This document shows, piece by piece, positions 1-59,004 of a stretch of DNA of 59,004 nucleotides. Numbering within the stretch: the stretch's first letter is position 1; every line of letters begins with the position of its first letter. The translations under genes were made by a program, and so were the position numbers. Source of the DNA: Cyanobium sp. CACIAM 14 (GTDB taxonomy: Bacteria > Cyanobacteriota > Cyanobacteriia > PCC-6307 > Cyanobiaceae); the NCBI GenBank assembly GCA_000708525.1, contig JMRP01000014.1, forward strand, positions 1 to 59,004. Direction: 5' to 3'. Under the pieces are notes generated by a model that saw only the letters and a program-made list of their open reading frames with translations, was not told where the DNA came from and made no database searches.

Positions 1-546
1 GGTAAGGCCGAGGCAACTCAGCAAACTGATCGTTGCCTGAGCGAGCTGGTTGTCGCGTTCCCCGTTCACATATTCTCTAAATGCAGCTTTCACGTCGCCG
101 GCGAAATGTTTACGCCAATTGGTCGTACACTTGTATTCATAAACTGTGAAACGCGTGAGGATGCGTGTGGTGGGATTGATCGTAACCTTGAGGCAGTCGG
201 TACCTTGATTGGTTGCCTTTAGGTGTGGATCAAGCATCGCCTCATCGGCCGTTGCAGAGATTCGTGCAGCAACCCAGCTGATGATCTCAAACAGCAAGCC
301 ATCACGATGCCAGATTCTGGCACTGGATTCTGGGTGAAGTTCAATACGGAGTTTCTCTTTGAGAGCGGCGCTCATCATCGGCAGCGTCCCGGGCTCGCGA
401 ACTCCGTCAAGAATCTGTGCTGCATGCAGCGCGCGGCCGATCAAGACTTGAGCAGTGACCTCTGCTAGTGCGTCGGGATCGGCGACAGTCCAGGCAGTGC
501 CACCACACTGCGGTGGAGCGGGCGTGGGGGTAAGCGTGAGCGGCAT
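1..546 (-). CDS. Partial hypothetical protein, possible PD-(D/E)XK-like fold
   Basis: An uninterrupted frame of 182 codons runs from an ATG at 546 off the left edge of the window, so only the N-terminal part is visible. An in-frame stop at 567-565 fixes the ATG as the first possible start; no strong ribosome binding site precedes it. I do not recognise the family. Visible traits are a Pro-rich N-terminus, a central LIGRALHAAQ-type helix, and near residues 130-150 the pattern TDCLKVTINP then VYEYKCTTNWRKHF. The Asp followed by a Glu-X-Lys strand is the kind of arrangement seen in PD-(D/E)XK nucleases, but this is only suggestive. Codon use is less GC-biased than in the genes beyond 8.8 kb, which fits an acquired island. 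Confidence 0.6.
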   Translation of the reverse strand, partial: MPLTLTPTPAPPQCGGTAWTVADPDALAEVTAQVLIGRALHAAQILDGVREPGTLPMMSAALKEKLRIELHPESSARIWHRDGLLFEIISWVAARISATADEAMLDPHLKATNQGTDCLKVTINPTTRILTRFTVYEYKCTTNWRKHFAGDVKAAFREYVNGERDNQLAQATISLLSCLGLT

Positions 547-1236
547 GAGCCAATCATATCCAAGTTAGCGGCAAGTGCTGATGCAGCTGTCTCCAATCGA
601 AATCGAGCTGAATGCCGACGTGGGCAAGAAATTCTCTTTTGCAGCACAGTTTGCCCGATTATGCTTAGAATGAGATCTTGGGCTCACTGGCTTTGAATGG
701 GGCTTGACGCTCGAATCTCGGCTGTCAAGTCTGGAAGCGTGTGAAGACTTTATTGGTTAATTTGGATGTGCCCGATGTACCAGTACTTCCTGCGATCCGA
801 CGAGACTGGTTGACCAAATCTACACTTAAGGAGCATAGATCTCTTGCTAGTACATACTGCAGGCTTGAGAGGCTCTCGTGTTGGTGAAGCAGTCTGCTGT
901 CTGAGCCTTAATGAGTTTCTCTCCTGTAGGCAGCCTCGCTGCTTGATTTTTGTGGAATCTCAATCCGCGTGAACATTGATAATGCTTCGGGTTGTAATGC
1001 AGATCAGCTGGGCACCGTTCAATTCAGTGAAGACAATCCAATGTGTCTGAGGCGCTGAGGCTCACTTACTTGAATCATCGCTGTAAAGGCAGATGGCACC
1101 CACAGACCCTGCTTCCCCTGCACAACTGGTTGGCCGGATCAGGGTCACCAAGCGCGATCCTTCATCTTCTGCGGAGTAATGCGTTTTCGATCCTTGAGAC
1201 ACCGGTGGCACTGGCAAGAGCAACCGCAGCAGCCCC
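547..1236. other. Lower-GC intergenic stretch
   Basis: About 690 bases lie between the partial gene on the minus strand and the first plus-strand gene. The stretch is visibly richer in A and T than the rest of the window. Open frames here (one begins at 1043) have unnatural composition and no family resemblance. Near the right end, bases 1194-1213 read GAGACACCGGTGGCACTGG-like. This resembles the right end of the dispersed repeat found later (GAGACGGGGGTGGCACTGG), so it may be a short remnant of that repeat. No RNA gene or clear promoter was seen. Confidence 0.5.
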
Positions 1237-1608
1237 TTGGCCACCCGCGCCGTCTTCTCCTTCACCGGCTTTCCCGGCACCCCGGAGCACCACTCCTACC
1301 TCCACCACGACGGCTACCCCAACGGCGCAGCCTGGCGCTTTGCAACGGCCCTGCGCGAAGACCCTGAACCTGCATCCTTCCTCGCGGCCTTCCTGAGCAC
1401 CCAGCACCAGGCGGAGCCTCTGGCCTGCCCAGAGCAGGCCGCCGATGCAGAGTACCGCTATCGGGTGGAGCTGCTTCCCGGCACCGATCCCCAGCTTGCA
1501 GTGCAGTGCTGGCGTCGGCTGCCGGGCGGCGACATCTGGATTCCTCGCTGCGGGCCCATGCCGCTGGCGGCCTTCATCCAGCGCTTCCTGCCCGGTGATC
1601 AGCTTTGA
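1237..1608 (+). CDS. Conserved-looking hypothetical protein upstream of brnT
   Basis: This 123-residue frame has a well-behaved composition: TRAVFSFTGFPGTPEHH near the start, then HHDGYPNGAAWRF, a mid-protein stretch rich in Ala, Pro and Glu, and a C-terminal VQCWRR and FIQRFLPGDQ. The proposed start is TTG at 1237; the frame is closed by a TGA at 1195, and no ATG lies between. Its last 14 bases overlap the brnT start, so the two genes are probably translationally coupled and co-transcribed with the brnA-like gene. I do not recognise a domain and assign no function. Its place as first gene of a TA operon makes a regulatory or partner role possible, but this is inference. Confidence 0.6.
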   Translation: MATRAVFSFTGFPGTPEHHSYLHHDGYPNGAAWRFATALREDPEPASFLAAFLSTQHQAEPLACPEQAADAEYRYRVELLPGTDPQLAVQCWRRLPGGDIWIPRCGPMPLAAFIQRFLPGDQL

Positions 1609-1864
1609 CCCTGCCAAGCGCCTGCGAACCCTGGAGCAGCGCGGCCTGGATTTTCTCGATGCTGAGCGTGTCTTTGCCGGTCGCACACTGGAGTTCCAGG
1701 ACGCCCGGAGGGATTATGGTGAAGAGCGGACCGTGTGCCTGGGCCTGCTTCAGGGCCGAGTCGTGGTGATCGTCTATACCCAGCGATCATTTTATCGCCA
1801 CATCATCTCCATGCGAAAGGCCAATGCAAGAGAACAACGTCGTTATCGCGACTACCTCTCCTGA
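1595..1864 (+). CDS. brnT: BrnT-family ribonuclease toxin
   Basis: This protein of about 89 residues has the BrnT layout: FDPAKRLRTLEQRGLDFLDA at the N-terminus, VFAGRTLEFQDARRDYGEER in the middle, then GRVVVIVYTQR and a C-terminal HIISMRKANAREQRRY segment. BrnT toxins are RelE-fold mRNA endonucleases neutralised by BrnA. The start is taken as GTG at 1595 because the recognisable domain begins there; it overlaps the end of the preceding gene by 14 bases. The 3' end overlaps the brnA-like gene by 41 bases. Length is normal for the family and no residue is obviously missing, so the toxin may be functional. Its antitoxin appears shortened. Confidence 0.82.
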   Translation: MISFDPAKRLRTLEQRGLDFLDAERVFAGRTLEFQDARRDYGEERTVCLGLLQGRVVVIVYTQRSFYRHIISMRKANAREQRRYRDYLS

Positions 1865-2030
1865 TGATCCCATTCACTCAGATCTTCAGCGTGTGGATGT
1901 CCATGTGATCCAACCGGAGGAGTACGAAGAGATCCCCGAGATCACCGATGCAGACCTCCTCCATGCGGTGATCCGGCGCCCAGGACATGCTGATCAGCCC
2001 GTGGTAGTCAACCCTCCCCCGCATCCCTGA
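1824..2030 (+). CDS. brnA: Short BrnA-like antitoxin lacking the DNA-binding part
   Basis: The product has 68 residues. The segment EEYEEIPEITDADLLHAV followed by RRPG matches the N-terminal toxin-facing part of BrnA antitoxins, which normally read (E)IPELTDEDxxRA then RRPGRP and continue into a ribbon-helix-helix DNA-binding domain. Here the frame ends in a Pro-rich tail (VVVNPPPHP) without that domain. The next gene, on the opposite strand, ends 11 bases later, so no room remains for a complete BrnA. Either the antitoxin is truncated or it is a minimal form that binds toxin without repressing transcription. Identification rests on motif and on location directly after brnT. Confidence 0.6.
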   Translation: MQENNVVIATTSPDDPIHSDLQRVDVHVIQPEEYEEIPEITDADLLHAVIRRPGHADQPVVVNPPPHP

Positions 2031-2041
2031 TCACAGCCGCC

Positions 2042-2983
2042 TCAGGCCCGCAGCGCCTCCCGATGGGCGCTCAGGAACGCCTCCTGCTCACGATTGAACG
2101 GTCGGATCAGATTGGCGCCGTCGATGCCCCAGCAGCGCAGGGCCTCGCGGGCGGCCTCGTGCTCGCAGATCAGCTCACCGCCGGAATCGAAGCTGATCCA
2201 GTGGCGGTCGAACAGCTTGTCCACATGGGGCGAGAGCAGCAGTCCATTCGATCCGCTCAGCCGCTCGCTGTTATCGCAATCGCGCCAGGGCTTGATGTGG
2301 CTGGCTACGAGAAACTCCTGCCGCGCCAGACCCGTCACCCGGCAGGCCGGCTCAAGTTCGGCCACCCGATGCCGAAACACTCCCTGCCCCAGGCGCGCTT
2401 TGGTGAGCGCATCGCGCTCCGTGCTGCTGGGCACCTCCCGTAGTCGCTGCATGTCATCGAGCAGCGCGGCGGTGTACTCCCCCTCTTCCGCCAGCACCAC
2501 CAAGTGCACCCGCACGGCCGGATCGGCGTGCTCCTCGATCAGCTGGAGCAACAGCAGCCCCAGGGGTTCGCTCAGCCCCGCCAGGTACACCCCCTGGTTG
2601 CCCCGGCCGGTGCTGGTGTTGATTGGACTGTGGCGGTTCGGAAGCAGCGGCTGTAGCAGAGCAAAGAACGTCTGTGGCACCAGCGCCTGGCGCAGCGGCT
2701 GCCAGTTCACCCGCACCAGCCAGCCCTCCTGGCTCCAGTTCTCCCCCGCCGAGCCGAACTCAGGCGGCTTGGGTGCCGTGATCGCCGCCGTTTCCACCAG
2801 GCCGAGCTGGCTGATCCGCCCATTGGCATAGCTGAACACCACATCCCCCCGCTGGCAGCGGCTGAGGTTGTCGTAGGTCACGTTGCGCGCGCCGTTGGCA
2901 TTCGCCTTCGGCGACCAGATGTAGCCGCCGTCGGTCTCCTGCCGGTAGGTCTGCTTGTGGTTCACCCACCAGTAGGAGGGCAC
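2042..2983 (-). CDS. EVE-like domain fused to HNH endonuclease
   Basis: This is a 313-residue protein. Residues 1-100 contain WWVNHKQTYRQE, YIWSPKANANGARN, GDVVFSYANGRI and PKPPEFGSAGENW. These fit the EVE-like (modified-base reader) domain that precedes HNH nucleases in a known bacterial family. The C-terminal part is an HNH_2-type nuclease with CRVTGL, ASHIKPWRDC (His about 230) and SNGLLLSPHVDKLFD (Asn about 247, His about 253). Such proteins are thought to cut DNA carrying modified bases (type IV-like restriction), which is inference from family knowledge. The start is GTG at 2983, where homology begins; the upstream frame continues into unrelated pseudogene sequence. The gene faces the TA operon tail to tail and lies between TA modules, consistent with a defence island. 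Confidence 0.8.
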   Translation of the reverse strand: MPSYWWVNHKQTYRQETDGGYIWSPKANANGARNVTYDNLSRCQRGDVVFSYANGRISQLGLVETAAITAPKPPEFGSAGENWSQEGWLVRVNWQPLRQALVPQTFFALLQPLLPNRHSPINTSTGRGNQGVYLAGLSEPLGLLLLQLIEEHADPAVRVHLVVLAEEGEYTAALLDDMQRLREVPSSTERDALTKARLGQGVFRHRVAELEPACRVTGLARQEFLVASHIKPWRDCDNSERLSGSNGLLLSPHVDKLFDRHWISFDSGGELICEHEAAREALRCWGIDGANLIRPFNREQEAFLSAHREALRA

Positions 2984-3033
2984 GGTTCCGGCTGGGGCTC
3001 GTCTCGTTGTAGCCGTGGTGGGGCCCCGTGTCT

Positions 3034-3686
3034 TCAGATGGCTCGTCTCGACGGGGTTTCCTGGGCGCTGTTCTCCAGCGCGCAGAACACACAGCCCGCT
3101 TCGCGGTGGCCGTAGCTGGCCTGGACGCCGCGGAAGTCGGTGCGCCCTCTTGCGTAGGCAAACAGCCGTCGCGCTTGCCGGCGTTGCAGCGGAAGCAGAG
3201 GGCCTGCAGGTTGCTGATGTCGGCCGAGCCGCCCTGGTTCCTGGGGATGATGGGTGCCACCTCCAGGGCCCGCTGGTGCTCATGGGCGCTGCAGCACTCG
3301 CAGCGGCTCGGGCGCATCGGCGAACCCGGACTTTCACCGAGCCGCTGATCGGGGTGCGGTGGCGGCTGCGGTGGGCGTTGCCGAAGGCTTCTGCGGAGCC
3401 GTACACCTCCTCGCCGCGCTGGGCGCGGAAGGCATCGAGGCGCTGGCGGCACAGCTGCTGCAGCGCGTCGCGCCCGGCGTCGCTCAGCTCCTCGCCGCCG
3501 ATCAGGGTGTACGCGCCGTTGCCGTAGGTGGTGATGCCGTTGCTGGTGAGCACCTTGCCCACCATCCGCTGCCCAGGATGCGCCGGGCCACGTCCTGCGC
3601 TGGGGCGGGTCGATGGGTCTCATGCGCATCCGCTGGGCGATGTATTCGCGGAGGCGTTCGTAGGTGGGGGAGGGGTGCGGGGGCAT
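3034..3686 (-). pseudogene. Decayed HNH(-HIT) nuclease gene; parent of the dispersed repeat
   Basis: Recognisable pieces of one protein lie in several frames. Starting at ATG 3686 they are MPPHPSPTYERLREYIAQRM, then VARRILG, MVGKVLTSNGITTYGNG, LIGGEELSDAGRDALQQLC, an HNH zinc-finger segment CECCSAHEHQRALEVAPIIP with GGSADISNLQALCFRCNAGK, and finally TDFRGVQASYGHREAGCVFC. In intact relatives these run as one frame into a C-terminal HIT domain. Here several frameshifts break it, the segment between ILG and MVGKVL is missing, and the gene stops just after the first CxxC of the HIT part. It is therefore dead. Its 5' third is the sequence that recurs in minus orientation between the TA modules further right. 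Confidence 0.75.
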
Positions 3687-3729
3687 GGCAGAGCCGATCA
3701 TCACTTTGGCCACGGAGACCACACCCTTC

Positions 3730-4032
3730 TCAAGGTGTCGAGCGCTCTTGCCAGAGGCTGGGGTCGCGACCGCAATGCAGAACGGCCAGCACCACGCTGA
3801 TGCCCGTAGCGGCAACCGGCAGATAGATCACGCCGTAGGGGAAGCGGCGGATCAGGGCTCGACGGGTACCCAGATATCCCGAGGGGTAGGCCTCAGGGTT
3901 GGAGCGGATGCGCTCGAAGGTCAGGCGCACCTCTTCCAGAAATTGCAGGCCCAGGCCCTGTTCCTGAACTTCGTACCACCGTGCTGCAGCCTCGAGATCG
4001 AGCTTGGCTTCAGGGCGGAGCCGAAGCTCCAT
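3730..4032 (-). CDS. ParE/RelE-family toxin
   Basis: The product has 100 residues. It begins LRLRPEAKLDLEAAARWYE and continues with EQGLGLQFLEEV, RIRSNPEAYP, RRALIRRFPYGVIY and a C-terminal VVLAVLHCGRDPSLWQER. This is the standard ParE/RelE-fold toxin pattern (plasmid stabilisation family). ParE members poison gyrase and RelE members cut mRNA; I cannot tell which from sequence alone. The ATG at 4032 lies two bases after the stop of the antitoxin gene, the usual antitoxin-first order. Full length for the family with no visible defect. Unlike the neighbouring TA loci, this pair is on the minus strand. Confidence 0.85.
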   Translation of the reverse strand: MELRLRPEAKLDLEAAARWYEVQEQGLGLQFLEEVRLTFERIRSNPEAYPSGYLGTRRALIRRFPYGVIYLPVAATGISVVLAVLHCGRDPSLWQERSTP

Positions 4033-4034
4033 GC

Positions 4035-4244
4035 TCAGAGGGCATGCCCCAGGGCGTCCAGCACCTGGTGAGCATCGAGGCCAGGATCTCCGTCCGACAG
4101 GAAGCTCTCCAGCCGCTGATCGATGAGCTTTCGATCGGCTTCCGACAGTTCAGGGCCGATCTGCTCGGCGGCGATCGAGTCCCACAGGGTCTGCACCAGC
4201 TCCAGACGTTGAGCCAGTGGAAGGGTCAGCAGGTCATTCACCAC
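4035..4244 (-). CDS. Addiction-module antitoxin, PF09720 type
   Basis: A 69-residue acidic protein containing LPLAQRLELVQTLWDSI followed by ELSEADRKLIDQRLESF and a C-terminal GLDAHQVLDAL. Short proteins with this LxxxERLxLVxxLWDSI pattern are the unstable antitoxins (PF09720) that pair with RelE/ParE-fold toxins, and one follows immediately downstream. Two consecutive GTG codons (4244 and 4241) are the only nearby starts. The promoter region to its right is occupied by a repeat copy (4370-4664), so the promoter probably lies between that copy and the gene. Confidence 0.8.
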   Translation of the reverse strand: MVNDLLTLPLAQRLELVQTLWDSIAAEQIGPELSEADRKLIDQRLESFLSDGDPGLDAHQVLDALGHAL

Positions 4245-4369
4245 ATGCTGCTCCGGCAGGACCAGTGACCATAGACAACGACTTTAGCGGTGGTCTTCAG
4301 GTCGCCAAGGTCGCCTGTGCCGTCCAGGTTCTCGAGGAAGCTGGGTGCCAGCAGCGCACCCCGTTGGTG

Positions 4370-4664
4370 GAGGCACAGCTGCTGCAGCCCGTCGCGTCGT
4401 GGCTCTTCCACGCTGGCCATTGGCCAGGTCACGGCGTCGCTCAGCTCAACTGCTTCTCTTCGAAAAGGCTTCGCCTGCGCAGAAGCCTTCGGCAACGTCG
4501 CCGATCAGGGTGGTGGCGCTGGTGCCGTTGGCGGTGAGCACCTTGCCCACCATCCGCTTCCCAGGATTCGCCTGGCCACGTCCTGCGCGGGGCGGGGCTG
4601 GGTGTTCCTGGCAGACCCAACGCAGAGGCGTTCGACGGTGGGGGAGGGGTGCGGGGGCATGGGG
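4370..4664 (-). repeat. HNH-5' repeat, copy B
   Basis: A degenerate copy of the 5' part of the pseudogene at 3034-3686. Read on the minus strand it has MPPHPSPTVERL, then GCGCAGGACGTGGCC, ATCCTGGGAAGCGG joined directly to ATGGTGGGCAAGGTGCTC, an LSDA-like piece and GLQQLC. The ILG-to-MVGK junction carries the same internal deletion as copies A and F. It contains an insertion relative to the parent between LIG and LSDA, and the segment after VERL is altered. It extends further toward the gene's 3' side than the other satellite copies. Confidence 0.75.
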
Positions 4665-4686
4665 AGATGGTGGCGGCTCCCAAGCG

Positions 4687-4819
4687 CTTGGGCCAGGTTT
4701 GTTTTGGGGCGGCCCGTCAGGCGGAACCCTCTGCTGGGATTACTTCTGGTGCGGGCGTTTTGCGGTTCCAGCCCACCCGGCTCCAGCTGTGGCTGTGCCG
4801 CCCCAGCCCCTTGGCCCAG
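4687..4819. repeat. MITE-like repeat, copy 1 (about 132 bp)
   Basis: This segment matches 6751-6882 over its whole length at roughly three quarters identity by eye, with shared blocks GGCCAGGTTTG, GGGCGGCCCGTCAGG, CTGCTGGGAT and GTGCCGCCCCA. Its ends form imperfect terminal inverted repeats: the left end CTTGGGCCAGG...GGGGCGGC pairs with the right end GCCGCCCC...CTTGGCCCAG. A short non-coding element with terminal inverted repeats suggests a MITE-like mobile sequence. No target-site duplication could be confirmed. It lies just upstream of hicB. Confidence 0.6.
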
Positions 4820-4872
4820 ACAGGGGCAGCATCCCGCCCGCCACTGCCAGACTGGTGCCACTGGAGGGCGCC

Positions 4873-5079
4873 ATGCAGGAAATCCTTTTCGTGGTCGAGG
4901 AAGCAGAGGATGGGTCCTACCGGGCCAGTGCAGCTGCCGCCGCGATCCACACCGAGGCCGACACCCTTGAGGAACTCCACCAGGAGATCACAGGCGCCGT
5001 CGTCTGCCACTTCGATCCCGGCGAGGCGCCACCCCTGATCCGCCTCCATCACGTGAGGCGGGAACTGCTGGCTCTGTGA
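4873..5079 (+). CDS. hicB: HicB-family antitoxin (first copy)
   Basis: The protein has 68 residues: MQEILFVVEEAEDGSYRASA, then IHTEADTLEELHQEITGAV and VCHFDPGEAPPLIRLHHV. This is the HicB-type partial RNase H-like antitoxin, the form often mislabelled as 2-oxoisovalerate dehydrogenase in databases. It would neutralise the HicA whose start overlaps its stop codon by four bases (GTGA). That hicA is broken, so this antitoxin is probably an orphan. It is preceded by MITE-like repeat copy 1. Confidence 0.78.
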   Translation: MQEILFVVEEAEDGSYRASAAAAAIHTEADTLEELHQEITGAVVCHFDPGEAPPLIRLHHVRRELLAL

Positions 5080-5150
5080 GGATTCCGCGGGACGTCAACG
5101 GCCAGCTCCTGGCCGAGCGCCTCCAGCGCCATGGCTACGTGGAGGCTTCG
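5076..5150 (+). pseudogene. hicA: hicA toxin gene truncated after about 25 codons
   Basis: The frame starts at a GTG overlapping the hicB stop and encodes VRIPRDVNGQLLAERLQRHG followed by YVEAS, a clear HicA N-terminus (HicA normally continues RQTGSHxR with the catalytic His). At about 5141-5150 the HicA sequence switches into the dispersed HNH-5' repeat, so the catalytic His and the rest of the double-stranded-RNA-binding fold are gone. The junction shares the bases GGAGGC with the repeat, which suggests recombination at microhomology. The reading frame continues through the repeat to 5513 but has no HicA character there. Confidence 0.75.
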
Positions 5151-5222
5151 ACGGTGGGGGAGGGGTGCGGGGGCATGGGGGCATCCTGGCGGGGTGAGAC
5201 GGGGGTGGCACTGGTGGAGGTG
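5141..5222 (-). repeat. HNH-5' repeat, copy C (leader and first codons)
   Basis: On the minus strand it reads CTCCACCAGTGCCACCCCCG, TCTCACCCCGCCAGGATG, then the ATG and codons MPPHPSPTVEAS. It contains only the leader and about ten codons of the HNH gene. Similarity to copy D continues on the leader side to about 5265. It replaces the 3' part of hicA and lies about 90 bases before vapB, so any vapBC promoter must lie within or just beyond it. Confidence 0.8.
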
Positions 5223-5309
5223 AACCCCATGCCAGGCGCCGTACCTTTGCTTGCCCCCTCGGCCACGCCGAAGGAACTAGTGTGTAAGCGCCTCATCAGG
5301 AGGTCACAC

Positions 5310-5513
5310 ATGGCCACGAATCTCGCTCTCGATCAGGATCTGCTCGATCACGCCTTCCGTGTCAGCGGTGAACCCACTAAAAAGGCTGCCGTGACGCGTG
5401 CCCTTCGGGAGTTCATCGCGCGTCGGGAGCAGCGACAGGTTGCCGAACTCTTCGGCAAGCTCGATTGGGATCCCGGCTACGACTACAAAGCAGAGCGAGA
5501 CCGCCAGCGGTGA
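5310..5513 (+). CDS. vapB: VapB antitoxin
   Basis: This 67-residue protein reads MATNLALDQDLLDHAFRVSG with EPTKKAAVTRALREFIARRE and a C-terminal GKLDWDPGYDYKAERDR. It is the common VapB (PF09957) pattern: N-terminal ribbon-helix-helix for operator binding and a C-terminal tail that blocks the VapC active site. A strong Shine-Dalgarno AGGAGGT at 5298-5304 sits five bases before the ATG. The stop overlaps the vapC GTG by three bases. Short inverted GTGTG/CACAC elements flank the 5' region (about 5280-5309) and could belong to an operator. Confidence 0.9.
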   Translation: MATNLALDQDLLDHAFRVSGEPTKKAAVTRALREFIARREQRQVAELFGKLDWDPGYDYKAERDRQR

Positions 5514-5917
5514 GTCTGCTGGTCGACACCTCCGTCTGGTCGCTGGCCTTCCGCCGTGATGGCCAGCCAGGCGCGCCCGAGGTGGGCGCACTCCGTGCCG
5601 CGCTCCAGGGTGCCGACCAGGTCTTCACCACCGGATTGGTGCTCCAGGAGGTCCTCCAGGGTTTTGCGGGCCCCAAATACCGCGACCAACTCGTGGAGCG
5701 GCTTACCGCCCTCGCCTTTCTCCAGCCCGACAAGCAGGACCACATCGCAGCAGCCGACATCCGCAATCTCTGCCGCCGCCGAGGGATCCAGATCGGCACC
5801 ATCGATGCCCTGCTCATCCAGCTCTGCCAGCGCTACGAACTGACTCTGCTGACAACCGACAATGACTTTCAGGTCGCCTCTCGGCAGGTGGAGTTCCGGA
5901 TCTGGGGGACGGCGTGA
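5510..5917 (+). CDS. vapC: VapC PIN-domain ribonuclease toxin
   Basis: The 135-residue PIN-domain protein starts SLLVDTSVWSLAFR with the first catalytic Asp. It also has TTGLVLQEVLQGF with the conserved Glu, GTIDALLIQLCQRY with a central Asp, and LLTTDNDFQVAS with the C-terminal Asp. These four acidic residues bind the Mg2+ used for RNA cleavage, and all are present, so the toxin looks intact. VapC toxins cleave tRNA or rRNA. It is translationally coupled to vapB. HNH-5' repeat copy D starts about 30 bases after its stop. Confidence 0.92.
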   Translation: MSLLVDTSVWSLAFRRDGQPGAPEVGALRAALQGADQVFTTGLVLQEVLQGFAGPKYRDQLVERLTALAFLQPDKQDHIAAADIRNLCRRRGIQIGTIDALLIQLCQRYELTLLTTDNDFQVASRQVEFRIWGTA

Positions 5918-5950
5918 GGGTCTCTCTTCCCTCGCAGGCGATCCGTGGGG

Positions 5951-6168
5951 CGGTGCCGTTGCGGTCGCGGCAATCTCGTTGCCGGTGAGCACCTTGTCCC
6001 CCCCCCCGCTTCCCTCGATTCGAAGGCCACGTCGTGCGCCGGGGCTGTTCGATGGGGCTCATGCGCTTCCGCTGATCGATGGTGTCGCGGAGGCGCTCGA
6101 CGGTGGGGGAGGGGTGCGGGGGCATGGGGCCATCCTGGCGGGGTGAGACGGGGGTGGCACTGGTGGAG
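5951..6168 (-). repeat. HNH-5' repeat, copy D
   Basis: One of the longer satellite copies. The minus strand gives the leader CCGTCTCACCCCGCCAGGATG, ATG, MPPHPSPTVERLRDTIDQRK, RMSPIEQP, then a shortened segment with GACGTGGCC and AAGGTGCTCACCGGCAACGA. A run of ten C bases near 6000 replaces the ILG/MVGK codons. Like copy E it lies directly 3' of a toxin gene. Similarity to copy C continues on the leader side to about 6217. The first 28 codons remain open, so a short peptide could be made, but no full domain is left. Confidence 0.8.
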
Positions 6169-6261
6169 TGGCAGCCCCCTCGCAATGCTTTGGCCCCCCT
6201 CACCCTCTCGGCCACCACTGGCCATCTGCCTAGGATCAACTCACGTCATGCGGTTGAGACT

Positions 6262-6474
6262 GTGCGCACCTTCTCCGCTGTGATCGAGCGCTGTCCTGAC
6301 ACAGGGCTGCTCGTGGGCCACGTTCCTGGCTTCCCCGGCGCCCACAGCCAGGGGCAGATCCTCGATGAACTGCAGGCCAACTTCCAGGAGGTGATCGCCA
6401 TGCTGCTGGAGGATGGTGAGCCGCTCCTGCAGAGCGATTTCGTGGGCCTCCAGCAGATTGTGGTGCCTGCCTGA
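6262..6474 (+). CDS. hicB: HicB-family antitoxin (second copy)
   Basis: The product has 70 residues from GTG 6262: VRTFSAVIERCPDTGLLVGH, then VPGFPGAHSQGQILDELQAN, FQEVIAMLLEDGEP and a short C-terminal tail. The ERCPDTGLxVGxVPGFPGAHSQG signature is typical of small HicB antitoxins. An in-frame region upstream is open but belongs to repeat copy D. The hicA-like remnant begins two bases after its stop. It differs strongly from the first hicB, so it is a separate module rather than a recent duplicate. Confidence 0.85.
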   Translation: MRTFSAVIERCPDTGLLVGHVPGFPGAHSQGQILDELQANFQEVIAMLLEDGEPLLQSDFVGLQQIVVPA

Positions 6475-6476
6475 GC

Positions 6477-6623
6477 GTGGGCTCCCATCAGCGGTTCCGC
6501 GATGCGCACGGACGCTCCACCACCGTTCCCGCCCACAAGGGTCGCGATAGTGCGCCACCGCTGCTGCGTCAGATCGCCAAGGACATCGGCATGACCGTGG
6601 AGGAGTTCCTCAGCCATCGCTGA
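6477..6623 (+). pseudogene. hicA: hicA toxin lacking its N-terminal 25 or so residues
   Basis: The frame from GTG 6477 encodes GSHQRFRDAHGRSTTVPAHK, GRDSAPPLLRQIAKDIGM and TVEEFLSHR. This is the second two-thirds of HicA, beginning exactly at the Gly-Ser-His that carries the catalytic His. The first strand and helix are missing. Only 48 codons remain against about 75 in the family, so the protein probably cannot fold normally. It follows directly on hicB. It is complementary to the first hicA, which keeps only the N-terminal part. Confidence 0.7.
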
Positions 6624-6906
6624 AGCCGGCATCGGCCTCTTGCCGCTGGGGGGCCATGATCTGAAGCTGGCCAGGCAGGCTCTGGAAACTGTGTTGCCGG
6701 CGATCGATCCCATCCAGCCAGTGGCGTGATCGCGTGACGGCTGCGGCGCACTTAGGCCAGGTTTGGCTTTGGGCGGCCCGTCAGGTAGGAGCTCCTGCTG
6801 GGATCCCTTCTGGCGCGGGAGTGAGGCGGCTGCAGCCAACCCGGTTCGGGGTGCTGGTGTGCCGCCCCATCGGCCTGGGGCGTCTATTCTTTTGTTTAAA
6901 CGTCTG
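6624..6906. other. Non-coding stretch before mazE
   Basis: About 283 bases with no credible gene. The left part can be read as a short LARQALETVLPAIDPIQPVA peptide that I cannot assign. Bases 6751-6882 are copy 2 of the MITE-like repeat. Directly before the mazE ATG lies an A/T-rich segment (TCTATTCTTTTGTTTAAAC) with a perfect 8-base palindrome GTTTAAAC at 6894-6901, which may be part of the mazEF promoter or operator. Confidence 0.55.
6751..6882. repeat. MITE-like repeat, copy 2 (about 132 bp)
   Basis: Second copy of the element at 4687-4819, of almost the same length. Terminal inverted repeats are again visible: TAGGCCAGG...TGGGCGGC at the left pairs imperfectly with GCCGCCCCA...GGCCTGG at the right. 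As with copy 1 it lies directly upstream of the antitoxin gene of a TA pair, here mazE, with its right end about 24 bases before the ATG, so it could carry promoter sequence. Confidence 0.6.
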
Positions 6907-7173
6907 ATGCCCGTGGCCGCCACCCCCTCCCGCCAGGCCCTGCGCCGTTGGGGCAACAGCCTCGGGATCCGCTTGCCTGCCTCCATCGCCCGGGAGGCTC
7001 AGCTGCAGGAGGATCAGGCCGTGGAACTCTCCGTTGTGGAGGGCGGCGTGATGATCAGGCCGGTGCAGCGACGCCTGTCTCTGGCAGAACGGCTGGCGGC
7101 CTACGAGCCCATGGCTGGCGAACCCACCGAAGCCATGGCCTTCGCTCCGCTCGGCGCTGAGGTCATCGAGTGA
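6907..7173 (+). CDS. mazE: MazE/AbrB-family antitoxin
   Basis: The 88-residue protein has the swapped-hairpin DNA-binding signature: LRRWGNSLGIRLPASIAREA, QLQEDQAVELSVVEGGVMI. A C-terminal tail LSLAERLAAYEPMAGE is the likely toxin-binding segment. The ATG at 6907 follows an A/T-rich region with the palindrome GTTTAAAC six bases upstream. The stop overlaps the mazF GTG by four bases. The pair sits between MITE-like copy 2 and HNH-5' repeat copy E. Confidence 0.9.
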   Translation: MPVAATPSRQALRRWGNSLGIRLPASIAREAQLQEDQAVELSVVEGGVMIRPVQRRLSLAERLAAYEPMAGEPTEAMAFAPLGAEVIE

Positions 7174-7553
7174 GTCCCCGCCGAGGGGGCCGGGGCTGGG
7201 TGCCCGATCGCGGCGACGTGATCTGGATCGACCACAACCCCCAGGCTGGTCGCGAGATGAAGGATCACCTTGCCTTCGTGGTGCTCTCCACCGCCCCCTT
7301 CCACTCCACCGTGGGCCTCGTGGTGGGGTGTGCCATGACGTCAGCGCCCTACAACCGTGGTTCCACCCTTGCTGTGGACCTGGGCCCCATCCCCGATCGA
7401 CCCGACGCCCACAGCTATGTGCTGTGCCAGCAACTCAAATCCTTCGACTGGCGCGCCAGGGGCGCTCGCCCGCATCCGATCGGGCGACTGCAGGCCTCCC
7501 AGCTGGAGGAGGTGATGGCGATTGTGGGGCAGATCCTTGGGTTTGTGGTCTGA
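7170..7553 (+). CDS. mazF: MazF/PemK endoribonuclease toxin
   Basis: This 127-residue protein contains the MazF features WVPDRGDVIWIDHNPQAGRE near the N-terminus, AFVVLSTAPFHSTVGLVVG with the S/T of the active site, YVLCQQLKSFDW, and a C-terminal helix LEEVMAIVGQILGF. MazF toxins cut single-stranded mRNA at short sequence motifs. The start is a GTG overlapping mazE. The length is normal, and the Arg and Thr/Ser positions used in catalysis are present, so the toxin looks functional. Confidence 0.9.
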   Translation: MSPRRGGRGWVPDRGDVIWIDHNPQAGREMKDHLAFVVLSTAPFHSTVGLVVGCAMTSAPYNRGSTLAVDLGPIPDRPDAHSYVLCQQLKSFDWRARGARPHPIGRLQASQLEEVMAIVGQILGFVV

Positions 7554-7616
7554 GCCATGGGACACCAGGTGACGCTCGATGCAAGACCTGACCGGCAACT
7601 CCACGAGCCTCTGCGG

Positions 7617-7734
7617 TTGGTCGATGGGGCTCCCGCGCCTCCGCTGGGAGATGGTCGCGCGGAGGCGTTCGTCGGTGGGGGAGGGGCATGGGGGCATCCT
7701 GGCGGGGTGAGACGGGGGTGGCACTGGTGGAGGG
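7617..7734 (-). repeat. HNH-5' repeat, copy E
   Basis: The minus strand gives the leader CACCCCCGTCTCACCCCGCC, then codons resembling MPPCPSPTDERLRATISQRR followed by GSPIDQPQ, after which similarity stops. It lacks the ILG/MVGK part seen in copies A, B and F. It begins about 60 bases after the mazF stop and ends about 50 bases before the tacAT operator palindrome. The leader half is nearly identical to copies C and D. Confidence 0.8.
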
Positions 7735-7783
7735 AGGGCGACAGTCCGCCATCCCCCCTGACGAGGTGGACCCTGATCACTCA

Positions 7784-7800
7784 GGTAGACAGCGTCTACC
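7784..7800. promoter_or_regulatory. Perfect inverted repeat, candidate tacAT operator
   Basis: GGTAGAC-AGC-GTCTACC is a perfect 7-base inverted repeat around three bases, directly before the first possible tacA start codon (7802) and 38 bases before the more likely GTG start (7838). TacA antitoxins have a ribbon-helix-helix domain and repress their own operon by binding such palindromes, so this is the best operator candidate in the island. Confidence 0.55.
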
Positions 7801-7837
7801 CATGAAGCTAGGTTGCACTGTGGTCTGTGGAATCGCC

Positions 7838-8110
7838 GTGGCTGCTGCCCCTCGCCTCAGCTGGAATCTGCGGGTCTCTCCCGACGATCAGGCGCTGATC
7901 GACCGCGCCGTCCATGCCTCCGGTCTCACCCGAACCGACTTCGTTCTTCAGGCGGCCCGCACCGCTGCCCGTGAGCTGCTGGTCCAGCAGAGCTGGCAGG
8001 CCGTGCCGTCCGATCGGTTCGACCAGCTTCTCTGCCTGCTCGATGCTCCGCCCAGCCCCAGTGACCGCCTGCACCGCACCATGACCACAGCGAGGCCCTG
8101 GCAACGCTGA
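7838..8110 (+). CDS. tacA: TacA/DUF1778 antitoxin
   Basis: From GTG 7838 the product has 90 residues. It begins VAAAPRLSWNLRVSPDDQAL, then IDRAVHASGLTRTDFVLQAA and a C-terminal segment with SDRFDQLLCLLDAPPSPSD. This is a DUF1778/TacA antitoxin: N-terminal ribbon-helix-helix and a C-terminal toxin-embracing helix. An ATG at 7802 in the same frame would add 12 residues with Cys and no family likeness; the GTG is preferred because the family starts close to the RLSW segment. The stop overlaps the tacT ATG (TGATG). Confidence 0.85.
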   Translation: MAAAPRLSWNLRVSPDDQALIDRAVHASGLTRTDFVLQAARTAARELLVQQSWQAVPSDRFDQLLCLLDAPPSPSDRLHRTMTTARPWQR

Positions 8111-8610
8111 TGCAGCTGCTGGCGCCCCAGCCGCTGGCGCAGCATCACAGCACCGCCGGCTTCGACTGCGGCGACGCCAGCCTGAATCACTGGCTCCAGC
8201 AGCGTGCCCTCGCCAATCAGAGCAGCGGTGCGACGCGCAGCTTCGTGGTGTGCGATGGCAGCGACATCGTCAGGGCTTATGTGGCCCTGGCCTCTGGTGC
8301 CGTGGCCGTGGCCTCCGCCCCAGGGCGCTTTCGACGCAACATGCCCGATCCCATTCCCGTGGTGGTGCTGGCGCGGTTGGCGGTCTGCCGCAGTGCTCAG
8401 GGACGCGGCATCGCTCGCGCCCTCCTCGCCGATGCCTTCGAGAGGGTGCTGCAGGCCAGCACACAGATCGGCGTCCGGGGCATCGTGGTTCATGCCGCCT
8501 CCGCGGAAGCCCGCAGCTTCTATCTGCACATGGGCTTTGATCCCTCACCCATCGACCCGGACACCTTGCTGATCCGTCTTTCGGATGTGGCGGCAGCCTT
8601 GGCGCCCTGA
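8110..8610 (+). CDS. tacT: TacT-type GNAT acetyltransferase toxin
   Basis: This 166-residue GNAT protein has FDCGDASLNHWLQQRALANQ near the N-terminus, the toxin-type acetyl-CoA site VLARLAVCRSAQGRGIARAL, and HAASAEARSFYLHMGFDPSP near the C-terminus. This set is characteristic of TacT/AtaT-like toxins, which acetylate the amino group of aminoacyl-tRNA and stop translation. It is coupled to tacA by an overlapping TGATG. Full length and apparently intact. HNH-5' repeat copy F starts directly after its stop. Confidence 0.92.
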   Translation: MQLLAPQPLAQHHSTAGFDCGDASLNHWLQQRALANQSSGATRSFVVCDGSDIVRAYVALASGAVAVASAPGRFRRNMPDPIPVVVLARLAVCRSAQGRGIARALLADAFERVLQASTQIGVRGIVVHAASAEARSFYLHMGFDPSPIDPDTLLIRLSDVAAALAP

Positions 8611-8617
8611 TCTGAGC

Positions 8618-8786
8618 GGCGCCGATCAGGTTGGTGGCGCCGTTGCCCGTTGCGGTGATGCCGTTGCCGGTGAGCACCTTGCCCACCATCCGGTTCCCAG
8701 GATGTGCCGGGCCACGTCCTGCGCTGCGGCGCAGGTGGGAGCGGGGGAACGGATGCATCCTGGCGGGGTGAGACGGGTGGCATCGG
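8618..8786 (-). repeat. HNH-5' repeat, copy F
   Basis: The last recognisable copy, between tacT and the first chromosomal-type gene. The minus strand gives CATCCTGG-type leader, GCGCAGGACGTGGCCCGG, ATCCTGGGAACCGG joined to ATGGTGGGCAAGGTGCTCACC, then codons VLTGNGITATGNG and LIGAAQI, ending at the tacT stop. The MPPHPSPTVERLR start segment is missing, but the internal ILG/MVGK deletion matches copies A and B. It marks the right border of the island. Confidence 0.8.
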
Positions 8787-8861
8787 AGGAGGGGGCTTGC
8801 CCCTGGCCTGTCCTTGGCCCGCCCGGCACCAGGCTGGGGACGCGCACCCTCCGCCTGACCC

Positions 8862-9983
8862 ATGCCACTGCTGCCGAGACCCTGCCTCGCCGGCGGCCTC
8901 CTCGCCACCGCCCTGCTGCTGCAGGCCCCCGTCCGGGCCGGCAGCCTCTCCGGCACGGCCACCTACCGGGAGCGCATCGCCCTGCCTGCCGATGCCGTGT
9001 TCGAAGCCGTGATCGAGGACATCGCGGTGGCCGATGCCCTGGACCGGGTGATCGGCCGCTCGCGTCTGCAGCCGGCCGGCCAGCCTCCGTTCCGTTTCAC
9101 CATCCCCTTCGACGACGGTGCTCTCAGCCCGAGGGGCCGCTACGCGGTGCGCGCCAGCGTGCGCCAGGGGGAGCGGCTGCTCTTCACCACCGACCGGATC
9201 ACGCCGGTGTTCGACGCGGCCAGCCGGCCGGTTTCACTGCTGCTTGTGAAGGTGGGCTCCGCCGGCCCCTCGGCGGCGGCCACCCGGACGGTGCTCGGCC
9301 GGCTGCCGGCCAGCTGGCGCGGCGATCTGCCCGACGCCGGCGGCACCAGCCGCTGGCAGGTCGACCTGGCGGCCGATGGCAGCTTCCAGCTGCGCCAGAC
9401 CTTTCTCGGTCGGCCGCGGCCCAACGGCTTCGATGCCATCGGCCGCTGGCGGCTGGAGGCGGGCGGCAACCGCCTGGTGCTGCAGGGCGGCCGTGAAGCA
9501 CCCCTGGTACTGCAGCCCCAGCGGGGCGGGGCGGTGCTGCGCAAGCCCGACCAGCAGGGCCAGCCGATCCGCTCGCGCCACAACGACCGCCTCCTGCGGC
9601 TGGCGGCGCCGGAGCCGATCGAGCCACGGCTGCATCTGCAGGGGATGTTCCGCTACCTGGCCGATGCGCCCAGCATCCGCCTCTGCGCCACCGATGCCCT
9701 GCTGCCCGTGGCCATGACCGGCGACTACCGGCGCCTCGAGCAGGCCTACCTGTCCGCCCGGCCACCGGGGGCGCCAGGTAGGCCGCTGCTGGTGAACCTG
9801 GAGGGGCTGATCGCCGACCGTTCTTCGGCCGAACCCGGGCGCGTGCCGGTGCGCACGCTGGTGGTGGAGCGCTTCCTGGGCGTGCATCTCGGCCGGGGAT
9901 GTGCCGATGCCGCCGGCGCCACCCTCCCAGGCACCCTCTGGCGGCTGCAGGCCCTGCAGGACGGGGAGGCGCCGACAGACTGA
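8862..9983 (+). CDS. Exported YbaY/NlpE-like protein
   Basis: This 373-residue protein has a signal peptide (residues 1-26, cleavage near PVRA-GS) with no lipobox cysteine at the cut. Residues about 27-130 follow the YbaY type III secretion chaperone/lipoprotein pattern: SLSGTATYRERIALPADAVF, ADALDRVIGR, PFRFTIPFDDGAL. The central part (about 150-230) with GTSRWQVDLAADGSFQLRQT and GRWRLEAGGNRLVLQGG is an NlpE N-terminal-like lipocalin-type barrel. The C-terminal third includes LRLAAPEPIEPRLHLQGMFR and RTLVVERFLGVHLGRGC and resembles META/NlpE repeats. It is probably a periplasmic or outer-membrane stress-related protein. Function is not known. It is the first ordinary chromosomal gene after the island. 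Confidence 0.75.
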   Translation: MPLLPRPCLAGGLLATALLLQAPVRAGSLSGTATYRERIALPADAVFEAVIEDIAVADALDRVIGRSRLQPAGQPPFRFTIPFDDGALSPRGRYAVRASVRQGERLLFTTDRITPVFDAASRPVSLLLVKVGSAGPSAAATRTVLGRLPASWRGDLPDAGGTSRWQVDLAADGSFQLRQTFLGRPRPNGFDAIGRWRLEAGGNRLVLQGGREAPLVLQPQRGGAVLRKPDQQGQPIRSRHNDRLLRLAAPEPIEPRLHLQGMFRYLADAPSIRLCATDALLPVAMTGDYRRLEQAYLSARPPGAPGRPLLVNLEGLIADRSSAEPGRVPVRTLVVERFLGVHLGRGCADAAGATLPGTLWRLQALQDGEAPTD

Positions 9984-10011
9984 ATGGCACACCGAGCCGG
10001 CAGAGCCAGCG

Positions 10012-10218
10012 ATGGCAGGGTTGAACGGGCCAGCGCAGTCCCGTCGGCGGGGTGCACGGAACCGTCGCGGTGAGCCCCCGGCAGAGGGGCCGCCGGCCGT
10101 GTCCTGGGGGGTGGTGGCGGCGATCGGCCTGCTGCTGGCCGGCGTGCCGATCCTTTTCTTCAACCAGCACCACTCCGGCGACCCCCTCAAGATCCACAGG
10201 GAACTCCGCAAGTTCTGA
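10012..10218 (+). CDS. Small single-pass membrane protein
   Basis: The 68-residue product has a basic N-terminus (QSRRRGARNRRGE) followed by one hydrophobic segment SWGVVAAIGLLLAGVPILFF and a polar tail ending KIHRELRKF. It starts at ATG 10012, 28 bases after the preceding gene, and probably shares its transcript. I recognise no family. The positive-inside pattern predicts a cytoplasmic N-terminus. Confidence 0.6.
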   Translation: MAGLNGPAQSRRRGARNRRGEPPAEGPPAVSWGVVAAIGLLLAGVPILFFNQHHSGDPLKIHRELRKF

Positions 10219-10270
10219 GCGCGGTCACCGCGCCCCTGCGGCGAGGGATCACGCCGCCTCTTCAGGTTTC

Positions 10271-10975
10271 ATGATCACGGTGCATGACCGGTCGGGTTCT
10301 CCGGTCGCGGCTCTGCCTACGGTCGGAGTCGAAGCGTTACACGTCTCCATGCCCTCCGGCGCGACCTTCAACACACCCGACGACGACTCCGCCGCCGTTC
10401 CCCAGGAGCGAAGGGCTGAGGAGGAGGGCCGGTTGCGAGGCCTGACCCAGGCGGAAGGCATCGTCATGATCGTCCTGGGGCTTCTGGCCCTCAGCTTCCC
10501 GGTGGTGGCCTCCGCCTCGGTCACGGTGATGGTGGCCATCGCCTTCCTGGTGGGAGGCATCGTGGGCTGGATCGACAACCTGTCGCGGGCGAGGCGCCTC
10601 GGCCGCTGGCACTGTTTCTGGCGGCTGGTGGTCTCCACCCTGTTCCTGGTCACGGGCCTGTGGATGCTTCTCCAGTTCAAGGCCGGCATCGTGCCGGCGG
10701 CTCTGCAGGTAAAGGCTCTGGCCACGGCGATCGGCATCGTGTTCCTGGCCGAGGGGGTGGTGATGGCCATCGTGTCCCTCACCCACCGCTCCACCCCGGG
10801 CTGGGGCTGGGGACTGGCCAACGGCATCGTGACGCTGGTCCTGGGCGTCCTGATCCTCTCGATGAGCCCCGCCGGACTGCTCTCCGTGATCGGCATCCTC
10901 GTGGGCATCAGCTTCCTGTTCAGCGGGTTCGATCTGCTCGCCTTCAGCAGCCGCTTCCATCCGCGTCTGGAGTGA
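10271..10975 (+). CDS. HdeD/DUF308 family membrane protein
   Basis: The protein has 234 residues. After a polar N-terminus of about 65 residues come six hydrophobic segments, such as GIVMIVLGLLALSFPVVASA, VTVMVAIAFLVGGIVGWIDN and SVIGILVGISFLFSGFDLLA. Repeated GxxxxxLGxLxLxxP-like units are typical of HdeD/DUF308 proteins, which in enterobacteria are linked to acid resistance. The role here is unknown. An internal ATG at 10349 (MPSGATFN) is an alternative start, since the first 26 residues look unlike membrane-protein leaders. Confidence 0.8.
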   Translation: MITVHDRSGSPVAALPTVGVEALHVSMPSGATFNTPDDDSAAVPQERRAEEEGRLRGLTQAEGIVMIVLGLLALSFPVVASASVTVMVAIAFLVGGIVGWIDNLSRARRLGRWHCFWRLVVSTLFLVTGLWMLLQFKAGIVPAALQVKALATAIGIVFLAEGVVMAIVSLTHRSTPGWGWGLANGIVTLVLGVLILSMSPAGLLSVIGILVGISFLFSGFDLLAFSSRFHPRLE

Positions 10976-11005
10976 CCCCTGGCACCGCCGGGCACCGGGT
11001 GCTGG

Positions 11006-11155
11006 TCAGATCAGAAAGGTCATGGCCAGGCTCACCAGCACCAGGCCGGTGAGGCCCGTGGCGGACAGCAGAGCAGCGGATGGGGTCACGGGCGTCGCGG
11101 GCTCGATGAGGGCCTGGTCCGAGGGCGGCTCCCGCAGATCGCAAACCTGGAGCAA
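11006..11155 (-). CDS. Possible small membrane protein
   Basis: A 49-codon frame on the minus strand starts at TTG 11155 and encodes an acidic, Pro-rich N-terminus (REPPSDQALIEPATPVTPSA) and one hydrophobic segment (LTGLVLVSLAMTFLI) ending at a TGA at 11008-11006. The charge pattern and clean hydrophobic end suggest a real tail-anchored peptide, but the start codon is weak and no family is recognised. Confidence 0.3.
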   Translation of the reverse strand: MLQVCDLREPPSDQALIEPATPVTPSAALLSATGLTGLVLVSLAMTFLI

Positions 11156-11200
11156 TTCTTAAGGCCCGGATCCGCTTCGTCCTGCTCCCGCAGCAATCCG

Positions 11201-11878
11201 TCATGGAAGCGGGGGCTGTCCTGCGGATCCCTCGCAGGCCTCCAGTCGGCAGAGGCAGCGGAACCGCAGCGCCACCAGCTGTTCGTAGAGGGGGTTGATC
11301 TTGCACATCGGCGGGATGTGCACCACCTTCCAGCCGAACAGCGTCACATCCCGCTCGAACGGGCACTGGGCAGGAATCAGCCGCACCAGGAAGCGGGCCA
11401 CGGCCGGATCCGCTGGCTCGATGCCATCCAGCCAGCGGCGCACCCCATCCAGCAGGCCGGGGTGCTGGTCGGTGTCACAGCGGATGTCGATGGTTCCGTC
11501 ACGGCTCGTCGGAGCGTTCAGCAGGTCGTCGATCACCGCCTGTCCCACCTGAAGCACCTCGCTCCAGTGACGCAGCCATTCCAGTTCGATCGGGCTCAGG
11601 TGACCATCGGCCAGGGCCACCAGCACCGCCGAGCGCAGGAAGTCCTCCGCGAGGGGCGTGCCGACTCCGAAGCGGTGCACGAGGGCCGGGGCGCCGGGAT
11701 GGTGCAGATCGTCGAGGCTCAGCCCGGGAAGCTGACGGGTCAGCTCGTCGGCCAGCAGCTGTTTCTCGCCCGGGGAGAAGTCACCGTCGGCGATCGCGAG
11801 CTGGTGCAGCGCCGCCAGCCACAGCCGCTGGCGCGCCGCCGTGGCGTCCAGCCCGTCGATGAAAGGGGATGTAGCCAT
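11201..11878 (-). CDS. Mo-dependent nitrogenase C-terminal domain protein with TerB-like region
   Basis: This 225-residue protein carries two parts. Residues about 15-120 form acidic helices, with ALHQLAIADGDFSPGEKQLL and ALADGHLSPIELEWLRHWSE, as in TerB-like tellurite-resistance folds. The C-terminal half has the cyanobacterial Mo-nitro_C signature: FLVRLIPAQCPFERDVTLFG, WKVVHIPPMCKINPLYEQLV, ALRFRCLCRLE. Despite its name the domain is widespread in non-diazotrophic cyanobacteria, and no nitrogenase genes are nearby. Role unknown. The ATG at 11878 is preferred over the TTG six bases upstream. Confidence 0.8.
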   Translation of the reverse strand: MATSPFIDGLDATAARQRLWLAALHQLAIADGDFSPGEKQLLADELTRQLPGLSLDDLHHPGAPALVHRFGVGTPLAEDFLRSAVLVALADGHLSPIELEWLRHWSEVLQVGQAVIDDLLNAPTSRDGTIDIRCDTDQHPGLLDGVRRWLDGIEPADPAVARFLVRLIPAQCPFERDVTLFGWKVVHIPPMCKINPLYEQLVALRFRCLCRLEACEGSAGQPPLP

Positions 11879-12023
11879 AACCAATAAGAGGTGCGGCCGT
11901 CAGGGCCCGCCTCCATCCTGCCCATTCCCTTCATTGCTGCTGCTGGCGTGTGGGCACGAGGGAACAGTGCGGCCGGTCGGCTCCGTGCCATGGGCCAGGC
12001 TGGGCCAGGGGCCTGCCGTTCGT

Positions 12024-12674
12024 TCAGGCTCCCCACCCCTGCGCCCCAAGAGCCTGCAGGGGCAGCGCCCCCAGCCGGCGCAGGGCGTTGATCATCACCT
12101 GGGCGCCCAGGGCGGCCTGGAGCACGGCAAAGATCCAGCCGATGACGCGCAGCCCGGAGCTGGTGGCCAGCGCCAGGATCCTGCGGGCGGCCAGCAGGGT
12201 CAGCAGATTCAGGAGCATCACCAGCAGCAGCAGGCCGATGATGTGGAGCCAGAAACGCTGGTTGCCCTCGCTCAGCACCATCAGGGCCAGGGTCGCCGCG
12301 ATGCCGGCAGGGGTGACGATGGTGGGAATGACCAGGCGGGAGATGAGCATCGAGGTCGAGAGTGTTCCGGAGGGGGCATCTCCTGGCTCCGGTGATTCCG
12401 ATGGCTTCAGCATCACCTGCAGCGATGTCAGCAGCAGGATGGTTCCCCCGGTGAGCGTGACGGCAGGGTAGGAAACTCCCCAGTTCTTCAGGATCACCGG
12501 CCCCGCCAGGGCCAGACCCAGCACGACCAGAGTGGCCACCAACACCGCCCGGACGGCAACGGTGCGACGCAGGCGTCCACTCGCTCCCGCCGTGAGCTGC
12601 ACGAACGGGCCGATCGTCTTGATCGGCCCCAGGGTGATGAAGAAGAGGATCAGAATCGACGAGAGTGGAAGCAT
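12024..12674 (-). CDS. MarC family integral membrane protein
   Basis: The 216-residue protein has six predicted membrane segments. It opens LSSILILFFITLGPIKTIGP, the region where MarC proteins carry their conserved Asn/Asp-Pro-like loop, and repeats the pattern at SMLISRLVIPTIVTPAGIAA. The last segment is VIGWIFAVLQAALGAQVMIN. MarC proteins are inner-membrane proteins of unknown function. It is followed on the same strand by the Mo-nitro_C gene, 146 bases away, and preceded by the DUF2252 gene. Confidence 0.85.
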   Translation of the reverse strand: MLPLSSILILFFITLGPIKTIGPFVQLTAGASGRLRRTVAVRAVLVATLVVLGLALAGPVILKNWGVSYPAVTLTGGTILLLTSLQVMLKPSESPEPGDAPSGTLSTSMLISRLVIPTIVTPAGIAATLALMVLSEGNQRFWLHIIGLLLLVMLLNLLTLLAARRILALATSSGLRVIGWIFAVLQAALGAQVMINALRRLGALPLQALGAQGWGA

Positions 12675-12733
12675 CCTGATGAAGCGTCATTGCCCAGGTC
12701 TGGGCCGAGGCGTTGGGTCGCTGTCTCGGGGCC

Positions 12734-14137
12734 TTACATGTCCTCCTCCACGAGGGCCTCGACGCGCCCCTTCCTGACGGCCTCGATCAGGAGCGCATGA
12801 TCCCGCTCGGTCTGATCGGCATAGGCCAGGGCAAAGCTGGCCACGGCCCGGTCGAACTGGTCGTTCTTGCCCAGATAACCGCTGATGGTGGCGGCATCAC
12901 CGGATTTCGCATGGGCCCGGGCCAGGGTCCACCCGCAGAATTCGGCATAACGCCTGAACTGACCCCCGGAGGCCCCTTCGAGAGGCACGGAGAACTTCAT
13001 GTCCCGCAACTGACGCACGTAGAAGTCATCCCCCTGCAGCGATCGCACCCAGCCAAGGAAGATGTCACTGGAGGACTGCATCAGCCGCTGGCCCATGACG
13101 ACCCGTTTCCCCTGGTTCTCATACTGACTGGGACGGGTGTACGGCTCCAGAACCGATCGGCGCGCTTCCTTCAGCTGCAGGATCAGTGGATGGTTGTCCT
13201 CGGAAAAGAAGAGGGCGATGTTGCATCGGGTGCCCACACTCCCGATGCCAACCACCTTGCGGGCATAGTCTTCCAGGCGATAGCGATCCAGCAGGATCCG
13301 GCGTTCATCCGAAAGCGATTCGCGGTACTCCTCCAGGCCCACGCGCAGGCGTTCTTCCACCTCCGGTTCCGTGACATGGAACAGCAGGGGTGGCTGCTCG
13401 ATGAATCGGTGCCGTCCGCCCACCTGGCCGGCGATCTTGGGGTAGAGATGTTCGATCACCCTTTGCCGGGCTTTTGCCGCGAAGTCCTCTCGCAGTTCCC
13501 TGGCTTCGGCATCGGGAGCCAGGTCGATGATCTGCTGGATGTCCAGGCGGGAGTACCACACGTCCAGGGGACTCATCTTCGAGTAATCCCTCAGATGCTC
13601 CCGATAGGCCTCGACACAGGCGCCGGCGGCCGTCTGGGCGTCGTCGTCCGACAGTCGGCTGTCCCGGCAGGCCACCACGAAGCTCACGGCCAGCCGCTTC
13701 AGATCCCATTCCCAGGGGGCCGGCAGGGTTTCATCGAAATCGTTGATGTCGAAGACCAGATTGCGCTCCGGCGTGGCGAACAGGCCGAAGTTCAGCAGGT
13801 GGCAGTCGCCACAGGCCTGCACCTCGATGCCGATGCTGGGCGTGGAGGCCAGGTCGGAGGCCATCAGGGCCGCCGACCCCCTCAGGAAGGTGAACGGACT
13901 GCGCAGCATCCGCCCGTAGCGGATGGGAACGAGTTCCGGCAGGCGATCGTGGTTCGAGGCCTCCAGGACGGTGATCGGGTCAGGCCGGTCGGCCGGAGGC
14001 TGCCAGGTGTCGTGGCTGCGCCGCGGCACGGTGTTTCGCAGGGCCTTGCCGCAGGCCATCCGTTCCGCTCTCGAGCGGAACGGTGCCTGCGAAGCGGCAC
14101 GGATCACTGGCTCCGTTGGGATGTCCATGGCGTTCAC
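12734..14137 (-). CDS. DUF2252 family protein
   Basis: This 467-residue protein has the DUF2252 set of motifs: RYGRMLRSPFTFLRGSAALM, CGDCHLLNFGLFATPERNLV, FDINDFDETLPAPWEWDLKR, GIGSVGTRCNIALFF and the C-terminal ARAHAKSGDAATISGYLGKN. These resemble the catalytic and metal-binding loops of aminoglycoside-phosphotransferase-like kinases (GDCHLLNF for HGDxxxxN, DINDFDE for the DFD-like motif). The family is uncharacterised; a kinase role is inferred. Start at 14137; an ATG at 14128 is also possible. Confidence 0.88.
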   Translation of the reverse strand: MNAMDIPTEPVIRAASQAPFRSRAERMACGKALRNTVPRRSHDTWQPPADRPDPITVLEASNHDRLPELVPIRYGRMLRSPFTFLRGSAALMASDLASTPSIGIEVQACGDCHLLNFGLFATPERNLVFDINDFDETLPAPWEWDLKRLAVSFVVACRDSRLSDDDAQTAAGACVEAYREHLRDYSKMSPLDVWYSRLDIQQIIDLAPDAEARELREDFAAKARQRVIEHLYPKIAGQVGGRHRFIEQPPLLFHVTEPEVEERLRVGLEEYRESLSDERRILLDRYRLEDYARKVVGIGSVGTRCNIALFFSEDNHPLILQLKEARRSVLEPYTRPSQYENQGKRVVMGQRLMQSSSDIFLGWVRSLQGDDFYVRQLRDMKFSVPLEGASGGQFRRYAEFCGWTLARAHAKSGDAATISGYLGKNDQFDRAVASFALAYADQTERDHALLIEAVRKGRVEALVEEDM

Positions 14138-14322
14138 AGGCGGCAGCAGAGGTCCTGCCCCCAGATCGGGGCAAGGCCTGTTCTCCAGGTCTCACTGCCC
14201 ATGCTTTAGCCATCCCCCCTCCCCCCGCCGATACCGGTGCCGCTGCGGCCGCCGCCGAACCTCCCCTGAACTGCCGGGGATCGCCTCTAGGCTGGCCACA
14301 GGGCGCGGAGCGAGAAGGTGCG

Positions 14323-15123
14323 ATGGGTTCCCTGGTCGGCCTGCTGCTGCTGCTCCTGTTCGCCAGCACGGGCCTCAAGCTGGATCGCGAATACCAGCGC
14401 GGGGTGATCTTCCGGCTCGGCCGCCTCAAGGGGGTGCGGGGGCCCGGCCTCTACTGGATCGTGCCGATCGTGGACCAGAAGGTGCAGCTGGATGTGCGCA
14501 CCAAGACCGTCAACATCGAACCGCAGGAAACCGTCACCGCCGACAGCGTGACGATCAAGGTGAATGCGGTGCTCTACTACCGCATCCTCAGCGGCGACAA
14601 GGCCGTCAACAGGGTCGAGAACTATCAGATGGCGGTCTATCAGATCGCTCTCACCACCCTGCGCAACGTCGTGGGCCAGAACAAGCTCGATGACGTTCTT
14701 CAGAACCGCGACAGGATCAATCTCAAGGTCCAGGAGATCGTCGATGAGATCACCGGGCCCTGGGGGATCGAGATCGAGCGGGTGGAGATGAAGGACGTGG
14801 AGATCCCGCTGGCGATGCAGCGGGCGATGGCCAAGGAGGCCGAGGCCCTTCGCGAGAAGCGGGCCCGTCTGATCAAGGCCTCGGCCGAGGAGGAGGCCTC
14901 CCGCAAGCTTTCCGAGGCCTCGCGCACGATGATGCAGAACCCCGCGGCCCTGGAGCTGCGGCGCATGCAGATGCTCACCGAGATCGGGGCGGAGAACAAC
15001 ACCACCACGGTGGTGATGCTCCCCTCCGATCTGATCACCCTGGCGAGGAATCTCTCCGCCCAGACCGCTGCCCAGACCCCCGGCGACGCCCATGCAGCCC
15101 CGCAGGACACCCCGACGGGCTGA
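14323..15123 (+). CDS. Stomatin-like SPFH/Band 7 protein
   Basis: The product has 266 residues: an N-terminal membrane segment (LVGLLLLLLFASTG), then the SPFH domain with EYQRGVIFRLGRLKGVRGPG, YWIVPIVDQKVQLDVRTKTV, QETVTADSVTIKVNAVLYYR and IEIERVEMKDVEIPLAMQRA. A charged coiled coil with many Glu and Ala follows (KEAEALREKRARLIKASAEE). The C-terminus TTTVVMLPSDLITLARNLSA is typical of bacterial stomatins (slipins), which scaffold membrane microdomains. AGAAGG lies six bases before the ATG. No NfeD partner gene is next to it, which is unusual for slipin loci. Confidence 0.9.
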   Translation: MGSLVGLLLLLLFASTGLKLDREYQRGVIFRLGRLKGVRGPGLYWIVPIVDQKVQLDVRTKTVNIEPQETVTADSVTIKVNAVLYYRILSGDKAVNRVENYQMAVYQIALTTLRNVVGQNKLDDVLQNRDRINLKVQEIVDEITGPWGIEIERVEMKDVEIPLAMQRAMAKEAEALREKRARLIKASAEEEASRKLSEASRTMMQNPAALELRRMQMLTEIGAENNTTTVVMLPSDLITLARNLSAQTAAQTPGDAHAAPQDTPTG

Positions 15124-15144
15124 GACGACCGGGGGCGCCCGCCC

Positions 15145-15855
15145 GTGGCACGGCTGAGCCCGTTTCTGCCGGGCCTGGTGCTGGCGGCGCTGCCACCGTT
15201 TGCGGCCGCGGCGGCGGAATGGCCGTTCCCCCGGCTCGTGGAGGCGTTCGAGCAGCGCGGCTTCACAGTTCTCGGCGAGCATCCCCGCTGCAGTGAACCC
15301 GGCCTGTTCGGGCTCTACCTGCGCGAGAGCCGGCGGATCGTGGTCTGCCCCCGCGGCAACCGGGCCGACACGCTCCTGCACGAGGGTTGGCATGCGGTGC
15401 AGTCCCGCTGCCTGCGTGGGGCGCCGTTGCTGGGAGCGGATGAACTGCGTCGCGGGCTGAGCCGCGGTGACACCCGTGATCTGATCCGGTTGTACGGAAG
15501 CGATCGCTGGCAGCGGGAGGCGGAGGCCAGGGTGATGGCCCGCCGGGCTCCCGCGTCCTACTTCCGCCTCGTGGACGACCTCTGCCGGATCCCCCCCGCC
15601 CCGGACCCCGCCGGTCCGCCCGTCGACAAGGTCAGCGGCAGCGGCGACCATGACGTGCCGGGCCCTTCCACCTCCTTCGGCCGCCATCCATGGACAGCTT
15701 CGACGGCAAGATCATCGTGGGCAGCGAGGAGTGGTGCAGCTTCCCCGACGCGGGACTGCCCGCAATCAAGGCCCGCGTGGATTCCGGAGCCGCCACCTCC
15801 GCTCTCCATGCCACCAACATCGTGGCCTTCGAGCGGGATGGGCGCAGCTGGGTGA
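15145..15855 (+). CDS. Exported HEXXH metalloprotease-like protein with anomalous 3' end
   Basis: From GTG 15145 the protein has a signal peptide (LVLAALPPFAAAAAEWPFP), then FPRLVEAFEQRGFTVLGEHP and NRADTLLHEGWHAVQSRC. The HEGWH is a HEXXH zinc-protease motif. Recognisable sequence ends near residue 155 (VDDLCRIPPAPDP). The frame then continues about 70 more codons into the following gene, overlapping it by 166 bases, with shadow-like composition. Either the native stop was lost or the C-terminus has been extended. I do not know a characterised homologue. Confidence 0.65.
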   Translation: MARLSPFLPGLVLAALPPFAAAAAEWPFPRLVEAFEQRGFTVLGEHPRCSEPGLFGLYLRESRRIVVCPRGNRADTLLHEGWHAVQSRCLRGAPLLGADELRRGLSRGDTRDLIRLYGSDRWQREAEARVMARRAPASYFRLVDDLCRIPPAPDPAGPPVDKVSGSGDHDVPGPSTSFGRHPWTASTARSSWAARSGAASPTRDCPQSRPAWIPEPPPPLSMPPTSWPSSGMGAAG

Positions 15856-17117
15856 GCTTCGAAGTACATCCCCTGCAGGGCGACCGCTCCGTTGTGGTGC
15901 GCCATGAGGCCCCCGTGGTGGCCCGCCGGGAGGTGAGGAACACCAGCGGTGTGCCGGAGACCCGCTACGTGATCCGGGAGCGCCTGGTGCTCGGGGAGCA
16001 CAGCTGGGAGGTGGAGCTGACCCTGGCCAACCGCGATGCGATGGGCTACCGCATGCTGCTGGGCCGCCAGGCGATGGTGGGACGGATCCTGGTGGATCCG
16101 GAGGGCAGCCAGCACCTGCGGAGCCTCAGCCCGGAGGAAAGCCGGGCCCTCTACGCCCATGCGCTCAAGCGCAGGGACGGCCTGCGGATCGTGCTGCTGG
16201 CCAGCGACCCGGAGCTCTACAGCAACCGTCGCCTGATGGAGGCCGGTGAGGAGCGGGGGCACCGGATGCAGTTCCTCAACATCCGCCAGTGCTACATCCG
16301 TCTGGATCCGCGCAATCCGGAGGTGCACTACCGCGGCGGCGACGTGCTCGGCTCGGTGGATGCGGTCATCCCGCGCATCCGCCCCAGCGTCACCTTCTAC
16401 GGCTGTGCCGTGACGCGGCAGTTCGAATCGATGGGGGTGCCCTCCCTCAACAGCGCCCAGGCCATCACCGCCTCACGCGACAAGCTCTTCGCCTCCCAGG
16501 AGTTCGTCCGCGCCGGACTCAACACCCCCGTCACCGGCTTCGCCGATTCCCCCCTCGACACCGTGGATCTGATCCGGATGGTGGGCGGCGCCCCCCTGAT
16601 CGTGAAGCTGCTGGAGGGGGCCCAGGGCAAGGGGGTGGTGCTGGCCGAGACCCAGAAGGCCGCGGAGAGCGTGATCAATGCACTCCAGAGCCTCGATGCC
16701 AACCTGCTGGTGCAGGAATTCATCCGGGAAGCCGGCGGCACGGACCTGCGCTGCTTCGTGGTCGGCGGCAAGGTGGTGGCGGCCATCGAGCGCCAGGCCG
16801 CCGAGGGCGAGTTCCGCGCCAACCTGCACCAGGGGGGCACCGCCCGGATGGTGCAGCTCGATGCACCGGAGAAGCAGATGGCCATCAAGGCCTGCAAGGT
16901 CCTCGGGCTCGATGTGGCCGGTGTCGACATCCTCCGCTCCCACCGCGGTCCCCTGTTGCTGGAGGTGAACTCCAGTCCGGGGCTCGAGGGCATCGAGCGG
17001 GCGACCGGCATGGATCTGGCGGCGAAGATGATCCAGAAGCTGGAGCGCAAGCTCGGCTGGGGCCGCCCCCCCGTCGTGGCGGGCAGCGGCGAGCCCATCG
17101 CCGCCGCGGGGCGCTGA
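15690..17117 (+). CDS. rimK: RimB-RimK fusion: retropepsin-like protease and ATP-grasp glutamate ligase
   Basis: The product has 475 residues. Residues 1-150 form an ATP-dependent zinc protease/RimB-type retropepsin domain with the active-site motif KARVDSGAATSALHA and GYRMLLGRQAMVG. Residues about 165-450 are RimK: LRIVLLASDPELYSNRRLME, MGVPSLNSAQAITASRDKLF, PLIVKLLEGAQGKGVVLAET (ATP-grasp) and DVAGVDILRSHRGPLLLEVN. RimK adds glutamates to ribosomal protein S6, and RimB trims them; here both activities may sit in one chain. The start ATG 15690 lies inside the preceding frame. The ABC ATPase and SDR genes follow on the same strand. Confidence 0.9.
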   Translation: MDSFDGKIIVGSEEWCSFPDAGLPAIKARVDSGAATSALHATNIVAFERDGRSWVSFEVHPLQGDRSVVVRHEAPVVARREVRNTSGVPETRYVIRERLVLGEHSWEVELTLANRDAMGYRMLLGRQAMVGRILVDPEGSQHLRSLSPEESRALYAHALKRRDGLRIVLLASDPELYSNRRLMEAGEERGHRMQFLNIRQCYIRLDPRNPEVHYRGGDVLGSVDAVIPRIRPSVTFYGCAVTRQFESMGVPSLNSAQAITASRDKLFASQEFVRAGLNTPVTGFADSPLDTVDLIRMVGGAPLIVKLLEGAQGKGVVLAETQKAAESVINALQSLDANLLVQEFIREAGGTDLRCFVVGGKVVAAIERQAAEGEFRANLHQGGTARMVQLDAPEKQMAIKACKVLGLDVAGVDILRSHRGPLLLEVNSSPGLEGIERATGMDLAAKMIQKLERKLGWGRPPVVAGSGEPIAAAGR

Positions 17118-17180
17118 CCGGAGACCCGCCGGCCTCGACCCCGCGCGTCGGCGCCTGCATCGGTGGCGGCTTCGGCGTCG

Positions 17181-17987
17181 ATGATGGCGGCCATGGCTGA
17201 GGCGACCCCCTATCTCGAACTGCAGTCCGTGGAGGCCTGGCTGGGCCCTCGCCGGGTGTTCGAGGATCTCTCCCTGCAGCTGCGCAGCGGCGAGCACACC
17301 GTGGTGCTCGGTCCCAACGGCTCGGGCAAGAGCTCCCTGGTGAAGTTGCTCAGCCGCGAGCTCTACCCGGTGGTGAAGCCGGGCTCATCGCTGCGGATCT
17401 TCGGCAGCGAAACCGTGAACCTCTGGGACCTGCGCGGCCGCATCGGCCTGGTGTCCCAGGATCTGCAGGCCGCCTACGCCGGCGGGGTGCGCGCCGCCGA
17501 CGTGGTGCTCTCCGGTTTCTTCGGCTCGGTGGGCATCGGGCGGAGCCAGGTGGCCACAGCCGCCCAGCGGGAGCGGGTGGCGGAACTGATGCAGGAGCTG
17601 GGGCTGGCGGATCTGGCGGAGCGTCCCTTCGCCCAGCTCTCCGACGGCCAGCGGCGGCGTCTGCTGCTGGCCCGGGCGCTGGTCCACCGTCCCCGGGTGC
17701 TGGTGCTGGACGAGCCCACCAATGGGCTGGATCTGCGCGCGAAACACCAGCTGCTCGCCATCCTGCGCAACCTGGCCCGCGCCGGCACCACCCTCCTGCT
17801 GGTGACCCATCAGATCGAGGCGATCCTTCCCGAGATCAGCCGCTGCGTGCTCCTGCGTCATGGCCGGGTGGTGGGCGACGGACCCACCGACGCCCTCCTG
17901 CAGGACGGGCCCCTCAGCGCCCTCTTCGACACCCCGCTGCGGGTGTGCGAAGCCAACGGCTACCGCCAGGTGCTGCCGGCAGGCTGA
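17181..17987 (+). CDS. ABC transporter ATP-binding protein
   Basis: The product has about 268 residues with all ATPase motifs: Walker A VVLGPNGSGKSSLVKLLSRE, Q-loop RIGLVSQDLQAAY, signature AQLSDGQRRRLLLARALVHR, Walker B PRVLVLDEPTNGLD and the H-loop TTLLLVTHQIEAI. The signature SDGQ deviates from the usual SGGQ. No permease gene is adjacent, so its partner is unknown; the best resemblance is to YlmA/PhnC-like stand-alone ATPases. In-frame ATGs at 17181, 17184 and 17193 are all possible starts. Confidence 0.88.
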   Translation: MMAAMAEATPYLELQSVEAWLGPRRVFEDLSLQLRSGEHTVVLGPNGSGKSSLVKLLSRELYPVVKPGSSLRIFGSETVNLWDLRGRIGLVSQDLQAAYAGGVRAADVVLSGFFGSVGIGRSQVATAAQRERVAELMQELGLADLAERPFAQLSDGQRRRLLLARALVHRPRVLVLDEPTNGLDLRAKHQLLAILRNLARAGTTLLLVTHQIEAILPEISRCVLLRHGRVVGDGPTDALLQDGPLSALFDTPLRVCEANGYRQVLPAG

Positions 17988-17993
17988 GCCTCC

Positions 17994-18797
17994 ATGCCCT
18001 CTCCCGTCCACACCCTCATCACCGGCGCCTCGAGCGGCTTCGGCGCTGCGCTGGCCCGGGCCTGCGCGGCCCGTGGGGAGTCCCTGGTGCTCACTGCCCG
18101 GCGTCTGGAGCAGCTCGAGCAGCTGGCCGCCGAGCTTCGGCGTGACCATCACGCCCAGGCCTTTGCCATCGCCACCGATCTTTCCCTGCCGGGGGCTGCG
18201 GCGTCCCTGGTGGAGGAGCTGCGACGCCGGGATCTGGCGGTGCACACCCTGGTCAACAATGCCGGCTTCGGGCTGCGCGGCGACTTCCACACCATCGCAT
18301 GGCCCCGCGGCGAGGCCATGCTCCAGCTGATGGTGACGGCGCCGGCGGAGCTCTGCCATGCCCTGCTGCCCGCCATGCGTGAGCGGGGGGACGGACGCAT
18401 CCTCAACATCGCCTCCCTGGCGGGGCTGATCCCCGGACTGCCCGGCAGCAGCCTGTACAGCGCCTCGAAGGCTTTCCTGATCCGCTTCTCCCAGTCCCTT
18501 GCCGCCGAGAACCGGGCCAGCGGCGTGCGCGTGCTGGTGGTCTGTCCCGGGTATGTGCGCAGCGGCTTTCACGCCGCCCTGGGGCCGGAGGCGGCCGCCC
18601 GCACGGCCCGTCTGCCGGCACCCTTCTGGATGGAAGCCGAGGATCTGGCGGACCGCTGCCTCGCGGCCCTCGATCGCGGCCAGGAACTGCTGGTGCCGGG
18701 AGCTCTGAACCGCGGCCTGGCGGCTCTGGGGCGCTATCTCCCTGATCGCCTGGCCGGCACCCTCAGCGCGGGGTTCTCGCGGAAGTACCGGAGCTGA
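17994..18797 (+). CDS. Short-chain dehydrogenase/reductase
   Basis: The 267-residue SDR has the cofactor-binding loop TLITGASSGFGAALARACAA, a TARRLEQLEQLA segment favouring NADP(H) (Arg after the second strand), NNAGFGLRGDF, the catalytic Ser in LNIASLAGLIPGLPGSSLYS, and the YSASK catalytic Tyr/Lys. It resembles DltE/YqjQ-type SDRs of unknown substrate. The gene starts six bases after the ABC ATPase stop, so the two are probably co-transcribed. Confidence 0.9.
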   Translation: MPSPVHTLITGASSGFGAALARACAARGESLVLTARRLEQLEQLAAELRRDHHAQAFAIATDLSLPGAAASLVEELRRRDLAVHTLVNNAGFGLRGDFHTIAWPRGEAMLQLMVTAPAELCHALLPAMRERGDGRILNIASLAGLIPGLPGSSLYSASKAFLIRFSQSLAAENRASGVRVLVVCPGYVRSGFHAALGPEAAARTARLPAPFWMEAEDLADRCLAALDRGQELLVPGALNRGLAALGRYLPDRLAGTLSAGFSRKYRS

Positions 18798-18878
18798 CAC
18801 GAAGGGTGGCGGGGAGCCAGGGGCCCTGCTGCTGCAGGAGTTGCCGGAAAGGCCTGGCATCATCTGGGAGCTGGTGCG

Positions 18879-21071
18879 GTGTTCTGGGTGCCCCGTCTGA
18901 TCCGTCCGCTGCTGGCCTTCCTGCTGGCCTGGCTGCTTCCCCTGATGGGCCTCTCGACGACGACTCTCAGGGCGGCTGAGGTGGCCGCGCCCCCGGCCGC
19001 GAGCCGAGCGACCTACGTGCCTCTGGTGCAGCAGCCCTTCCATTCCCAGCTGCTCGAGCTGCAGCAGCAGTGGACCGATGCTCCCCTCGATCAGGTGGTG
19101 GGGGACAGCCCCCGGGCGACGCTGCTCAATTTCTACGTGGTGATGGCCCAGGTGAGCCGGGACCTCGACCGGATCGAAGCCACGGCCAGCCGCACCCCCG
19201 GGTTGTTCTGGCCGGGGCCGGTCAGGAAGGAGCTTGAGCTGATCAACGGCTATTTCCGGGAAGCGGTGAAGGCCCTGGATGTGCAGGCGATCCCCGAGAG
19301 CATCCGATCCGATTTCGCCGAGGAGTACGCCCTCAAGTTGAAGGTGATTCTTGATTACGTCTTCACCCACAGTCGCAAGCCCTTCGAGATCCCCGATGCG
19401 GCAGGCATGAAGGCGTTGAACGAGAAGCGGGTGACCCCGACCCCAAGCTGGACCCTTCCAGGCACGTCCATCACCCTGAAGGACCAGGTCGCCGGGACGG
19501 GCGGTGACCGCGGCTATCTCTTCTCCGCCGCCACGGTGGCGCAGATCCCTGGTCTCTACAAGGAGATCAAGGATCAGGTACCCCCGCAGGACAGCGCCTC
19601 GTCCTTGCTCACGCCATCGATCTATGACGCCTTCAGCCTCAGGCCGGGCCAGATCCTGCCGCCCAAGTGGTATCTGATGATCCCCGAGGGCTTCCGCCGG
19701 AAGGTGCTCGAGGCCAGTCTCTGGGACCAGACCCTGTTCCAGCTGGTGGTCGGCGTGCTGGCGCTGCTGGCCTATGCCGCCGTGCAGTCCCGGCTGGTGG
19801 TGGCCTTGCTCAGCACCTATCGCCTCGGCGATGGACCCTCCAGGGAGCCGAGCCCGGCCAGGGGCCTCTGGAGAATCGACAATGTCGCCTGGCAGCGGGT
19901 GCTGCTGGCCGGTGCCTCCCTGCCCATGACCCGTCTGCTGGATGTGCTGATCAACCAGTACGTGAACGTCACCGGCACACCATTGCTGGTGCTGACGTTC
20001 CTGTTTTATTCCATCTACTTCATCTCGGCCGGATTGTTCAGCTTCCTGCTGATGGAGGCTCTCGGTCGCAGCCTGACGGAGTGGGTCACAATCCTGCGGG
20101 GTAGACGCAACGAACTCCAGCTGAGCCGCGTCAGCAACCTGGTGATGCCCGTGTGCCGGGTCCTCGGGGCGGTCATCGGCATCTCCCTGATGTACCGGCT
20201 GCTGATCCTGCTGGGCTTGCCGGCGTCCACCGTGCTGGCCTTTTCCGCCGTTCCCGGCCTGGCCATCGGCCTGGGAGCCTCAAAGCTCCTTGGCAATCTG
20301 TTCGCCGGGCTGTCCATTCAGACCGATCGTCCACTGCGGGTAGGTGAATTCTGCCGCATCGGAGACAATCTGGGCTTCGTCACCAAGATTGGACTGCGGT
20401 CCCTGGAGTTGCAGACCCACGAAAGTCGCATCACCATTCCAAATTCGATCGTGGATGAGGAGACGATCGTCAACTACTCGCTGCGGGCCGGTCCATCGAG
20501 GGATGCGTTATGGCACGTCTTCGAACTGCAGCTCCCCCTCTCGGACGACCTCACCCCGGATCAGCTGGATGACCTGCTGCATTACAGCCGATCTTTCCTG
20601 GTGGAGCATCCGGGGTTGTCGAGCGCGCAGGTGTTTCTCGATCAGGCCGGGGACGAGGAAAGCCTGCTGCTTCGCTGCTGCGGGAAGATCCAGGCCCCGA
20701 ACTGGACTGAGTACCTCGGCATCAGGGAATCGGTCCTGCTGCGGTTGCGTCAGCTGATCGATCAGGTGATCCGCTCGCGCATGGTGATCGGCGTCGCTCA
20801 CCACACCAGCCCAGAGCAACTCCAGCGCATCCCCCAGCTGATCGCCGGATTGTTCGAGCTTGAACCGCTGGCGGCGTTCCGCTCCTGCCGGCTGCTGGCC
20901 ATCCGCGACTTCAGTTACGACTTCACCTTCGACTACCGCTCCTCCCAGCCCACCCATGCGGCGTTCAAGGATGAGGTGGCGCGTCTCAACCGGGCGCTGC
21001 TGGCCCTGTTCGCCCGGGAGGGAATCGAGATCCCCTATCCCACCCAGGTGGAGATCCAGAGGGATGGCTGA
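18879..21071 (+). CDS. Large MscS-type mechanosensitive channel
   Basis: This 730-residue protein has a signal/first membrane segment (LLAFLLAWLLPLMGL) and a periplasmic region to about residue 280. Membrane helices follow, including QLVVGVLALLAYAAVQSRLV, LLVLTFLFYSIYFISAGLFS and a pore-type helix with STVLAFSAVPGLAIGLGASK and LLGNLFAGLSIQTDRPLRVG. The beta domain has FCRIGDNLGFVTKIGLRSLE and ESRITIPNSIVDEETIVNYS, a normal MscS arrangement. The long N-terminal region is a feature of large YbdG/MscK-like or cyanobacterial MscS forms. It acts as an osmotic release valve in the plasma membrane. Its 3' end overlaps the next gene by eight bases. Confidence 0.92.
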   Translation: MFWVPRLIRPLLAFLLAWLLPLMGLSTTTLRAAEVAAPPAASRATYVPLVQQPFHSQLLELQQQWTDAPLDQVVGDSPRATLLNFYVVMAQVSRDLDRIEATASRTPGLFWPGPVRKELELINGYFREAVKALDVQAIPESIRSDFAEEYALKLKVILDYVFTHSRKPFEIPDAAGMKALNEKRVTPTPSWTLPGTSITLKDQVAGTGGDRGYLFSAATVAQIPGLYKEIKDQVPPQDSASSLLTPSIYDAFSLRPGQILPPKWYLMIPEGFRRKVLEASLWDQTLFQLVVGVLALLAYAAVQSRLVVALLSTYRLGDGPSREPSPARGLWRIDNVAWQRVLLAGASLPMTRLLDVLINQYVNVTGTPLLVLTFLFYSIYFISAGLFSFLLMEALGRSLTEWVTILRGRRNELQLSRVSNLVMPVCRVLGAVIGISLMYRLLILLGLPASTVLAFSAVPGLAIGLGASKLLGNLFAGLSIQTDRPLRVGEFCRIGDNLGFVTKIGLRSLELQTHESRITIPNSIVDEETIVNYSLRAGPSRDALWHVFELQLPLSDDLTPDQLDDLLHYSRSFLVEHPGLSSAQVFLDQAGDEESLLLRCCGKIQAPNWTEYLGIRESVLLRLRQLIDQVIRSRMVIGVAHHTSPEQLQRIPQLIAGLFELEPLAAFRSCRLLAIRDFSYDFTFDYRSSQPTHAAFKDEVARLNRALLALFAREGIEIPYPTQVEIQRDG

Positions 21072-21648
21072 GCTGTTACTCCAGACCCTGGCAGGCTGCG
21101 GCCTGGCCATCGGTGCCTATCCCCGCTTCGACTACGACGCCCGTGGCGGGGGAGGGGTGGGGTGGCTCGGGAATGGCGTCGGCCGGCTCCCCGGGGAGGC
21201 CGCTGGTGACACGCAGTCCCTGCGTTTCGACCCTGCCGGGCTGACGATCCCGCCGCTCCACTGGCGCACCACCCGTTTTCTGGCTCTGCCGCTGCCACCG
21301 GGACTCCGCATCGGGATCCACCCCGAGCGGCTCGAGGGCTCCATCGATGCCGCCAGCGGGGCCCTGGCCCTGCGCTTCTGCGCCCGCTTCCGCTTCGCCG
21401 TCGGCGGCCTCTACCGGGCTCCCGATCTGATCGTCGACACGACCCTCAGCACCGGCTCCGTCCAGGGGCGCCGCCATGCCGCCAGGGGCCGTCCCCTCGA
21501 TCGCGAGGGCCGGGCGCTGCTGGTGGGGGTGGCCAGCATCGCCCCCAGCGGCGAGCGCTGGCTGGATCGCTTCCTGGGTCTGCCCGACGAGGCCCTGGCG
21601 CTGCTGCACTGCCGCCTCCTGCCGCCGGCGGGTCGGGACTTACCTTGA
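21064..21648 (+). CDS. Conserved hypothetical protein, cyanobacterial type
   Basis: A 194-residue soluble protein starting at an ATG within the last codons of the MscS gene. It contains LAGCGLAIGAYPRFDYDARG, GIHPERLEGSIDAASGALAL, RFCARFRFAVGGLYRAPDLI and RALLVGVASIAPSGERWLDR. The pattern is even and gene-like, but I do not recognise a domain. Translational overlap with the channel gene suggests related expression. Confidence 0.75.
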   Translation: MAELLLQTLAGCGLAIGAYPRFDYDARGGGGVGWLGNGVGRLPGEAAGDTQSLRFDPAGLTIPPLHWRTTRFLALPLPPGLRIGIHPERLEGSIDAASGALALRFCARFRFAVGGLYRAPDLIVDTTLSTGSVQGRRHAARGRPLDREGRALLVGVASIAPSGERWLDRFLGLPDEALALLHCRLLPPAGRDLP

Positions 21649-21672
21649 CCGCCTGCCGCCCAGACCGTCGCC

Positions 21673-22332
21673 ATGCACCCCCTGCCGCTGCACCTCGGCC
21701 CGGGCAGTGACCTGCGAGCCAGCCTCGAGCAGCTGGCGATCGAGGCTGGCGCGTCCGGCTTCGTGCTGGGTGTGGTGGGCGATCTCTCCCAGGCGGCCTT
21801 CCAGTGCCCCGGCCAGGCCGAGCCCACCCTGCTGCAGGGCCACCTGGAGATCATCACATTGCAGGGCACGCTGGCCCCTCGGGGGGTGCACCTGCACCTG
21901 AGCCTCTCCGACGGTGACTGCCAGGTGTGGGGCGGCCACCTGGAACACGGCAGCCTGGTGCTCCGGGGCGCCGATCTGCTGGTGGGTTTCCTGGCCGGTG
22001 ACGGCGGGCCCGCCACTCCCTCTCCTGCGGAGGCCGGATTCGCCTCCCCCGGGATGACCAGGCCCGCGGGTCCGGCGGTGCCCGCGTCCCCCCGGGTGGA
22101 GATCGCCGTGCTCAGCGGCTGCCCCTATTCGGCCCGGGCCCTCCGCATGCTGCGCACTCTGGGCATTCCCCACGAGGTGCTGCTGGCCGATGGGGACGCC
22201 GAGCGCCAGGCGATCGCCGAGCGCAGCGGCCGCGGCAGCCTGCCCCAGGTGTTCATCGACGGGGAGGCCATCGGCGGCTACGACGCCCTGGCCGACCTGC
22301 ACGGCCGCGGCGCCCTCGACCATCTGCGCTGA
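21673..22332 (+). CDS. Fusion of a PPC/DUF296-like domain and a glutaredoxin
   Basis: The 219-residue protein has two domains joined by a Pro/Ala-rich linker. Residues 1-110 follow the PPC (DUF296) fold: GSDLRASLEQLAIEAGASGF, VLGVVGDLSQAAFQCPGQ, EIITLQGTLAPRGVHLHLSL and DGDCQVWGGHLE. Residues 135-219 are a glutaredoxin: AVLSGCPYSARALRMLRTLG with the CPYS active site, and GRGSLPQVFIDGEAIGGYDA with the cis-Pro loop. In isolation both are common in cyanobacteria; I do not recall them fused. A redox-switched DNA-binding or sensory role is possible but inferred. Confidence 0.85.
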   Translation: MHPLPLHLGPGSDLRASLEQLAIEAGASGFVLGVVGDLSQAAFQCPGQAEPTLLQGHLEIITLQGTLAPRGVHLHLSLSDGDCQVWGGHLEHGSLVLRGADLLVGFLAGDGGPATPSPAEAGFASPGMTRPAGPAVPASPRVEIAVLSGCPYSARALRMLRTLGIPHEVLLADGDAERQAIAERSGRGSLPQVFIDGEAIGGYDALADLHGRGALDHLR

Positions 22333-22463
22333 AGGGGTCTCCCGCAGCCCTGACCGTCCGGCCCGACAGGCCTGGGTGACGTTTCCTCCATCCCGTCCGG
22401 GACGCGCCAAGAGCCCTCCTAGGGTGCCTCCAGGCACGGAATCCCCTGGTGGAGGTCATCGCC

Positions 22464-22940
22464 ATGACGACAGGCATCCCGTCGATCGAGGCGACTCGCC
22501 GCGCCTCGATGATCGAAGCGCTCAATCGGATTCTCGAACTCGAGCTGGCCGGGGTGGTGAAGTACACCCATTACGCCCTGATGGTCTACGGCTACAACCG
22601 CATTCCCATCGTCTCCTGGCTCAAGGGCAATGCCGAAGAGGGGCTGGCCCACGCTCACAAGGCCGGGGAGATGGTCACCCTGCTGGGCGGGCACCCCTCG
22701 CTGCGCATCGGCTCCCTGCTCGAGACCCATCAGCACGACATCGGCGGCATCCTGCGGGAGAGCCTCGACCACGAGCGAGAGGCCCTGGAGGCGTACTACG
22801 CCCTGCTGGCGCTGGCGGAGAACCATTCGGTCCTCCTGGAGGAGTACGCCAGGGAGATGATCGTGCTGGAGGAACTTCACCTGGACGAAGTCGACAAGAT
22901 GCTGCGCCGGCCGGGGGATCTTGCGCCGTTCCAGTCCTGA
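22464..22940 (+). CDS. Ferritin-like/bacterioferritin protein
   Basis: The 158-residue protein has four-helix ferritin-like features: ALNRILELELAGVVKYTHYA (first metal-binding Glu and the Tyr/His), EEGLAHAHKAGEMVTLLGGH (Glu and His of the second helix), and HDIGGILRESLDHEREALEA plus EYAREMIVLEELHLDEV (third and fourth helix ligands). It fits bacterioferritin-type di-iron storage or oxidoreductase proteins. The start at ATG 22464 is favoured over the in-frame GTG 22449 because GGAGGT (22451-22456) sits seven bases upstream. A clear terminator follows. Confidence 0.88.
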   Translation: MTTGIPSIEATRRASMIEALNRILELELAGVVKYTHYALMVYGYNRIPIVSWLKGNAEEGLAHAHKAGEMVTLLGGHPSLRIGSLLETHQHDIGGILRESLDHEREALEAYYALLALAENHSVLLEEYAREMIVLEELHLDEVDKMLRRPGDLAPFQS

Positions 22941-22960
22941 GGCGCCTGGCCCTTGAGCCC

Positions 22961-22989
22961 GGGAGGCCCAACCTCCCTTCACAGTTTTT
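22961..22989 (+). terminator. Rho-independent terminator after the ferritin gene
   Basis: GGGAGG (22961-22966), loop CCCAA, CCTCCC (22972-22977), followed within seven bases by TTTTT and further T-rich sequence. It ends the ferritin transcript 20 bases after the stop codon. Confidence 0.75.
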
Positions 22990-23084
22990 CCCTTTTTCAT
23001 ACTCTTTTCCACCATGAACTGTTGCCGCCCAGTGGACGAGCCGGCGGCAGATGGGGATAGTGGAACTCAGTCTCCCGGCACTGG

Positions 23085-23375
23085 ATGACCATCGAGCGGG
23101 CCCAGGCCACTCCCCTTTTCCGTTCTTTCTGGGAGGAAAGGATCGAGGTTCCTGGCTGGAGCGAGGCCGATGAACTGGCCGACCTTGACACCGTCTGGGC
23201 CAGCCTCTGCCAGGAGGCGGCGGCTCCCCGCCCCGCAGGCCAGGGGCCCGAGCGGCCGTCCATCGCTGCAGTCGCTGTCGCCGGCCTGTCCCTCTCGGCC
23301 ACCCGCCGCAATCGCCTCCGTCCTGCCGTGTTGCTCAGGCATGGTGCCCGCCGGCCCGACCTCCTCGTCTATTGA
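23085..23375 (+). CDS. Doubtful small open frame
   Basis: A 96-codon frame begins ATG at 23085 and encodes TPLFRSFWEERIEVPGWSEA, DELADLDTVWASLCQEAAAP and then a low-complexity Arg/Ala-rich end. The first half looks protein-like, the second does not. No family, no ribosome binding site and no operon partner support it. It lies between the ferritin terminator and the linker gene. The opposite strand is also open here but equally unconvincing. Confidence 0.3.
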   Translation: MTIERAQATPLFRSFWEERIEVPGWSEADELADLDTVWASLCQEAAAPRPAGQGPERPSIAAVAVAGLSLSATRRNRLRPAVLLRHGARRPDLLVY

Positions 23376-23635
23376 GTCTTTCTTTTCCTTCCTCAATACT
23401 TCGTGGTGAAGGAATGTATGGATCGACCGATTTGCGCGTAGGGGTGTAACGATCCTCCCTGCTGGCCTGAGGCTCCGGCAAGAATCCCAGCCGTGCACTG
23501 ACCTCTGGCGCATCTTCCAGCGGATTCACCCCCTGCGCCGGTCTCCGCCGCCGGGCCGCCCCAGGGGCCTCGCCCCTGCCCCGGCCTCCCCCCGTTGGCG
23601 CTGCACCCTTCCCTGCCCTTCCCACTCTTCCCACC
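23376..23635. other. Long 5' region of the rod-linker gene
   Basis: About 260 bases without a credible gene. The left part is A/T-rich (TCTTTCTTTTCCTTCCTCAA), and an imperfect inverted pair TTCCTTC...GAAGGAA spans about 23388-23417. The right part is strongly C/G-rich up to the linker ATG. A promoter and a long leader for the linker gene are expected here, but I cannot point to defined -10 and -35 boxes. Confidence 0.45.
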
Positions 23636-24571
23636 ATGGCCCTGGTCCAAGCCCCTTCCCTCGGCATCGAGCGTTTCACGGACGACCGCAACAGGGAGAA
23701 CTGGTCGAAAGCCTCACCCCAGGATCGGGATGGGATCATCCGCCAGGTGTACCAGCAGGTGCTCGGTCAGCAGTACGTGATGCAGAACGAGCGGCTGAGC
23801 GGTGCCGAATCACTCTTCCGCAACGGATATCTCAGCGTGCGCGAATTCGTGCGCACCCTCGCCAAGAGCGGTCTGTACCGATCCCGCTTCTTCGAATCCT
23901 GCAACCCCTATCGCTTCATCGAGCTCAACCACAAGCATCTTCTCGGCCGCGCTCCCCACAACAAGGCGGAGATGCTGCACCACTTCACGATCCTGCAGGA
24001 GCAGGGCTACGACGCCGAGATCGATTCCTATCTCGACAGTGCCGAGTATCAGGACCGCTTCGGCAGCGATGTGGTGCCCTATCTGCACGGGTGGGATTAT
24101 TCCGCAGGCCAGCAGGGCCAGCAGTTCTCCTGGCTGATGCAGCTGGCGGCCGGTGCGGCCGCTTCGGTGAAGGGGGACCGGGCCGGCACGCGCTTCAAGC
24201 TCGGCCGGGCCCTCCACCAGGACCGGGCGGTGACGATCTCGGTCAGCCGTCCCCGCTTCAGCGGTGAGTCCTTCTTCCGCGCCACCATGGGCCAGGGGCT
24301 TGCCAGCGCCGATGGCCCCGTCTCCCGGGCGGGCCAGCCCATCGAACCCTCCCGCCGCCACCGGGCCGAGGCCCTGGTGGTGTCCGCCGGGGTGCGCGGC
24401 AGCGGTTCCTCCAGCGGCCGGGTGGCCACCATCACCGTCACCGGCCTGGTGAACAACGCGGTGGTGCGCAGCGGCTCCTATGTGATGCGGGTGCCCTTCA
24501 GCCGTATGAACGAGGCCCTGCAGCGGGTGCAGCGTCTCGGCGGCCGGGTGGTGGAGGTGAGCGTGAGCTGA
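23636..24571 (+). CDS. cpcC: Phycobilisome rod linker polypeptide (CpcC-like)
   Basis: This 311-residue protein starts MALVQAPSLGIERFTDDRNR. Residues about 20-170 are the Pfam PF00427 linker domain: RQVYQQVLGQQYVMQNERLS, GAESLFRNGYLSVREFVRTL, RFIELNHKHLLGRAPHNKAE, IDSYLDSAEYQDRFGSDVVP. The C-terminal 55 residues form a CpcD-like domain, RVATITVTGLVNNAVVRSGS with YVMRVPFSRMNEALQRVQRL. That pair is the layout of a rod linker joining phycocyanin hexamers. It stands alone here: neighbours are a ferritin gene and crtD, not cpcBA. Whether it is CpcC itself or a specialised paralogue cannot be decided by eye. Confidence 0.9.
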   Translation: MALVQAPSLGIERFTDDRNRENWSKASPQDRDGIIRQVYQQVLGQQYVMQNERLSGAESLFRNGYLSVREFVRTLAKSGLYRSRFFESCNPYRFIELNHKHLLGRAPHNKAEMLHHFTILQEQGYDAEIDSYLDSAEYQDRFGSDVVPYLHGWDYSAGQQGQQFSWLMQLAAGAAASVKGDRAGTRFKLGRALHQDRAVTISVSRPRFSGESFFRATMGQGLASADGPVSRAGQPIEPSRRHRAEALVVSAGVRGSGSSSGRVATITVTGLVNNAVVRSGSYVMRVPFSRMNEALQRVQRLGGRVVEVSVS

Positions 24572-24590
24572 TCCCCCGCAGGGGGTGATC
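24570..24590. terminator. Hairpin between convergent linker and crtD genes
   Basis: GATCCCCC-GCA-GGGGGTGATC begins inside the linker stop codon. The 5-base C/G stem with a 3-base loop is extended by GAT/ATC across a two-base bulge. It lacks a T-tract, but its place between two convergent genes suggests a transcription-ending role for one or both. Confidence 0.45.
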
Positions 24591-24604
24591 GGAAGGCGAG
24601 GGGG

Positions 24605-26182
24605 TCAGGGCCGCAGTTCCACCCCCCGCCGGGCCAGCAGCTGGCGGCAGGCCATCAGGGCCGAGAGACTCACCCCGGCGGTGCCCTCGCCGGGGTGGAT
24701 GGCATCGCCGCAGAGCCACAGGCCCTCCAGCGGCGTGCGGCTGGCCAGGCCGAAGGGGCCGAAGCGGCTGGGGTGCTGGCCCAATCCGCCCACATAGCCC
24801 CAGGGCCGGCCGGTCCAGCCGGCGAACCCCCGCGGGGTGGCCAGTTCGCGGTGGAGCCAGTCGCTCGTCCCCACCCCCAGCAGCTTCTCCAGCTCCCGCA
24901 GGATGGCCCCCATCGCCTCGTTCTTGCGGGCCTGATAGGCCGTCTCCTCCTCTGCGAACCAGCTCCTGGCCGGGGTGAACACACTGGCGATCACCGTCGC
25001 CTGCCCGGCCGGCGCCCGGCCGTCGCCCTCCTGGCTCACCGACACGAACAGCGACCCCGGGGCGACGGCATCCCGCTGCAGGTGGCTGGGGACATCCGCT
25101 GGCAGCCGCCGCCGCTCCACCGCCCCGTAGAACACCAGAGCCCCGCTGGGCTCGTGCAGGTTCTCGAGCCTGCGCCGGTAGTCCGATGGCAGTGCCTGCC
25201 CCAGCAGCGCCGGCAGGGTCTGAGGGGGCAGGCTGACCACCACTTCGGCGGCCTCCACGCCGAAGCCCCGCCCATCGCCTGCGGCCCCCCGGCCTTGCCG
25301 TTCCTCCCGGCGCCGGCCGCTGGAGCGCCGGCCCGTCACCCGCCAGGCGGCCTTGGGGCGCTCCGGCGGCTGCAGGCGCTCCACCCGGTGACGCAGCCGC
25401 AGCCTGCCGCCATGCCGGGCGAGGGCCTGCTCCAGGCGGTCACTCAGGGCCTGCATCGAACCCTGCAGGTGCCACAACCCCAGCGGCTCCTGGACCATGG
25501 CCAGCACCGTCGCGCCGTAGAGCGCCGCCGTGCGATCGGCCGGCTCCTGGGAATAGAGCTTCAGCTGCAGATCCAGGAAGCGCCGCAACCGCCGGTCGTG
25601 GCCGCAGCCGGTGAGCCACAGCAGATCCGCCACCGTGGCCGCGGTGAACAGGCCGCTGGCCAGTGTCGCGGGCCCCAGGGCCCCGAGCAGCTGGCCCAGG
25701 TCCCACCAGGAACGGGGCGGCAGCACGGGATCCCGGGCCGCGAAAGCCCAGCTGGCGTGGTGGATCGCTTCGCACAGTCCCCAGAACCGGTCACTGCCCG
25801 GGAATTGACGCAGCCGCTCCTGCCGCCAGCGGGCCGGGTCGCGCCAGAGACGCACCGGTTCGCTGCCATCGGCCAGGTCCACGACGCAGCCGGGATCGAG
25901 GGGCACGGCCGGCGGCGGCGCCACCTCCAGATGCCGGAAGAGCCGGGCGTGGATGCCCCCTGGGGTGCCGTCGGCCTGCTCCAGCCCCGCCACCTGGGTG
26001 GCGCCGACATCGAACACATAGGGGCCACGACGGAAGGTGCCGGCGCAGCCCCCGCTCTGGTGATGGGCCTCGAGCAGCTCCACGTCCAAGCCGGCCTTGG
26101 CCAGCAGGCCCGCCGCGGTGAGGCCGGCGATGCCGGCGCCCACGACGACGACGTCCGCCCTGGCGGTCTCGCTGGGATCCAA
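24605..26182 (-). CDS. crtD: C-3',4' desaturase CrtD-type carotenoid oxidoreductase
   Basis: The 525-residue FAD protein opens ADVVVVGAGIAGLTAAGLLA and KAGLDVELLEAHHQSGGCAG, the dinucleotide-binding start of CrtI/CrtD/CrtO-type desaturases. It continues with FDVGATQVAGLEQADGTPGG, LQLKLYSQEPADRTAALYGA, LQGSMQALSDRLEQALARHG and the FAD-binding C-terminus GLWLCGDAIHPGEGTAGVSL. It best matches cyanobacterial CrtD, which desaturates the 3',4' bond in myxoxanthophyll synthesis. The proposed start is TTG at 26182, the last start before the FAD motif; the frame stays open far upstream, but that part overlaps the divergent kinase gene and has shadow composition. Confidence 0.82.
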   Translation of the reverse strand: MDPSETARADVVVVGAGIAGLTAAGLLAKAGLDVELLEAHHQSGGCAGTFRRGPYVFDVGATQVAGLEQADGTPGGIHARLFRHLEVAPPPAVPLDPGCVVDLADGSEPVRLWRDPARWRQERLRQFPGSDRFWGLCEAIHHASWAFAARDPVLPPRSWWDLGQLLGALGPATLASGLFTAATVADLLWLTGCGHDRRLRRFLDLQLKLYSQEPADRTAALYGATVLAMVQEPLGLWHLQGSMQALSDRLEQALARHGGRLRLRHRVERLQPPERPKAAWRVTGRRSSGRRREERQGRGAAGDGRGFGVEAAEVVVSLPPQTLPALLGQALPSDYRRRLENLHEPSGALVFYGAVERRRLPADVPSHLQRDAVAPGSLFVSVSQEGDGRAPAGQATVIASVFTPARSWFAEEETAYQARKNEAMGAILRELEKLLGVGTSDWLHRELATPRGFAGWTGRPWGYVGGLGQHPSRFGPFGLASRTPLEGLWLCGDAIHPGEGTAGVSLSALMACRQLLARRGVELRP

Positions 26183-26375
26183 CGGTGCCGAAGCGCTTGG
26201 CCCGCGATCCTGGCAGGGCCGGCCTGGCAGGCGCGGCCCCGTGCGGTCTGCCCCTGGGCCGGGCGGTCTGCGCCTGAGCCGGGAAGAGGGCCCTCCCAAA
26301 TAGGTTGTCTCCGGTGCACCCTGTCCTGGGGCCTCCGTCCCCGGGGCCTCCTGGGCGGCCATTCCCCCCGAACCG

Positions 26376-27323
26376 ATGGGCCCCGTTGCAGCAACCCGTG
26401 GTGCCCCTGGCGCCGATCCCCTCGCTCCCTGGCTGGCCGAGCGCCTCGGGGTCGAACTGGTGGACCGCAGCCCCGTCAGGGGTGGCTGCATCCACAGCGC
26501 CTGGTGCCTGCGCCTGGCCGATGGATCCCGCCTGTTCGCCAAGACCAATGCCGCCTCCTCGTTGCCGCTGCTGGAAGCCGAGGCCGGAGGGCTTCGGGCC
26601 CTGGCGGCAGCAGCATCGGAGGCCGGGCTGCGGCTGCCGGAGCCGCTCGCCCTGGGGGCTCTCGTACCGATGGCCGTGCTGGTGCTCTCCTGGCTGGACC
26701 TGGGGCGTGGATCCGGGGACGGCACTGCAGAGCCTTGGCGCCGCACCGGGGCCGCTCTGGCCCGGCTGCACCGGCACAGCCTTTCGCTGCGCTGCTCAGA
26801 GGCCGACCGCCCGGGGCAGGCCTTCGGATGGGTGACGGACAACTACATCGGCACGAGCCCCCAGGCGAATGGCTGGGAAGGCCACTGGGGCCGGTTCTTC
26901 GTGGAACGGCGCCTGGTTCCCCAGCTGGCGAGGCTGGCCTCCAAGGGCGTGGTGCTGGGAGGTGCCGACGCGCTGCTGGGGCAGGCCAGCGGCTGGATCG
27001 ATGGCCACCACCCTGACCCCTGCCTGGTGCACGGTGATCTCTGGAGCGGCAACGCCGCCGTCACTCACGATGGAGTGGGGGCCATCTTCGATCCCGCGGT
27101 GTACCGGGGGGACCGGGAGGTGGATCTGGCCATGGCGAGCCTGTTCGGGGGCTTCCCTGCCGCCTTCTTCAGGGGGTATCAGGAGGAATGGCCCCTGCCC
27201 GACGGGCATGAACGCCGGGCTGACCTCTACAACCTGTACCACCTGCTCAACCACGCCAACCTCTTCGGCGGTTCCTACCGGGACCAGTGCCAGGACGGCA
27301 TCGATCGGCTGATGCGGAGGTAG
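26376..27323 (+). CDS. Fructosamine kinase family protein
   Basis: The 315-residue protein has the fructosamine/ketosamine-3-kinase pattern: PVRGGCIHSAWCLRLADGSR, FAKTNAASSLPLLEAEAGGL, GWVTDNYIGTSPQANGW, the catalytic PCLVHGDLWSGNAAVTHDGV, and FDPAVYRGDREVDLAMASLF. It would phosphorylate protein-bound ketoamines to trigger deglycation, protecting against sugar damage. It is divergent from crtD with about 190 bases between start codons. Length is normal. Confidence 0.92.
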   Translation: MGPVAATRGAPGADPLAPWLAERLGVELVDRSPVRGGCIHSAWCLRLADGSRLFAKTNAASSLPLLEAEAGGLRALAAAASEAGLRLPEPLALGALVPMAVLVLSWLDLGRGSGDGTAEPWRRTGAALARLHRHSLSLRCSEADRPGQAFGWVTDNYIGTSPQANGWEGHWGRFFVERRLVPQLARLASKGVVLGGADALLGQASGWIDGHHPDPCLVHGDLWSGNAAVTHDGVGAIFDPAVYRGDREVDLAMASLFGGFPAAFFRGYQEEWPLPDGHERRADLYNLYHLLNHANLFGGSYRDQCQDGIDRLMRR

Positions 27324-27354
27324 GCGTGGAACGGCAGGCCTGGGCCGTGGGGCC

Positions 27355-27726
27355 TCAGCTGAGGTATTCCTTGCGCAGAGCCTGGATCTTCTCCATCAGA
27401 GCCGTGCGCTTCTCGCCGGTGGTGAGATTGTTCCAGCTCCAGGTGCCCACCACCACCAGGCCCAGCAGTTCCAGCAGGCCCGGAACGATCGGCAGCAGGT
27501 TGATGGTATCGAGCACCCCCTTGATCAGGATCTGGGCCACGATCACCGCCACCAGGACGCCGGTCGCCTTGCCGATCCGCCCCACCTGGCTCCAGTCGAC
27601 CCGGTCGAGGGTCTCGTTGACCTTGCCGATGACCTCGCTGTAGCGCTCGGCAAAGGCGACCCCTTCGCCATCGGGAGTGGTCACGTCCTGGGTCGGCTCC
27701 TTCACTTCGGTCGGGCTGTCGATCAT
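27355..27726 (-). CDS. CAAD-domain thylakoid membrane protein
   Basis: The 123-residue protein has an acidic N-terminus, FAERYSEVIGKVNETLDRVD, two hydrophobic segments (GVLVAVIVAQILIKGVLDTI and PGLLELLGLVVVGTWSWN) and a C-terminal LTTGEKRTALMEKIQALRKE. This is the CAAD domain, found alone or attached to aminoacyl-tRNA synthetases in cyanobacteria and related to plant CURT1. It would act in thylakoid membranes, possibly in curvature. It converges with the kinase gene, 31 bases apart. Confidence 0.87.
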   Translation of the reverse strand: MIDSPTEVKEPTQDVTTPDGEGVAFAERYSEVIGKVNETLDRVDWSQVGRIGKATGVLVAVIVAQILIKGVLDTINLLPIVPGLLELLGLVVVGTWSWNNLTTGEKRTALMEKIQALRKEYLS

Positions 27727-27769
27727 GGAAGGGAAGGTCTTCGGAGGGGATGGCGCCTAACGTACCGGT

Positions 27770-28210
27770 GTGGACGGTGGGGCGCCAGCGGAACTCCGCA
27801 TCGATCGGCAGGCCCTGACGGTCCTCGAGGCAGTCCTGGCCGCGGCTGCCCCCGAGGAAGGCTGTGCCCTGCTGCTGGGCCATCGGGATCCCTGGCGGGT
27901 CCGCCTGGTCTGGCCCTGTCTCAACGTCTGGGAGCCGTCGGCCGAGCGCGGTCGCCGCTTCGCCCTTGATCCCCGTGAGCAGCTCCAGGCCCAGAAGTGG
28001 GCCAGGGCCAGGGGCCAGCGGGTGCTGGGTGCGGCCCACAGCCATCCGATGTCGGAGCCGGTGCCCTCGGCCCTGGATCGCTCCCTCGCCTTTCGCCCCA
28101 CCCTGATGCTGATCCTGGGCCAGCCCCCGGGAGCGCCCCGCGGGCTGGCCTGCTGGTGGCTGCCCGAGCAGGGCGGCCCCCGGCGCCTGGCGTGGAGAAT
28201 GGACGATTGA
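27770..28210 (+). CDS. JAMM (Mov34/MPN, M67) metalloprotease
   Basis: This 146-residue single-domain JAMM protein has the catalytic Glu in AAPEEGCALLLGH and the zinc motif VLGAAHSHPMSEPVPSALDR (H-x-H-x10-D). Bacterial members remove sulfur-carrier proteins from adducts or process their C-termini. The MoeB-like E1 enzyme gene begins 22 bases downstream, an association known from sulfur-transfer pathways. GTG 27770 is the likely start. No sulfur-carrier (MoaD/ThiS) gene is seen nearby. Confidence 0.87.
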   Translation: MDGGAPAELRIDRQALTVLEAVLAAAAPEEGCALLLGHRDPWRVRLVWPCLNVWEPSAERGRRFALDPREQLQAQKWARARGQRVLGAAHSHPMSEPVPSALDRSLAFRPTLMLILGQPPGAPRGLACWWLPEQGGPRRLAWRMDD

Positions 28211-28232
28211 TGCGTCGTGGGCTTCAGCCGCC

Positions 28233-29402
28233 ATGCTTCCTCCCGACACCAGCGCCGTCCAGCTCAGTCCCGATGAGGTGGCACGCTTCTCGCGTCATCT
28301 GATCCTGCCGGAGATCGGGATGGAGGGGCAGAAGCGGCTCAAGGCGGCCTCGGTGCTGTGCGTGGGCACCGGTGGCCTCGGTTCGCCCCTGCTCCTCTAT
28401 CTGGCCGCCGCGGGCGTGGGCCGGCTCGGCATCGTCGATTTCGACGTGGTGGACCACAGCAACCTGCAGCGCCAGGTGATCCACGGCAGCAGCTGGGTGG
28501 GCAAGCCCAAGATCGAATCGGCCAGGGCCCGGATCCTCGAGATCAACCCTCACTGCCAGGTGGATCTCTTCGAAACGGCCCTCACCAGCGAGAACGCCCT
28601 GGAGATCATCGCCGGCTACGACATCGTCTGTGACGGCACCGACAACTTCCCCACCCGCTACCTGGTCAACGACGCCTGCGTGCTGCTGGGCAAGCCGAAC
28701 GTCTATGGCTCCATCTTCCGCTTCGAGGGCCAGGCCACCGTGTTCAACCATGAAGGCGGCCCCAACTACCGGGATCTTTTCCCCGAGCCGCCTCCGCCGG
28801 GGATGGTGCCCTCCTGCGCCGAAGGGGGGGTGGTGGGTGTGCTGCCCGGCATCATCGGCCTGATCCAGGCCACCGAGGCGGTGAAGCTGATCACCGGCAT
28901 CGGCACCAGCCTCAGCGGCCGCCTGCTCCTGTTCGATGCCCTCAAGATGAGCTTCCGCGAACTGAAGCTGCGCCCGAATCCGGAGCGGCCCGTGATCGAG
29001 AAGCTCATCGATTACCAGGAGTTCTGCGGCGTGGGTGGTTCGGCCCCCGGCCAGGAGGAAGCGGGCAGTGTGCCCACCATCACCGTCGCCGAGCTCAAGA
29101 CCCTCATCGACGACCAGGTGGAGGATCTGCTGCTGGTCGACGTCCGCAACCCCCAGGAGGCCGACATCGCCGTGATCCCCGGGTCCGTGCTGGTGCCCCT
29201 CGATCGCATCGAGAGCGGTGAGGCCATCGAGGACGTGCGCCGCCTGGCGGCCGGCAAGCAGCTGTACGTGCACTGCAAGCTGGGGGGGCGTTCCGCCAAG
29301 GCCCTGATCGCCCTCGGCCGTCACGGCATCAAGGGGGTGAACGTGCAGGGTGGCATCGACGCCTGGAGTCAGGAGGTGGATCCTGCCGTTCCGCGCTACT
29401 GA
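28233..29402 (+). CDS. moeB: MoeB/ThiF-like adenylyltransferase with rhodanese domain
   Basis: The product has 389 residues. Residues 1-250 are a ThiF/E1-like domain: RHLILPEIGMEGQKRLKAAS, CVGTGGLGSPLLLYLAAAGV, VDHSNLQRQVIHGSSWVGKP, DNFPTRYLVNDACVLLGKPN and the Cys in PSCAEGGVVGVLPGI. Residues about 285-389 are a rhodanese domain with active-site CKLGGRSAKALI. The usual CxxC zinc pair after the E1 domain reads ERPVIEK here and is absent. The protein would adenylate and thiolate sulfur-carrier proteins for molybdopterin or related cofactors. Its 3' end overlaps the channel gene by 53 bases. Confidence 0.92.
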   Translation: MLPPDTSAVQLSPDEVARFSRHLILPEIGMEGQKRLKAASVLCVGTGGLGSPLLLYLAAAGVGRLGIVDFDVVDHSNLQRQVIHGSSWVGKPKIESARARILEINPHCQVDLFETALTSENALEIIAGYDIVCDGTDNFPTRYLVNDACVLLGKPNVYGSIFRFEGQATVFNHEGGPNYRDLFPEPPPPGMVPSCAEGGVVGVLPGIIGLIQATEAVKLITGIGTSLSGRLLLFDALKMSFRELKLRPNPERPVIEKLIDYQEFCGVGGSAPGQEEAGSVPTITVAELKTLIDDQVEDLLLVDVRNPQEADIAVIPGSVLVPLDRIESGEAIEDVRRLAAGKQLYVHCKLGGRSAKALIALGRHGIKGVNVQGGIDAWSQEVDPAVPRY

Positions 29403-30171
29403 GCCGCTCTCCCCCGCCAGGCAGCGCTGGCTGCAGCGCCGCCGCAGGGAAGCCCAGCGACTGATCGCTGTCGAGAACAGGTTCCTGCCGCTGCTGCTGG
29501 CGTCGCTGCTGCCGATCCTGCTGTTGCCCGTCACGGCCCGGCAGGGCCTGCCCGGCCTGGCGCTCCTGGCTGTGCTGTTCGATCTGCTGATCCTGCAGTC
29601 GATCCTCACCCTGCCGATGGTCGGCGCCATGGCCTTCACCCGGTTGCGGCAAGGCCTGTTCCTGGGGATCGGCGTGGTGGCGGGTCTCGGGCTCTGGGTG
29701 CCGGTGGCCGCGGGCGCCTGGCCCGGTGGGACCTTCCGGGCCGCGGAGATGGTGCTGCTGAGCCTCTTCTTCCTGATTGCGTCGGTGCGGCTGGTGCACC
29801 TGCTGGCCAGGGTGCCCCGGGTCAACGTGCAGGTGATGGCGGGCGCGGCGGCGGGCTATCTGCAGCTGGGCCTCACGGGCGGGGTTCTCGCCACCGCCAC
29901 CCAGGTGCTGGTGCCCGGCAGCTTCAGTCTCGGGGCCGCCGCCAGCCACCAGTTGCTGCTCGACCGGCTGACCTACTTCAGCTTTGTCACCATCGCCGGT
30001 CTCGGTTTCGGCGACGTGCTTCCGGCGAACGCGGTCGGCGAGCGCTTCGTGATCCTGATCAGCGTCGCGAGCACCCTCTACGTGGCCCTGCTGGTGGGTC
30101 TGCTGCTGGGCCGGTACATCGCCTCCGAGGAGGTGGAGATGCTCGAAGCCGAGGAGCTGGAACCGGAGTAG
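29350..30171 (+). CDS. Two-helix potassium-channel-like protein
   Basis: The 273-residue protein has several membrane segments (FLPLLLASLLPILLLPVTAR, LALLAVLFDLLILQSILTLP, GLFLGIGVVAGLGLWVPVAA) and a pore loop near residue 210: DRLTYFSFVTIAGLGFGDVL. This aligns with the K+ filter T-V-G-Y-G-D but reads G-L-G-F-G-D, so the first filter Thr is replaced by Gly. After the last helix the tail is acidic (SEEVEMLEAEELEPE). It resembles Ion_trans_2 channels. The ATG lies 53 bases inside moeB; a later start is possible. Confidence 0.8.
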   Translation: MASTPGVRRWILPFRATEPLSPARQRWLQRRRREAQRLIAVENRFLPLLLASLLPILLLPVTARQGLPGLALLAVLFDLLILQSILTLPMVGAMAFTRLRQGLFLGIGVVAGLGLWVPVAAGAWPGGTFRAAEMVLLSLFFLIASVRLVHLLARVPRVNVQVMAGAAAGYLQLGLTGGVLATATQVLVPGSFSLGAAASHQLLLDRLTYFSFVTIAGLGFGDVLPANAVGERFVILISVASTLYVALLVGLLLGRYIASEEVEMLEAEELEPE

Positions 30172-30180
30172 GGCGGGCGT

Positions 30181-30801
30181 TCAGTAGTCGACGCCGCGCT
30201 TGAGGTCCACGCCCCGCTCGGCATAGTGCTTGTGGCAGACCATCTCCGAGTGCACGCTGGCCAGATCGAAGTAGGCGGGCCTGCTCTTGCAGCGGCCGGT
30301 GATGATCACCTCGGTTTCGGTGGGCTTCCGCAGCAGGGTCTGCACGATGGGCTCAACCGGCAGCAGTTCCAGATCCACCGTGGGATTGAGTTCGTCGAGG
30401 ATCACGGTCTTGTAGAGGCCGCTGGCGATGGCCGCCCGGGCGATCTCCCACGCCCTCTCGGCTTCCACGTAATCGATCGGCTGCTGCTGACCTCTCCAGA
30501 CGATCGCATCACGCCCTGAACGCAGGTGATCCACCAGGTGGGGGTAGCTTTCCCTCAGGGCGGCGATCGCCGCGTCCTCGGTGTAACCGGCGCCGCCCTT
30601 GAGCCACTGCAGGATCAGCACCCGGTGGCTCTTGTCCTGGCTGATGCCGCGGCCGATGGCCTGCAGCGCCTTGCCCAGGGCGCTGGTGGACTTGCCCTTG
30701 CCCTCGCCGGTGTAGATCTCGATCCCGTCGAGGGCCCGGTCGCCCGGTTCCTCCGGGCGCTGATGGGCGCGCATCTCGGAGTGCAGATCGGCCATCTGCA
30801 C
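30181..30801 (-). CDS. cobO: Cob(I)alamin adenosyltransferase, C-terminal half of a split tandem protein
   Basis: The 206-codon frame has the CobO/BtuR motifs: IEIYTGEGKGKSTSALGKAL (P-loop), LILQWLKGGAGYTEDAAIAA, KTVILDELNPTVDLELLPVE and a C-terminal CHKHYAERGVDLKRGVDY. CobO adds the adenosyl group to cobyrinic acid diamide or cobinamide. The sequence preceding this ATG (GELV-QMADLHSEM in the next frame) continues an upstream CobO-like domain read in another frame, so the two halves were probably one protein. This half keeps an ATG and all catalytic motifs and may work alone. Confidence 0.85.
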   Translation of the reverse strand: MQMADLHSEMRAHQRPEEPGDRALDGIEIYTGEGKGKSTSALGKALQAIGRGISQDKSHRVLILQWLKGGAGYTEDAAIAALRESYPHLVDHLRSGRDAIVWRGQQQPIDYVEAERAWEIARAAIASGLYKTVILDELNPTVDLELLPVEPIVQTLLRKPTETEVIITGRCKSRPAYFDLASVHSEMVCHKHYAERGVDLKRGVDY

Positions 30802-30819
30802 CAGCTCCCGGGGGGCCCC

Positions 30820-31355
30820 CGGCCCGTGCAGATCATCTCCATCCCTTCCGGCCTGGCGGCCAGGGTCCGCACCACCTCCTCGGTGTCCAGCAGGCCCAGA
30901 TCGAGGACGGGGTTGAGTTCGTCGAGCACCACCACCGAATAGAGGTTGCTGGCGATGGCCCCCTTGGCGATGTCCCAGCCGCGGCGGGCCTCCTGCCGAT
31001 CGAAGGGGGTGACGTCCTCGGCACCGAAGTGGTCGCCCCGTCCGGTGCGCACCTGGTCGATCAGGTGGGGGAAGCCCTGCTGGAGAGCCTCGATGGCGCC
31101 GTCCTCGTCGTAGGAACGGCCTGGACCCTTGAGGAACCGCAGCAGCAGCACGCGGGTGCGTTTCTGCTCGCAGATGCCCAGGCCGATCGTGCGCAGCACC
31201 ACGCCGAGGGCCGCCTGGCTCTTCCCCTTCCCCTCGCCGTCGTAGACGTGCAGCTGCCCGTGGGCCCGTTCGTCGCTGCCGGCGGCGGTGCGGATGCCGA
31301 TGCCCCGACCGGTGCCGCGCTGCGGGGTCTGGGTGCTGCGGGCGGCGGGGGGCAT
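30820..31355 (-). pseudogene. CobO-like domain, N-terminal half of the split tandem protein
   Basis: The frame encodes a second P-loop ATP:corrinoid adenosyltransferase domain: HGQLHVYDGEGKGKSQAALG, TRVLLLRFLKGPGRSYDEDG and YSVVVLDELNPVLDLGLLDT, ending MEMICTGRG. Immediately after, at a run of G and C bases (30811-30820), the frame must shift by one to continue into the CobO half that starts at 30801. One base missing from the C run (plus strand) would explain it. Without the shift the frame runs on to 30615 with nonsense composition. It may be a sequencing error, a programmed shift or a true split. Confidence 0.7.
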
Positions 31356-31427
31356 CGGCGGGCGGCGGGAAGCAATCGGCGGTTGGACCTGGCCCGGATG
31401 CTACCCATCCTTGCCAGGATCGTTGCC

Positions 31428-32339
31428 ATGCCGGCTTCCTCCCGTCTCAGCCTGCTCGAAGCGCTGCCCGACCCCCTGGAGCGGGCGCTCGAGCAGCTGC
31501 GTCAGCGTCTCGATGCGTTTCCCCGGGTGGTGGTGGCCTATTCAGGAGGAGTCGACAGTGCCCTGGTGGCCGCCCTGGCGGTCGACCGTCTGGGCGAACG
31601 GGCGCTGGCGATCACCGGCGTCTCACCGGCCCTGGCGCCCCATCTGCGCCGCGAGGCGAGCGCCCAGGCCCGCTGGCTGGGGTTGCGGCACCGGGAGATC
31701 GCCACGGCGGAACTGGCCGATCCGGCCTATGCCAGCAATCCGGAGAACCGCTGCTACGCCTGCAAGCGGGAACTGCATCGGCTGCTCGCCCCCATCGCCG
31801 CCGCCGCCGGCGGGGCGAGGGTGCTCGACGGGGTCAACCGCGACGATCTGGGCGATCACCGTCCTGGCATCCGCGCCGCCAGGGAGTTCGGTGTGCTCTC
31901 GCCCCTGGCCGAGGCCGGCATCGACAAGGCCGGGGTGCGCCGGCTCTCCCGCGCCCTGGGGCTGCCCTGGTGGGACAAGCCGGCCCAGCCCTGCCTGGCG
32001 TCCCGATTTCCCTACGGAGAACCGATCAGCGCCTCCCGGCTGGACAGGGTGGCCGCCGCCGAGGACTGGCTGCGGCAGCGGGGGTTCGCCGAACTGCGGG
32101 TTCGCAGCCAGGGGGAGACCGCCCGCATCGAAATCCCTGGGGTGGCCCTGCCGGGGGCCCTGGAACGGCTGGCAAGGGGCGACCTGCGCCCGCAGCTGGT
32201 GAGCGCCTTCACCGGCCTAGGTTTCACCGCAGTGGCCCTCGATCTCGAGGGGCTGGTGAGCGGCAAGCTGAACCGGGACCTCCCCGCGGATGGCGCCGGG
32301 GACCAGCTGGCCCCGCTGCTTTCCCGGGGAGGTCCATGA
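31428..32339 (+). CDS. larE: LarE-like ATP-dependent sacrificial sulfur transferase
   Basis: The 303-residue protein has the PP-loop VVAYSGGVDSALVAALAVDR (residues 39-44 SGGVDS), ENRCYACKRELHRLLAPIAA, DGVNRDDLGDHRPGIRAARE and PAQPCLASRFPYGEPISASR. The last motif includes the Cys that LarE gives up as sulfur donor for the nickel-pincer cofactor. No larA, larB or larC is in the window, so the physiological role here is open. The ATG at 31428 starts the conserved part; an in-frame ATG at 31398 is possible. It is divergent from the cobO pair. Confidence 0.88.
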   Translation: MPASSRLSLLEALPDPLERALEQLRQRLDAFPRVVVAYSGGVDSALVAALAVDRLGERALAITGVSPALAPHLRREASAQARWLGLRHREIATAELADPAYASNPENRCYACKRELHRLLAPIAAAAGGARVLDGVNRDDLGDHRPGIRAAREFGVLSPLAEAGIDKAGVRRLSRALGLPWWDKPAQPCLASRFPYGEPISASRLDRVAAAEDWLRQRGFAELRVRSQGETARIEIPGVALPGALERLARGDLRPQLVSAFTGLGFTAVALDLEGLVSGKLNRDLPADGAGDQLAPLLSRGGP

Positions 32340-32357
32340 CCGAGTCGGAAGTCCCGG

Positions 32358-32858
32358 TCAGCCGGCGGCCAGGGCCGTGACGGGCTCCCGACCCGCCTCC
32401 CCCAGGGTTTCGGGGGTCTCACGGCGGAAGCTGGTCAGCTTGTGGCGCCGGGCCGCCAGTTCCTCCCGCAGCACCTCGCAGGCCTTCTCGGGCATGGTGT
32501 GATCCCCGCAGGTGAACACGTCGACCGCGGCATAGCCCGATTCGGGCCAGGTGTGGATGGAGATGTGGGATTCCGCCAGCAGGGCCAGACCCGTCACGCC
32601 CTGGGGTTCGAAGCGGTGGGTGATCAGGTTGAGCAGGGTGGCGCCAGCACGCTTGGCTGCTGTCGTGATGGTGTCCCTGAGGAAAGCTTCGTCGTCGAGC
32701 CGTGCGCAGTCGCAGTCGTAGAGCTCGAGTATGCAGTGTTTCCCTACCGCGTCGGTGGTGTCGCCAGGGTTCGAGAGGGCTGGTGCGTTGCAGAGGGCAG
32801 GAGAGGCGGCTTCCCCCCATCCCGGGTTGGGATGCAGGCTGGACAGGCGCTGGTTCAT
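32358..32858 (-). CDS. speD: S-adenosylmethionine decarboxylase proenzyme
   Basis: The 166-residue protein has the class 1B AdoMet decarboxylase motifs: [20 protein letters not shown] and the self-cleavage site [20 protein letters not shown]. Cleavage between Glu96 and Ser97 would make the pyruvoyl cofactor. It also has [20 protein letters not shown] with the catalytic Cys and His. It makes decarboxylated AdoMet for spermidine synthesis. The first 35 residues are extra compared with the family core. recF lies upstream on the same strand, about 90 bases away. Confidence 0.93.
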
Positions 32859-32947
32859 CAGAGTCGCGACAAACAGAGCTCACCATACGCGCCGAAGAGC
32901 GCCATGGTGGTTCCTCAGCTTCCCTGCGGCGTCAGGGAGATGCGGCC

Positions 32948-34114
32948 TCAGTCCACCCGGGTGCCACCGCGCAGCTCCACCACCTGGCCCCGGGCCTGCC
33001 AACCGCTGCTGAAGGCCTCCAGATGGGTGGCGCTCACCAGGCACTGGTGCCCGTCGCCGACGGCCTCCAGGAGCAGTTGCTGCCGCCTCGGGTCCAGCTC
33101 CGCCAGCACGTCGTCGAGCAGCAGCAGCGGCGGCTGGCCCACCACCTGCTGCACCAGCTCCAGTTCTCCCAGTTTCAGCGCCAGCACCAGGGTGCGCTGC
33201 TGCCCGGCGGAGCCGTAGCGCCGGGCCGGCCGTCCGCCGAGCATCAGGGCCACCTCGTCCCGATGGGGACCCACCTGGCACTGGCCCAGGCGCTCCTCCT
33301 CGGGCCGCTGGCGGCGCAGTTGCTCTTCCAGGGCCTCCCGCCAGGGACCTTCCTCGTCGCTGGGATCCGCTCCGGTGCCGCTCAGGTAGTCGAGCCGCAG
33401 GGGCTCTCCCGCGCCGCCGATCCGCTCCTGCCAGGCCACCGCCAGGGGCTCCAGGCGCCACAGGGCCCGTTGGCGGCGGCGGTGCAGTCGGGCCCCCACC
33501 AGCGCCATCTGCTGGTCGAAGGCGTCCAGCAGATCGTGGCGCTGGTCGGCGGCCAGGCCCCGGCGGAGCAGCTGGCTGCGCTGCCGCAGCAGTCGTCCGT
33601 AGCGGCTCAGCAGGGCCCCATAGACGGGCTCGAGCTGGAGGACCACCCGGTCCAGCCACTGGCGCCGCAGGGCGGGTTCCCCCCGCACCAGATCGAGGTC
33701 GAGGGCGCTGAAGCCCACACAGCGCAGGGGACCGATCAGGTCGAGCTGGCGTTCCAGCAGCCGGCCGTTGCGCAGGGCCTGGCGTCCACCGCTGCGCCGC
33801 AGCTGCAGCTGCAGGCTGTCGCCTTCGTCGGTGAGCGCGCTCAGCCTGCACGAGGGATGCCCATGGCCGATCAGATCCCGATCGCAGCTGCAGCGGTGGG
33901 AGCGCAGGCTGGTGAGCAGTTCCACTCCTTCCAGCAGGTTCGACTTGCCCTGGCCGTTGCTGCCGATCACAAGAAGCCGGGGCGCCTCCAAGGTCAGCTC
34001 CAGCCCGTCGATGTTGCGGAAATGCCGGAAGTCCAGGCGGTGGAGCCGGATGGTTCTGGGGCGGTCAGCCGCTAAGGTAACGCCATCGGGGGAAGGGTTC
34101 CGCGGGATCCTCAC
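32948..34114 (-). CDS. recF: DNA replication/repair protein RecF
   Basis: The 388-residue SMC-like ATPase has [20 protein letters not shown], Walker [41 protein letters not shown], the signature [20 protein letters not shown] and Walker [21 protein letters not shown]. RecF loads RecA at gaps through RecOR. GTG 34114 is the best start candidate; the frame is open to 34168, but that part overlaps the tRNA-Arg gene on the other strand. The true start could be closer to residue 20. Confidence 0.93.
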
Positions 34115-34162
34115 CGCCGATCCTGGGCGCCGCTGCGGGGCGCCTGCCGGGGCGCCGATGGT

Positions 34163-34236
34163 GGGCATGTAGCTCAGTTGGATAGAGCGTCAGATTCCGG
34201 TTCTGAATGTCGGGGGTTCGAGTCCCTCCATGCTCG
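34163..34236 (+). tRNA. tRNA-Arg (anticodon CCG)
   Basis: The 74-base cloverleaf has acceptor GGGCATG (34163-34169) pairing with CATGCTC (34229-34235) and discriminator G. The anticodon arm is TCAGA-TTCCGGT-TCTGA with anticodon CCG, and the T-arm contains GGTTCGAGTCC. CCA is not encoded. It is followed by a 17-base-pair hairpin. Confidence 0.95.
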
Positions 34237-34245
34237 TCGCTCCAG

Positions 34246-34287
34246 CCGTCCAACGCCTCCGGGAACCTCTCCGGAGGCGTTGGACGG
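34246..34287 (+). terminator. Perfect 17-bp hairpin after tRNA-Arg
   Basis: CCGTCCAACGCCTCCGG (34246-34262) and CCGGAGGCGTTGGACGG (34271-34287) are exact complements around an 8-base loop. It begins nine bases after the tRNA. No T-tract follows, but the long stem is well placed to end the tRNA transcript and perhaps the convergent GNAT transcript. Confidence 0.75.
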
Positions 34288-34319
34288 TGGTACCCACTCG
34301 CGAAGCGCTGGATTTCGGC

Positions 34320-34832
34320 TCAGCCATCGCGGAGTTTGAGGCCCATGGCGCGGATACCACCCGGATCCACCACGAACCCCACCCGTGTGAGGGCCTTGAG
34401 CGCTTCGGGCGGGGCTGAAAGGGAGATGCTGCAGCCGCTGAATTCCCGGCGCAGCTTTGCCAGAGCGGCCTGCACCAGGGCTCCGATCACTTCTTCACGG
34501 CCGGGATCGGCGGGATCGGCCAGCAGGTCCCAGAGATTGGCGTTGAGGGCCTGGTCGCTGGTGGCCCGCACGAAGCCCACAATCTTGCCGTGGGGATCGA
34601 GCACCGTCAGGTGCCAGGCGCTGCAGTCGAGCACCCGCCGCCAGCGCGCCGGGCTGCGGGGAGGATCTCCACAGCTCTGGAGCAGACGGTTGAGGTCCTC
34701 CGGTTCCGGATCGCGCTGCTGCAGCAGGACATAGCCCTCCCTCAGGCGGAGGGACGGCGACTGGCTGCGGAAGGGGAGCAACAGAGAGTTCAGTGGTTCA
34801 GCCCGTGTTGCGCATGCCTGCGGCGATGCCAT
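34320..34832 (-). CDS. GNAT family acetyltransferase-like protein
   Basis: The 170-residue protein contains [60 protein letters not shown] and [20 protein letters not shown]. This is a small GNAT fold (strand order VVGFVRA, DLLADP, then GIGxxL-like helix) with unknown substrate. The first 15 residues overlap the ppc 3' end by 35 bases, so a start a little inside the frame is possible. It probably belongs to the ppc transcript. Confidence 0.72.
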
Positions 34833-37800
34833 TGATGGTAAGCAGGGCGCCCCGGAGCAGTTCGCTGCGGCTATACGTGCGGCCGTCGCTGCCCCCCCCA
34901 GGCCCCTCGCCCGGCCCTTCGCTCATCGGTGGCTGGCGTTTCTGGTCCCGCAGCCGGCGCAGCAGCGCCACCTGCAGGTAGCCCAGGGGAATGATCGTGC
35001 GGTTGCGCAGGTCGACCGACAGCTGCAGGGCCGGGTCGCCGTCCAGCAGGCGGCTGTGGTTGCTGATCCGCAGCACCAGGGCATGGGTGAGCTCGAACTC
35101 GCTGGCGATGGCCGTGAAGATCTGATCGAACGCTTCCCGGTTCTCCGGACGCCCCAGGGAGGTGACGTAGTGGCGGGCCAGTTCCAGGTCGACCTTGGAG
35201 AGCGTCATCTCCACCTTGGAAATCAGCATGCGGAAGAAAGGCCAGCGCTGGTAGAGCAGCTGCAGCAGTTCCATCTGTTCGCCATCGGCGTCCAGTTCGG
35301 CCTGCAGGGCGGTTCCCACCCCGTACCAGCTGGGCAGCAGAAAGCGGCTCTGGGTCCAGCCGAACACCCAGGGGATGGCCCGCAGACTGGAGAGATCCTT
35401 GGCGCCGCTCCTCCGGCGTGCCGGCCGACTGGAGATCTGCAGCTTGCTGATCTCCTCGATCGGCGTCACCTGCTGGAAGAAGGCCACCAGATCGGGGTTG
35501 TCGTGCACCAGGGCCCGGTAGTGGTCGCGGGAGCGGGCGGCGAGCCTCTCCATCAGCGCGTTCCAGGTGGGCGTGTCGTCCACCGGCGTGCTCACCATGC
35601 TGTTCTGCAGCACGGCGGTGGTGACGGTCTCGAGGTTGTAGAGGGCAAGCTCGGGGAGGGAGTACTTGGAAGCCAGCACCTCCCCCTGCTCGGTGATCTT
35701 GATGCGTCCCTTGAGGGTGCCGCTGGGCTGGGCCAGGATCGCCTGGTAGGCGGGACCGCCGCCGCGGCCCACGGACCCGCCTCGGCCATGGAAGATGCGC
35801 AGCGCCACACCGTGGGCATCGGCCAGGGACTGCAGGGCGATCTGGGCCCGATGGATCTCCCAGTTGCTGGAGAGGAAGCCGGAATCCTTGTTGCTGTCGG
35901 AATAGCCGAGCATCACCTCCTGCAGGGGCTGGTCTCCGTCGCTGTTGCTGATCAGCAGCTGGCGGTAGAAGGGGTCGGCGAACAGCCGCTCCATCACCGC
36001 CGGGGCTCCCTGCAGGTCCTCCACGGTCTCGAACAGTGGGATCACCAGCAGGGCCGATTGCTGCGCCATCGGATCCACCAGCCCCGCCTCCTTGGCCAGC
36101 AGCACCACCTCCAGCAGGTCGGAGACCGTGTGACTCATCGAGATCACGTAGGTGCGGCAGATGCGGCGGCCGAATTCCTGCTGGAGGCGCTGCAGCATCC
36201 GGAACACGGCGAAGGTCTCGGCGGTGGGGGCGCTCCAGCGGGCCGCCGGCGGCAGCAGGGGGCGGCGGGTCTTCAGTTCGCTCAGCAGCCATTCCACCCG
36301 TTGCTCCTCGTCCATCTCGCCGTAGGGCACGGGCAGCAGCAGATAGCGGCTGAGTTCGTCGATGGCGTCGCTGTGGCGGGTGCTCTCCTGCCGGATGTCG
36401 AGGCTGGCCAGGGAGAAGGCGAAGATGTGCACCTGGCTGAGCAGGTCCTGCAGTGCTTCGCAGCTGAGGCCCGTGGCCTCCAGGCTCTCCTTGATCAGTT
36501 CCAGGTCGTTGCGGAACTCCTCCACCGAGCCGTAGTGGAGCTCCTGCGGCGGGGCCGGCTCCATCAGACTGCTCAGCACGGCCTCGCTGCCGGAGGATCC
36601 GTCGCACGGGGATTCCCAGCCCGCGTCGGCCAGCTGCTGGTTGCGCAGCTGGGTGAGCCGCAGCCGTTCCAGGGTGTAGCTCAGTTTCAGGCGGTAGGGC
36701 TCGAGCCGGTAGCGGGCGGCCCGCTCCTCGTAGATCTCCGGGAACCGCAGCCGGTCCATCTCCAGCGACTCCAGCAGCGCGGGGGTCACCTGGCTCCACT
36801 GCATCGAGATGCTCAGCTGGTCGCGCAGGACGGAGACCGACTGGATGTAGCGGGCCAGCATCAGCTGCCGCTGGAAGCAGGCGGTGCGCCAGGTCACGTC
36901 CGGCGTCACCGAGGGGTTGCCGTCCCGGTCGGCGCCCACCCAGGAACCGAAGGTGCAGAAGGCGTCCCGGGGAGGGTGCACGTCCGGGTAGCTGGCGGCG
37001 AGGGCCGCCCGGAGGCGCTGACGCAGCTGGGGCATGGCGTCGAAGAGCACCTGCTGGAAGTAGTGCAGGGCGTAATCGACCTCGTCGATCACCGACGGCT
37101 TGAACTGGTGAAGTTCGTCGGTGCGCCACCAGAGGCGGATCTCCTCCTCCAGCTGCTGGCGCAGACGGTCGTTGTCGTCCGGATTGCCCTGCCCGTTCAG
37201 CTGCAGCTTCTGGATCAGGGTCGCCACCCGTCGCTGCTTGTGGCGCACGGTGTGGCGCACGATCTCGGTGGGGTGGGCGGTGAACACCAGCCGGATGTCG
37301 AGTTCGCCCAGCAGCGACTCGATCTGGCCGGGCGGCACATTCAGGGCGCGCAGACGCTCGAACAGCTGCCGGAAGGTGGCGGGATCGCTCTGGCTGGCCA
37401 GGGCCGGCAGGAAGGGGTCGTTGCTGGACGGGGACGGGGCCCGCCGGATGCTCTCGAGGTAGCTGTCCTCCTCGATGTGCTGCTCGAGGATGTTGACCAG
37501 CTGGAAATAGAGGGAGAAGGCCCTGGCCGCAGCGATGCCTTCGGCCAGGTCCATGGCCTTGATCAGCGACACGATGCCGTCGGTGTCCACGGCGGTGGAG
37601 ACCGACGGATCCAGGCCCGGAGCGATCGGACCGCTGAGCTCCTTGAGCCGCAGCAGCCGCTCCACCTGCTCGGGCGGACATTCGCTGCGCAGGACCGTCT
37701 GCCAGAGATCCTCCACCAGTTCCAGGCGTTCGGTCAGCAGCCGTATCACCCCGGGCGAAGCCTCGGCGGGGACGACCGAGGGCTCGGTCAGGGGGGGGCG

Positions 37801-37833
37801 CATGGGGGCGCTCGGGGCGGTGGTGCGATTCAT
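34798..37833 (-). CDS. ppc: Phosphoenolpyruvate carboxylase
   Basis: The 1011-residue enzyme fixes bicarbonate onto PEP to give oxaloacetate, the anaplerotic step in cyanobacteria. Visible motifs are [20 protein letters not shown] with the catalytic His, [60 protein letters not shown] and the C-terminal tetramer tail AAGMRNTG. The ATG at 37833 overlaps the gshA stop (ATGA) and is preferred over 37872. It is the middle gene of trpE-gshA-ppc-GNAT on the minus strand. Confidence 0.97.
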
Positions 37834-38993
37834 GATCCTCCAGGAGCCGGGGCCGCTTCTGTCCTCAGCCATGCGTCCAGCACCCTCTCCCGTTGTTCGA
37901 GAGCCGCGGCCTCGCTGCCGATGATCGCACCGATGCTTTCACCACGCCTGTGGCGGGCGATCCAGCGCATGGCCTGGTTGCCCCGCTCGAGCAGATCGTG
38001 GAGCGGCGCCAGCCAGCGCTCCAGCCCCATCTCCGCTGCCAGGGGGGCCATCGCCTCCAGTTCACCTGCGATCCACTCACGGGCCAGGACCGGTTCCCCC
38101 GTGCGCCAGTGCACCAGCTCCGCCTCCAGGCTGGAGCGGGCCGCCGCCCGGTCGTTGGCGTCGGCGAGGGTTTCCAGGCCGGAGGTATCGAGGCGGCTCG
38201 CCCGCAGGGGATCCAGATCCCCGGGAGCCTGCTGCAACCTCTGCAGGCGCAGTTCGGCGAAGGCGGTGACCGCCAGCAGCTCCAGCGGGTCGTCGATCAG
38301 GTCGCAGATGCGGATCTCCAGACGGTTGAGGCCCCGGGGGCGGTCGTCGCCGTTGGGTCGCACCGAGGTCCAGAGGTGGCGCACGTTGCGCATGGCGCCG
38401 GCGGCCAGCTGCTCCTCCATCCAGTGGATGTAATGGTCGTGGTCCTGGAACAGGGGCACCTGCGGCGGGGTGAGCGGGAACTGCAGCCAGCGCTGGGAGT
38501 GGGCGCCGGTGCTGCGGCCATCGAGGAACGGCGAGCTGGCACTCAGCGCCAGCAGCAGGGCCGCTTCGCAGCGCAGCAGCCTGAGGGCCGCGAACAGGTC
38601 GTCCATCGCCGTCACGCCCAGGTTGATGTGGACGCTGGCGGTGACCACCCGGGTGCCGTAGGTGGCCTCGATGTAGCCGTGGTAAGGATTGGCCGGGTCG
38701 GAGCGCTCGAAGCGGCTGCTGTCCCCGAGGCTCAGGGTGCTGCCCGGCAGGAGGGTCAGGCCGCGGGGCCGGAGCCAGCGGCGCAGCCGGCGGCGCGGTT
38801 CCAGCAGCAGCTCCAGCTGGGCGGCATAGGCGGCCTCCGGCGGGGTGACGTACTCGAGGTTGCGGTGGTCCGGCTCGGTCATGAAGCCGGACAGGGCTGC
38901 GGCCACCTCCTCGGAGCACCCCACCACCGTGCCGTCGGAACGGCCGGTGTACATCTCCACTTCGAAGCCCTTCAGCAGCAGGGGAGCGCTCAT
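37830..38993 (-). CDS. gshA: Glutamate-cysteine ligase, cyanobacterial type
   Basis: The 387-residue protein is the cyanobacterial Gsh[81 protein letters not shown] and [20 protein letters not shown]. It makes gamma-glutamylcysteine in glutathione synthesis. Start and stop overlap the neighbours trpE and ppc by four bases each, so the three genes are likely translationally coupled. Confidence 0.93.
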
Positions 38994-40558
38994 CGGACCG
39001 GGCCGGCGCCACTGGTGGGTGCCGGTTCCAGGCAGGCGAGAGCCTTGAGCATCCCCCGGGCCTTATTGAGGGTTTCCTGGTACTCCGCCGCGGGGCTGGA
39101 ATCGGCCACGATGCCGGCCCCGGCCTGCACCTGCACCCGCCAGCCCCCCTCGGGGTGGGGCAGCACCACCATGGTGCGGATCGTGATCGCCGTGTTCAGG
39201 GCCCCGGCCAGATCCACGGCCCCGTAGACGCCGGAGTAAGGACCGCGGGCATCCGGTTCGAGGGCATGGATCAGCTGCATGGCCCGGATCTTGGGCGCGC
39301 CGCTCACCGTGCCCGCCGGGAAGGAGGCCATCAGCAGGTCCCAGATGTCGTGATCCCGGCTCAGCAGACCCTCCACCTGGCTGACGATGTGCATGACATG
39401 GGAGTACTTCTCGATCACCATCAGCTCGGTGACCCGCACCGAGCCGGCACGGCAGACCCTGCCCAGGTCGTTGCGGCCCAGATCGACCAGCATCACATGC
39501 TCGGCCCGTTCCTTGGGATCGGCCAGCAGGTCCTCGGCCAGTGCCGTGTCCTCCCCATCATCCGCGCCGCGGGGGCGGGTGCCGGCGATGGGGCGCAGGG
39601 AGGCCTTCACGCCCTCCGCGCAGGGTTCCGCCTTCACCATCACCTCGGGGCTGGAGCCGATCAGGTGCCAGTCGCCGAAGTTGAAGAACGCCATGTAGGG
39701 GGAAGGATTCACCATCCGCAGGCTGCGGTAGATCTCGAAGGGATCGCGGTTCACCCTTGCCTCCAGGCGCTGGCTGAGCACCAGCTGGAACACGTCTCCA
39801 GCGGCGATGTGCTCGGCGGCCGCCGCCACGGCCGCCTCGAACTCAGCGCGGTCGCGGTTGCTGCGGGTCGTCAGCTCGGCACCGCTCGCCTCGTGCCAGG
39901 CCAGGGGCGTCACGTGGCCGGGCAGCGGCTCATGCATGCGGGTCTCGAGGGCCTCGATCCGGGCGGCCGCCCGGTCGTAGGCCTCGCCGGGATCGGCACC
40001 GCCCGAGAGATCCACGTAGGCCACTGCTGTGATCTGACGCTTCACCTGGTCGAACACCAGCAGGCTGTCGGCCAGCATCCAGCAGCCGTCCGGCGGGGCT
40101 CCCGCCGGGGCGTCGTGCACCGGCACAGTGGGCTCGATCCAGCGGATCAGCTCATAGCCCCAGAACCCGAACAGCTGGGCCACCGCCGGCAGACCCTCCA
40201 CCGGAGCCGGACGCAGGGGAGCCAGCGCCTGCCGCAGCAGATCGAAGGGATTGCCCCGCAGGGTTTCGCTGCGGCCGTCCCGCCAGCAGCGCTCCCCCCG
40301 GTCACCGCGGCAGGTGAGAGTCCAGAGGGGATCGCTCACCACGAAGCTCCAGCGCCCCAGTTGCTCGCCCCCCTCCACCGACTCCAGCAGGACGCCGTGG
40401 CTGGTGCCGGCGCCCACCTTCAGCCAGGTGGTCAGCGGCGTCTCCAGGTCGGCGGGCCAGCGTTTCCAGAGGGGCAGGAGATTGGCGCTCCCGCCGGCCT
40501 CAGCTTCCCCACCGGCGATCCGGGCGAGGAAGGCGCTGCGATCAGAACCGGGCATCAC
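38990..40558 (-). CDS. trpE: Anthranilate synthase component I
   Basis: The 522-residue chorismate-utilising enzyme makes anthranilate from chorismate with the TrpG amidase. Motifs seen: LLESVEGGEQLGRWSFVVSD, AGDVFQLVLSQRLEARVNRD, PSPYMAFFNFGDWHLIGSSP, SLRPIAGTRPRGADDGEDTA, FPAGTVSGAPKIRAMQLIHA and AGAGIVADSSPAAEYQETLN. The fused TrpG domain is absent, as usual. The N-terminal LLES motif that binds feedback tryptophan is present. The gene starts 65 bases after psaD ends, separated by a terminator. Confidence 0.95.
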   Translation of the reverse strand: MMPGSDRSAFLARIAGGEAEAGGSANLLPLWKRWPADLETPLTTWLKVGAGTSHGVLLESVEGGEQLGRWSFVVSDPLWTLTCRGDRGERCWRDGRSETLRGNPFDLLRQALAPLRPAPVEGLPAVAQLFGFWGYELIRWIEPTVPVHDAPAGAPPDGCWMLADSLLVFDQVKRQITAVAYVDLSGGADPGEAYDRAAARIEALETRMHEPLPGHVTPLAWHEASGAELTTRSNRDRAEFEAAVAAAAEHIAAGDVFQLVLSQRLEARVNRDPFEIYRSLRMVNPSPYMAFFNFGDWHLIGSSPEVMVKAEPCAEGVKASLRPIAGTRPRGADDGEDTALAEDLLADPKERAEHVMLVDLGRNDLGRVCRAGSVRVTELMVIEKYSHVMHIVSQVEGLLSRDHDIWDLLMASFPAGTVSGAPKIRAMQLIHALEPDARGPYSGVYGAVDLAGALNTAITIRTMVVLPHPEGGWRVQVQAGAGIVADSSPAAEYQETLNKARGMLKALACLEPAPTSGAGPVR

Positions 40559-40572
40559 GGCGACAGGCAGGC

Positions 40573-40600
40573 AAAAAAACGGGGCTCCCCGGCCCCGCCG
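40573..40600 (-). terminator. psaD: Rho-independent terminator of psaD
   Basis: On the minus strand: CGGCGGGGC, loop CGGGGA, GCCCCG and then seven T bases (40579-40573). It begins about 24 bases after the psaD stop and cleanly separates psaD from trpE. Confidence 0.85.
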
Positions 40601-40623
40601 TTATAGGTGCTGGCCGGTGGGGC

Positions 40624-41055
40624 TCAGGCCTCGTGGGTGGCCTTGCCGCTGAACTTCAGGCTGGCGGGATTGGGGTTGGCGCCGATGCTGCGGGGAGTGT
40701 GCCCGACCATGGGACGGCCCTCGTTGACCTTCTCGGGGAAAACGCCGTCCTTGGGGTGCAGGTACTCGGTGTCACCGCCGGGGTAGATCCGATAGATCTT
40801 GTAGTCCTCGATCCGTGGCTTGAACTTGGTGCGCAGCTGGGTGCCGAGGGCCAGGCACTGCTCCTTGCGGGCGAAGTACATGAGGTTCTCGCCCTCATGC
40901 ATCTCGGCGGCGCCGCCGGTGGGGAGTTCGAACGCCTGGGCCTTGGAGCTGCTCCAGGTGATGGCGTATTTCTCCTCGGTTTCGGCCGAGTTCAGCAAGC
41001 CACCGGTGCTGCCGATGAACTTCGGAAGTTGACCTTGGAGGGCCGTTTCAGGCAT
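40624..41055 (-). CDS. psaD: Photosystem I reaction centre subunit II
   Basis: The 143-residue PsaD sits on the stromal side of photosystem I and docks ferredoxin. Motifs: [80 protein letters not shown] and [20 protein letters not shown]. Length and sequence are typical for picocyanobacteria. It has its own terminator and a 100-base upstream region; a TGCTAGCTT extended -10-like element lies about 20 bases before the ATG. Confidence 0.98.
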
Positions 41056-41138
41056 GGCTCGCAGACCGTTTCAGCGGGAAGCTAGCACCGTGTTTTTGAC
41101 GGGCCCGGGGTCCTCCACCGACTCTTCACACCCGTCAA

Positions 41139-41158
41139 CAAACGGCCTGAGGGCCGTC
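41139..41158 (-). terminator. Hairpin at the end of the kinase gene
   Basis: On the minus strand ACGGCC-CTCA-GGCCGT is followed by TTGTTGACG. It overlaps the kinase stop codon. The stem is six base pairs and the T-tract is weak. Confidence 0.45.
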
Positions 41159-42566
41159 ATCCTCCCCTCTCGGCGGCGGGGAAGAACACCGTCAGGTTGC
41201 TGCCGCCTCGCTCGGTGAGGCGGCCCCCGAGGCGATGGAAGAGACGCTGGGTGGCCTGGCGGCTCAGCTGCAGGCTGCCGGTTTCGGGATTCCAGCTGAG
41301 CACCGGCCCCACCGGGGTGTGAGCCGACGCCTCCGGCCCATCGTCCTCGCGGCTCTCGGGGTCGTCGCTGCTGAGCTGCAGTTTCAGCCGGGAGCCTGCC
41401 GGCTGAAGCCGCAGCCGCACCTGGCTGCCGCTGGGCAGGCTGCGGCTGAAGCGGTCCATCAGGCCGCCGAGCATGGTCTCGAGCCGGCTGGGGTCGCTCA
41501 TCACGGGCGGCAGATCGGCGGCGATCTCCAGCACCAGCTTCAGGTCCCGCCGGCCCAGCTGACGCTGCCAGAGCTCCTCCAGCTGACAGAGCAGCCGGCT
41601 GAGGTCCGTGCGGGCCAGTTCGCTGTCGCTCAGGGGCTGGCCGCTGCCGGGCTGGCGCTGCAGTTCCGCCGCCAGGAAGATCAGACCGAACCGGTCGATC
41701 TGCTCGCTGCATTCGCCGTCGATCTGCTCCAGACGCTGGCGGACCACGGCCGGCAGGTCGGTGCGGCGCAGCAGGGAGCGGATCAGCGTGCGGATCGTGG
41801 CCAGGGGGGTGCGCACCTCGTGGGTGAGGGCCTCCAGCAGGGCCAGTTCGCTGCTCACCGGATCATGGCCGTGGTTCTCGGCCCGCTTCTGCCCATGGAC
41901 CAGGGGCTGCAGGGTGACGCTGGGGGCCATGGCCGCGAGGCGCTGGGCGAGAAGGGGCCAGAAGCGGGTGCCCAGGTCGGGCGCGTTGCGCAGCGGGCCC
42001 AGCAGCTGCAGCCGCCGTCGCATCCCCAGGCCCGCGGCCGGATCGTCCTCGGCCAGGCGTCGGTCGAGCAGTTCCAGGGCCGCCGAAAGGATGGGGGCCT
42101 CGAAACGCACCAGCAGCCTCCGGCCCTGGGGGGGGCCGTCGAGGGCCAGGGCCACCTGAACCGCCGGGGTGATCAGCACCAGCAGCGGATCGGTACCGTC
42201 CTCCTCCCGCAGGCGGAGACGGCGGAAGGCGCCCGGCCGTCCGGCGGTTCCGCGGGGCGCGGCACCGGGCGGCTCCGGCAGCGACGGCATCGCCGGAAGC
42301 AGCGGCAGGCCGGACGGCATCAGATCGCCCACTTCGGCCGGCGTCCAGACCCAGCCGTCGAGCCACTCCAGCAGGGCGGGTTCGTAGAGGGCCGGCAGGG
42401 GAGACGCCAGCCACACCCCCGGCTGCGGAGGGAGCGCGCCCAGCAGATCGTCCTGAAGGGTGGCCAGCGCCGCCCACCACTGGCGCCGCACGCTGTCCTC
42501 GTCCCCCCGGCCGGGGGGCACGTCCGCGGCGAGCAGTCCGCGCAGTTCCGCCAGGCTCACCACCAT
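41157..42566 (-). CDS. Histidine kinase with degenerate ATPase domain
   Basis: The 469-residue soluble protein has a long N-terminal sensor-like part, then a HisKA segment ELALLEALTHEVRTPLATIR with the phospho-acceptor His about residue 249. The following part should be an HATPase domain. LVLEIAADLPPVMSDPSRLE is recognisable, but the N-box reads MLGGLMDRFSR instead of the Asn-rich NLLxNAxKY. The G boxes are hard to find; a late ATQRLFHRLGGRLTERGGSN block remains. It may bind ATP poorly or be a signalling pseudokinase. No response regulator gene is adjacent. It overlaps rodA by ten bases. Confidence 0.8.
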   Translation of the reverse strand: MVVSLAELRGLLAADVPPGRGDEDSVRRQWWAALATLQDDLLGALPPQPGVWLASPLPALYEPALLEWLDGWVWTPAEVGDLMPSGLPLLPAMPSLPEPPGAAPRGTAGRPGAFRRLRLREEDGTDPLLVLITPAVQVALALDGPPQGRRLLVRFEAPILSAALELLDRRLAEDDPAAGLGMRRRLQLLGPLRNAPDLGTRFWPLLAQRLAAMAPSVTLQPLVHGQKRAENHGHDPVSSELALLEALTHEVRTPLATIRTLIRSLLRRTDLPAVVRQRLEQIDGECSEQIDRFGLIFLAAELQRQPGSGQPLSDSELARTDLSRLLCQLEELWQRQLGRRDLKLVLEIAADLPPVMSDPSRLETMLGGLMDRFSRSLPSGSQVRLRLQPAGSRLKLQLSSDDPESREDDGPEASAHTPVGPVLSWNPETGSLQLSRQATQRLFHRLGGRLTERGGSNLTVFFPAAERGG

Positions 42567-43825
42567 TTGCGCAGACGGTGGCTGCGACGGGCCACGGAGG
42601 CGCAGAGCCCGACGCTGATCCAGTTCACCAGCATGGCCGAACGGCCGTAGCTCACCCAGGGAAGGGGGATGCCCGTCACCGGGCCCAGGCCGATGGTCAT
42701 GAAGATGTTGACCACCACGGCGAACATCAGCATGGCGCCGATGCCCACCACCAGCAGCGATTCCACGTCGGTGAGCGCATCGCGGGCGATCTGCAGCAGA
42801 CGCCAGACCAGAAGGGCGAAGCCCAGCACCACCAGGACCGAGCCGATGAAGCCCGTTTCCTCACCCAGGGCGCTGAAGATGAAGTCGGTGTGCTGCTCCG
42901 GAATGAAGCGCAGCCGGGTGAGGGAGCCGTGCATCAGGCCGGTGCCCCAGAGGCCCCCCGAGCCGATGCCCACCTTGCTCTGGAGCAGGTGATATCCCCC
43001 GCCCAGGGGATCCTTGGAGGGATCCAGGAAGAGCACGAGCCGGTCGCGCTGGTAGTCCTTCAGCCCGTGCATCCACAGCTGCGGCGTGATCAGGGCGAAG
43101 GCGCCCTGAACCGCCAGCACCACCCCCAGGGCGATGCGCTTCCAGGGAAGGGACCTCCAGGCCAGCCAGCCCATCAGCGGAATCCAGAGCAGAAGTCCCC
43201 AGGGCAGCACCCCCGCCACGATCGCCGTGATCAGTGGCGAGAGCAGCAGGATCAGCCAGGCCAGGGGCATGCCGGCCCAGAAGAGCATCACCAGCAGGAT
43301 GGCGCCGAACACCAGGGAGGTGCCCAGATCCGGTTGGATGAACACCAGCGCCCAGGGGGGAAGGATCAGCAGGATCGGCCGCACCAGATCCACGGGGCGT
43401 TCCACCGGGTAGCGGGAGAGCACCCCCGCCAGCAGCAGCACGGCGGCGAGCTTGGCGAACTCCGACGGCTGCACGTGGAAGCCGGCGATGTTGATCCAGC
43501 GCTGGGCTCCAAGGGCGGAGGTGCCCACCACCCGGACAGCGGCGAGGCTGGCCAGGGTGACCACGTAGATCGGCCACTGGAAGCGGCGCAGCTGGTCCAT
43601 GGGCAGGCGGGCCACCAGCAGAGCGAGCCCGAAGCCCACACCGCCCGAGATCCAGTGCTGATACCAGTCGGCATAGTCGGCCTGGCGCTGGGTGCTGGCG
43701 ATCAGGATCCCGGCCAGCAGCGTCAGGGCGGCGGGGATGCCCCAGAGCATCCAGTCGAAGCCGAGGCTCCGCTGTTTCGCCCCCTTGGCGGCGAAGCCAC
43801 CGCGCCGGGGGCTGAGCACCGCCAT
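42557..43825 (-). CDS. rodA: Rod-shape-determining peptidoglycan glycosyltransferase RodA
   Basis: The 422-residue SEDS protein has about ten membrane segments with GAQRWINIAGFHVQPSEFAK, FIQPDLGTSLVFGAILLVML, LVLFLDPSKDPLGGGYHLLQ, SKVGIGSGGLWGTGLMHGSL and ALGEETGFIGSVLVVLGFAL. The conserved Asp in the FIQPDLGT loop is present. RodA polymerises lipid II for side-wall growth. It ends four bases before mrp would start on the same strand's upstream side and overlaps the kinase gene, so mrp-rodA-kinase look like one operon. Confidence 0.94.
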   Translation of the reverse strand: MAVLSPRRGGFAAKGAKQRSLGFDWMLWGIPAALTLLAGILIASTQRQADYADWYQHWISGGVGFGLALLVARLPMDQLRRFQWPIYVVTLASLAAVRVVGTSALGAQRWINIAGFHVQPSEFAKLAAVLLLAGVLSRYPVERPVDLVRPILLILPPWALVFIQPDLGTSLVFGAILLVMLFWAGMPLAWLILLLSPLITAIVAGVLPWGLLLWIPLMGWLAWRSLPWKRIALGVVLAVQGAFALITPQLWMHGLKDYQRDRLVLFLDPSKDPLGGGYHLLQSKVGIGSGGLWGTGLMHGSLTRLRFIPEQHTDFIFSALGEETGFIGSVLVVLGFALLVWRLLQIARDALTDVESLLVVGIGAMLMFAVVVNIFMTIGLGPVTGIPLPWVSYGRSAMLVNWISVGLCASVARRSHRLRKWW

Positions 43826-43829
43826 CGCT

Positions 43830-44936
43830 TCAGGCGAGGGCCGGGCTGAGGGCGCAGCTGGCGCTCAGCCGGGAGGCGAGCTCGCGGAAGGCGCGGCCAC
43901 TGGCGGAGCCCGGGGCGGCGAGCACCACCGGACGGCCGGTCTCGCCGCCCTCCAGCACCGGCATCTCCATCGGCAGCTGGGCCAGCAGGGGCACCCCCGC
44001 CTCGTCGGCCAGGAGCTGGCCGCCACCGCTGCCGAAGAGGGCGTAACGGCGCTCCGGCAGGTCGGGGGGGATGAAGGCCGTCATGTTCTCCACCACCCCG
44101 AGGACCGGCACGCCCATCTGCAGGAACATCGCCAGGCCGCGGCGGGCATCCTGGAGGGACACCTGCTGGGGGGTGGTGACGATCACCACGCCGGCCATGG
44201 GCACGGCCTGGGCGAGGGTGAGCTGGGCGTCCCCGGTGCCGGGTGGCAGGTCCACCACCAGCACGTCCCGCTCGCCCCAGTTCACCTGATAGAGGAACTG
44301 ACGGATGATGCCGTTGAGCATCGGCCCTCGCCAGACCACGGGCTGGTTCTCCTGGATCAGCAGCCCCATCGACACCATCGCGATGCCGCAGCTCTCGATC
44401 GGCTCCAGGACCTGGTCGTTGCCGCTGCCGCGCACCTCGGGGGTGCGGTCCGCAACCCCCAGCATGGTTGGGGCGTTGGGGCCGTAGATGTCGGCGTCGA
44501 GCAGACCCACCCGCAGGCCGGAGGCAGCCAGGGCGCAGGCCAGGTTCACGGCCACGGTGCTCTTGCCCACGCCCCCCTTGCCGCTGCTCACGGCGATCAC
44601 CTGGCGTACACCCGGAATGCCCTGCCTTTCCGGCAGCTGGCCGCCTCCCGGTCCGTGGCCGGCGGCCCCGATCGGCCCCGAGGAGGGGGCGGGGGCGGGC
44701 TGGGCCAGCTCGATCTGCACGTCATCGATCCCGTCCACCGCCAGGAGAGCCGCACGGGCCTCGGCGGCGATCCGCTCACGCTGGCTGCTGGCGAACCCGG
44801 GCAGGGCGAGGCGGAACACCGCCCGGCGGCCCTGGTGACGCAGGTCGCTGATCCAGCCCAGTTCCAGCAGGCTGCGGCCGCTGCCGGCATCGCTCAGCGG
44901 CGCGAGGGCCTGGTGGAGGAGGTCGGCACTGGCCAT
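43830..44936 (-). CDS. mrp: Mrp/ApbC iron-sulfur cluster carrier ATPase
   Basis: The 368-residue protein has an N-terminal MIP18 (DUF59)-like domain and a P-loop domain: VIAVSSGKGGVGKSTVAVNL, LLDADIYGPNAPTMLGVADR, VDLPPGTGDAQLTLAQAVPM and VVIVTTPQQVSLQDARRGLA. It carries Fe-S clusters to apoproteins and in cyanobacteria matters for photosystem I assembly. Its divergent neighbour is hemF, with about 140 bases between. rodA follows four bases downstream. Confidence 0.95.
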   Translation of the reverse strand: MASADLLHQALAPLSDAGSGRSLLELGWISDLRHQGRRAVFRLALPGFASSQRERIAAEARAALLAVDGIDDVQIELAQPAPAPSSGPIGAAGHGPGGGQLPERQGIPGVRQVIAVSSGKGGVGKSTVAVNLACALAASGLRVGLLDADIYGPNAPTMLGVADRTPEVRGSGNDQVLEPIESCGIAMVSMGLLIQENQPVVWRGPMLNGIIRQFLYQVNWGERDVLVVDLPPGTGDAQLTLAQAVPMAGVVIVTTPQQVSLQDARRGLAMFLQMGVPVLGVVENMTAFIPPDLPERRYALFGSGGGQLLADEAGVPLLAQLPMEMPVLEGGETGRPVVLAAPGSASGRAFRELASRLSASCALSPALA

Positions 44937-45078
44937 CCGGTGGCGGCAGGATCGTTACGAATCGGGATCCTAGGGGGGGCACCCGCCGGGGGCCGGACCT
45001 GCGCAGCTGCCACGGCGGGGGTCCGGCGACCCATGACAGAGGCTCTCGAAGCCTTGTGAGGCCCCCCGACGGGCTGAA

Positions 45079-46143
45079 ATGGTGAGCCGAAGTTCCGCGT
45101 CCAGCGCGCGCCGCTCCATGGAGATGCCCCCCGTCGATTCCCGCAGCCGCGCCAGGGCCCTGCTGATGGGCCTGCAGGACGCGATCTGCGCCGGTCTGGA
45201 AGGCCTCGATGGCGAAGGACGCTTCGAGGAGCAGAGCTGGGAGCGCCCGGAGGGCGGCGGTGGCCGCTCCCGCGTCCTGAAGCAGGGCCGGGTGTTCGAG
45301 CAGGGCGGCGTCAACTTCTCCGAGGTGGAGGGGGAGCGGCTGCCTCCTTCGATCCTCGGCCAGCGGCCCGAGGCGGAGGGCCATCGCTGGTTCGCCACCG
45401 GCACCTCGATGGTGCTGCATCCCCGCAATCCCTACGTCCCCACGGTTCACCTCAATTACCGCTACTTCGAGGCCGGGCCGGTGTGGTGGTTCGGCGGAGG
45501 CGCCGACCTCACCCCCTACTACCCGTTCCTGGAGGATGCGCGCCACTTCCACCGCACCCTCAAGGCGGCCTGTGACGGGGTGAATCCCGCCTACTACACG
45601 GTCTTCAAGCCCTGGTGCGACGAGTACTTCTTCCTGAAGCACCGGGGCGAGACCCGCGGTGTGGGAGGCATCTTCTACGACTACCAGGATCCCGGCGGCG
45701 TGCTTTACAAGGGCGGCGATCCGGAGGGGCCTGCGGCGGCGGCCAGTGCGCTGGTCGGACCAGTGCGGCAGGACTGGAACCAGCTGTTCGCGCTGGCCTC
45801 GGCCTGCGGCAACGCCTTCCTGCCGAGCTACGTGCCGATCGTGGAACGTCGTCAGGACCTGCCCTGGGGCGAGGTGGAGCGTCAGTTCCAGCTCTACCGC
45901 CGCGGGCGTTACGTCGAGTTCAATCTGGTGTTCGATCGGGGGACGATCTTCGGTCTGCAGACCAACGGCCGCACCGAGTCGATCCTGATGTCGCTGCCAC
46001 CCCTGGTGCGCTGGGAGTACGGCTACAGCGCCGCTTCCGGCAGCCGGGAGGCCCTGCTGACCGACCTGTTCACTCGCCCCCAGAACTGGCTCGAAGACCC
46101 CTCCCTGGAGGAGCGCTGCCGACCGCACCAGGCTGTGGGATGA
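45079..46143 (+). CDS. hemF: Oxygen-dependent coproporphyrinogen III oxidase
   Basis: The 354-residue enzyme converts coproporphyrinogen III to protoporphyrinogen IX for haem and chlorophyll. Motifs: [80 protein letters not shown] and [20 protein letters not shown]. Its last 74 bases overlap the end of the amidase-like gene on the other strand. It begins at ATG 45079; a later ATG at 45118 (MEMPP) is also in frame. Confidence 0.96.
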
Positions 46144-46960
46144 GGGGCAGGGGTGTCAGGCCGGTGCGGCCCAGCCCCACCTCAAGCGCCGTCACGATGC
46201 GGTTGGCGATCCGCAGCACCGTGTCGGAGCGGGTGGCGGGGTTGCGCAGTGACTGCTCCAGGCTCCCCTCCAGCTTGCCCACTTCCAGCAGGGCGATGCC
46301 GCGCCTGGGTCCCCCCAGTCCGCCCCTGAAGGCCATCGGATAGCCACCGAATTCCTCGGCCAGGCTTTCGTCGAGGCGGCTGAAGGGACGGTGCAGCGGT
46401 GGGATAAGACCGGAGCCGATGCCGGAGGGTCCCCAGGCGTCGAAGTGGATCTCCAGGGCGTAGCCACCCGAGGCCGCGTGGCGGCGGCCCACGCTCCAGT
46501 TGGTGGCGGGATCGTTGCCGTCGGCGATCGTCTGGAATGGGGGACGGTAGGAGCTGATGCGGAGTCCCCGCTGCTGGCCCAGGGCCACCACCGCCTCGGC
46601 GACGACCATGTTCCAGTAGAGCTCGTCGCTGATGCCCGGGAGCATCGGCGAGCCCCCCGCGGCCACGGCAGCGCCGCTGGTGCCGGCGCCAGCGATCCCC
46701 TGGGAGTCGGCATGGCCGGCCATCACCAGGATCGGCGTCTCCGGGTCGACGCTGCGGGTGCCGACCCAGTCGCGCGGGAGGCGACTGCGGGGACCGGTGA
46801 TCGGATCCATGGTGGCCAGCCGCAGGCCCGCCTCGGGGATGACCCCTGGGGCCACGGAGGTTTCGGCGCTGCGGGCGGCCCCGGCCAGGGGTCCCAGGCC
46901 GCCGAGGCTGCCGATCAGGACGGCGGGACCCAGCAGGCGAGCGGCGAAACGGGAGGGCAT
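46070..46960 (-). CDS. Exported amidase_3-like protein
   Basis: The 296-residue protein has a signal peptide ([20 protein letters not shown], cut near ARSAE). It then has [60 protein letters not shown] and [20 protein letters not shown]. The HAD, EIHFDA and LLEVGxLEG segments resemble the zinc-binding layout of N-acetylmuramoyl-L-alanine amidases, so a peptidoglycan-cleaving role is plausible but not proven. Its 3' end overlaps hemF (convergent) by 74 bases. Confidence 0.7.
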
Positions 46961-46964
46961 GGGG

Positions 46965-47516
46965 TCAGATCGGCGAGGCGAGCAGGGAGCCGTCGCTGGC
47001 CAGCTGCAGGCGGGGTCCCAGTTCCCGCTCGATGGCGATCAGCTCGTCGCGGTGGGCCCTCAGCCGCAGGGTGCTGCCGCTGCCGGGATCCTGGCTCATC
47101 AGACGCAGTTCCAGGCTCTCGGACCTGGCCGCCCGCCTGCGGTAGAGCAGTCCGGCCAGCGGGCCAGTCAGGGCCAGCAGCAGGGGCCACCAGCCCAGGA
47201 TGGGCAGCACCTGGCGCAGCACCAGGCCCAGACAGGCGGCCCCCAGGCTGCCGAGCAGGGAGAGGAGCAGGGCCAGGGGCAGGCTGGAGCGCACCTGGCC
47301 GCGGAAGCGCAGCAGCTGGCGCTCGGGATCGCCGGTCTCCGTCCGCCAGCCCCGCTCGGTGAGCCAGCTGGAGAGCCCTTCGAGCACCTGAACGGGCGGC
47401 TGGGGGGAGTGGACCTCCACCACGGTGGTGCGGTCCTTGCTGGCCGCCCGCAGGAAGAAGACAAGGCCGACGGCCATCAGCAGGGTGAGCAGCAGGGTCG
47501 AACCCAGGGTGGGCAT
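46965..47516 (-). CDS. CCB1-like cofactor-assembly protein of complex C
   Basis: The 183-residue membrane protein begins LGSTLLLTLLMAVGLVFFLR and has two further hydrophobic hairpins (LALLLSLLGSLGAACLGLVL, LGWWPLLLALTGPLAGLLYR). The segments between are SKDRTTVVEVHSPQPPVQVL and ERQLLRFRGQVRSS. It resembles the DUF3529/CCB1 family needed to attach the extra haem ci to cytochrome b6. It lies four bases upstream of the amidase-like gene and shares its strand. Confidence 0.72.
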   Translation of the reverse strand: MPTLGSTLLLTLLMAVGLVFFLRAASKDRTTVVEVHSPQPPVQVLEGLSSWLTERGWRTETGDPERQLLRFRGQVRSSLPLALLLSLLGSLGAACLGLVLRQVLPILGWWPLLLALTGPLAGLLYRRRAARSESLELRLMSQDPGSGSTLRLRAHRDELIAIERELGPRLQLASDGSLLASPI

Positions 47517-47620
47517 CGCGGCGGGGCCGATCGGGAGCCCATTCTCCCTCAGGTCGGCCGGGAGGGACAGGGCCGGCGGCTGCCGTGGGCCACCATGGCC
47601 CCAGCCGCTCCTTCCCCGCG

Positions 47621-48286
47621 ATGGCCCAGACCCCTTCCGAAGGCCTTGCCAGCCCGGGAGCTCCGGCCCGTTTCGCCGTCTTCGACCGCGACCTCGATGC
47701 CGTGTGGGAGGAGCGCTACGGCGGGGCCCGGGCGCTGGCGGTCGACACCGAGGCCATGGGGCTGGTCCACGGCCGCGACCGCCTCTGTCTCGTCCAGATC
47801 TGCGATGACGACGACAACGTCTGCTGCATACGCCTGCAACGGGGCCAGACCGCCGCGCCGCGGCTGAAGGCGCTCCTCGAGAACCCGGCGATCGAGAAGG
47901 TGTTCCATTTCGCCCGCTTCGACGTGGCGGCGCTTGCCGAGAACCTCGACATCGCCGTGGACCCCGTGTTCTGCACCAAGGTCGCCAGCCGTTTGGCCCG
48001 CACCTACGCCCCCCGGCACGGCCTCAAGGACGTGGTCAACGAGCTGGTGGGGGTGGAGCTCGACAAGCAGGCCCAGAGTTCCGACTGGGGCCGCGTGGAG
48101 GAGCTCAGCGACACCCAGCTGGCCTACGCCGCCGGGGACGTGCGCTGGCTCCTGCCCGCCCGCGATCGTCTGGAGGTGATGCTGCGCCGGGAGGAACGCT
48201 GGGAGCTGGCTCGCCGCTGCTTCGCCTGCGTGTCGGTCTTCGCCGCCCTCGACCGCCAGCGCTTCAGCCAGGTCTTCGAGCACTGA
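47621..48286 (+). CDS. rnd: Ribonuclease D-type 3'-5' exonuclease
   Basis: The 221-residue DEDD exonuclease has ALAVDTEAMGLVHGRDRLCL (Asp and Glu), IEKVFHFARFDVAALAENLD (Asp), SDWGRVEELSDTQLAYAAGD (Tyr and Asp). It lacks the HRDC domain of long RNase D and is the short cyanobacterial form. It probably trims structured RNAs. ATG 47621 is used; an in-frame ATG at 47594 (MAPAAPSP) is less likely. Confidence 0.92.
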   Translation: MAQTPSEGLASPGAPARFAVFDRDLDAVWEERYGGARALAVDTEAMGLVHGRDRLCLVQICDDDDNVCCIRLQRGQTAAPRLKALLENPAIEKVFHFARFDVAALAENLDIAVDPVFCTKVASRLARTYAPRHGLKDVVNELVGVELDKQAQSSDWGRVEELSDTQLAYAAGDVRWLLPARDRLEVMLRREERWELARRCFACVSVFAALDRQRFSQVFEH

Positions 48287-48388
48287 GCCACTCTTCGGGC
48301 ACTGAGCCACGTGTTCCAGCCCTGAGCAGCGGTTGCGATGGGCTCATCCCCAGGGGCTGGCGCCGACGCTGCCATCCCCTTCGCGGTC

Positions 48389-48646
48389 TCAGTCCTCGAG
48401 CATGAAAAGGTCGTCCTCCGCCGCCGACCTCAGCTGACTGTCCAACAGCTCCCCCCGGTCGAGGCCGCTGGCCCTGGTCTCCTCAAGCAGTTTCTCCGCC
48501 AGCGCCACCTTCGTTTCGGTGTCCCTGAGGCCCTGCTGGGCCGCCAGGATCTCCACCCGCCGCCGGGCGGACGCCAGGCTGATGCCCAGCTCCGTGGCCA
48601 GGCGACCACAGGCGGCGTTGAAGCTGCGGTCGGGGATGGCGGGCAT
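48389..48646 (-). CDS. Small conserved-looking hypothetical protein
   Basis: The 85-residue protein reads RSFNAACGRLATELGISLAS, ARRRVEILAAQQGLRDTETK and an acidic C-terminus DDLFMLED. The pattern of a helix-turn-helix-like helix pair (LGISLASARRRVEILAAQQG) suggests DNA or RNA contact, but I know no family. It starts at ATG 48646, 45 bases after the lipid-synthase-like gene ends. Confidence 0.65.
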   Translation of the reverse strand: MPAIPDRSFNAACGRLATELGISLASARRRVEILAAQQGLRDTETKVALAEKLLEETRASGLDRGELLDSQLRSAAEDDLFMLED

Positions 48647-48690
48647 GCGCGGCTGAGGATCGGCTGGGCCTGAGGAGTCTCTCGGAGCCC

Positions 48691-49962
48691 TCAGCGGCTG
48701 CCATCATCTCCCGCTCCCGCCAGCAGCCTCTCCTGGATCAGATCCGCCAGGCGGGCGCTGCCACCGGCAGGACCCATGCGCCGCCGGCCGATCCGGCCGA
48801 GCCGGGCCCGTTCCCGGTCGTCGTCGAGGAGGGCCATCAGCCGCTCCCGCAGCTCCCCCGGGCCGTGGCAGGGTTGCACGGCGCCCCCCAGGAGCCGGCT
48901 CTGGCGCCGGGCGAAGCCGGCCTTGAACTGGGGCCCCGGCCCCGGCAGCGACAGGGCCGGCACCCCCAGGCCCACCAGCTGCTCGGTGGCGGTTCCGGCG
49001 GTGGCGAGCCCCAGCTCCGCCAGGGGTGCCCAGGCCGCGAACCGGCCAGGACCCACCATCACCTCCACCCTGCCGCGGCGCCAGAGGGCCTCCACACCGG
49101 ACCCGTCCGGCGCTGGGGCGGCTGTGAAGCCCGTCGCGTTGAGCAGGCCGGCGAGCTCGGCGGCGTCGGGACGGGAGCCTGTGGCCAGCAGCACGCTGAT
49201 CGGACGCGTCTGTTCGGCTGGTGGCAGGGCGGCGAGCAGGGCCCGCACATTGCTCAGGGCCTCGGGCATCCGGCTGCCGGGCAGCAGAAGCAGCCGACGC
49301 CGCCCCTCCAGCCAGCGGGGCAGGGGTGGGGCAGGGGCGAAGCCATCCATCATCGGATTCCCCGGAGCGGTGGCCTTCACGCCATGGCGCCGCAACCCCC
49401 GGGCGGTGAGGCGATCCCGCACCGCCACCAGCCGGCAGCGCTGATGGGCCATCAGGGCCCATTCCCATGGATCCCACTCGCTGCCCTTGGCCCGGTGGTA
49501 GCAGTCCGAGAGGGGCGAACGCCCCCAGCCGGTCGGTGCCGGCGAGGCCCAGGTGTGGTCGCTCTTCGGGGTTCCGAGGAAGCCGAAGGGACCACCTCCG
49601 GCCCAGGCCAGCAGCAGGGGCAGCAGATCCCCCACCGCCAGGATCGGCGACCCCGACCGGCCCCAGCGCCGCACGATCCGCCGCTGACGCCAGCTCAGCA
49701 GAGGGAGCCCCGCGGCCAGATCCCGCAGCAGACCACCCAGGCTCTGGTTGCTGAAGCCGCCGCTGGGGAGAGACAGGCTCGGCCCCACCCGCCGCAGCTC
49801 CCCGGCCGCCTCGGGACCTGCGAAGACCTGGCCTACCCCCACCAGGGGCAGCACCTGCAGCTCCAACCCGGGCACCTTCGCCCTGAGGGCCTCGATCAGC
49901 CGCAGGGCGATCAGATCCTCCCCGTGGCCATTGCTCAGGACCAGCAGACGGGGGGAGGGCAT
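48691..49962 (-). CDS. Lipid-A-disaccharide synthase-related glycosyltransferase
   Basis: The 423-residue protein starts PRLLVLSNGHGEDLIALRLI, the nucleotide-sugar loop of LpxB-like enzymes. It continues with ILAVGDLLPLLLAWAGGGPF, GVKATAPGNPMMDGFAPAPP, RRLLLLPGSRMPEALSNVRA, LAELGLATAGTATEQLVGLG and QSRLLGGAVQPCHGPGELRE. Cyanobacteria keep this LpxB-related family separately from true LpxB; its substrate is unknown. The ATG at 49962 is used because the longer frame crosses tRNA-Cys. Confidence 0.82.
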   Translation of the reverse strand: MPSPRLLVLSNGHGEDLIALRLIEALRAKVPGLELQVLPLVGVGQVFAGPEAAGELRRVGPSLSLPSGGFSNQSLGGLLRDLAAGLPLLSWRQRRIVRRWGRSGSPILAVGDLLPLLLAWAGGGPFGFLGTPKSDHTWASPAPTGWGRSPLSDCYHRAKGSEWDPWEWALMAHQRCRLVAVRDRLTARGLRRHGVKATAPGNPMMDGFAPAPPLPRWLEGRRRLLLLPGSRMPEALSNVRALLAALPPAEQTRPISVLLATGSRPDAAELAGLLNATGFTAAPAPDGSGVEALWRRGRVEVMVGPGRFAAWAPLAELGLATAGTATEQLVGLGVPALSLPGPGPQFKAGFARRQSRLLGGAVQPCHGPGELRERLMALLDDDRERARLGRIGRRRMGPAGGSARLADLIQERLLAGAGDDGSR

Positions 49963-49984
49963 GCCATGGCTGATACGATCCGCT

Positions 49985-50004
49985 GCGGGGAGTTTGCTCC
50001 CCGC
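49985..50004. promoter_or_regulatory. Eight-base-pair hairpin before tRNA-Cys
   Basis: GCGGGGAG-TTTG-CTCCCCGC lies two bases upstream of tRNA-Cys and 22 bases upstream of the LpxB-related ATG on the other strand. It could be a leader hairpin of that gene or a processing signal for the tRNA. No promoter is discernible. Confidence 0.4.
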
Positions 50005-50006
50005 CG

Positions 50007-50077
50007 GGCGGCATGGCCAAGTGGTAAGGCAGAGGATTGCAAATCCTTTATCCCCAGTTCGAATCTGGGTGCCGCCT
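50007..50077 (+). tRNA. tRNA-Cys (anticodon GCA)
   Basis: The 71-base cloverleaf has acceptor GGCGGCA (50007-50013) pairing with TGCCGCC (50070-50076), discriminator T, anticodon arm AGGAT-TGCAAAT-CCT with anticodon GCA, and T-arm CAGTTCGAATCTGG. CCA is not encoded. The short D-loop and variable region fit tRNA-Cys. Confidence 0.95.
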
Positions 50078-50175
50078 CTGCAACACCCCTCCCCCACCCG
50101 CGGGGTTAATCCGGCCCAGAGGCCTCACCGTGCCGCTGGTCCCTTCATGGATGGCAGACTGCCATCGACGTGCCG

Positions 50176-50373
50176 ATGAGGTCAGAAGTGGCGGCGAACT
50201 CCGCGGAACAGCCGGATCCGTTAGAGGCGCTGTTGAGCGAAGAATGCCTGGAGATGATTGAAAAGATCCAGGCCTATCGCGAGCGGATTCAGCTCCCCTC
50301 CACCCTGCCGGCCATCCTCGAAGACGCGATCATCGAGTACTACACCGCTCTGAAGAGGGTCGGCAACTGGTGA
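50176..50373 (+). CDS. Small hypothetical protein
   Basis: The 65-residue protein is acidic and helical: LEALLSEECLEMIEKIQAYR, ERIQLPSTLPAILEDAIIEY and YTALKRVGNW. Its length and composition are gene-like, but I recognise no family. Start ATG 50176 or GTG 50170. It may follow from the tRNA-Cys promoter region. Confidence 0.6.
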   Translation: MRSEVAANSAEQPDPLEALLSEECLEMIEKIQAYRERIQLPSTLPAILEDAIIEYYTALKRVGNW

Positions 50374-50490
50374 CCCCATGCCGCCCATCCACGCCGCCCT
50401 CGAACTCAACAGCGGTCGTCCGTTGGTGACCTGAGACGGTGATCTCAGACGGTGGAGTCAGGTCGGCTCACTCCCGTGCTGGATCCCCGC

Positions 50491-50574
50491 TCACGGGAAA
50501 ACGCCGAAGACCAGAGAGAGGAGAGCGAAGCCCAGGACGCCCACCAGGGCCAGCAGGGAGGTGGATTGGGGCAT
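50491..50574 (-). CDS. Possible 27-residue membrane peptide
   Basis: MPQSTSLLALVGVLGFALLS with LVFGVFP forms one transmembrane helix. GAAAGGG lies three to nine bases before the ATG at 50574. It resembles the size and shape of photosystem or cytochrome b6f small subunits but matches none I can name. It is flanked by non-coding DNA on both sides. Confidence 0.45.
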   Translation of the reverse strand: MPQSTSLLALVGVLGFALLSLVFGVFP

Positions 50575-50685
50575 GACCCTTTCCCGAGGACTCCAATCAT
50601 AAAGAGAATCTGAAGGTGCGGCACCTCTCCAGGGGAGGGATCGTTGCCGATCGTCATCTCCCCATGCAGGTGGCCGGTCCCGCGG

Positions 50686-51216
50686 TCAGGGAGAGGCTTC
50701 CGCCCGCCACCGCTCACCTGCCGGGCCGACGGCCTCGCAGACCACTTCCCTGGCCTCGAGCCGGCAGGATCCAGTGGCGAGCTGGGCCCGGGTCAGTTCC
50801 ATCGCCGCTGCCGTGGCGCCGTAGCCCGTCTGGCCCACCGCGCTCACCCGCAGCCGCAGGGGCCAGCGGGGCACGCAGCGGCTCATGCGGCAGCGCATCC
50901 CCGGCGAATCTTCCTCCAGCACTCCGGCGAACACCAGCTGGCGATCCAGGGAGGGCCTCTCCCCTCCGGGCAGCAGGAACCGGACGGTGAGCAGTCCCTC
51001 CAGCTGCTGATCCAGCCGCAGCACGCTGCAGCTTTCCTGGCGTGGGGGCCCCGTTCCGGAGGGGGTGCTCAGGATCCGGCAGTGTTGCAGCGCCCGCTGC
51101 CAGCGTCCGAAATCCTCACCGGGCAGCTCCCTGGCCCGCAGGGAGCACTCCAGCAGGCCGGCCATCACCACCAGGGCAAGCCCCGTCGCGGCACCTCCGC
51201 CGGGCGGCAGCCTCAA
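50686..51216 (-). CDS. Hypothetical protein with N-terminal membrane anchor
   Basis: The 176-residue protein starts LRLPPGGGAATGLALVVMAG, a signal or anchor helix, and continues with LECSLRARELPGEDFGRWQR, LRLDQQLEGLLTVRFLLPGG and CVPRWPLRLRVSAVGQTGYG. The proposed start is TTG at 51216, which overlaps the stop of the zinc-ribbon gene (TTGA), the usual form of translational coupling. No family recognised. Confidence 0.6.
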   Translation of the reverse strand: MRLPPGGGAATGLALVVMAGLLECSLRARELPGEDFGRWQRALQHCRILSTPSGTGPPRQESCSVLRLDQQLEGLLTVRFLLPGGERPSLDRQLVFAGVLEEDSPGMRCRMSRCVPRWPLRLRVSAVGQTGYGATAAAMELTRAQLATGSCRLEAREVVCEAVGPAGERWRAEASP

Positions 51217-51362
51217 TAGCCCGAGTCGGCGACGCACATGCCCTGGCAGCTGATTCCGTTGCTCGCGGTCCTGCCGCAGTGCGAGCAGAGCACCCGCTCG
51301 CCGGGGGGGTCTGGCGGAACAGGTGGCAGCCCCGGTGTCGGCCCATGGGAGGTGTCGGTCAT
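51213..51362 (-). CDS. Small zinc-ribbon-like protein
   Basis: The 49-residue protein has a Pro-rich start (GPTPGLPPVPPDPPGE) and then RVLCSHCGRTASNGISCQGM and CVADSGY. Two Cys pairs (CxxC and CxxxC) fit a small zinc ribbon. A longer frame starts at 51395. The stop overlaps the next gene's start. Similar small Cys proteins occur in marine Synechococcus as far as I recall. Confidence 0.65.
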   Translation of the reverse strand: MTDTSHGPTPGLPPVPPDPPGERVLCSHCGRTASNGISCQGMCVADSGY

Positions 51363-51424
51363 GGCGGGCCGAGGGTGGTGGGTCGGAACGATCATGGCAA
51401 CCGCAGGAATCCCGCGCGACCGCC

Positions 51425-52426
51425 TTGGCTGAGCCCGTCATCCCCCTGTCCGACCCGGCTCCGGCAGGCCGTCCGGGGGTCGGTGTCGGCACCTGGGCCT
51501 GGGGGAATCAGTTCCTCTGGGGCTATGACCCGGCCCAGGACGGGGAGCTGGCCGCCTGCTTCCGCCGGGCGGTGGATCTGGGGCTGACATTCTTCGACAC
51601 GGCCGATTCCTATGGCACCGGCCGCTTCAGCGGGCGCAGCGAGGAACTGCTGGGCCGGTTCCTCCAGAACCTGCCGCCCGACCGTCGCCGCGGGGTCACG
51701 GTGGCCACCAAGCTGGCCCCCTTCCCCTGGCGCCTCGGCCGCCGGGGGTTCGAGCGTGCGTTCGAGGGATCCCGCCAGCGCCTGCAAGGCCACCTCCAGC
51801 GGGTGCAGCTGCACTGGAGCACCGCCCGCTACGCCCCCTGGCAGGAGGGACCGCTGCTGGAGGGACTGGCCGATCTGGTGGCGCAGGGTCGTGTGGGGAG
51901 CCTGGGGGTGTCCAACCTCGGGCCTTGCCGCCTCCGTCAGGTGCACCGGCAGCTGGCCAGGCGGGGCGTGCGGCTCAGCAGCCTCCAGGTACAGCTCTCG
52001 CTGCTGGCCCCCGACGCCGTGGGGGACGCTGGGGTGGTGACGGTGTGCCGTGAGCTGGGCATCGAACTGCTGGCCTACAGCCCGCTCGCCCTCGGTCTGC
52101 TGAGCGAGCCGCCAGGGAGTGACAGGCCCCTGCCCGCCGGCCCCCGTGGCTGGCTGTTCCGGCGGCTGCGGCCCCGGATCCAGCCGTTGCTGCAGGCCAT
52201 GGAGGGAATGGCCCGGGCCCACGGCGCCCCCATGGCCGCCGTGGCGATCAACTGGTGCCGGGCCCATGGGGCCCTGCCCCTGGTGGGGATGCGGCGGGTG
52301 GAGCAGGCGGAGGTGGCGGCGGCGGCTGCGCTCTGGCACCTTGCTGAGGCGGAACGCCGGGAGTTGGATCGGTTGGCGCACGCCTGCCGAGCCCGCATGC
52401 CAGCCAATCCTTTTCAGAGCGACTGA
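51425..52426 (+). CDS. Aldo/keto reductase
   Basis: The 333-residue TIM-barrel reductase has GVGTWAWGNQFLWGYDPAQD, TFFDTADSYGTGRFSGRSEE with the catalytic Asp and Tyr, VTVATKLAPFPWRLGRRGFE with the Lys, QLHWSTARYAP with the His, and LAYSPLALGLLSEPPG and AAVAINWCRAHGALPLVGMR near the C-terminus. NADPH-linked reduction of an unknown carbonyl compound is likely. The TTG start at 51425 is uncertain; the frame is open upstream to 51323, where it overlaps the divergent zinc-ribbon gene. Confidence 0.85.
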   Translation: MAEPVIPLSDPAPAGRPGVGVGTWAWGNQFLWGYDPAQDGELAACFRRAVDLGLTFFDTADSYGTGRFSGRSEELLGRFLQNLPPDRRRGVTVATKLAPFPWRLGRRGFERAFEGSRQRLQGHLQRVQLHWSTARYAPWQEGPLLEGLADLVAQGRVGSLGVSNLGPCRLRQVHRQLARRGVRLSSLQVQLSLLAPDAVGDAGVVTVCRELGIELLAYSPLALGLLSEPPGSDRPLPAGPRGWLFRRLRPRIQPLLQAMEGMARAHGAPMAAVAINWCRAHGALPLVGMRRVEQAEVAAAAALWHLAEAERRELDRLAHACRARMPANPFQSD

Positions 52427-52431
52427 GCGTC

Positions 52432-53094
52432 TCAGGCGCTGAGGACCTGCGAGGGGTCGGGGCTGAGAACCACCGGCAGGGCTGCCGGTCGGGGCTGGGG
52501 GGCTTCCGCCCGCTGCAGCAACCGGAGCACCTGGGGGTCGGTCCCCTCGCCCCCCAGGGAGGCCTCTTCCCCGGGGCCGCAGGCGGCGAGCGCCTCCTGG
52601 AGCAGGGAGTCGAAGGTGGCCCCGGGCAGTCGATGGCGGGCCAGCTCGAGGAAGGCGCGGGCGAGGGATTCGCCGGCCGCAGCCCGCAGAGCCGGATTGG
52701 ACCGCCTCAGCTCCTGCTCCTGGGCGATGGAGGTGAGGAACCGCTGGGTGATGTCCCGCTTGGTGGTGGCTCTGATCCGGGTGTCCTGGTCGGCCTCGCT
52801 GAGGAAGGGCTGCTCCTCCAGTTCCTGCAGGCGGCGATTGAGGCTGTCGAGGACGTCCTGGGCTTCCTTGGCGATGTGGGTGAGCTGGCCGTCCGAAAGA
52901 CGGGGCAGGTCGGCCACGTAGACCTTGCCGTGGTCCCGGAGGGTCAGAAACGTCGGACGCTGGCCGCCGGAACCCTCCCGCTGACCCATGGGCCCTCCCT
53001 CACGTAGCCGGGGCCGGGGCTGCTGGGGACGCTGGGGCGGAATGGGGCCGGCGGAACTGCGCCGGCGGGTGATGCGTCGGGACGTATCGAACAT
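52432..53094 (-). CDS. Hypothetical protein, possibly coiled-coil
   Basis: The 220-residue protein begins with a basic stretch (MFDTSRRITRRR) and contains RPTFLTLRDHGKVYVADLPR, LSDGQLTHIAKEAQDVLDSL, NRRLQELEEQPFLSEADQDT and TKRDITQRFLTSIAQEQELR. The middle is helical and may form a coiled coil. I recognise no domain. It overlaps nothing and sits between the reductase (convergent) and purM on the same strand. Confidence 0.6.
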   Translation of the reverse strand: MFDTSRRITRRRSSAGPIPPQRPQQPRPRLREGGPMGQREGSGGQRPTFLTLRDHGKVYVADLPRLSDGQLTHIAKEAQDVLDSLNRRLQELEEQPFLSEADQDTRIRATTKRDITQRFLTSIAQEQELRRSNPALRAAAGESLARAFLELARHRLPGATFDSLLQEALAACGPGEEASLGGEGTDPQVLRLLQRAEAPQPRPAALPVVLSPDPSQVLSA

Positions 53095-53194
53095 CGGGCT
53101 ACGGAGTCGTTTGGTGCGGACGGACGGGGGCTGGCGGCAGCGGAACAAGCGGATCCGACCCTAGGGAGGGCGGCGCCGCAGGGCCAGACCCGCT

Positions 53195-54229
53195 TCAGTA
53201 CGGCATGCCGGCCAGGGGGGCTTCCCCCGGTTCGCCAGCCGCGACCATGCCGAGTTCCCAGGCCTGATGGCCCGAGTTCCGGCAGGCATCGATGATGCCA
53301 GCCGAGGCTCCCGGCGGCACCACCAGGCAGAAACCGACCCCGAGATTGAAGGTGTTCCACAGGTCGGACTCCGGAATCCCTCCCCGGTCCTGCAGCCAGC
53401 GGAACAGGGGCGGCCGCACCCAGCTGGCCGGGTCGATGACCCCGTGGACCCCCGCTGGAAGGCAGCGTGGAAGATTCTCCGGCAGCCCTCCGCCGGTGAT
53501 GTGGGCCATGGCGTGAATGGGCAGGCCACTCCTGCGCAGCGCCCTCACCAGCCCCGCATAGATCAGGGTGGGGGTCAGCAGGGCCTCGATCAGTTCCTGA
53601 CCGGTCTCCGGCAGCATCGTTCCGGCGCTCACGTTCTCCGCCTCGAGGATGCGGCGCACCAGGCTGAAGCCATTGCTGTGCACACCGCTGCTGGCCACCC
53701 CGACGATCCGGTCCCCCGCCACCACCCGCCGTCCGTCGATCCGCTCGTCCTCTTCCACCACGGCGACGCAGAACCCGGCGAGGTCGTAGCGGCCTGGGCC
53801 GTAGAAGCCGGGCATCTCGGCGGTTTCGCCACCCAGGAGCGCGCAGCCGCTCTGGCGGCAGCCATCGGCGATCCCTTCCACCACCTCCGCCATGGCCTCC
53901 GGCCCCAGCTTCCCCGTGGCGATGTAATCCAGGAAGAACAGCGGCTCCGCGCCGCTGGTGATCACGTCGTTGACGCACATCGCCACGAGATCGAGTCCCA
54001 CTCCGTGGTGCACGCCATGGGCCTGGGCCAGCTCGAGCTTGGTGCCCACACCGTCCGCCCCGGCCACCAGAAGAGGACGCTTCAGCCCTGTCGGCAGTCG
54101 ACAGAAGCCGCCGAAGCCCCCGAGACCGCCGATCACCTCAGGCCGGCGGGTCGTTTCCACGCTGTCCCGGATGCGTTCCACGAAGGCGCGACCGGCGGCA
54201 ACGTCCACGCCGGCGGAGCGATAGTCCAT
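53195..54229 (-). CDS. purM: Phosphoribosylformylglycinamidine cyclo-ligase
   Basis: The 344-residue AIR synthetase has [80 protein letters not shown] and [20 protein letters not shown]. It closes the imidazole ring in purine synthesis. The intergenic region upstream holds about 420 bases before the divergent RlpA-like gene. Confidence 0.96.
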
Positions 54230-54654
54230 GGGACAGGGGAGCAGGGCTGCACCGATCCTGCATCGGCAGGGGGCCGGCGCAGCCTCCTGACCGCTTCAGG
54301 CCGTGGACGATCCCAGGATCGGCACAGGTTTCAATCAGCCCGGCTTATCCCATAAATCAAATGTGCTGATCTTTGTGGCCTTGCAATGGGCCAGTCAGGC
54401 CAGTGGCCGCCTGGACAGGGGGGAAGATGATGAAATCTGATCGGTCGAATCGCGCTCAGGGTGCACAAACAGCCCCTGCGCACTCCGGATAGTTTTCCCG
54501 GGTCGTCAATTCCTGTCAGGAACTCGCCAGGTCAATTCGGACTTCTCTGTCTGAGTCACCGCCCCCAGGGTTTTGCTCGAGATCAGTGACCGAATGCAGC
54601 ACGTGGGCCTCACTTGCCCCCGTGCCCTCTTCCGGCCGGCGTGTTCCGCACGTT
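54230..54654. other. Intergenic region between purM and the RlpA-like gene
   Basis: The 425 bases contain no convincing gene. The left half is A/T-richer (CCCATAAATCAAATGTGCTG), compatible with promoters for the two divergent genes. A small palindrome TTCCTGTCAGGAA lies at about 54510-54522. No tRNA, riboswitch or CRISPR was recognised. Confidence 0.5.
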
Positions 54655-55173
54655 ATGCGTTGCACTCAACTCCTGGGCGCCGCCGCCCTCCTTCTCAGCA
54701 GCAGCATCGCTCCGGCCCAGGCCGGCTCCCTTACTGCCTCGCCGGCCTCAGGGAGTTCCGTTGCCATACGCTCCACCGAATATCCCTCCAACTGGGAGAA
54801 GTTCGTCGACCAGATCCGTCCCGTGCCCGTGGCGGGTCATCTGATCGCTTCCGCGGGTCCTGCACCGTTCGGCACTGGCGGTCAGATCAGCACGGGCCGT
54901 GCGAGCTGGTACGGCCCCGGATTCTTCGGCAGCCGGACGGCCAGTGGAGAGGTCCTGCGGCCCGGCACCCTCACCGCCGCCCACCGCACCCTGCCGTTCG
55001 GCACCATGGTGCGCGTGACCAACCTCGGCAATGGTCGCTCCGCCGTCGTGCGCATCAACGATCGTGGTCCTTTCCACGGTGGTCGGCTGATCGATCTGGC
55101 TCACGGAGCCGCTCGGGAGCTGGGGGTGACGGCCAGCGGCACCGCTGACGTGAAGCTTGAAGTGCTTCCCTGA
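54655..55173 (+). CDS. RlpA-like septal lytic transglycosylase
   Basis: The 172-residue protein has a signal peptide (LLGAAALLLSSSIAPAQAGS, cut at AQA-G). Residues 85-172 form a double-psi beta barrel: STGRASWYGPGFFGSRTASG, LTAAHRTLPFGTMVRVTNLG and SAVVRINDRGPFHGGRLIDL. RlpA proteins act on glycan strands lacking stem peptides at the division site. No lipobox and no SPOR domain are present, so it is a short soluble form. Confidence 0.9.
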   Translation: MRCTQLLGAAALLLSSSIAPAQAGSLTASPASGSSVAIRSTEYPSNWEKFVDQIRPVPVAGHLIASAGPAPFGTGGQISTGRASWYGPGFFGSRTASGEVLRPGTLTAAHRTLPFGTMVRVTNLGNGRSAVVRINDRGPFHGGRLIDLAHGAARELGVTASGTADVKLEVLP

Positions 55174-55233
55174 CATGCTCCACGCCCTCCCCGGGCCTGG
55201 CCATCGCTGAGGGTCCATCCGTCAATCTGGCGG

Positions 55234-56823
55234 GTGGGCCCTTGCCGTTTGCTGGTGCGACTGTTTCAGACCCGGTCCGAGCTGATCACCTGGTGTCGGG
55301 ACCAGGCCAGCAGGCCCCTCCACTTCGTGCCCACCATGGGCAGCCTGCACCGGGGCCATCAGCAGCTTCTGCGCAGGGCTGCAGAACCGGTGCCCGAAGG
55401 CCGACCCGTGGTGCTGCTCAGTGTGTTCGTCAATCCGCTGCAGTTCGGCACGGGAGAGGATTTCGCCCGCTACCCCAGGGATCTTGCGGCGGATGCCGCC
55501 CTGGCGGCGGAGGCCGGCGCGGCGGCCCTGTTCGCCCCTTCTGCGGAGGAGCTGTTTCCCGGTGGCGAGGAGGAACTCACGCGGGTCATTCCCCCGTCGT
55601 CTCTGCGGCGGACCCTCTGCGGTCCGCTCCGGCCCGGTCATTTCGAGGGTGTCGCCACCGTTGTCTGCCGGCTGCTGGCCCTCGTGCGGCCCGATCGTCT
55701 GCTGCTCGGGGAGAAGGACTGGCAGCAACTCATCATCCTGCGCCGCGTGGTGGCCGATCTCGCCTTGCCTGTCACGGTGCAGGGCTGCGCCACCGTGCGT
55801 GAGGCCGACGGTCTCGCCTGCAGTTCCCGCCACCGCTATCTGACGGTTGACGAGCGACGGCAGGCGGCTGCCCTGCCGGCCGCCCTGGCGGCGGCGTCCA
55901 GCCTCTGGGGCAGCGGGACCAGGAGTGCCGAAGCGCTGACCGCCCCGGCCCGCCAGGTGATGGAGACGGCGGGCCTGGCCGTGGAGTACGTGGAGATGGT
56001 GCAGCCCCTTACCCTGAGTCCCGCGGACGCTCTCGAAGGGCCTTCACTGCTGGCCGTGGCGGCCCGCTGCGGCAGCACCCGCCTGATCGACCATGTCTTT
56101 CTGATGACCCGTCCACCGATCGTCGCCATCGATGGCCCTGCCGGCGCGGGGAAAAGTACCGTCACCCGGGCCTTCGCCAGCCGCATGGGTCTGGTCTATC
56201 TCGACACCGGTGCCATGTACCGGGCACTCACCTGGTGGGTGCTCCACCAGGGAGTGGATCCGGCGGATCCCGCAGCGGTCGCACCGCTGCTGGAGGATCT
56301 CGATCTTCAGCTCCTCAGCGGGGCGGGCGGGGAGCAGCGGGTGAGGGTGAACGGCCATGAGGTGAGCGAGGCCATCCGCAGCCCCGAGGTCACGGCTCTT
56401 GTGTCCACCGTGGCCGCTCACCCCTGCGTGCGGGAGGCGCTGACACGCCAGCAGCAGGCCATGGGGCTACGGGGCGGCCTGGTGGCCGAAGGACGCGACA
56501 TCGGCACGGCGGTGTTTCCGGACGCCGAGTGCAAGGTCTTCCTGACGGCCACCGTGGCCGAGCGGGCCCGCCGCAGGGCCCTGGATCTGGCCCAGCGCGG
56601 TTTCCCCGTGCCGGAGCGGGCCGAACTCGAAGCCCAGATCGCCGAGCGGGATCACCTCGATTCCAGCCGCAGCGTCGCGCCCCTGCGGCAGGCGGCCGAT
56701 GCGGTGGAGCTGGTCACCGATGGCCTGGCCATCGATGCGGTGATCCAGCGGCTGGTGGACCTCTTCCGCGAGCGGGTGCCGGAGGACGCCTGGCCCGGCC
56801 CCACCCGGGTGCAGGCCCCCTAG
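55234..56823 (+). CDS. panC/cmk: Bifunctional pantoate-beta-alanine ligase/(d)CMP kinase
   Basis: The 529-residue fusion has PanC at residues 1-285: LHFVPTMGSLHRGHQQLLRR (HxGH), FVNPLQFGTGEDFARYPRDL, LLGEKDWQQLIILRRVVADL and DGLACSSRHRYLT. Cmk occupies about 290-515: IVAIDGPAGAGKSTVTRAFA (P-loop), GLVYLDTGAMYRALTWWVLH and LVAEGRDIGTAVFPDAECKV. It makes pantothenate for coenzyme A and phosphorylates CMP/dCMP. This fusion is common in cyanobacteria. GTG 55234 is used as start. The stop overlaps the convergent phosphatase stop in one CTAG. Confidence 0.95.
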   Translation: MGPCRLLVRLFQTRSELITWCRDQASRPLHFVPTMGSLHRGHQQLLRRAAEPVPEGRPVVLLSVFVNPLQFGTGEDFARYPRDLAADAALAAEAGAAALFAPSAEELFPGGEEELTRVIPPSSLRRTLCGPLRPGHFEGVATVVCRLLALVRPDRLLLGEKDWQQLIILRRVVADLALPVTVQGCATVREADGLACSSRHRYLTVDERRQAAALPAALAAASSLWGSGTRSAEALTAPARQVMETAGLAVEYVEMVQPLTLSPADALEGPSLLAVAARCGSTRLIDHVFLMTRPPIVAIDGPAGAGKSTVTRAFASRMGLVYLDTGAMYRALTWWVLHQGVDPADPAAVAPLLEDLDLQLLSGAGGEQRVRVNGHEVSEAIRSPEVTALVSTVAAHPCVREALTRQQQAMGLRGGLVAEGRDIGTAVFPDAECKVFLTATVAERARRRALDLAQRGFPVPERAELEAQIAERDHLDSSRSVAPLRQAADAVELVTDGLAIDAVIQRLVDLFRERVPEDAWPGPTRVQAP

Positions 56824-57359
56824 TTTCCGTGCCCCAGCTGTTCGGCCCTGAGCGTCTCGAGCAGACCTGTGCAGGCGTCCTCCAGCAGATCCAGGACCCT
56901 CTCGAAGCTCTCCTCACCGCCGTAATAGGGATCGGGCACCTCCTCGAGGGTGAATCGGCGGCAGTGGCTGGTGAGCGGGCCGATGCGGGCGGTGGCCACG
57001 CCGGGCGTTGCCAGGGCAAGCACGTCCCTGAGGTTCTGCCGATCCATCGTCAGCACGTGATCGAAACGGCTGAGGTCGTCGGCGCTGATCTGGCGGGCCC
57101 GACTGGGCAGCTCGATTCCCCTTCGTCCCGCAGCGCTGCGCATGCGCGGGTCGGCGGGCCTGCCCACGTGCCAGTGACCGGTTCCGGCGGAATCCACCCG
57201 GAAGGCCCGCTCCAGACCCTGGCGCTCGAGCAGGTGCAGGAACACCCCTTCCGCGGCCGGGGAACGGCAGATGTTGCCCAGGCAGACGAAGAGGATGCGG
57301 ACCGGGCGCTCCGTGCCACCCCCGCGTCCGCTGCCTGCTGGAACGCCCGACGGATTCAT
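56820..57359 (-). CDS. Low-molecular-weight protein tyrosine phosphatase
   Basis: The 179-residue protein has the catalytic loop ILFVCLGNICRSPAAEGVFL (C-x5-R), FDHVLTMDRQNLRDVLAL and the late VPDPYYGGEESFERVLDLLE carrying the acid Asp. The N-terminus of about 20 residues is a basic Gly-rich extension. Such enzymes remove phosphate from Tyr residues, often in exopolysaccharide control. The ATG at 57359 overlaps the cpcF stop by four bases. Confidence 0.93.
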   Translation of the reverse strand: MNPSGVPAGSGRGGGTERPVRILFVCLGNICRSPAAEGVFLHLLERQGLERAFRVDSAGTGHWHVGRPADPRMRSAAGRRGIELPSRARQISADDLSRFDHVLTMDRQNLRDVLALATPGVATARIGPLTSHCRRFTLEEVPDPYYGGEESFERVLDLLEDACTGLLETLRAEQLGHGN

Positions 57360-58009
57360 GGTTCCCCCAGCCGCGTCAGGGCGAGCCCGGCCCGCAGCCG
57401 CACCACCGGAGTCGGCTCCCGCTCGGGATGGCCCAATATCCTCAGGTTCTCGAGGGCGCGCTGGCCGTGGGGATCGGCCCGCTCCAGGGGTGCTCCCAGA
57501 CCCTCCAGGGCCACCGCGACGGCGTAGCGCACCACCCATTCCCCGTCCTCACGCCCTTGTTCCAGTGCCACCAGGCAGCGCTCCCTCACATCGCGGCGTT
57601 CGCCGAGGGGTAGGGTTGCGAGCCGCAATTGGCCAAGTCCACGGGCGGCGGCGCGGCGCACGCTGGGGCCGATGTCCTGTCCCAGGGCCTGCTCCAGCAG
57701 GCTGAGGCCCCGCACGTCACCGATGCCGGCCAGGGCCCGCACGGCCCAGGCCCTGGCGCCGTAGTTGTGCTCGTCCAGGCCCAGCAGCAACGGCTCCACA
57801 GCGTCCGCGCCCACGGTGATCAGGCCGTCGACGGCGGCCACGGCAGCCCCGGGGTTGTTGAAGCCGAGCACGCGCACCAGAGAGGCGATGCCGGCAGGGT
57901 CGGCCCCGGGGCCGACCGCCTGCGCCAGCGCCCTGGTGGCCGCCAGCAGTTCCTGGGCCGAGGCGGCCCGCTCCACAGCGTCCACCAGGCTCCGAAGCGG
58001 GTCCATCAC
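57356..58009 (-). CDS. cpcF: Phycocyanobilin lyase subunit CpcF
   Basis: The 217-residue HEAT-repeat protein contains VLGFNNPGAAVAAVDGLITV, AVEPLLLGLDEHNYGARAWA and VRALAGIGDVRGLSLLEQAL, the CpcF signature. With CpcE it attaches phycocyanobilin to the phycocyanin alpha subunit. It starts at ATG 58009, overlapping the cpcE stop by four bases. The phosphatase follows, also overlapping, so it is likely in the same transcript. Confidence 0.92.
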   Translation of the reverse strand: MMDPLRSLVDAVERAASAQELLAATRALAQAVGPGADPAGIASLVRVLGFNNPGAAVAAVDGLITVGADAVEPLLLGLDEHNYGARAWAVRALAGIGDVRGLSLLEQALGQDIGPSVRRAAARGLGQLRLATLPLGERRDVRERCLVALEQGREDGEWVVRYAVAVALEGLGAPLERADPHGQRALENLRILGHPEREPTPVVRLRAGLALTRLGEP

Positions 58010-58872
58010 AGCAGTTCGTCCATGACCGCCAGCACGCTTTCCACTTCCGGTTCGCCGCTGCCCTGCTCCACCAACCCCCGCAGAGCGATCAGCTTGAGGC
58101 TGTTCTCCGCCAGGGTGCCACGGATCGGCTCGAGGGCCGGCCGCCAGCCCACGGCACCGAGATCCATCAAGGCGGCCCGTCGCACCTGCAACTGGGGATG
58201 GGCCAGCAACTCCAGCAGCACCTCCCCCCAGCGGGGCTCCGCCGTCAGCTGCAGCAGGGCCCGGGCCGCGGCGGAACGGATCAGGGGCCGGCCATGGTCC
58301 GCAAAGGGCTCAATGACTGCGGCCACAAGGGTGTCCTCCCCGGGAGGACTGGCCAGGCCGATGTCGCCCAGGGCCTCGATCATGGCCTCGCACGGCTCGC
58401 GCAGTTTCGGGCTGTTCTCCTGCGGAGCTCCCGCATGCTCGGGGCCGCTGGCCAGCCGCCGGCAGAGCGGGGCCACCGCCGCTTCCGCCTTCAGTTCCCC
58501 AAGGGCCCGGGCCGCGGCCTCCCTCAGGCCGTCGTCGTCGTCCTCGAGCGCGGCCAGCAGGTCGGGAATGGCCGCAGGATCGCCCAGCTTGCCCAATGCG
58601 CGAGCTGCATTGCGGGCCACGGCGTTGCGTTCCACCCCGGCATCCGCCTGACGGGGCTGACGCTCCTGCAGGGCACTTCGCAGCAGAGGCACCGCCTGGG
58701 GATGGCGGCTGCGCATCCTTCCGAGCCACCAGGCGGCGTAGTACTGGTGCGACTGGTCTTCCCTCTGGCGCAGCCGGCGCAGCGCCTCCTCCTCGCTGAT
58801 CGGCTCTCCGGCGCCGGGGGGCAGGTCGTTGGTGGGGTCGGCGACCGCCATCGCTGGCAAGGGACTGGACAT
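58006..58872 (-). CDS. cpcE: Phycocyanobilin lyase subunit CpcE
   Basis: The 288-residue HEAT-repeat protein has ISEEEALRRLRQREDQSHQY, YAAWWLGRMRSRHPQAVPLL, ARNAARALGKLGDPAAIPDL, ALMDLGAVGWRPALEPIRGT and LAENSLKLIALRGLVEQ. It forms the lyase with CpcF. The ATG at 58872 is chosen over 58851; frames upstream lose protein character. Bases 58873-59004 show no gene. The phycocyanin genes, if linked, would lie beyond the right edge. Confidence 0.92.
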   Translation of the reverse strand: MSSPLPAMAVADPTNDLPPGAGEPISEEEALRRLRQREDQSHQYYAAWWLGRMRSRHPQAVPLLRSALQERQPRQADAGVERNAVARNAARALGKLGDPAAIPDLLAALEDDDDGLREAAARALGELKAEAAVAPLCRRLASGPEHAGAPQENSPKLREPCEAMIEALGDIGLASPPGEDTLVAAVIEPFADHGRPLIRSAAARALLQLTAEPRWGEVLLELLAHPQLQVRRAALMDLGAVGWRPALEPIRGTLAENSLKLIALRGLVEQGSGEPEVESVLAVMDELL

Positions 58873-59004
58873 GGCCAGATGATGTTGCCACCGAGTCTCG
58901 TCCAGCTGCCCGGCGCCGCAGGCGGACGTGACATTTCGGCGCTCCCTTCTCGGCCGACGAGGCATGTCCGCTCACCAGGTGGCGTGGTTACAGGAATGAC
59001 CCAT

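What the first reader, a model, noticed from the sequence alone, without database searches (positions are those of the whole stretch)
21673..22332. PPC (DUF296)-like domain fused to a glutaredoxin
A PPC-like domain joined by a flexible Pro-rich linker to a CPYS glutaredoxin would be a redox-regulated PPC protein. I do not recall a described member. Both active regions look intact.
Basis: inference. Interest (0 to 1): 0.5.

Follow-up and report, generated by a model that had tools for sequence, protein, structure and literature searches.

The report
Widespread PCC–glutaredoxin fusion protein, picocyanobacteria
One gene of this cyanobacterium joins a metal-binding-type PCC domain to a glutaredoxin; the pairing was already listed in print in 2009 and most sampled relatives, Prochlorococcus included, carry it, but what it does is still unknown.

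Summary
ORF 21673–22332 (219 aa) carries a PCC/DUF296 domain (Pfam E 9e-19), a disordered linker and a CPYS glutaredoxin (E 1e-12). It is not a lost stop codon: 115 of 131 genomes of the window's family at least 95% complete have the fusion, named Prochlorococcus records among the carriers; no full-length match is listed for 252 sampled genomes of other families of the class. It is not undescribed: a 2009 paper lists "DUF296-GRX" as a bacteria-specific architecture. Added here: fused PCC domains form one clade. All 58 aligned keep H73/H75/H89 and carry two extra cysteines, C45 and C83, absent from 27 distinct PCC domains not joined to a glutaredoxin (21 aligned, 6 more by eye). A conserved ~190-aa protein without a Pfam family lies beside the gene in 33 of 49 loci, in three arrangements. 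Best model: a metal-binding PCC domain whose family-specific thiols are kept or switched by the tethered glutathione-dependent domain. The chemistry and output are inferred, not shown.

The parts
21673..22332 (+). PCC–glutaredoxin fusion gene, 219 aa
   Evidence: ORF and translation; Pfam; AlphaFold2
21682..21969 (+). PCC (DUF296) domain, residues 4–99
   Evidence: Pfam E 8.8e-19; VIA-align 2p6y Z 19.9, rmsd 1.3 over 109 residues
21805..21807 (+). Cys45 codon (FQCPG), fusion-specific
   Evidence: Cys in 58 of 58 fused, 0 of 21 PCC not joined to Grx; also absent by eye in the 7, one of which (L125) is the same gene as L156 of the 21
21889..21897 (+). His73-Leu-His75, putative metal ligands
   Evidence: both His in 58 of 58 fused and 21 of 21 others
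21919..21921 (+). Cys83 codon (SDGxCQVWGGHLE), fusion-specific
   Evidence: Cys in 58 of 58 fused; Gly in 21 of 21 others
21937..21945 (+). His89-Leu-Glu91; His89 putative metal ligand
   Evidence: His89 in 58 of 58 fused and 21 of 21 others; Glu91 in 39 of 39 of A1, but missing in L168, L169, L170 and L174
21997..22089 (+). disordered, fast-changing linker, residues 109–139
   Evidence: pLDDT under 50 at 112–134; 13% mean pairwise identity
22090..22329 (+). glutaredoxin domain, residues 140–219
   Evidence: Pfam residues 142–200; Foldseek/VIA to E. coli Grx3 and Synechocystis GrxA
22120..22131 (+). CPYS active site, Cys150–Ser153
   Evidence: Cys150 in 39 of 39; fourth motif position Ser in 35, Cys in 4 of 39
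21064..21648 (+). conserved 194-aa neighbour gene without a Pfam family, stop 24 nt before the fusion ATG; predicted beta-barrel
   Evidence: beside the fusion in 33 of 49 loci; window protein has no Pfam match; AlphaFold2 mean pLDDT 91.7
18879..21071 (+). MscS-type channel gene overlapping the neighbour gene; candidate three-gene operon in one clade of relatives
   Evidence: PF00924 E 1.9e-12; homologue upstream in 12 of 48 loci plus the window

Best explanation
It is a two-domain thiol protein. The N-terminal PCC domain, probably trimeric like its solved relatives, keeps the His73/His75/His89 set that looks like a metal site and has gained two invariant cysteines, Cys45 and Cys83. The C-terminal monothiol-type glutaredoxin (Cys150, CPxS), on a flexible tether, uses glutathione to remove or exchange glutathione (or a disulfide) on those cysteines, in the same chain or across the trimer, so that PCC activity follows the cell's thiol state. 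Shown by sequence or model: both domains, the conserved residues, the single clade, the neighbour gene. Inferred: metal binding, trimer, cis-acting redox chemistry. The output (small-molecule reaction, protein scaffold or regulator) is unknown; the neighbouring beta-barrel protein is the best candidate partner.
For: C45 and C83 are in 58 of 58 fused PCC domains and in 0 of 21 aligned cyanobacterial PCC domains not joined to a Grx; the 7 (6 of them new genes) also lack both, by eye. The His triad is shared by both groups (58/58 and 21/21). Fused PCC domains form one clade, 100/100, in a tree whose bootstrap had not fully settled. Grx Cys150, Pro191, Gly201, Gly202, Tyr203 are invariant in 39 of 39, and the resolving position is Ser in 35 of 39, which fits a monothiol (de)glutathionylation role (Grx chemistry recalled). 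The linker is disordered and variable, allowing reach. The nearest precedent, peroxiredoxin–Grx hybrids (1nm3 among hits; L090 and L091 Redoxin + Glutaredoxin), pairs a thiol client with its own Grx. The gene is kept in named Prochlorococcus records and in every sampled 1.6–1.7 Mb genome of the unnamed genus g17.
Against: No coordinates were available, so distances between C45, C83, the His site and C150 were not measured; from strand register C45 and C83 may be far apart. Inter-domain placement is undetermined (pTM 0.53). The Cys and the Grx go with one clade, so their association may be one evolutionary event, not repeated co-evolution. The Grx domain changes faster than PCC (dN/dS roughly 0.1–0.5 against 0.03–0.15), five aligned members lack the helix-2 segment (L068, L072, L073, L078, L178), and Pfam did not call Grx in 1 of 39 members at E<=0.001: the Grx role may be loose in some lineages. 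16 of 131 genomes had no fusion at E<=1e-40 (one of them, G168, is cut by a contig end). The neighbour gene also occurs in 9 of 25 genomes picked for lacking the fusion, G168 included.
Confidence: 0.45

Rival explanations
1. Redox-sensitive DNA-binding regulator: the PCC domain binds DNA (or DNA-bound proteins, as in plant AHL proteins) and the Grx switches it.
For: Proposed for DUF296-GRX by Alves et al. 2009 from a zinc-finger-like motif. Some PCC structures are named 'putative DNA-binding protein'. Glutathionylation of a cyanobacterial nucleoid protein (CyAbrB2 C34) is reported (PMC13421787, passages).
Against: No AT-hook in the 219-aa sequence (by eye). In plants the AT-hook is the part said to bind AT-rich DNA, while PPC is said to give nuclear localisation and protein contacts (PMC4209074, passages). 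The conserved triad is HxH…H in beta-strands of the model, not an evident zinc finger.
Confidence: 0.15
2. Metal-dependent enzyme on a small molecule, perhaps a glutathione adduct: PCC is the catalytic domain and Grx takes or gives the glutathionyl group.
For: His73/75/89 and Glu59 invariant in both groups; AF0104 relative solved as a 'metal-containing protein'. Fold relationship to acetolactate decarboxylase-type enzymes is recalled, from no call.
Against: No substrate or enzyme relative was found. Residues present in 21 of 21 PCC not joined to Grx (R7, S37, R44, T98, T99, E101) are replaced in nearly all fusions, so any shared reaction has probably changed.
Confidence: 0.2
3. Tethered general glutaredoxin: PCC is only a trimerising or targeting module that brings the Grx to clients, for example the neighbouring beta-barrel protein.
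For: PCC trimers (PMC4209074, passages); disordered linker; neighbour gene beside the fusion in three arrangements, with a Cys (C13) in 19 of 20 aligned rows.
Against: PCC is the more constrained half (73% against 57% mean identity, lower dN/dS), and the Grx lacks a helix segment in some members.
Confidence: 0.15
4. Artefact or strain-specific read-through of two genes.
For: None found.
Against: One ORF holds both domains in 48 of the 80 loci kept (two of the 48 cut by contig ends; the other 32 match only from residue 78 onward), and 115 of 131 family genomes have the fusion.
Confidence: 0.01

Closest known systems
DUF296-GRX architecture (Alves et al. 2009, PMC2679010)
   Same: Same domain order, bacterial, CPYC-class Grx.
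   Different: Its main text names neither Synechococcus nor Prochlorococcus and the parts I saw give no residues or neighbours; here the distribution, single clade, extra cysteines and neighbour gene are added. Its supplements were not seen.
Stand-alone PCC/PPC proteins (Pfam PF03479; 2hx0/2nmu, 2p6y, 2dt4, 2h6l)
   Same: Fold and, among the cyanobacterial ones aligned, the HxH…H triad.
   Different: Fused form has C45, P46 and C83 in 58 of 58, and nearly always lacks R7, S37, R44, T98, T99, E101.
Dithiol glutaredoxins (E. coli Grx3, Synechocystis GrxA ssr2061)
   Same: Fold, catalytic Cys, cis-Pro, GGY.
   Different: Ser in place of the second Cys in 35 of 39; the Lys of E. coli Grx3 three residues before the Cys is Leu in 26 and Lys in 1 of 39; below the NCBIfam Grx3 cut-offs.
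Class VI glutaredoxins, said to be restricted to cyanobacteria (Couturier 2009, as cited in PMC3816324)
   Same: Taxonomic restriction to cyanobacteria.
   Different: Whether class VI means PCC-Grx is my recollection only; the defining paper was not held.
Hybrid peroxiredoxin–glutaredoxin (HI0572, 1nm3)
   Same: Thiol client domain with a C-terminal Grx on one chain.
   Different: N-terminal domain is Redoxin, not PCC.

Membership tests
Pfam PF03479 PCC/DUF296 | profile match over the curated cut-off | tested here: met
   68.4 bits against 25; 39 of 39 members of A1 match at E<=0.001
Pfam PF03479 PCC/DUF296 | PCC fold | tested here: met
   2p6y Z 19.9, rmsd 1.3, 109 residues
Pfam PF03479 PCC/DUF296 | trimer and bound metal | not testable with these tools
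   monomer prediction only; His triad conserved
Plant AHL proteins | AT-hook before the PPC domain | tested here: not met
   PCC starts at residue 4 with nothing before it; no RGRP-type core by eye
Glutaredoxin PF00462 | profile match over the curated cut-off, Cys, cis-Pro, GG | tested here: met
   48.4 bits against 22.9; 38 of 39 members match at E<=0.001; residues
Grx3-type equivalogs (TIGR02181, NF007923) | score over the curated cut-off | tested here: not met
   54.5 against 90 and 57.8 against 129 bits
Dithiol glutaredoxin | second active-site cysteine | tested here: not met
   Ser153 here; Ser 35, Cys 4 of 39
DUF296-GRX architecture (Alves 2009) | DUF296 followed by a CPYC-class Grx, bacterial | tested here: met
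   that their CPYC class covers CPxS is my reading
Class VI glutaredoxin | definition in Couturier 2009 | not testable with these tools
   paper not held; only the taxonomic statement seen

The most novel reading that the evidence does not exclude
The fused PCC domain is a new thiol-dependent metalloprotein subfamily: two fusion-specific cysteines and the His site form a redox-gated active or binding site, recycled in cis by the tethered Grx, and working with the uncharacterised beta-barrel neighbour as a module special to picocyanobacteria and kept even in small Prochlorococcus-type genomes.
Probability: 0.22. Interest if true: 0.7.

Novelty: new member of a known kind. Interest (0 to 1): 0.36.

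Why it matters
The gene is kept in 115 of 131 sampled near-complete genomes of the family, whose named relatives include Prochlorococcus and Synechococcus, among the most abundant phototrophs (abundance is general knowledge, from no call). I saw no tested function for a bacterial PCC domain in the papers looked into. A native fusion to a glutaredoxin, plus two cysteines found only in the fused form, turns 'what does PCC do' into a concrete thiol question that can be tested with one purified protein and one knock-out.

Tried and rejected
Lost stop codon or strain artefact: rejected. A PCC–Grx fusion outside the family: none among the matches listed for 252 genomes of other families of the class (the list is cut but sorted by E-value, the best of these 252 is E 1.6e-29, the weakest full-length family match E 4.4e-65; at most 10 first-look candidates per genome were scored). 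The weak rows that span residues 78–206 or 110–216 are a different fusion, Redoxin–Glutaredoxin, in the two checked (L090, L091); L092, L099, L100, L102 look alike by eye only.

Neighbour protein: no Pfam match for the window protein (1 of 20 relatives touches NTF2_SigF at E 0.043), no PDB sequence relative up to E 5, and no Foldseek match at E<=0.001 (best E 0.06). VIA-align gives mixed beta-barrels at Z up to 10.6, which is not enough to name a fold or function. Co-occurrence of neighbour and fusion is loose: 11 of 15 chosen fusion genomes, 9 of 25 chosen for lacking the fusion (one of these, G168, is contig-cut), 0 of 10 outside the family.

Disulfide C45–C83: neither supported nor excluded; no coordinates were at hand. 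Promoter/terminator scan found none. Papers: of those listed by the DUF296/PPC/glutaredoxin searches I looked at passages of seven (PMC2679010, PMC3816324, PMC11887855, PMC10434189, PMC4209074, PMC10295655, PMC13421787; also section 7 of the first); only PMC2679010 showed the architecture. The rest I know from listings only, and most subscription papers are not held. One search found nothing.

Full report
Observation. ORF 21673–22332 on the + strand encodes 219 aa. Pfam finds PCC (PF03479) at residues 4–99, E 8.8e-19, and Glutaredoxin (PF00462) at 142–200, E 1.1e-12, both above cut-off. The AlphaFold2 model from 39 homologues has mean pLDDT 89 with a linker under 50 at 112–134 and pTM 0.53, so the two domains are confident but their mutual placement is not. 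The PCC part superposes on 2p6y (Z 19.9, rmsd 1.3 over 109 residues), 2nmu/2hx0 and the archaeal 2dt4 and 2h6l; the Grx part on Synechocystis GrxA and E. coli Grx3.

Not an artefact. One search kept 80 loci of 155 relatives. In 48 of the 80 (L033–L080) the best match is a single ORF with both domains, two of them (L064, L075) cut by contig ends; the other 32 match from residue 78 onward or later, mostly the Grx alone. Of 131 genomes of the window's family at least 95% complete, own genome included, 115 have the fusion at E<=1e-40. Two of the 115 (G093, G196) show one TAA inside the matched stretch, which I did not examine. Two others (G037, G077) match the profile only over the PCC part, with open frames of 260 and 246 aa: one search shows both parts in G037's frame, and Pfam finds both domains in G077 (L014). 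Of the 16 without, one (G168) has the gene cut by a contig end; seven belong to one genus code, g8. In 25 genomes picked for weak hits, 0 of 25 had a full-length match, G168 included. In a class-wide sample of 290 genomes, 38 of 38 in the family have a full-length match, and none is listed for the 252 in other families (list cut but sorted by E-value; at most 10 candidates scored per genome). Relatives named include Cyanobium, Synechococcus, Prochlorococcus, Vulcanococcus and Aphanothece. Calling the family Cyanobiaceae is recalled; the tool gives a code only, and that genus g17 (1.6–1.7 Mb) is Prochlorococcus is inferred.

What is conserved. In 39 aligned fusions, C45, H73, H75, C83, H89, E91, C150, P151, R155, P191, G201, G202 and Y203 are invariant; the fourth position of the Grx motif is Ser in 35 and Cys in 4. 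Adding 19 more divergent fusions from small genomes (20 regions were fetched; the broken copy L167 was dropped), C45, P46, C83 and the three His remain in 58 of 58, while E91 is missing in L168, L169, L170 and L174. The comparison set is 21 cyanobacterial PCC domains not joined to a Grx (20 fetched plus L001 of the own genome; one, L155, is in a GlmU-like frame and one, L153, in a GNAT frame). They share D13, G36, L38, E59, L63, G65, H73, H75, G88 and H89 with the fusions but have Phe, Leu or Trp at 45, Ala at 46 and Gly at 83; all 21 carry R7, S37, R44, T98, T99 and E101, which are replaced in nearly all fusions (R7 kept in 3, R44 in 1, E101 in 1 of 58). Seven PCC from genomes without the fusion are of the same kind by eye; one of them, L125, is the same gene as L156, so 27 distinct genes were compared. 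A tree of 49 PCC domains puts 28 fused and 21 other domains on opposite sides of one branch, support 100/100; the bootstrap had not fully settled and there are long branches inside the fused clade. So the fused PCC is one remodelled subfamily, and its two cysteines arrived with, or close to, the fusion: probably one event, not many.

Selection. In 15 pairs (8 share the window sequence), dN/dS is below 1 for both domains and lower for PCC (about 0.03–0.15) than for Grx (about 0.1–0.5) by a simple Nei–Gojobori count. Mean pairwise identity is 73% for PCC, 57% for Grx and 13% for the linker. Five aligned members (L068, L072, L073, L078, L178) lack the second helix of the Grx. PCC is therefore the more constrained half.

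Surroundings. The stop of a 194-aa gene (21064–21648) lies 24 nt before the fusion's ATG; that gene overlaps an MscS-type channel gene (18879–21071; PF00924). By profile search the 194-aa protein lies within the held flanks of the fusion in 33 of 49 loci: 13 upstream on the same strand, 10 downstream on the same strand, and 10 on the other strand (8 divergent, with gaps of 137–756 nt; 2, L068 and L078, have a long reverse frame running over the fusion and were scored 'down-' by the script). The loci are related, so these are not 33 independent cases. Keeping two genes adjacent through changed order is the strongest functional hint here. The window protein has no Pfam match, the family no PDB sequence relative, and a confident beta-barrel model without a significant Foldseek match. 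It was not found in 10 genomes outside the family; it is present in 11 of 15 fusion genomes and 9 of 25 picked as fusion-less, so the link is strong in place but loose in occurrence. The channel homologue is upstream in 12 of 48 loci plus the window.

Prior knowledge. Alves et al. 2009 (PMC2679010; passages and section 7 seen) list DUF296-GRX among bacteria-specific architectures with a CPYC-class Grx and suggest DNA binding. PMC3816324 (passages) says class VI glutaredoxins seem restricted to cyanobacteria, citing Couturier 2009; that class VI is this fusion is my recollection, and the paper is not held. PMC4209074 (passages) says the prokaryotic PPC protein stands alone and that strains carry one; this genome has two PCC genes. 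I saw no functional study in the listings or in the seven papers opened.

Mechanism. I favour a thiol client with its own glutaredoxin, as in the peroxiredoxin–Grx hybrids seen among the hits: C45 and/or C83 become glutathionylated or oxidised, C150 removes the modification with glutathione, and the state of the PCC domain, with its His site, follows. The CPxS motif suits glutathione exchange rather than dithiol reduction (established Grx chemistry, recalled). Shown: domains, residues, clade, neighbour. Inferred: metal, trimer, redox coupling, output. Rivals are a DNA-linked regulator, a metal enzyme on a glutathione adduct, and a merely tethered Grx.

Verdict. A real, conserved protein of known architecture and unknown function. 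The fusion itself is not new; the extra cysteine pair and the conserved neighbour are the parts worth a bench test.

Noticed in passing
L155:2-1840 (genome G203): PCC domain at the C-terminus of a frame with nucleotidyl-transferase and hexapeptide-repeat domains (GlmU-like, name recalled): another PCC fusion in a different cyanobacterial family; PCC inside long frames also in G227, G272, G240, G263 and G299 of the same family code (not scanned).
   Followed up: partly
L153:3-914 (genome G062): GNAT acetyltransferase and PCC in one open frame; start codon and true fusion not checked.
   Followed up: partly
window 21064-21648: 194-aa protein with no Pfam match, conserved beside the fusion in three arrangements; predicted beta-barrel.
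   Followed up: yes
L181, reverse strand (own genome C6:86441-86623): A glutaredoxin-family protein whose active-site stretch reads FSADC instead of CPxC/S.
   Followed up: no
L166, L167 (G056), L168-L170: Genus g56 has a strongly diverged form of the fusion; in G056 a second copy is broken while another is intact.
   Followed up: partly
L068, L072, L073, L078, L178: Fusions whose Grx domain lacks the second helix, yet keep C45, C83 and the Grx active-site Cys.
   Followed up: partly
genomes G008, G063, G091, G114, G133, G149, G164: The seven genomes of genus g8 in the sample of at least 95% completeness all lack the fusion and the neighbour gene.
   Followed up: partly
L042: Record titled Bifidobacterium breve MAG carries the fusion (66% identical) and the neighbour gene: likely a mislabelled cyanobacterial contig.
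   Followed up: no
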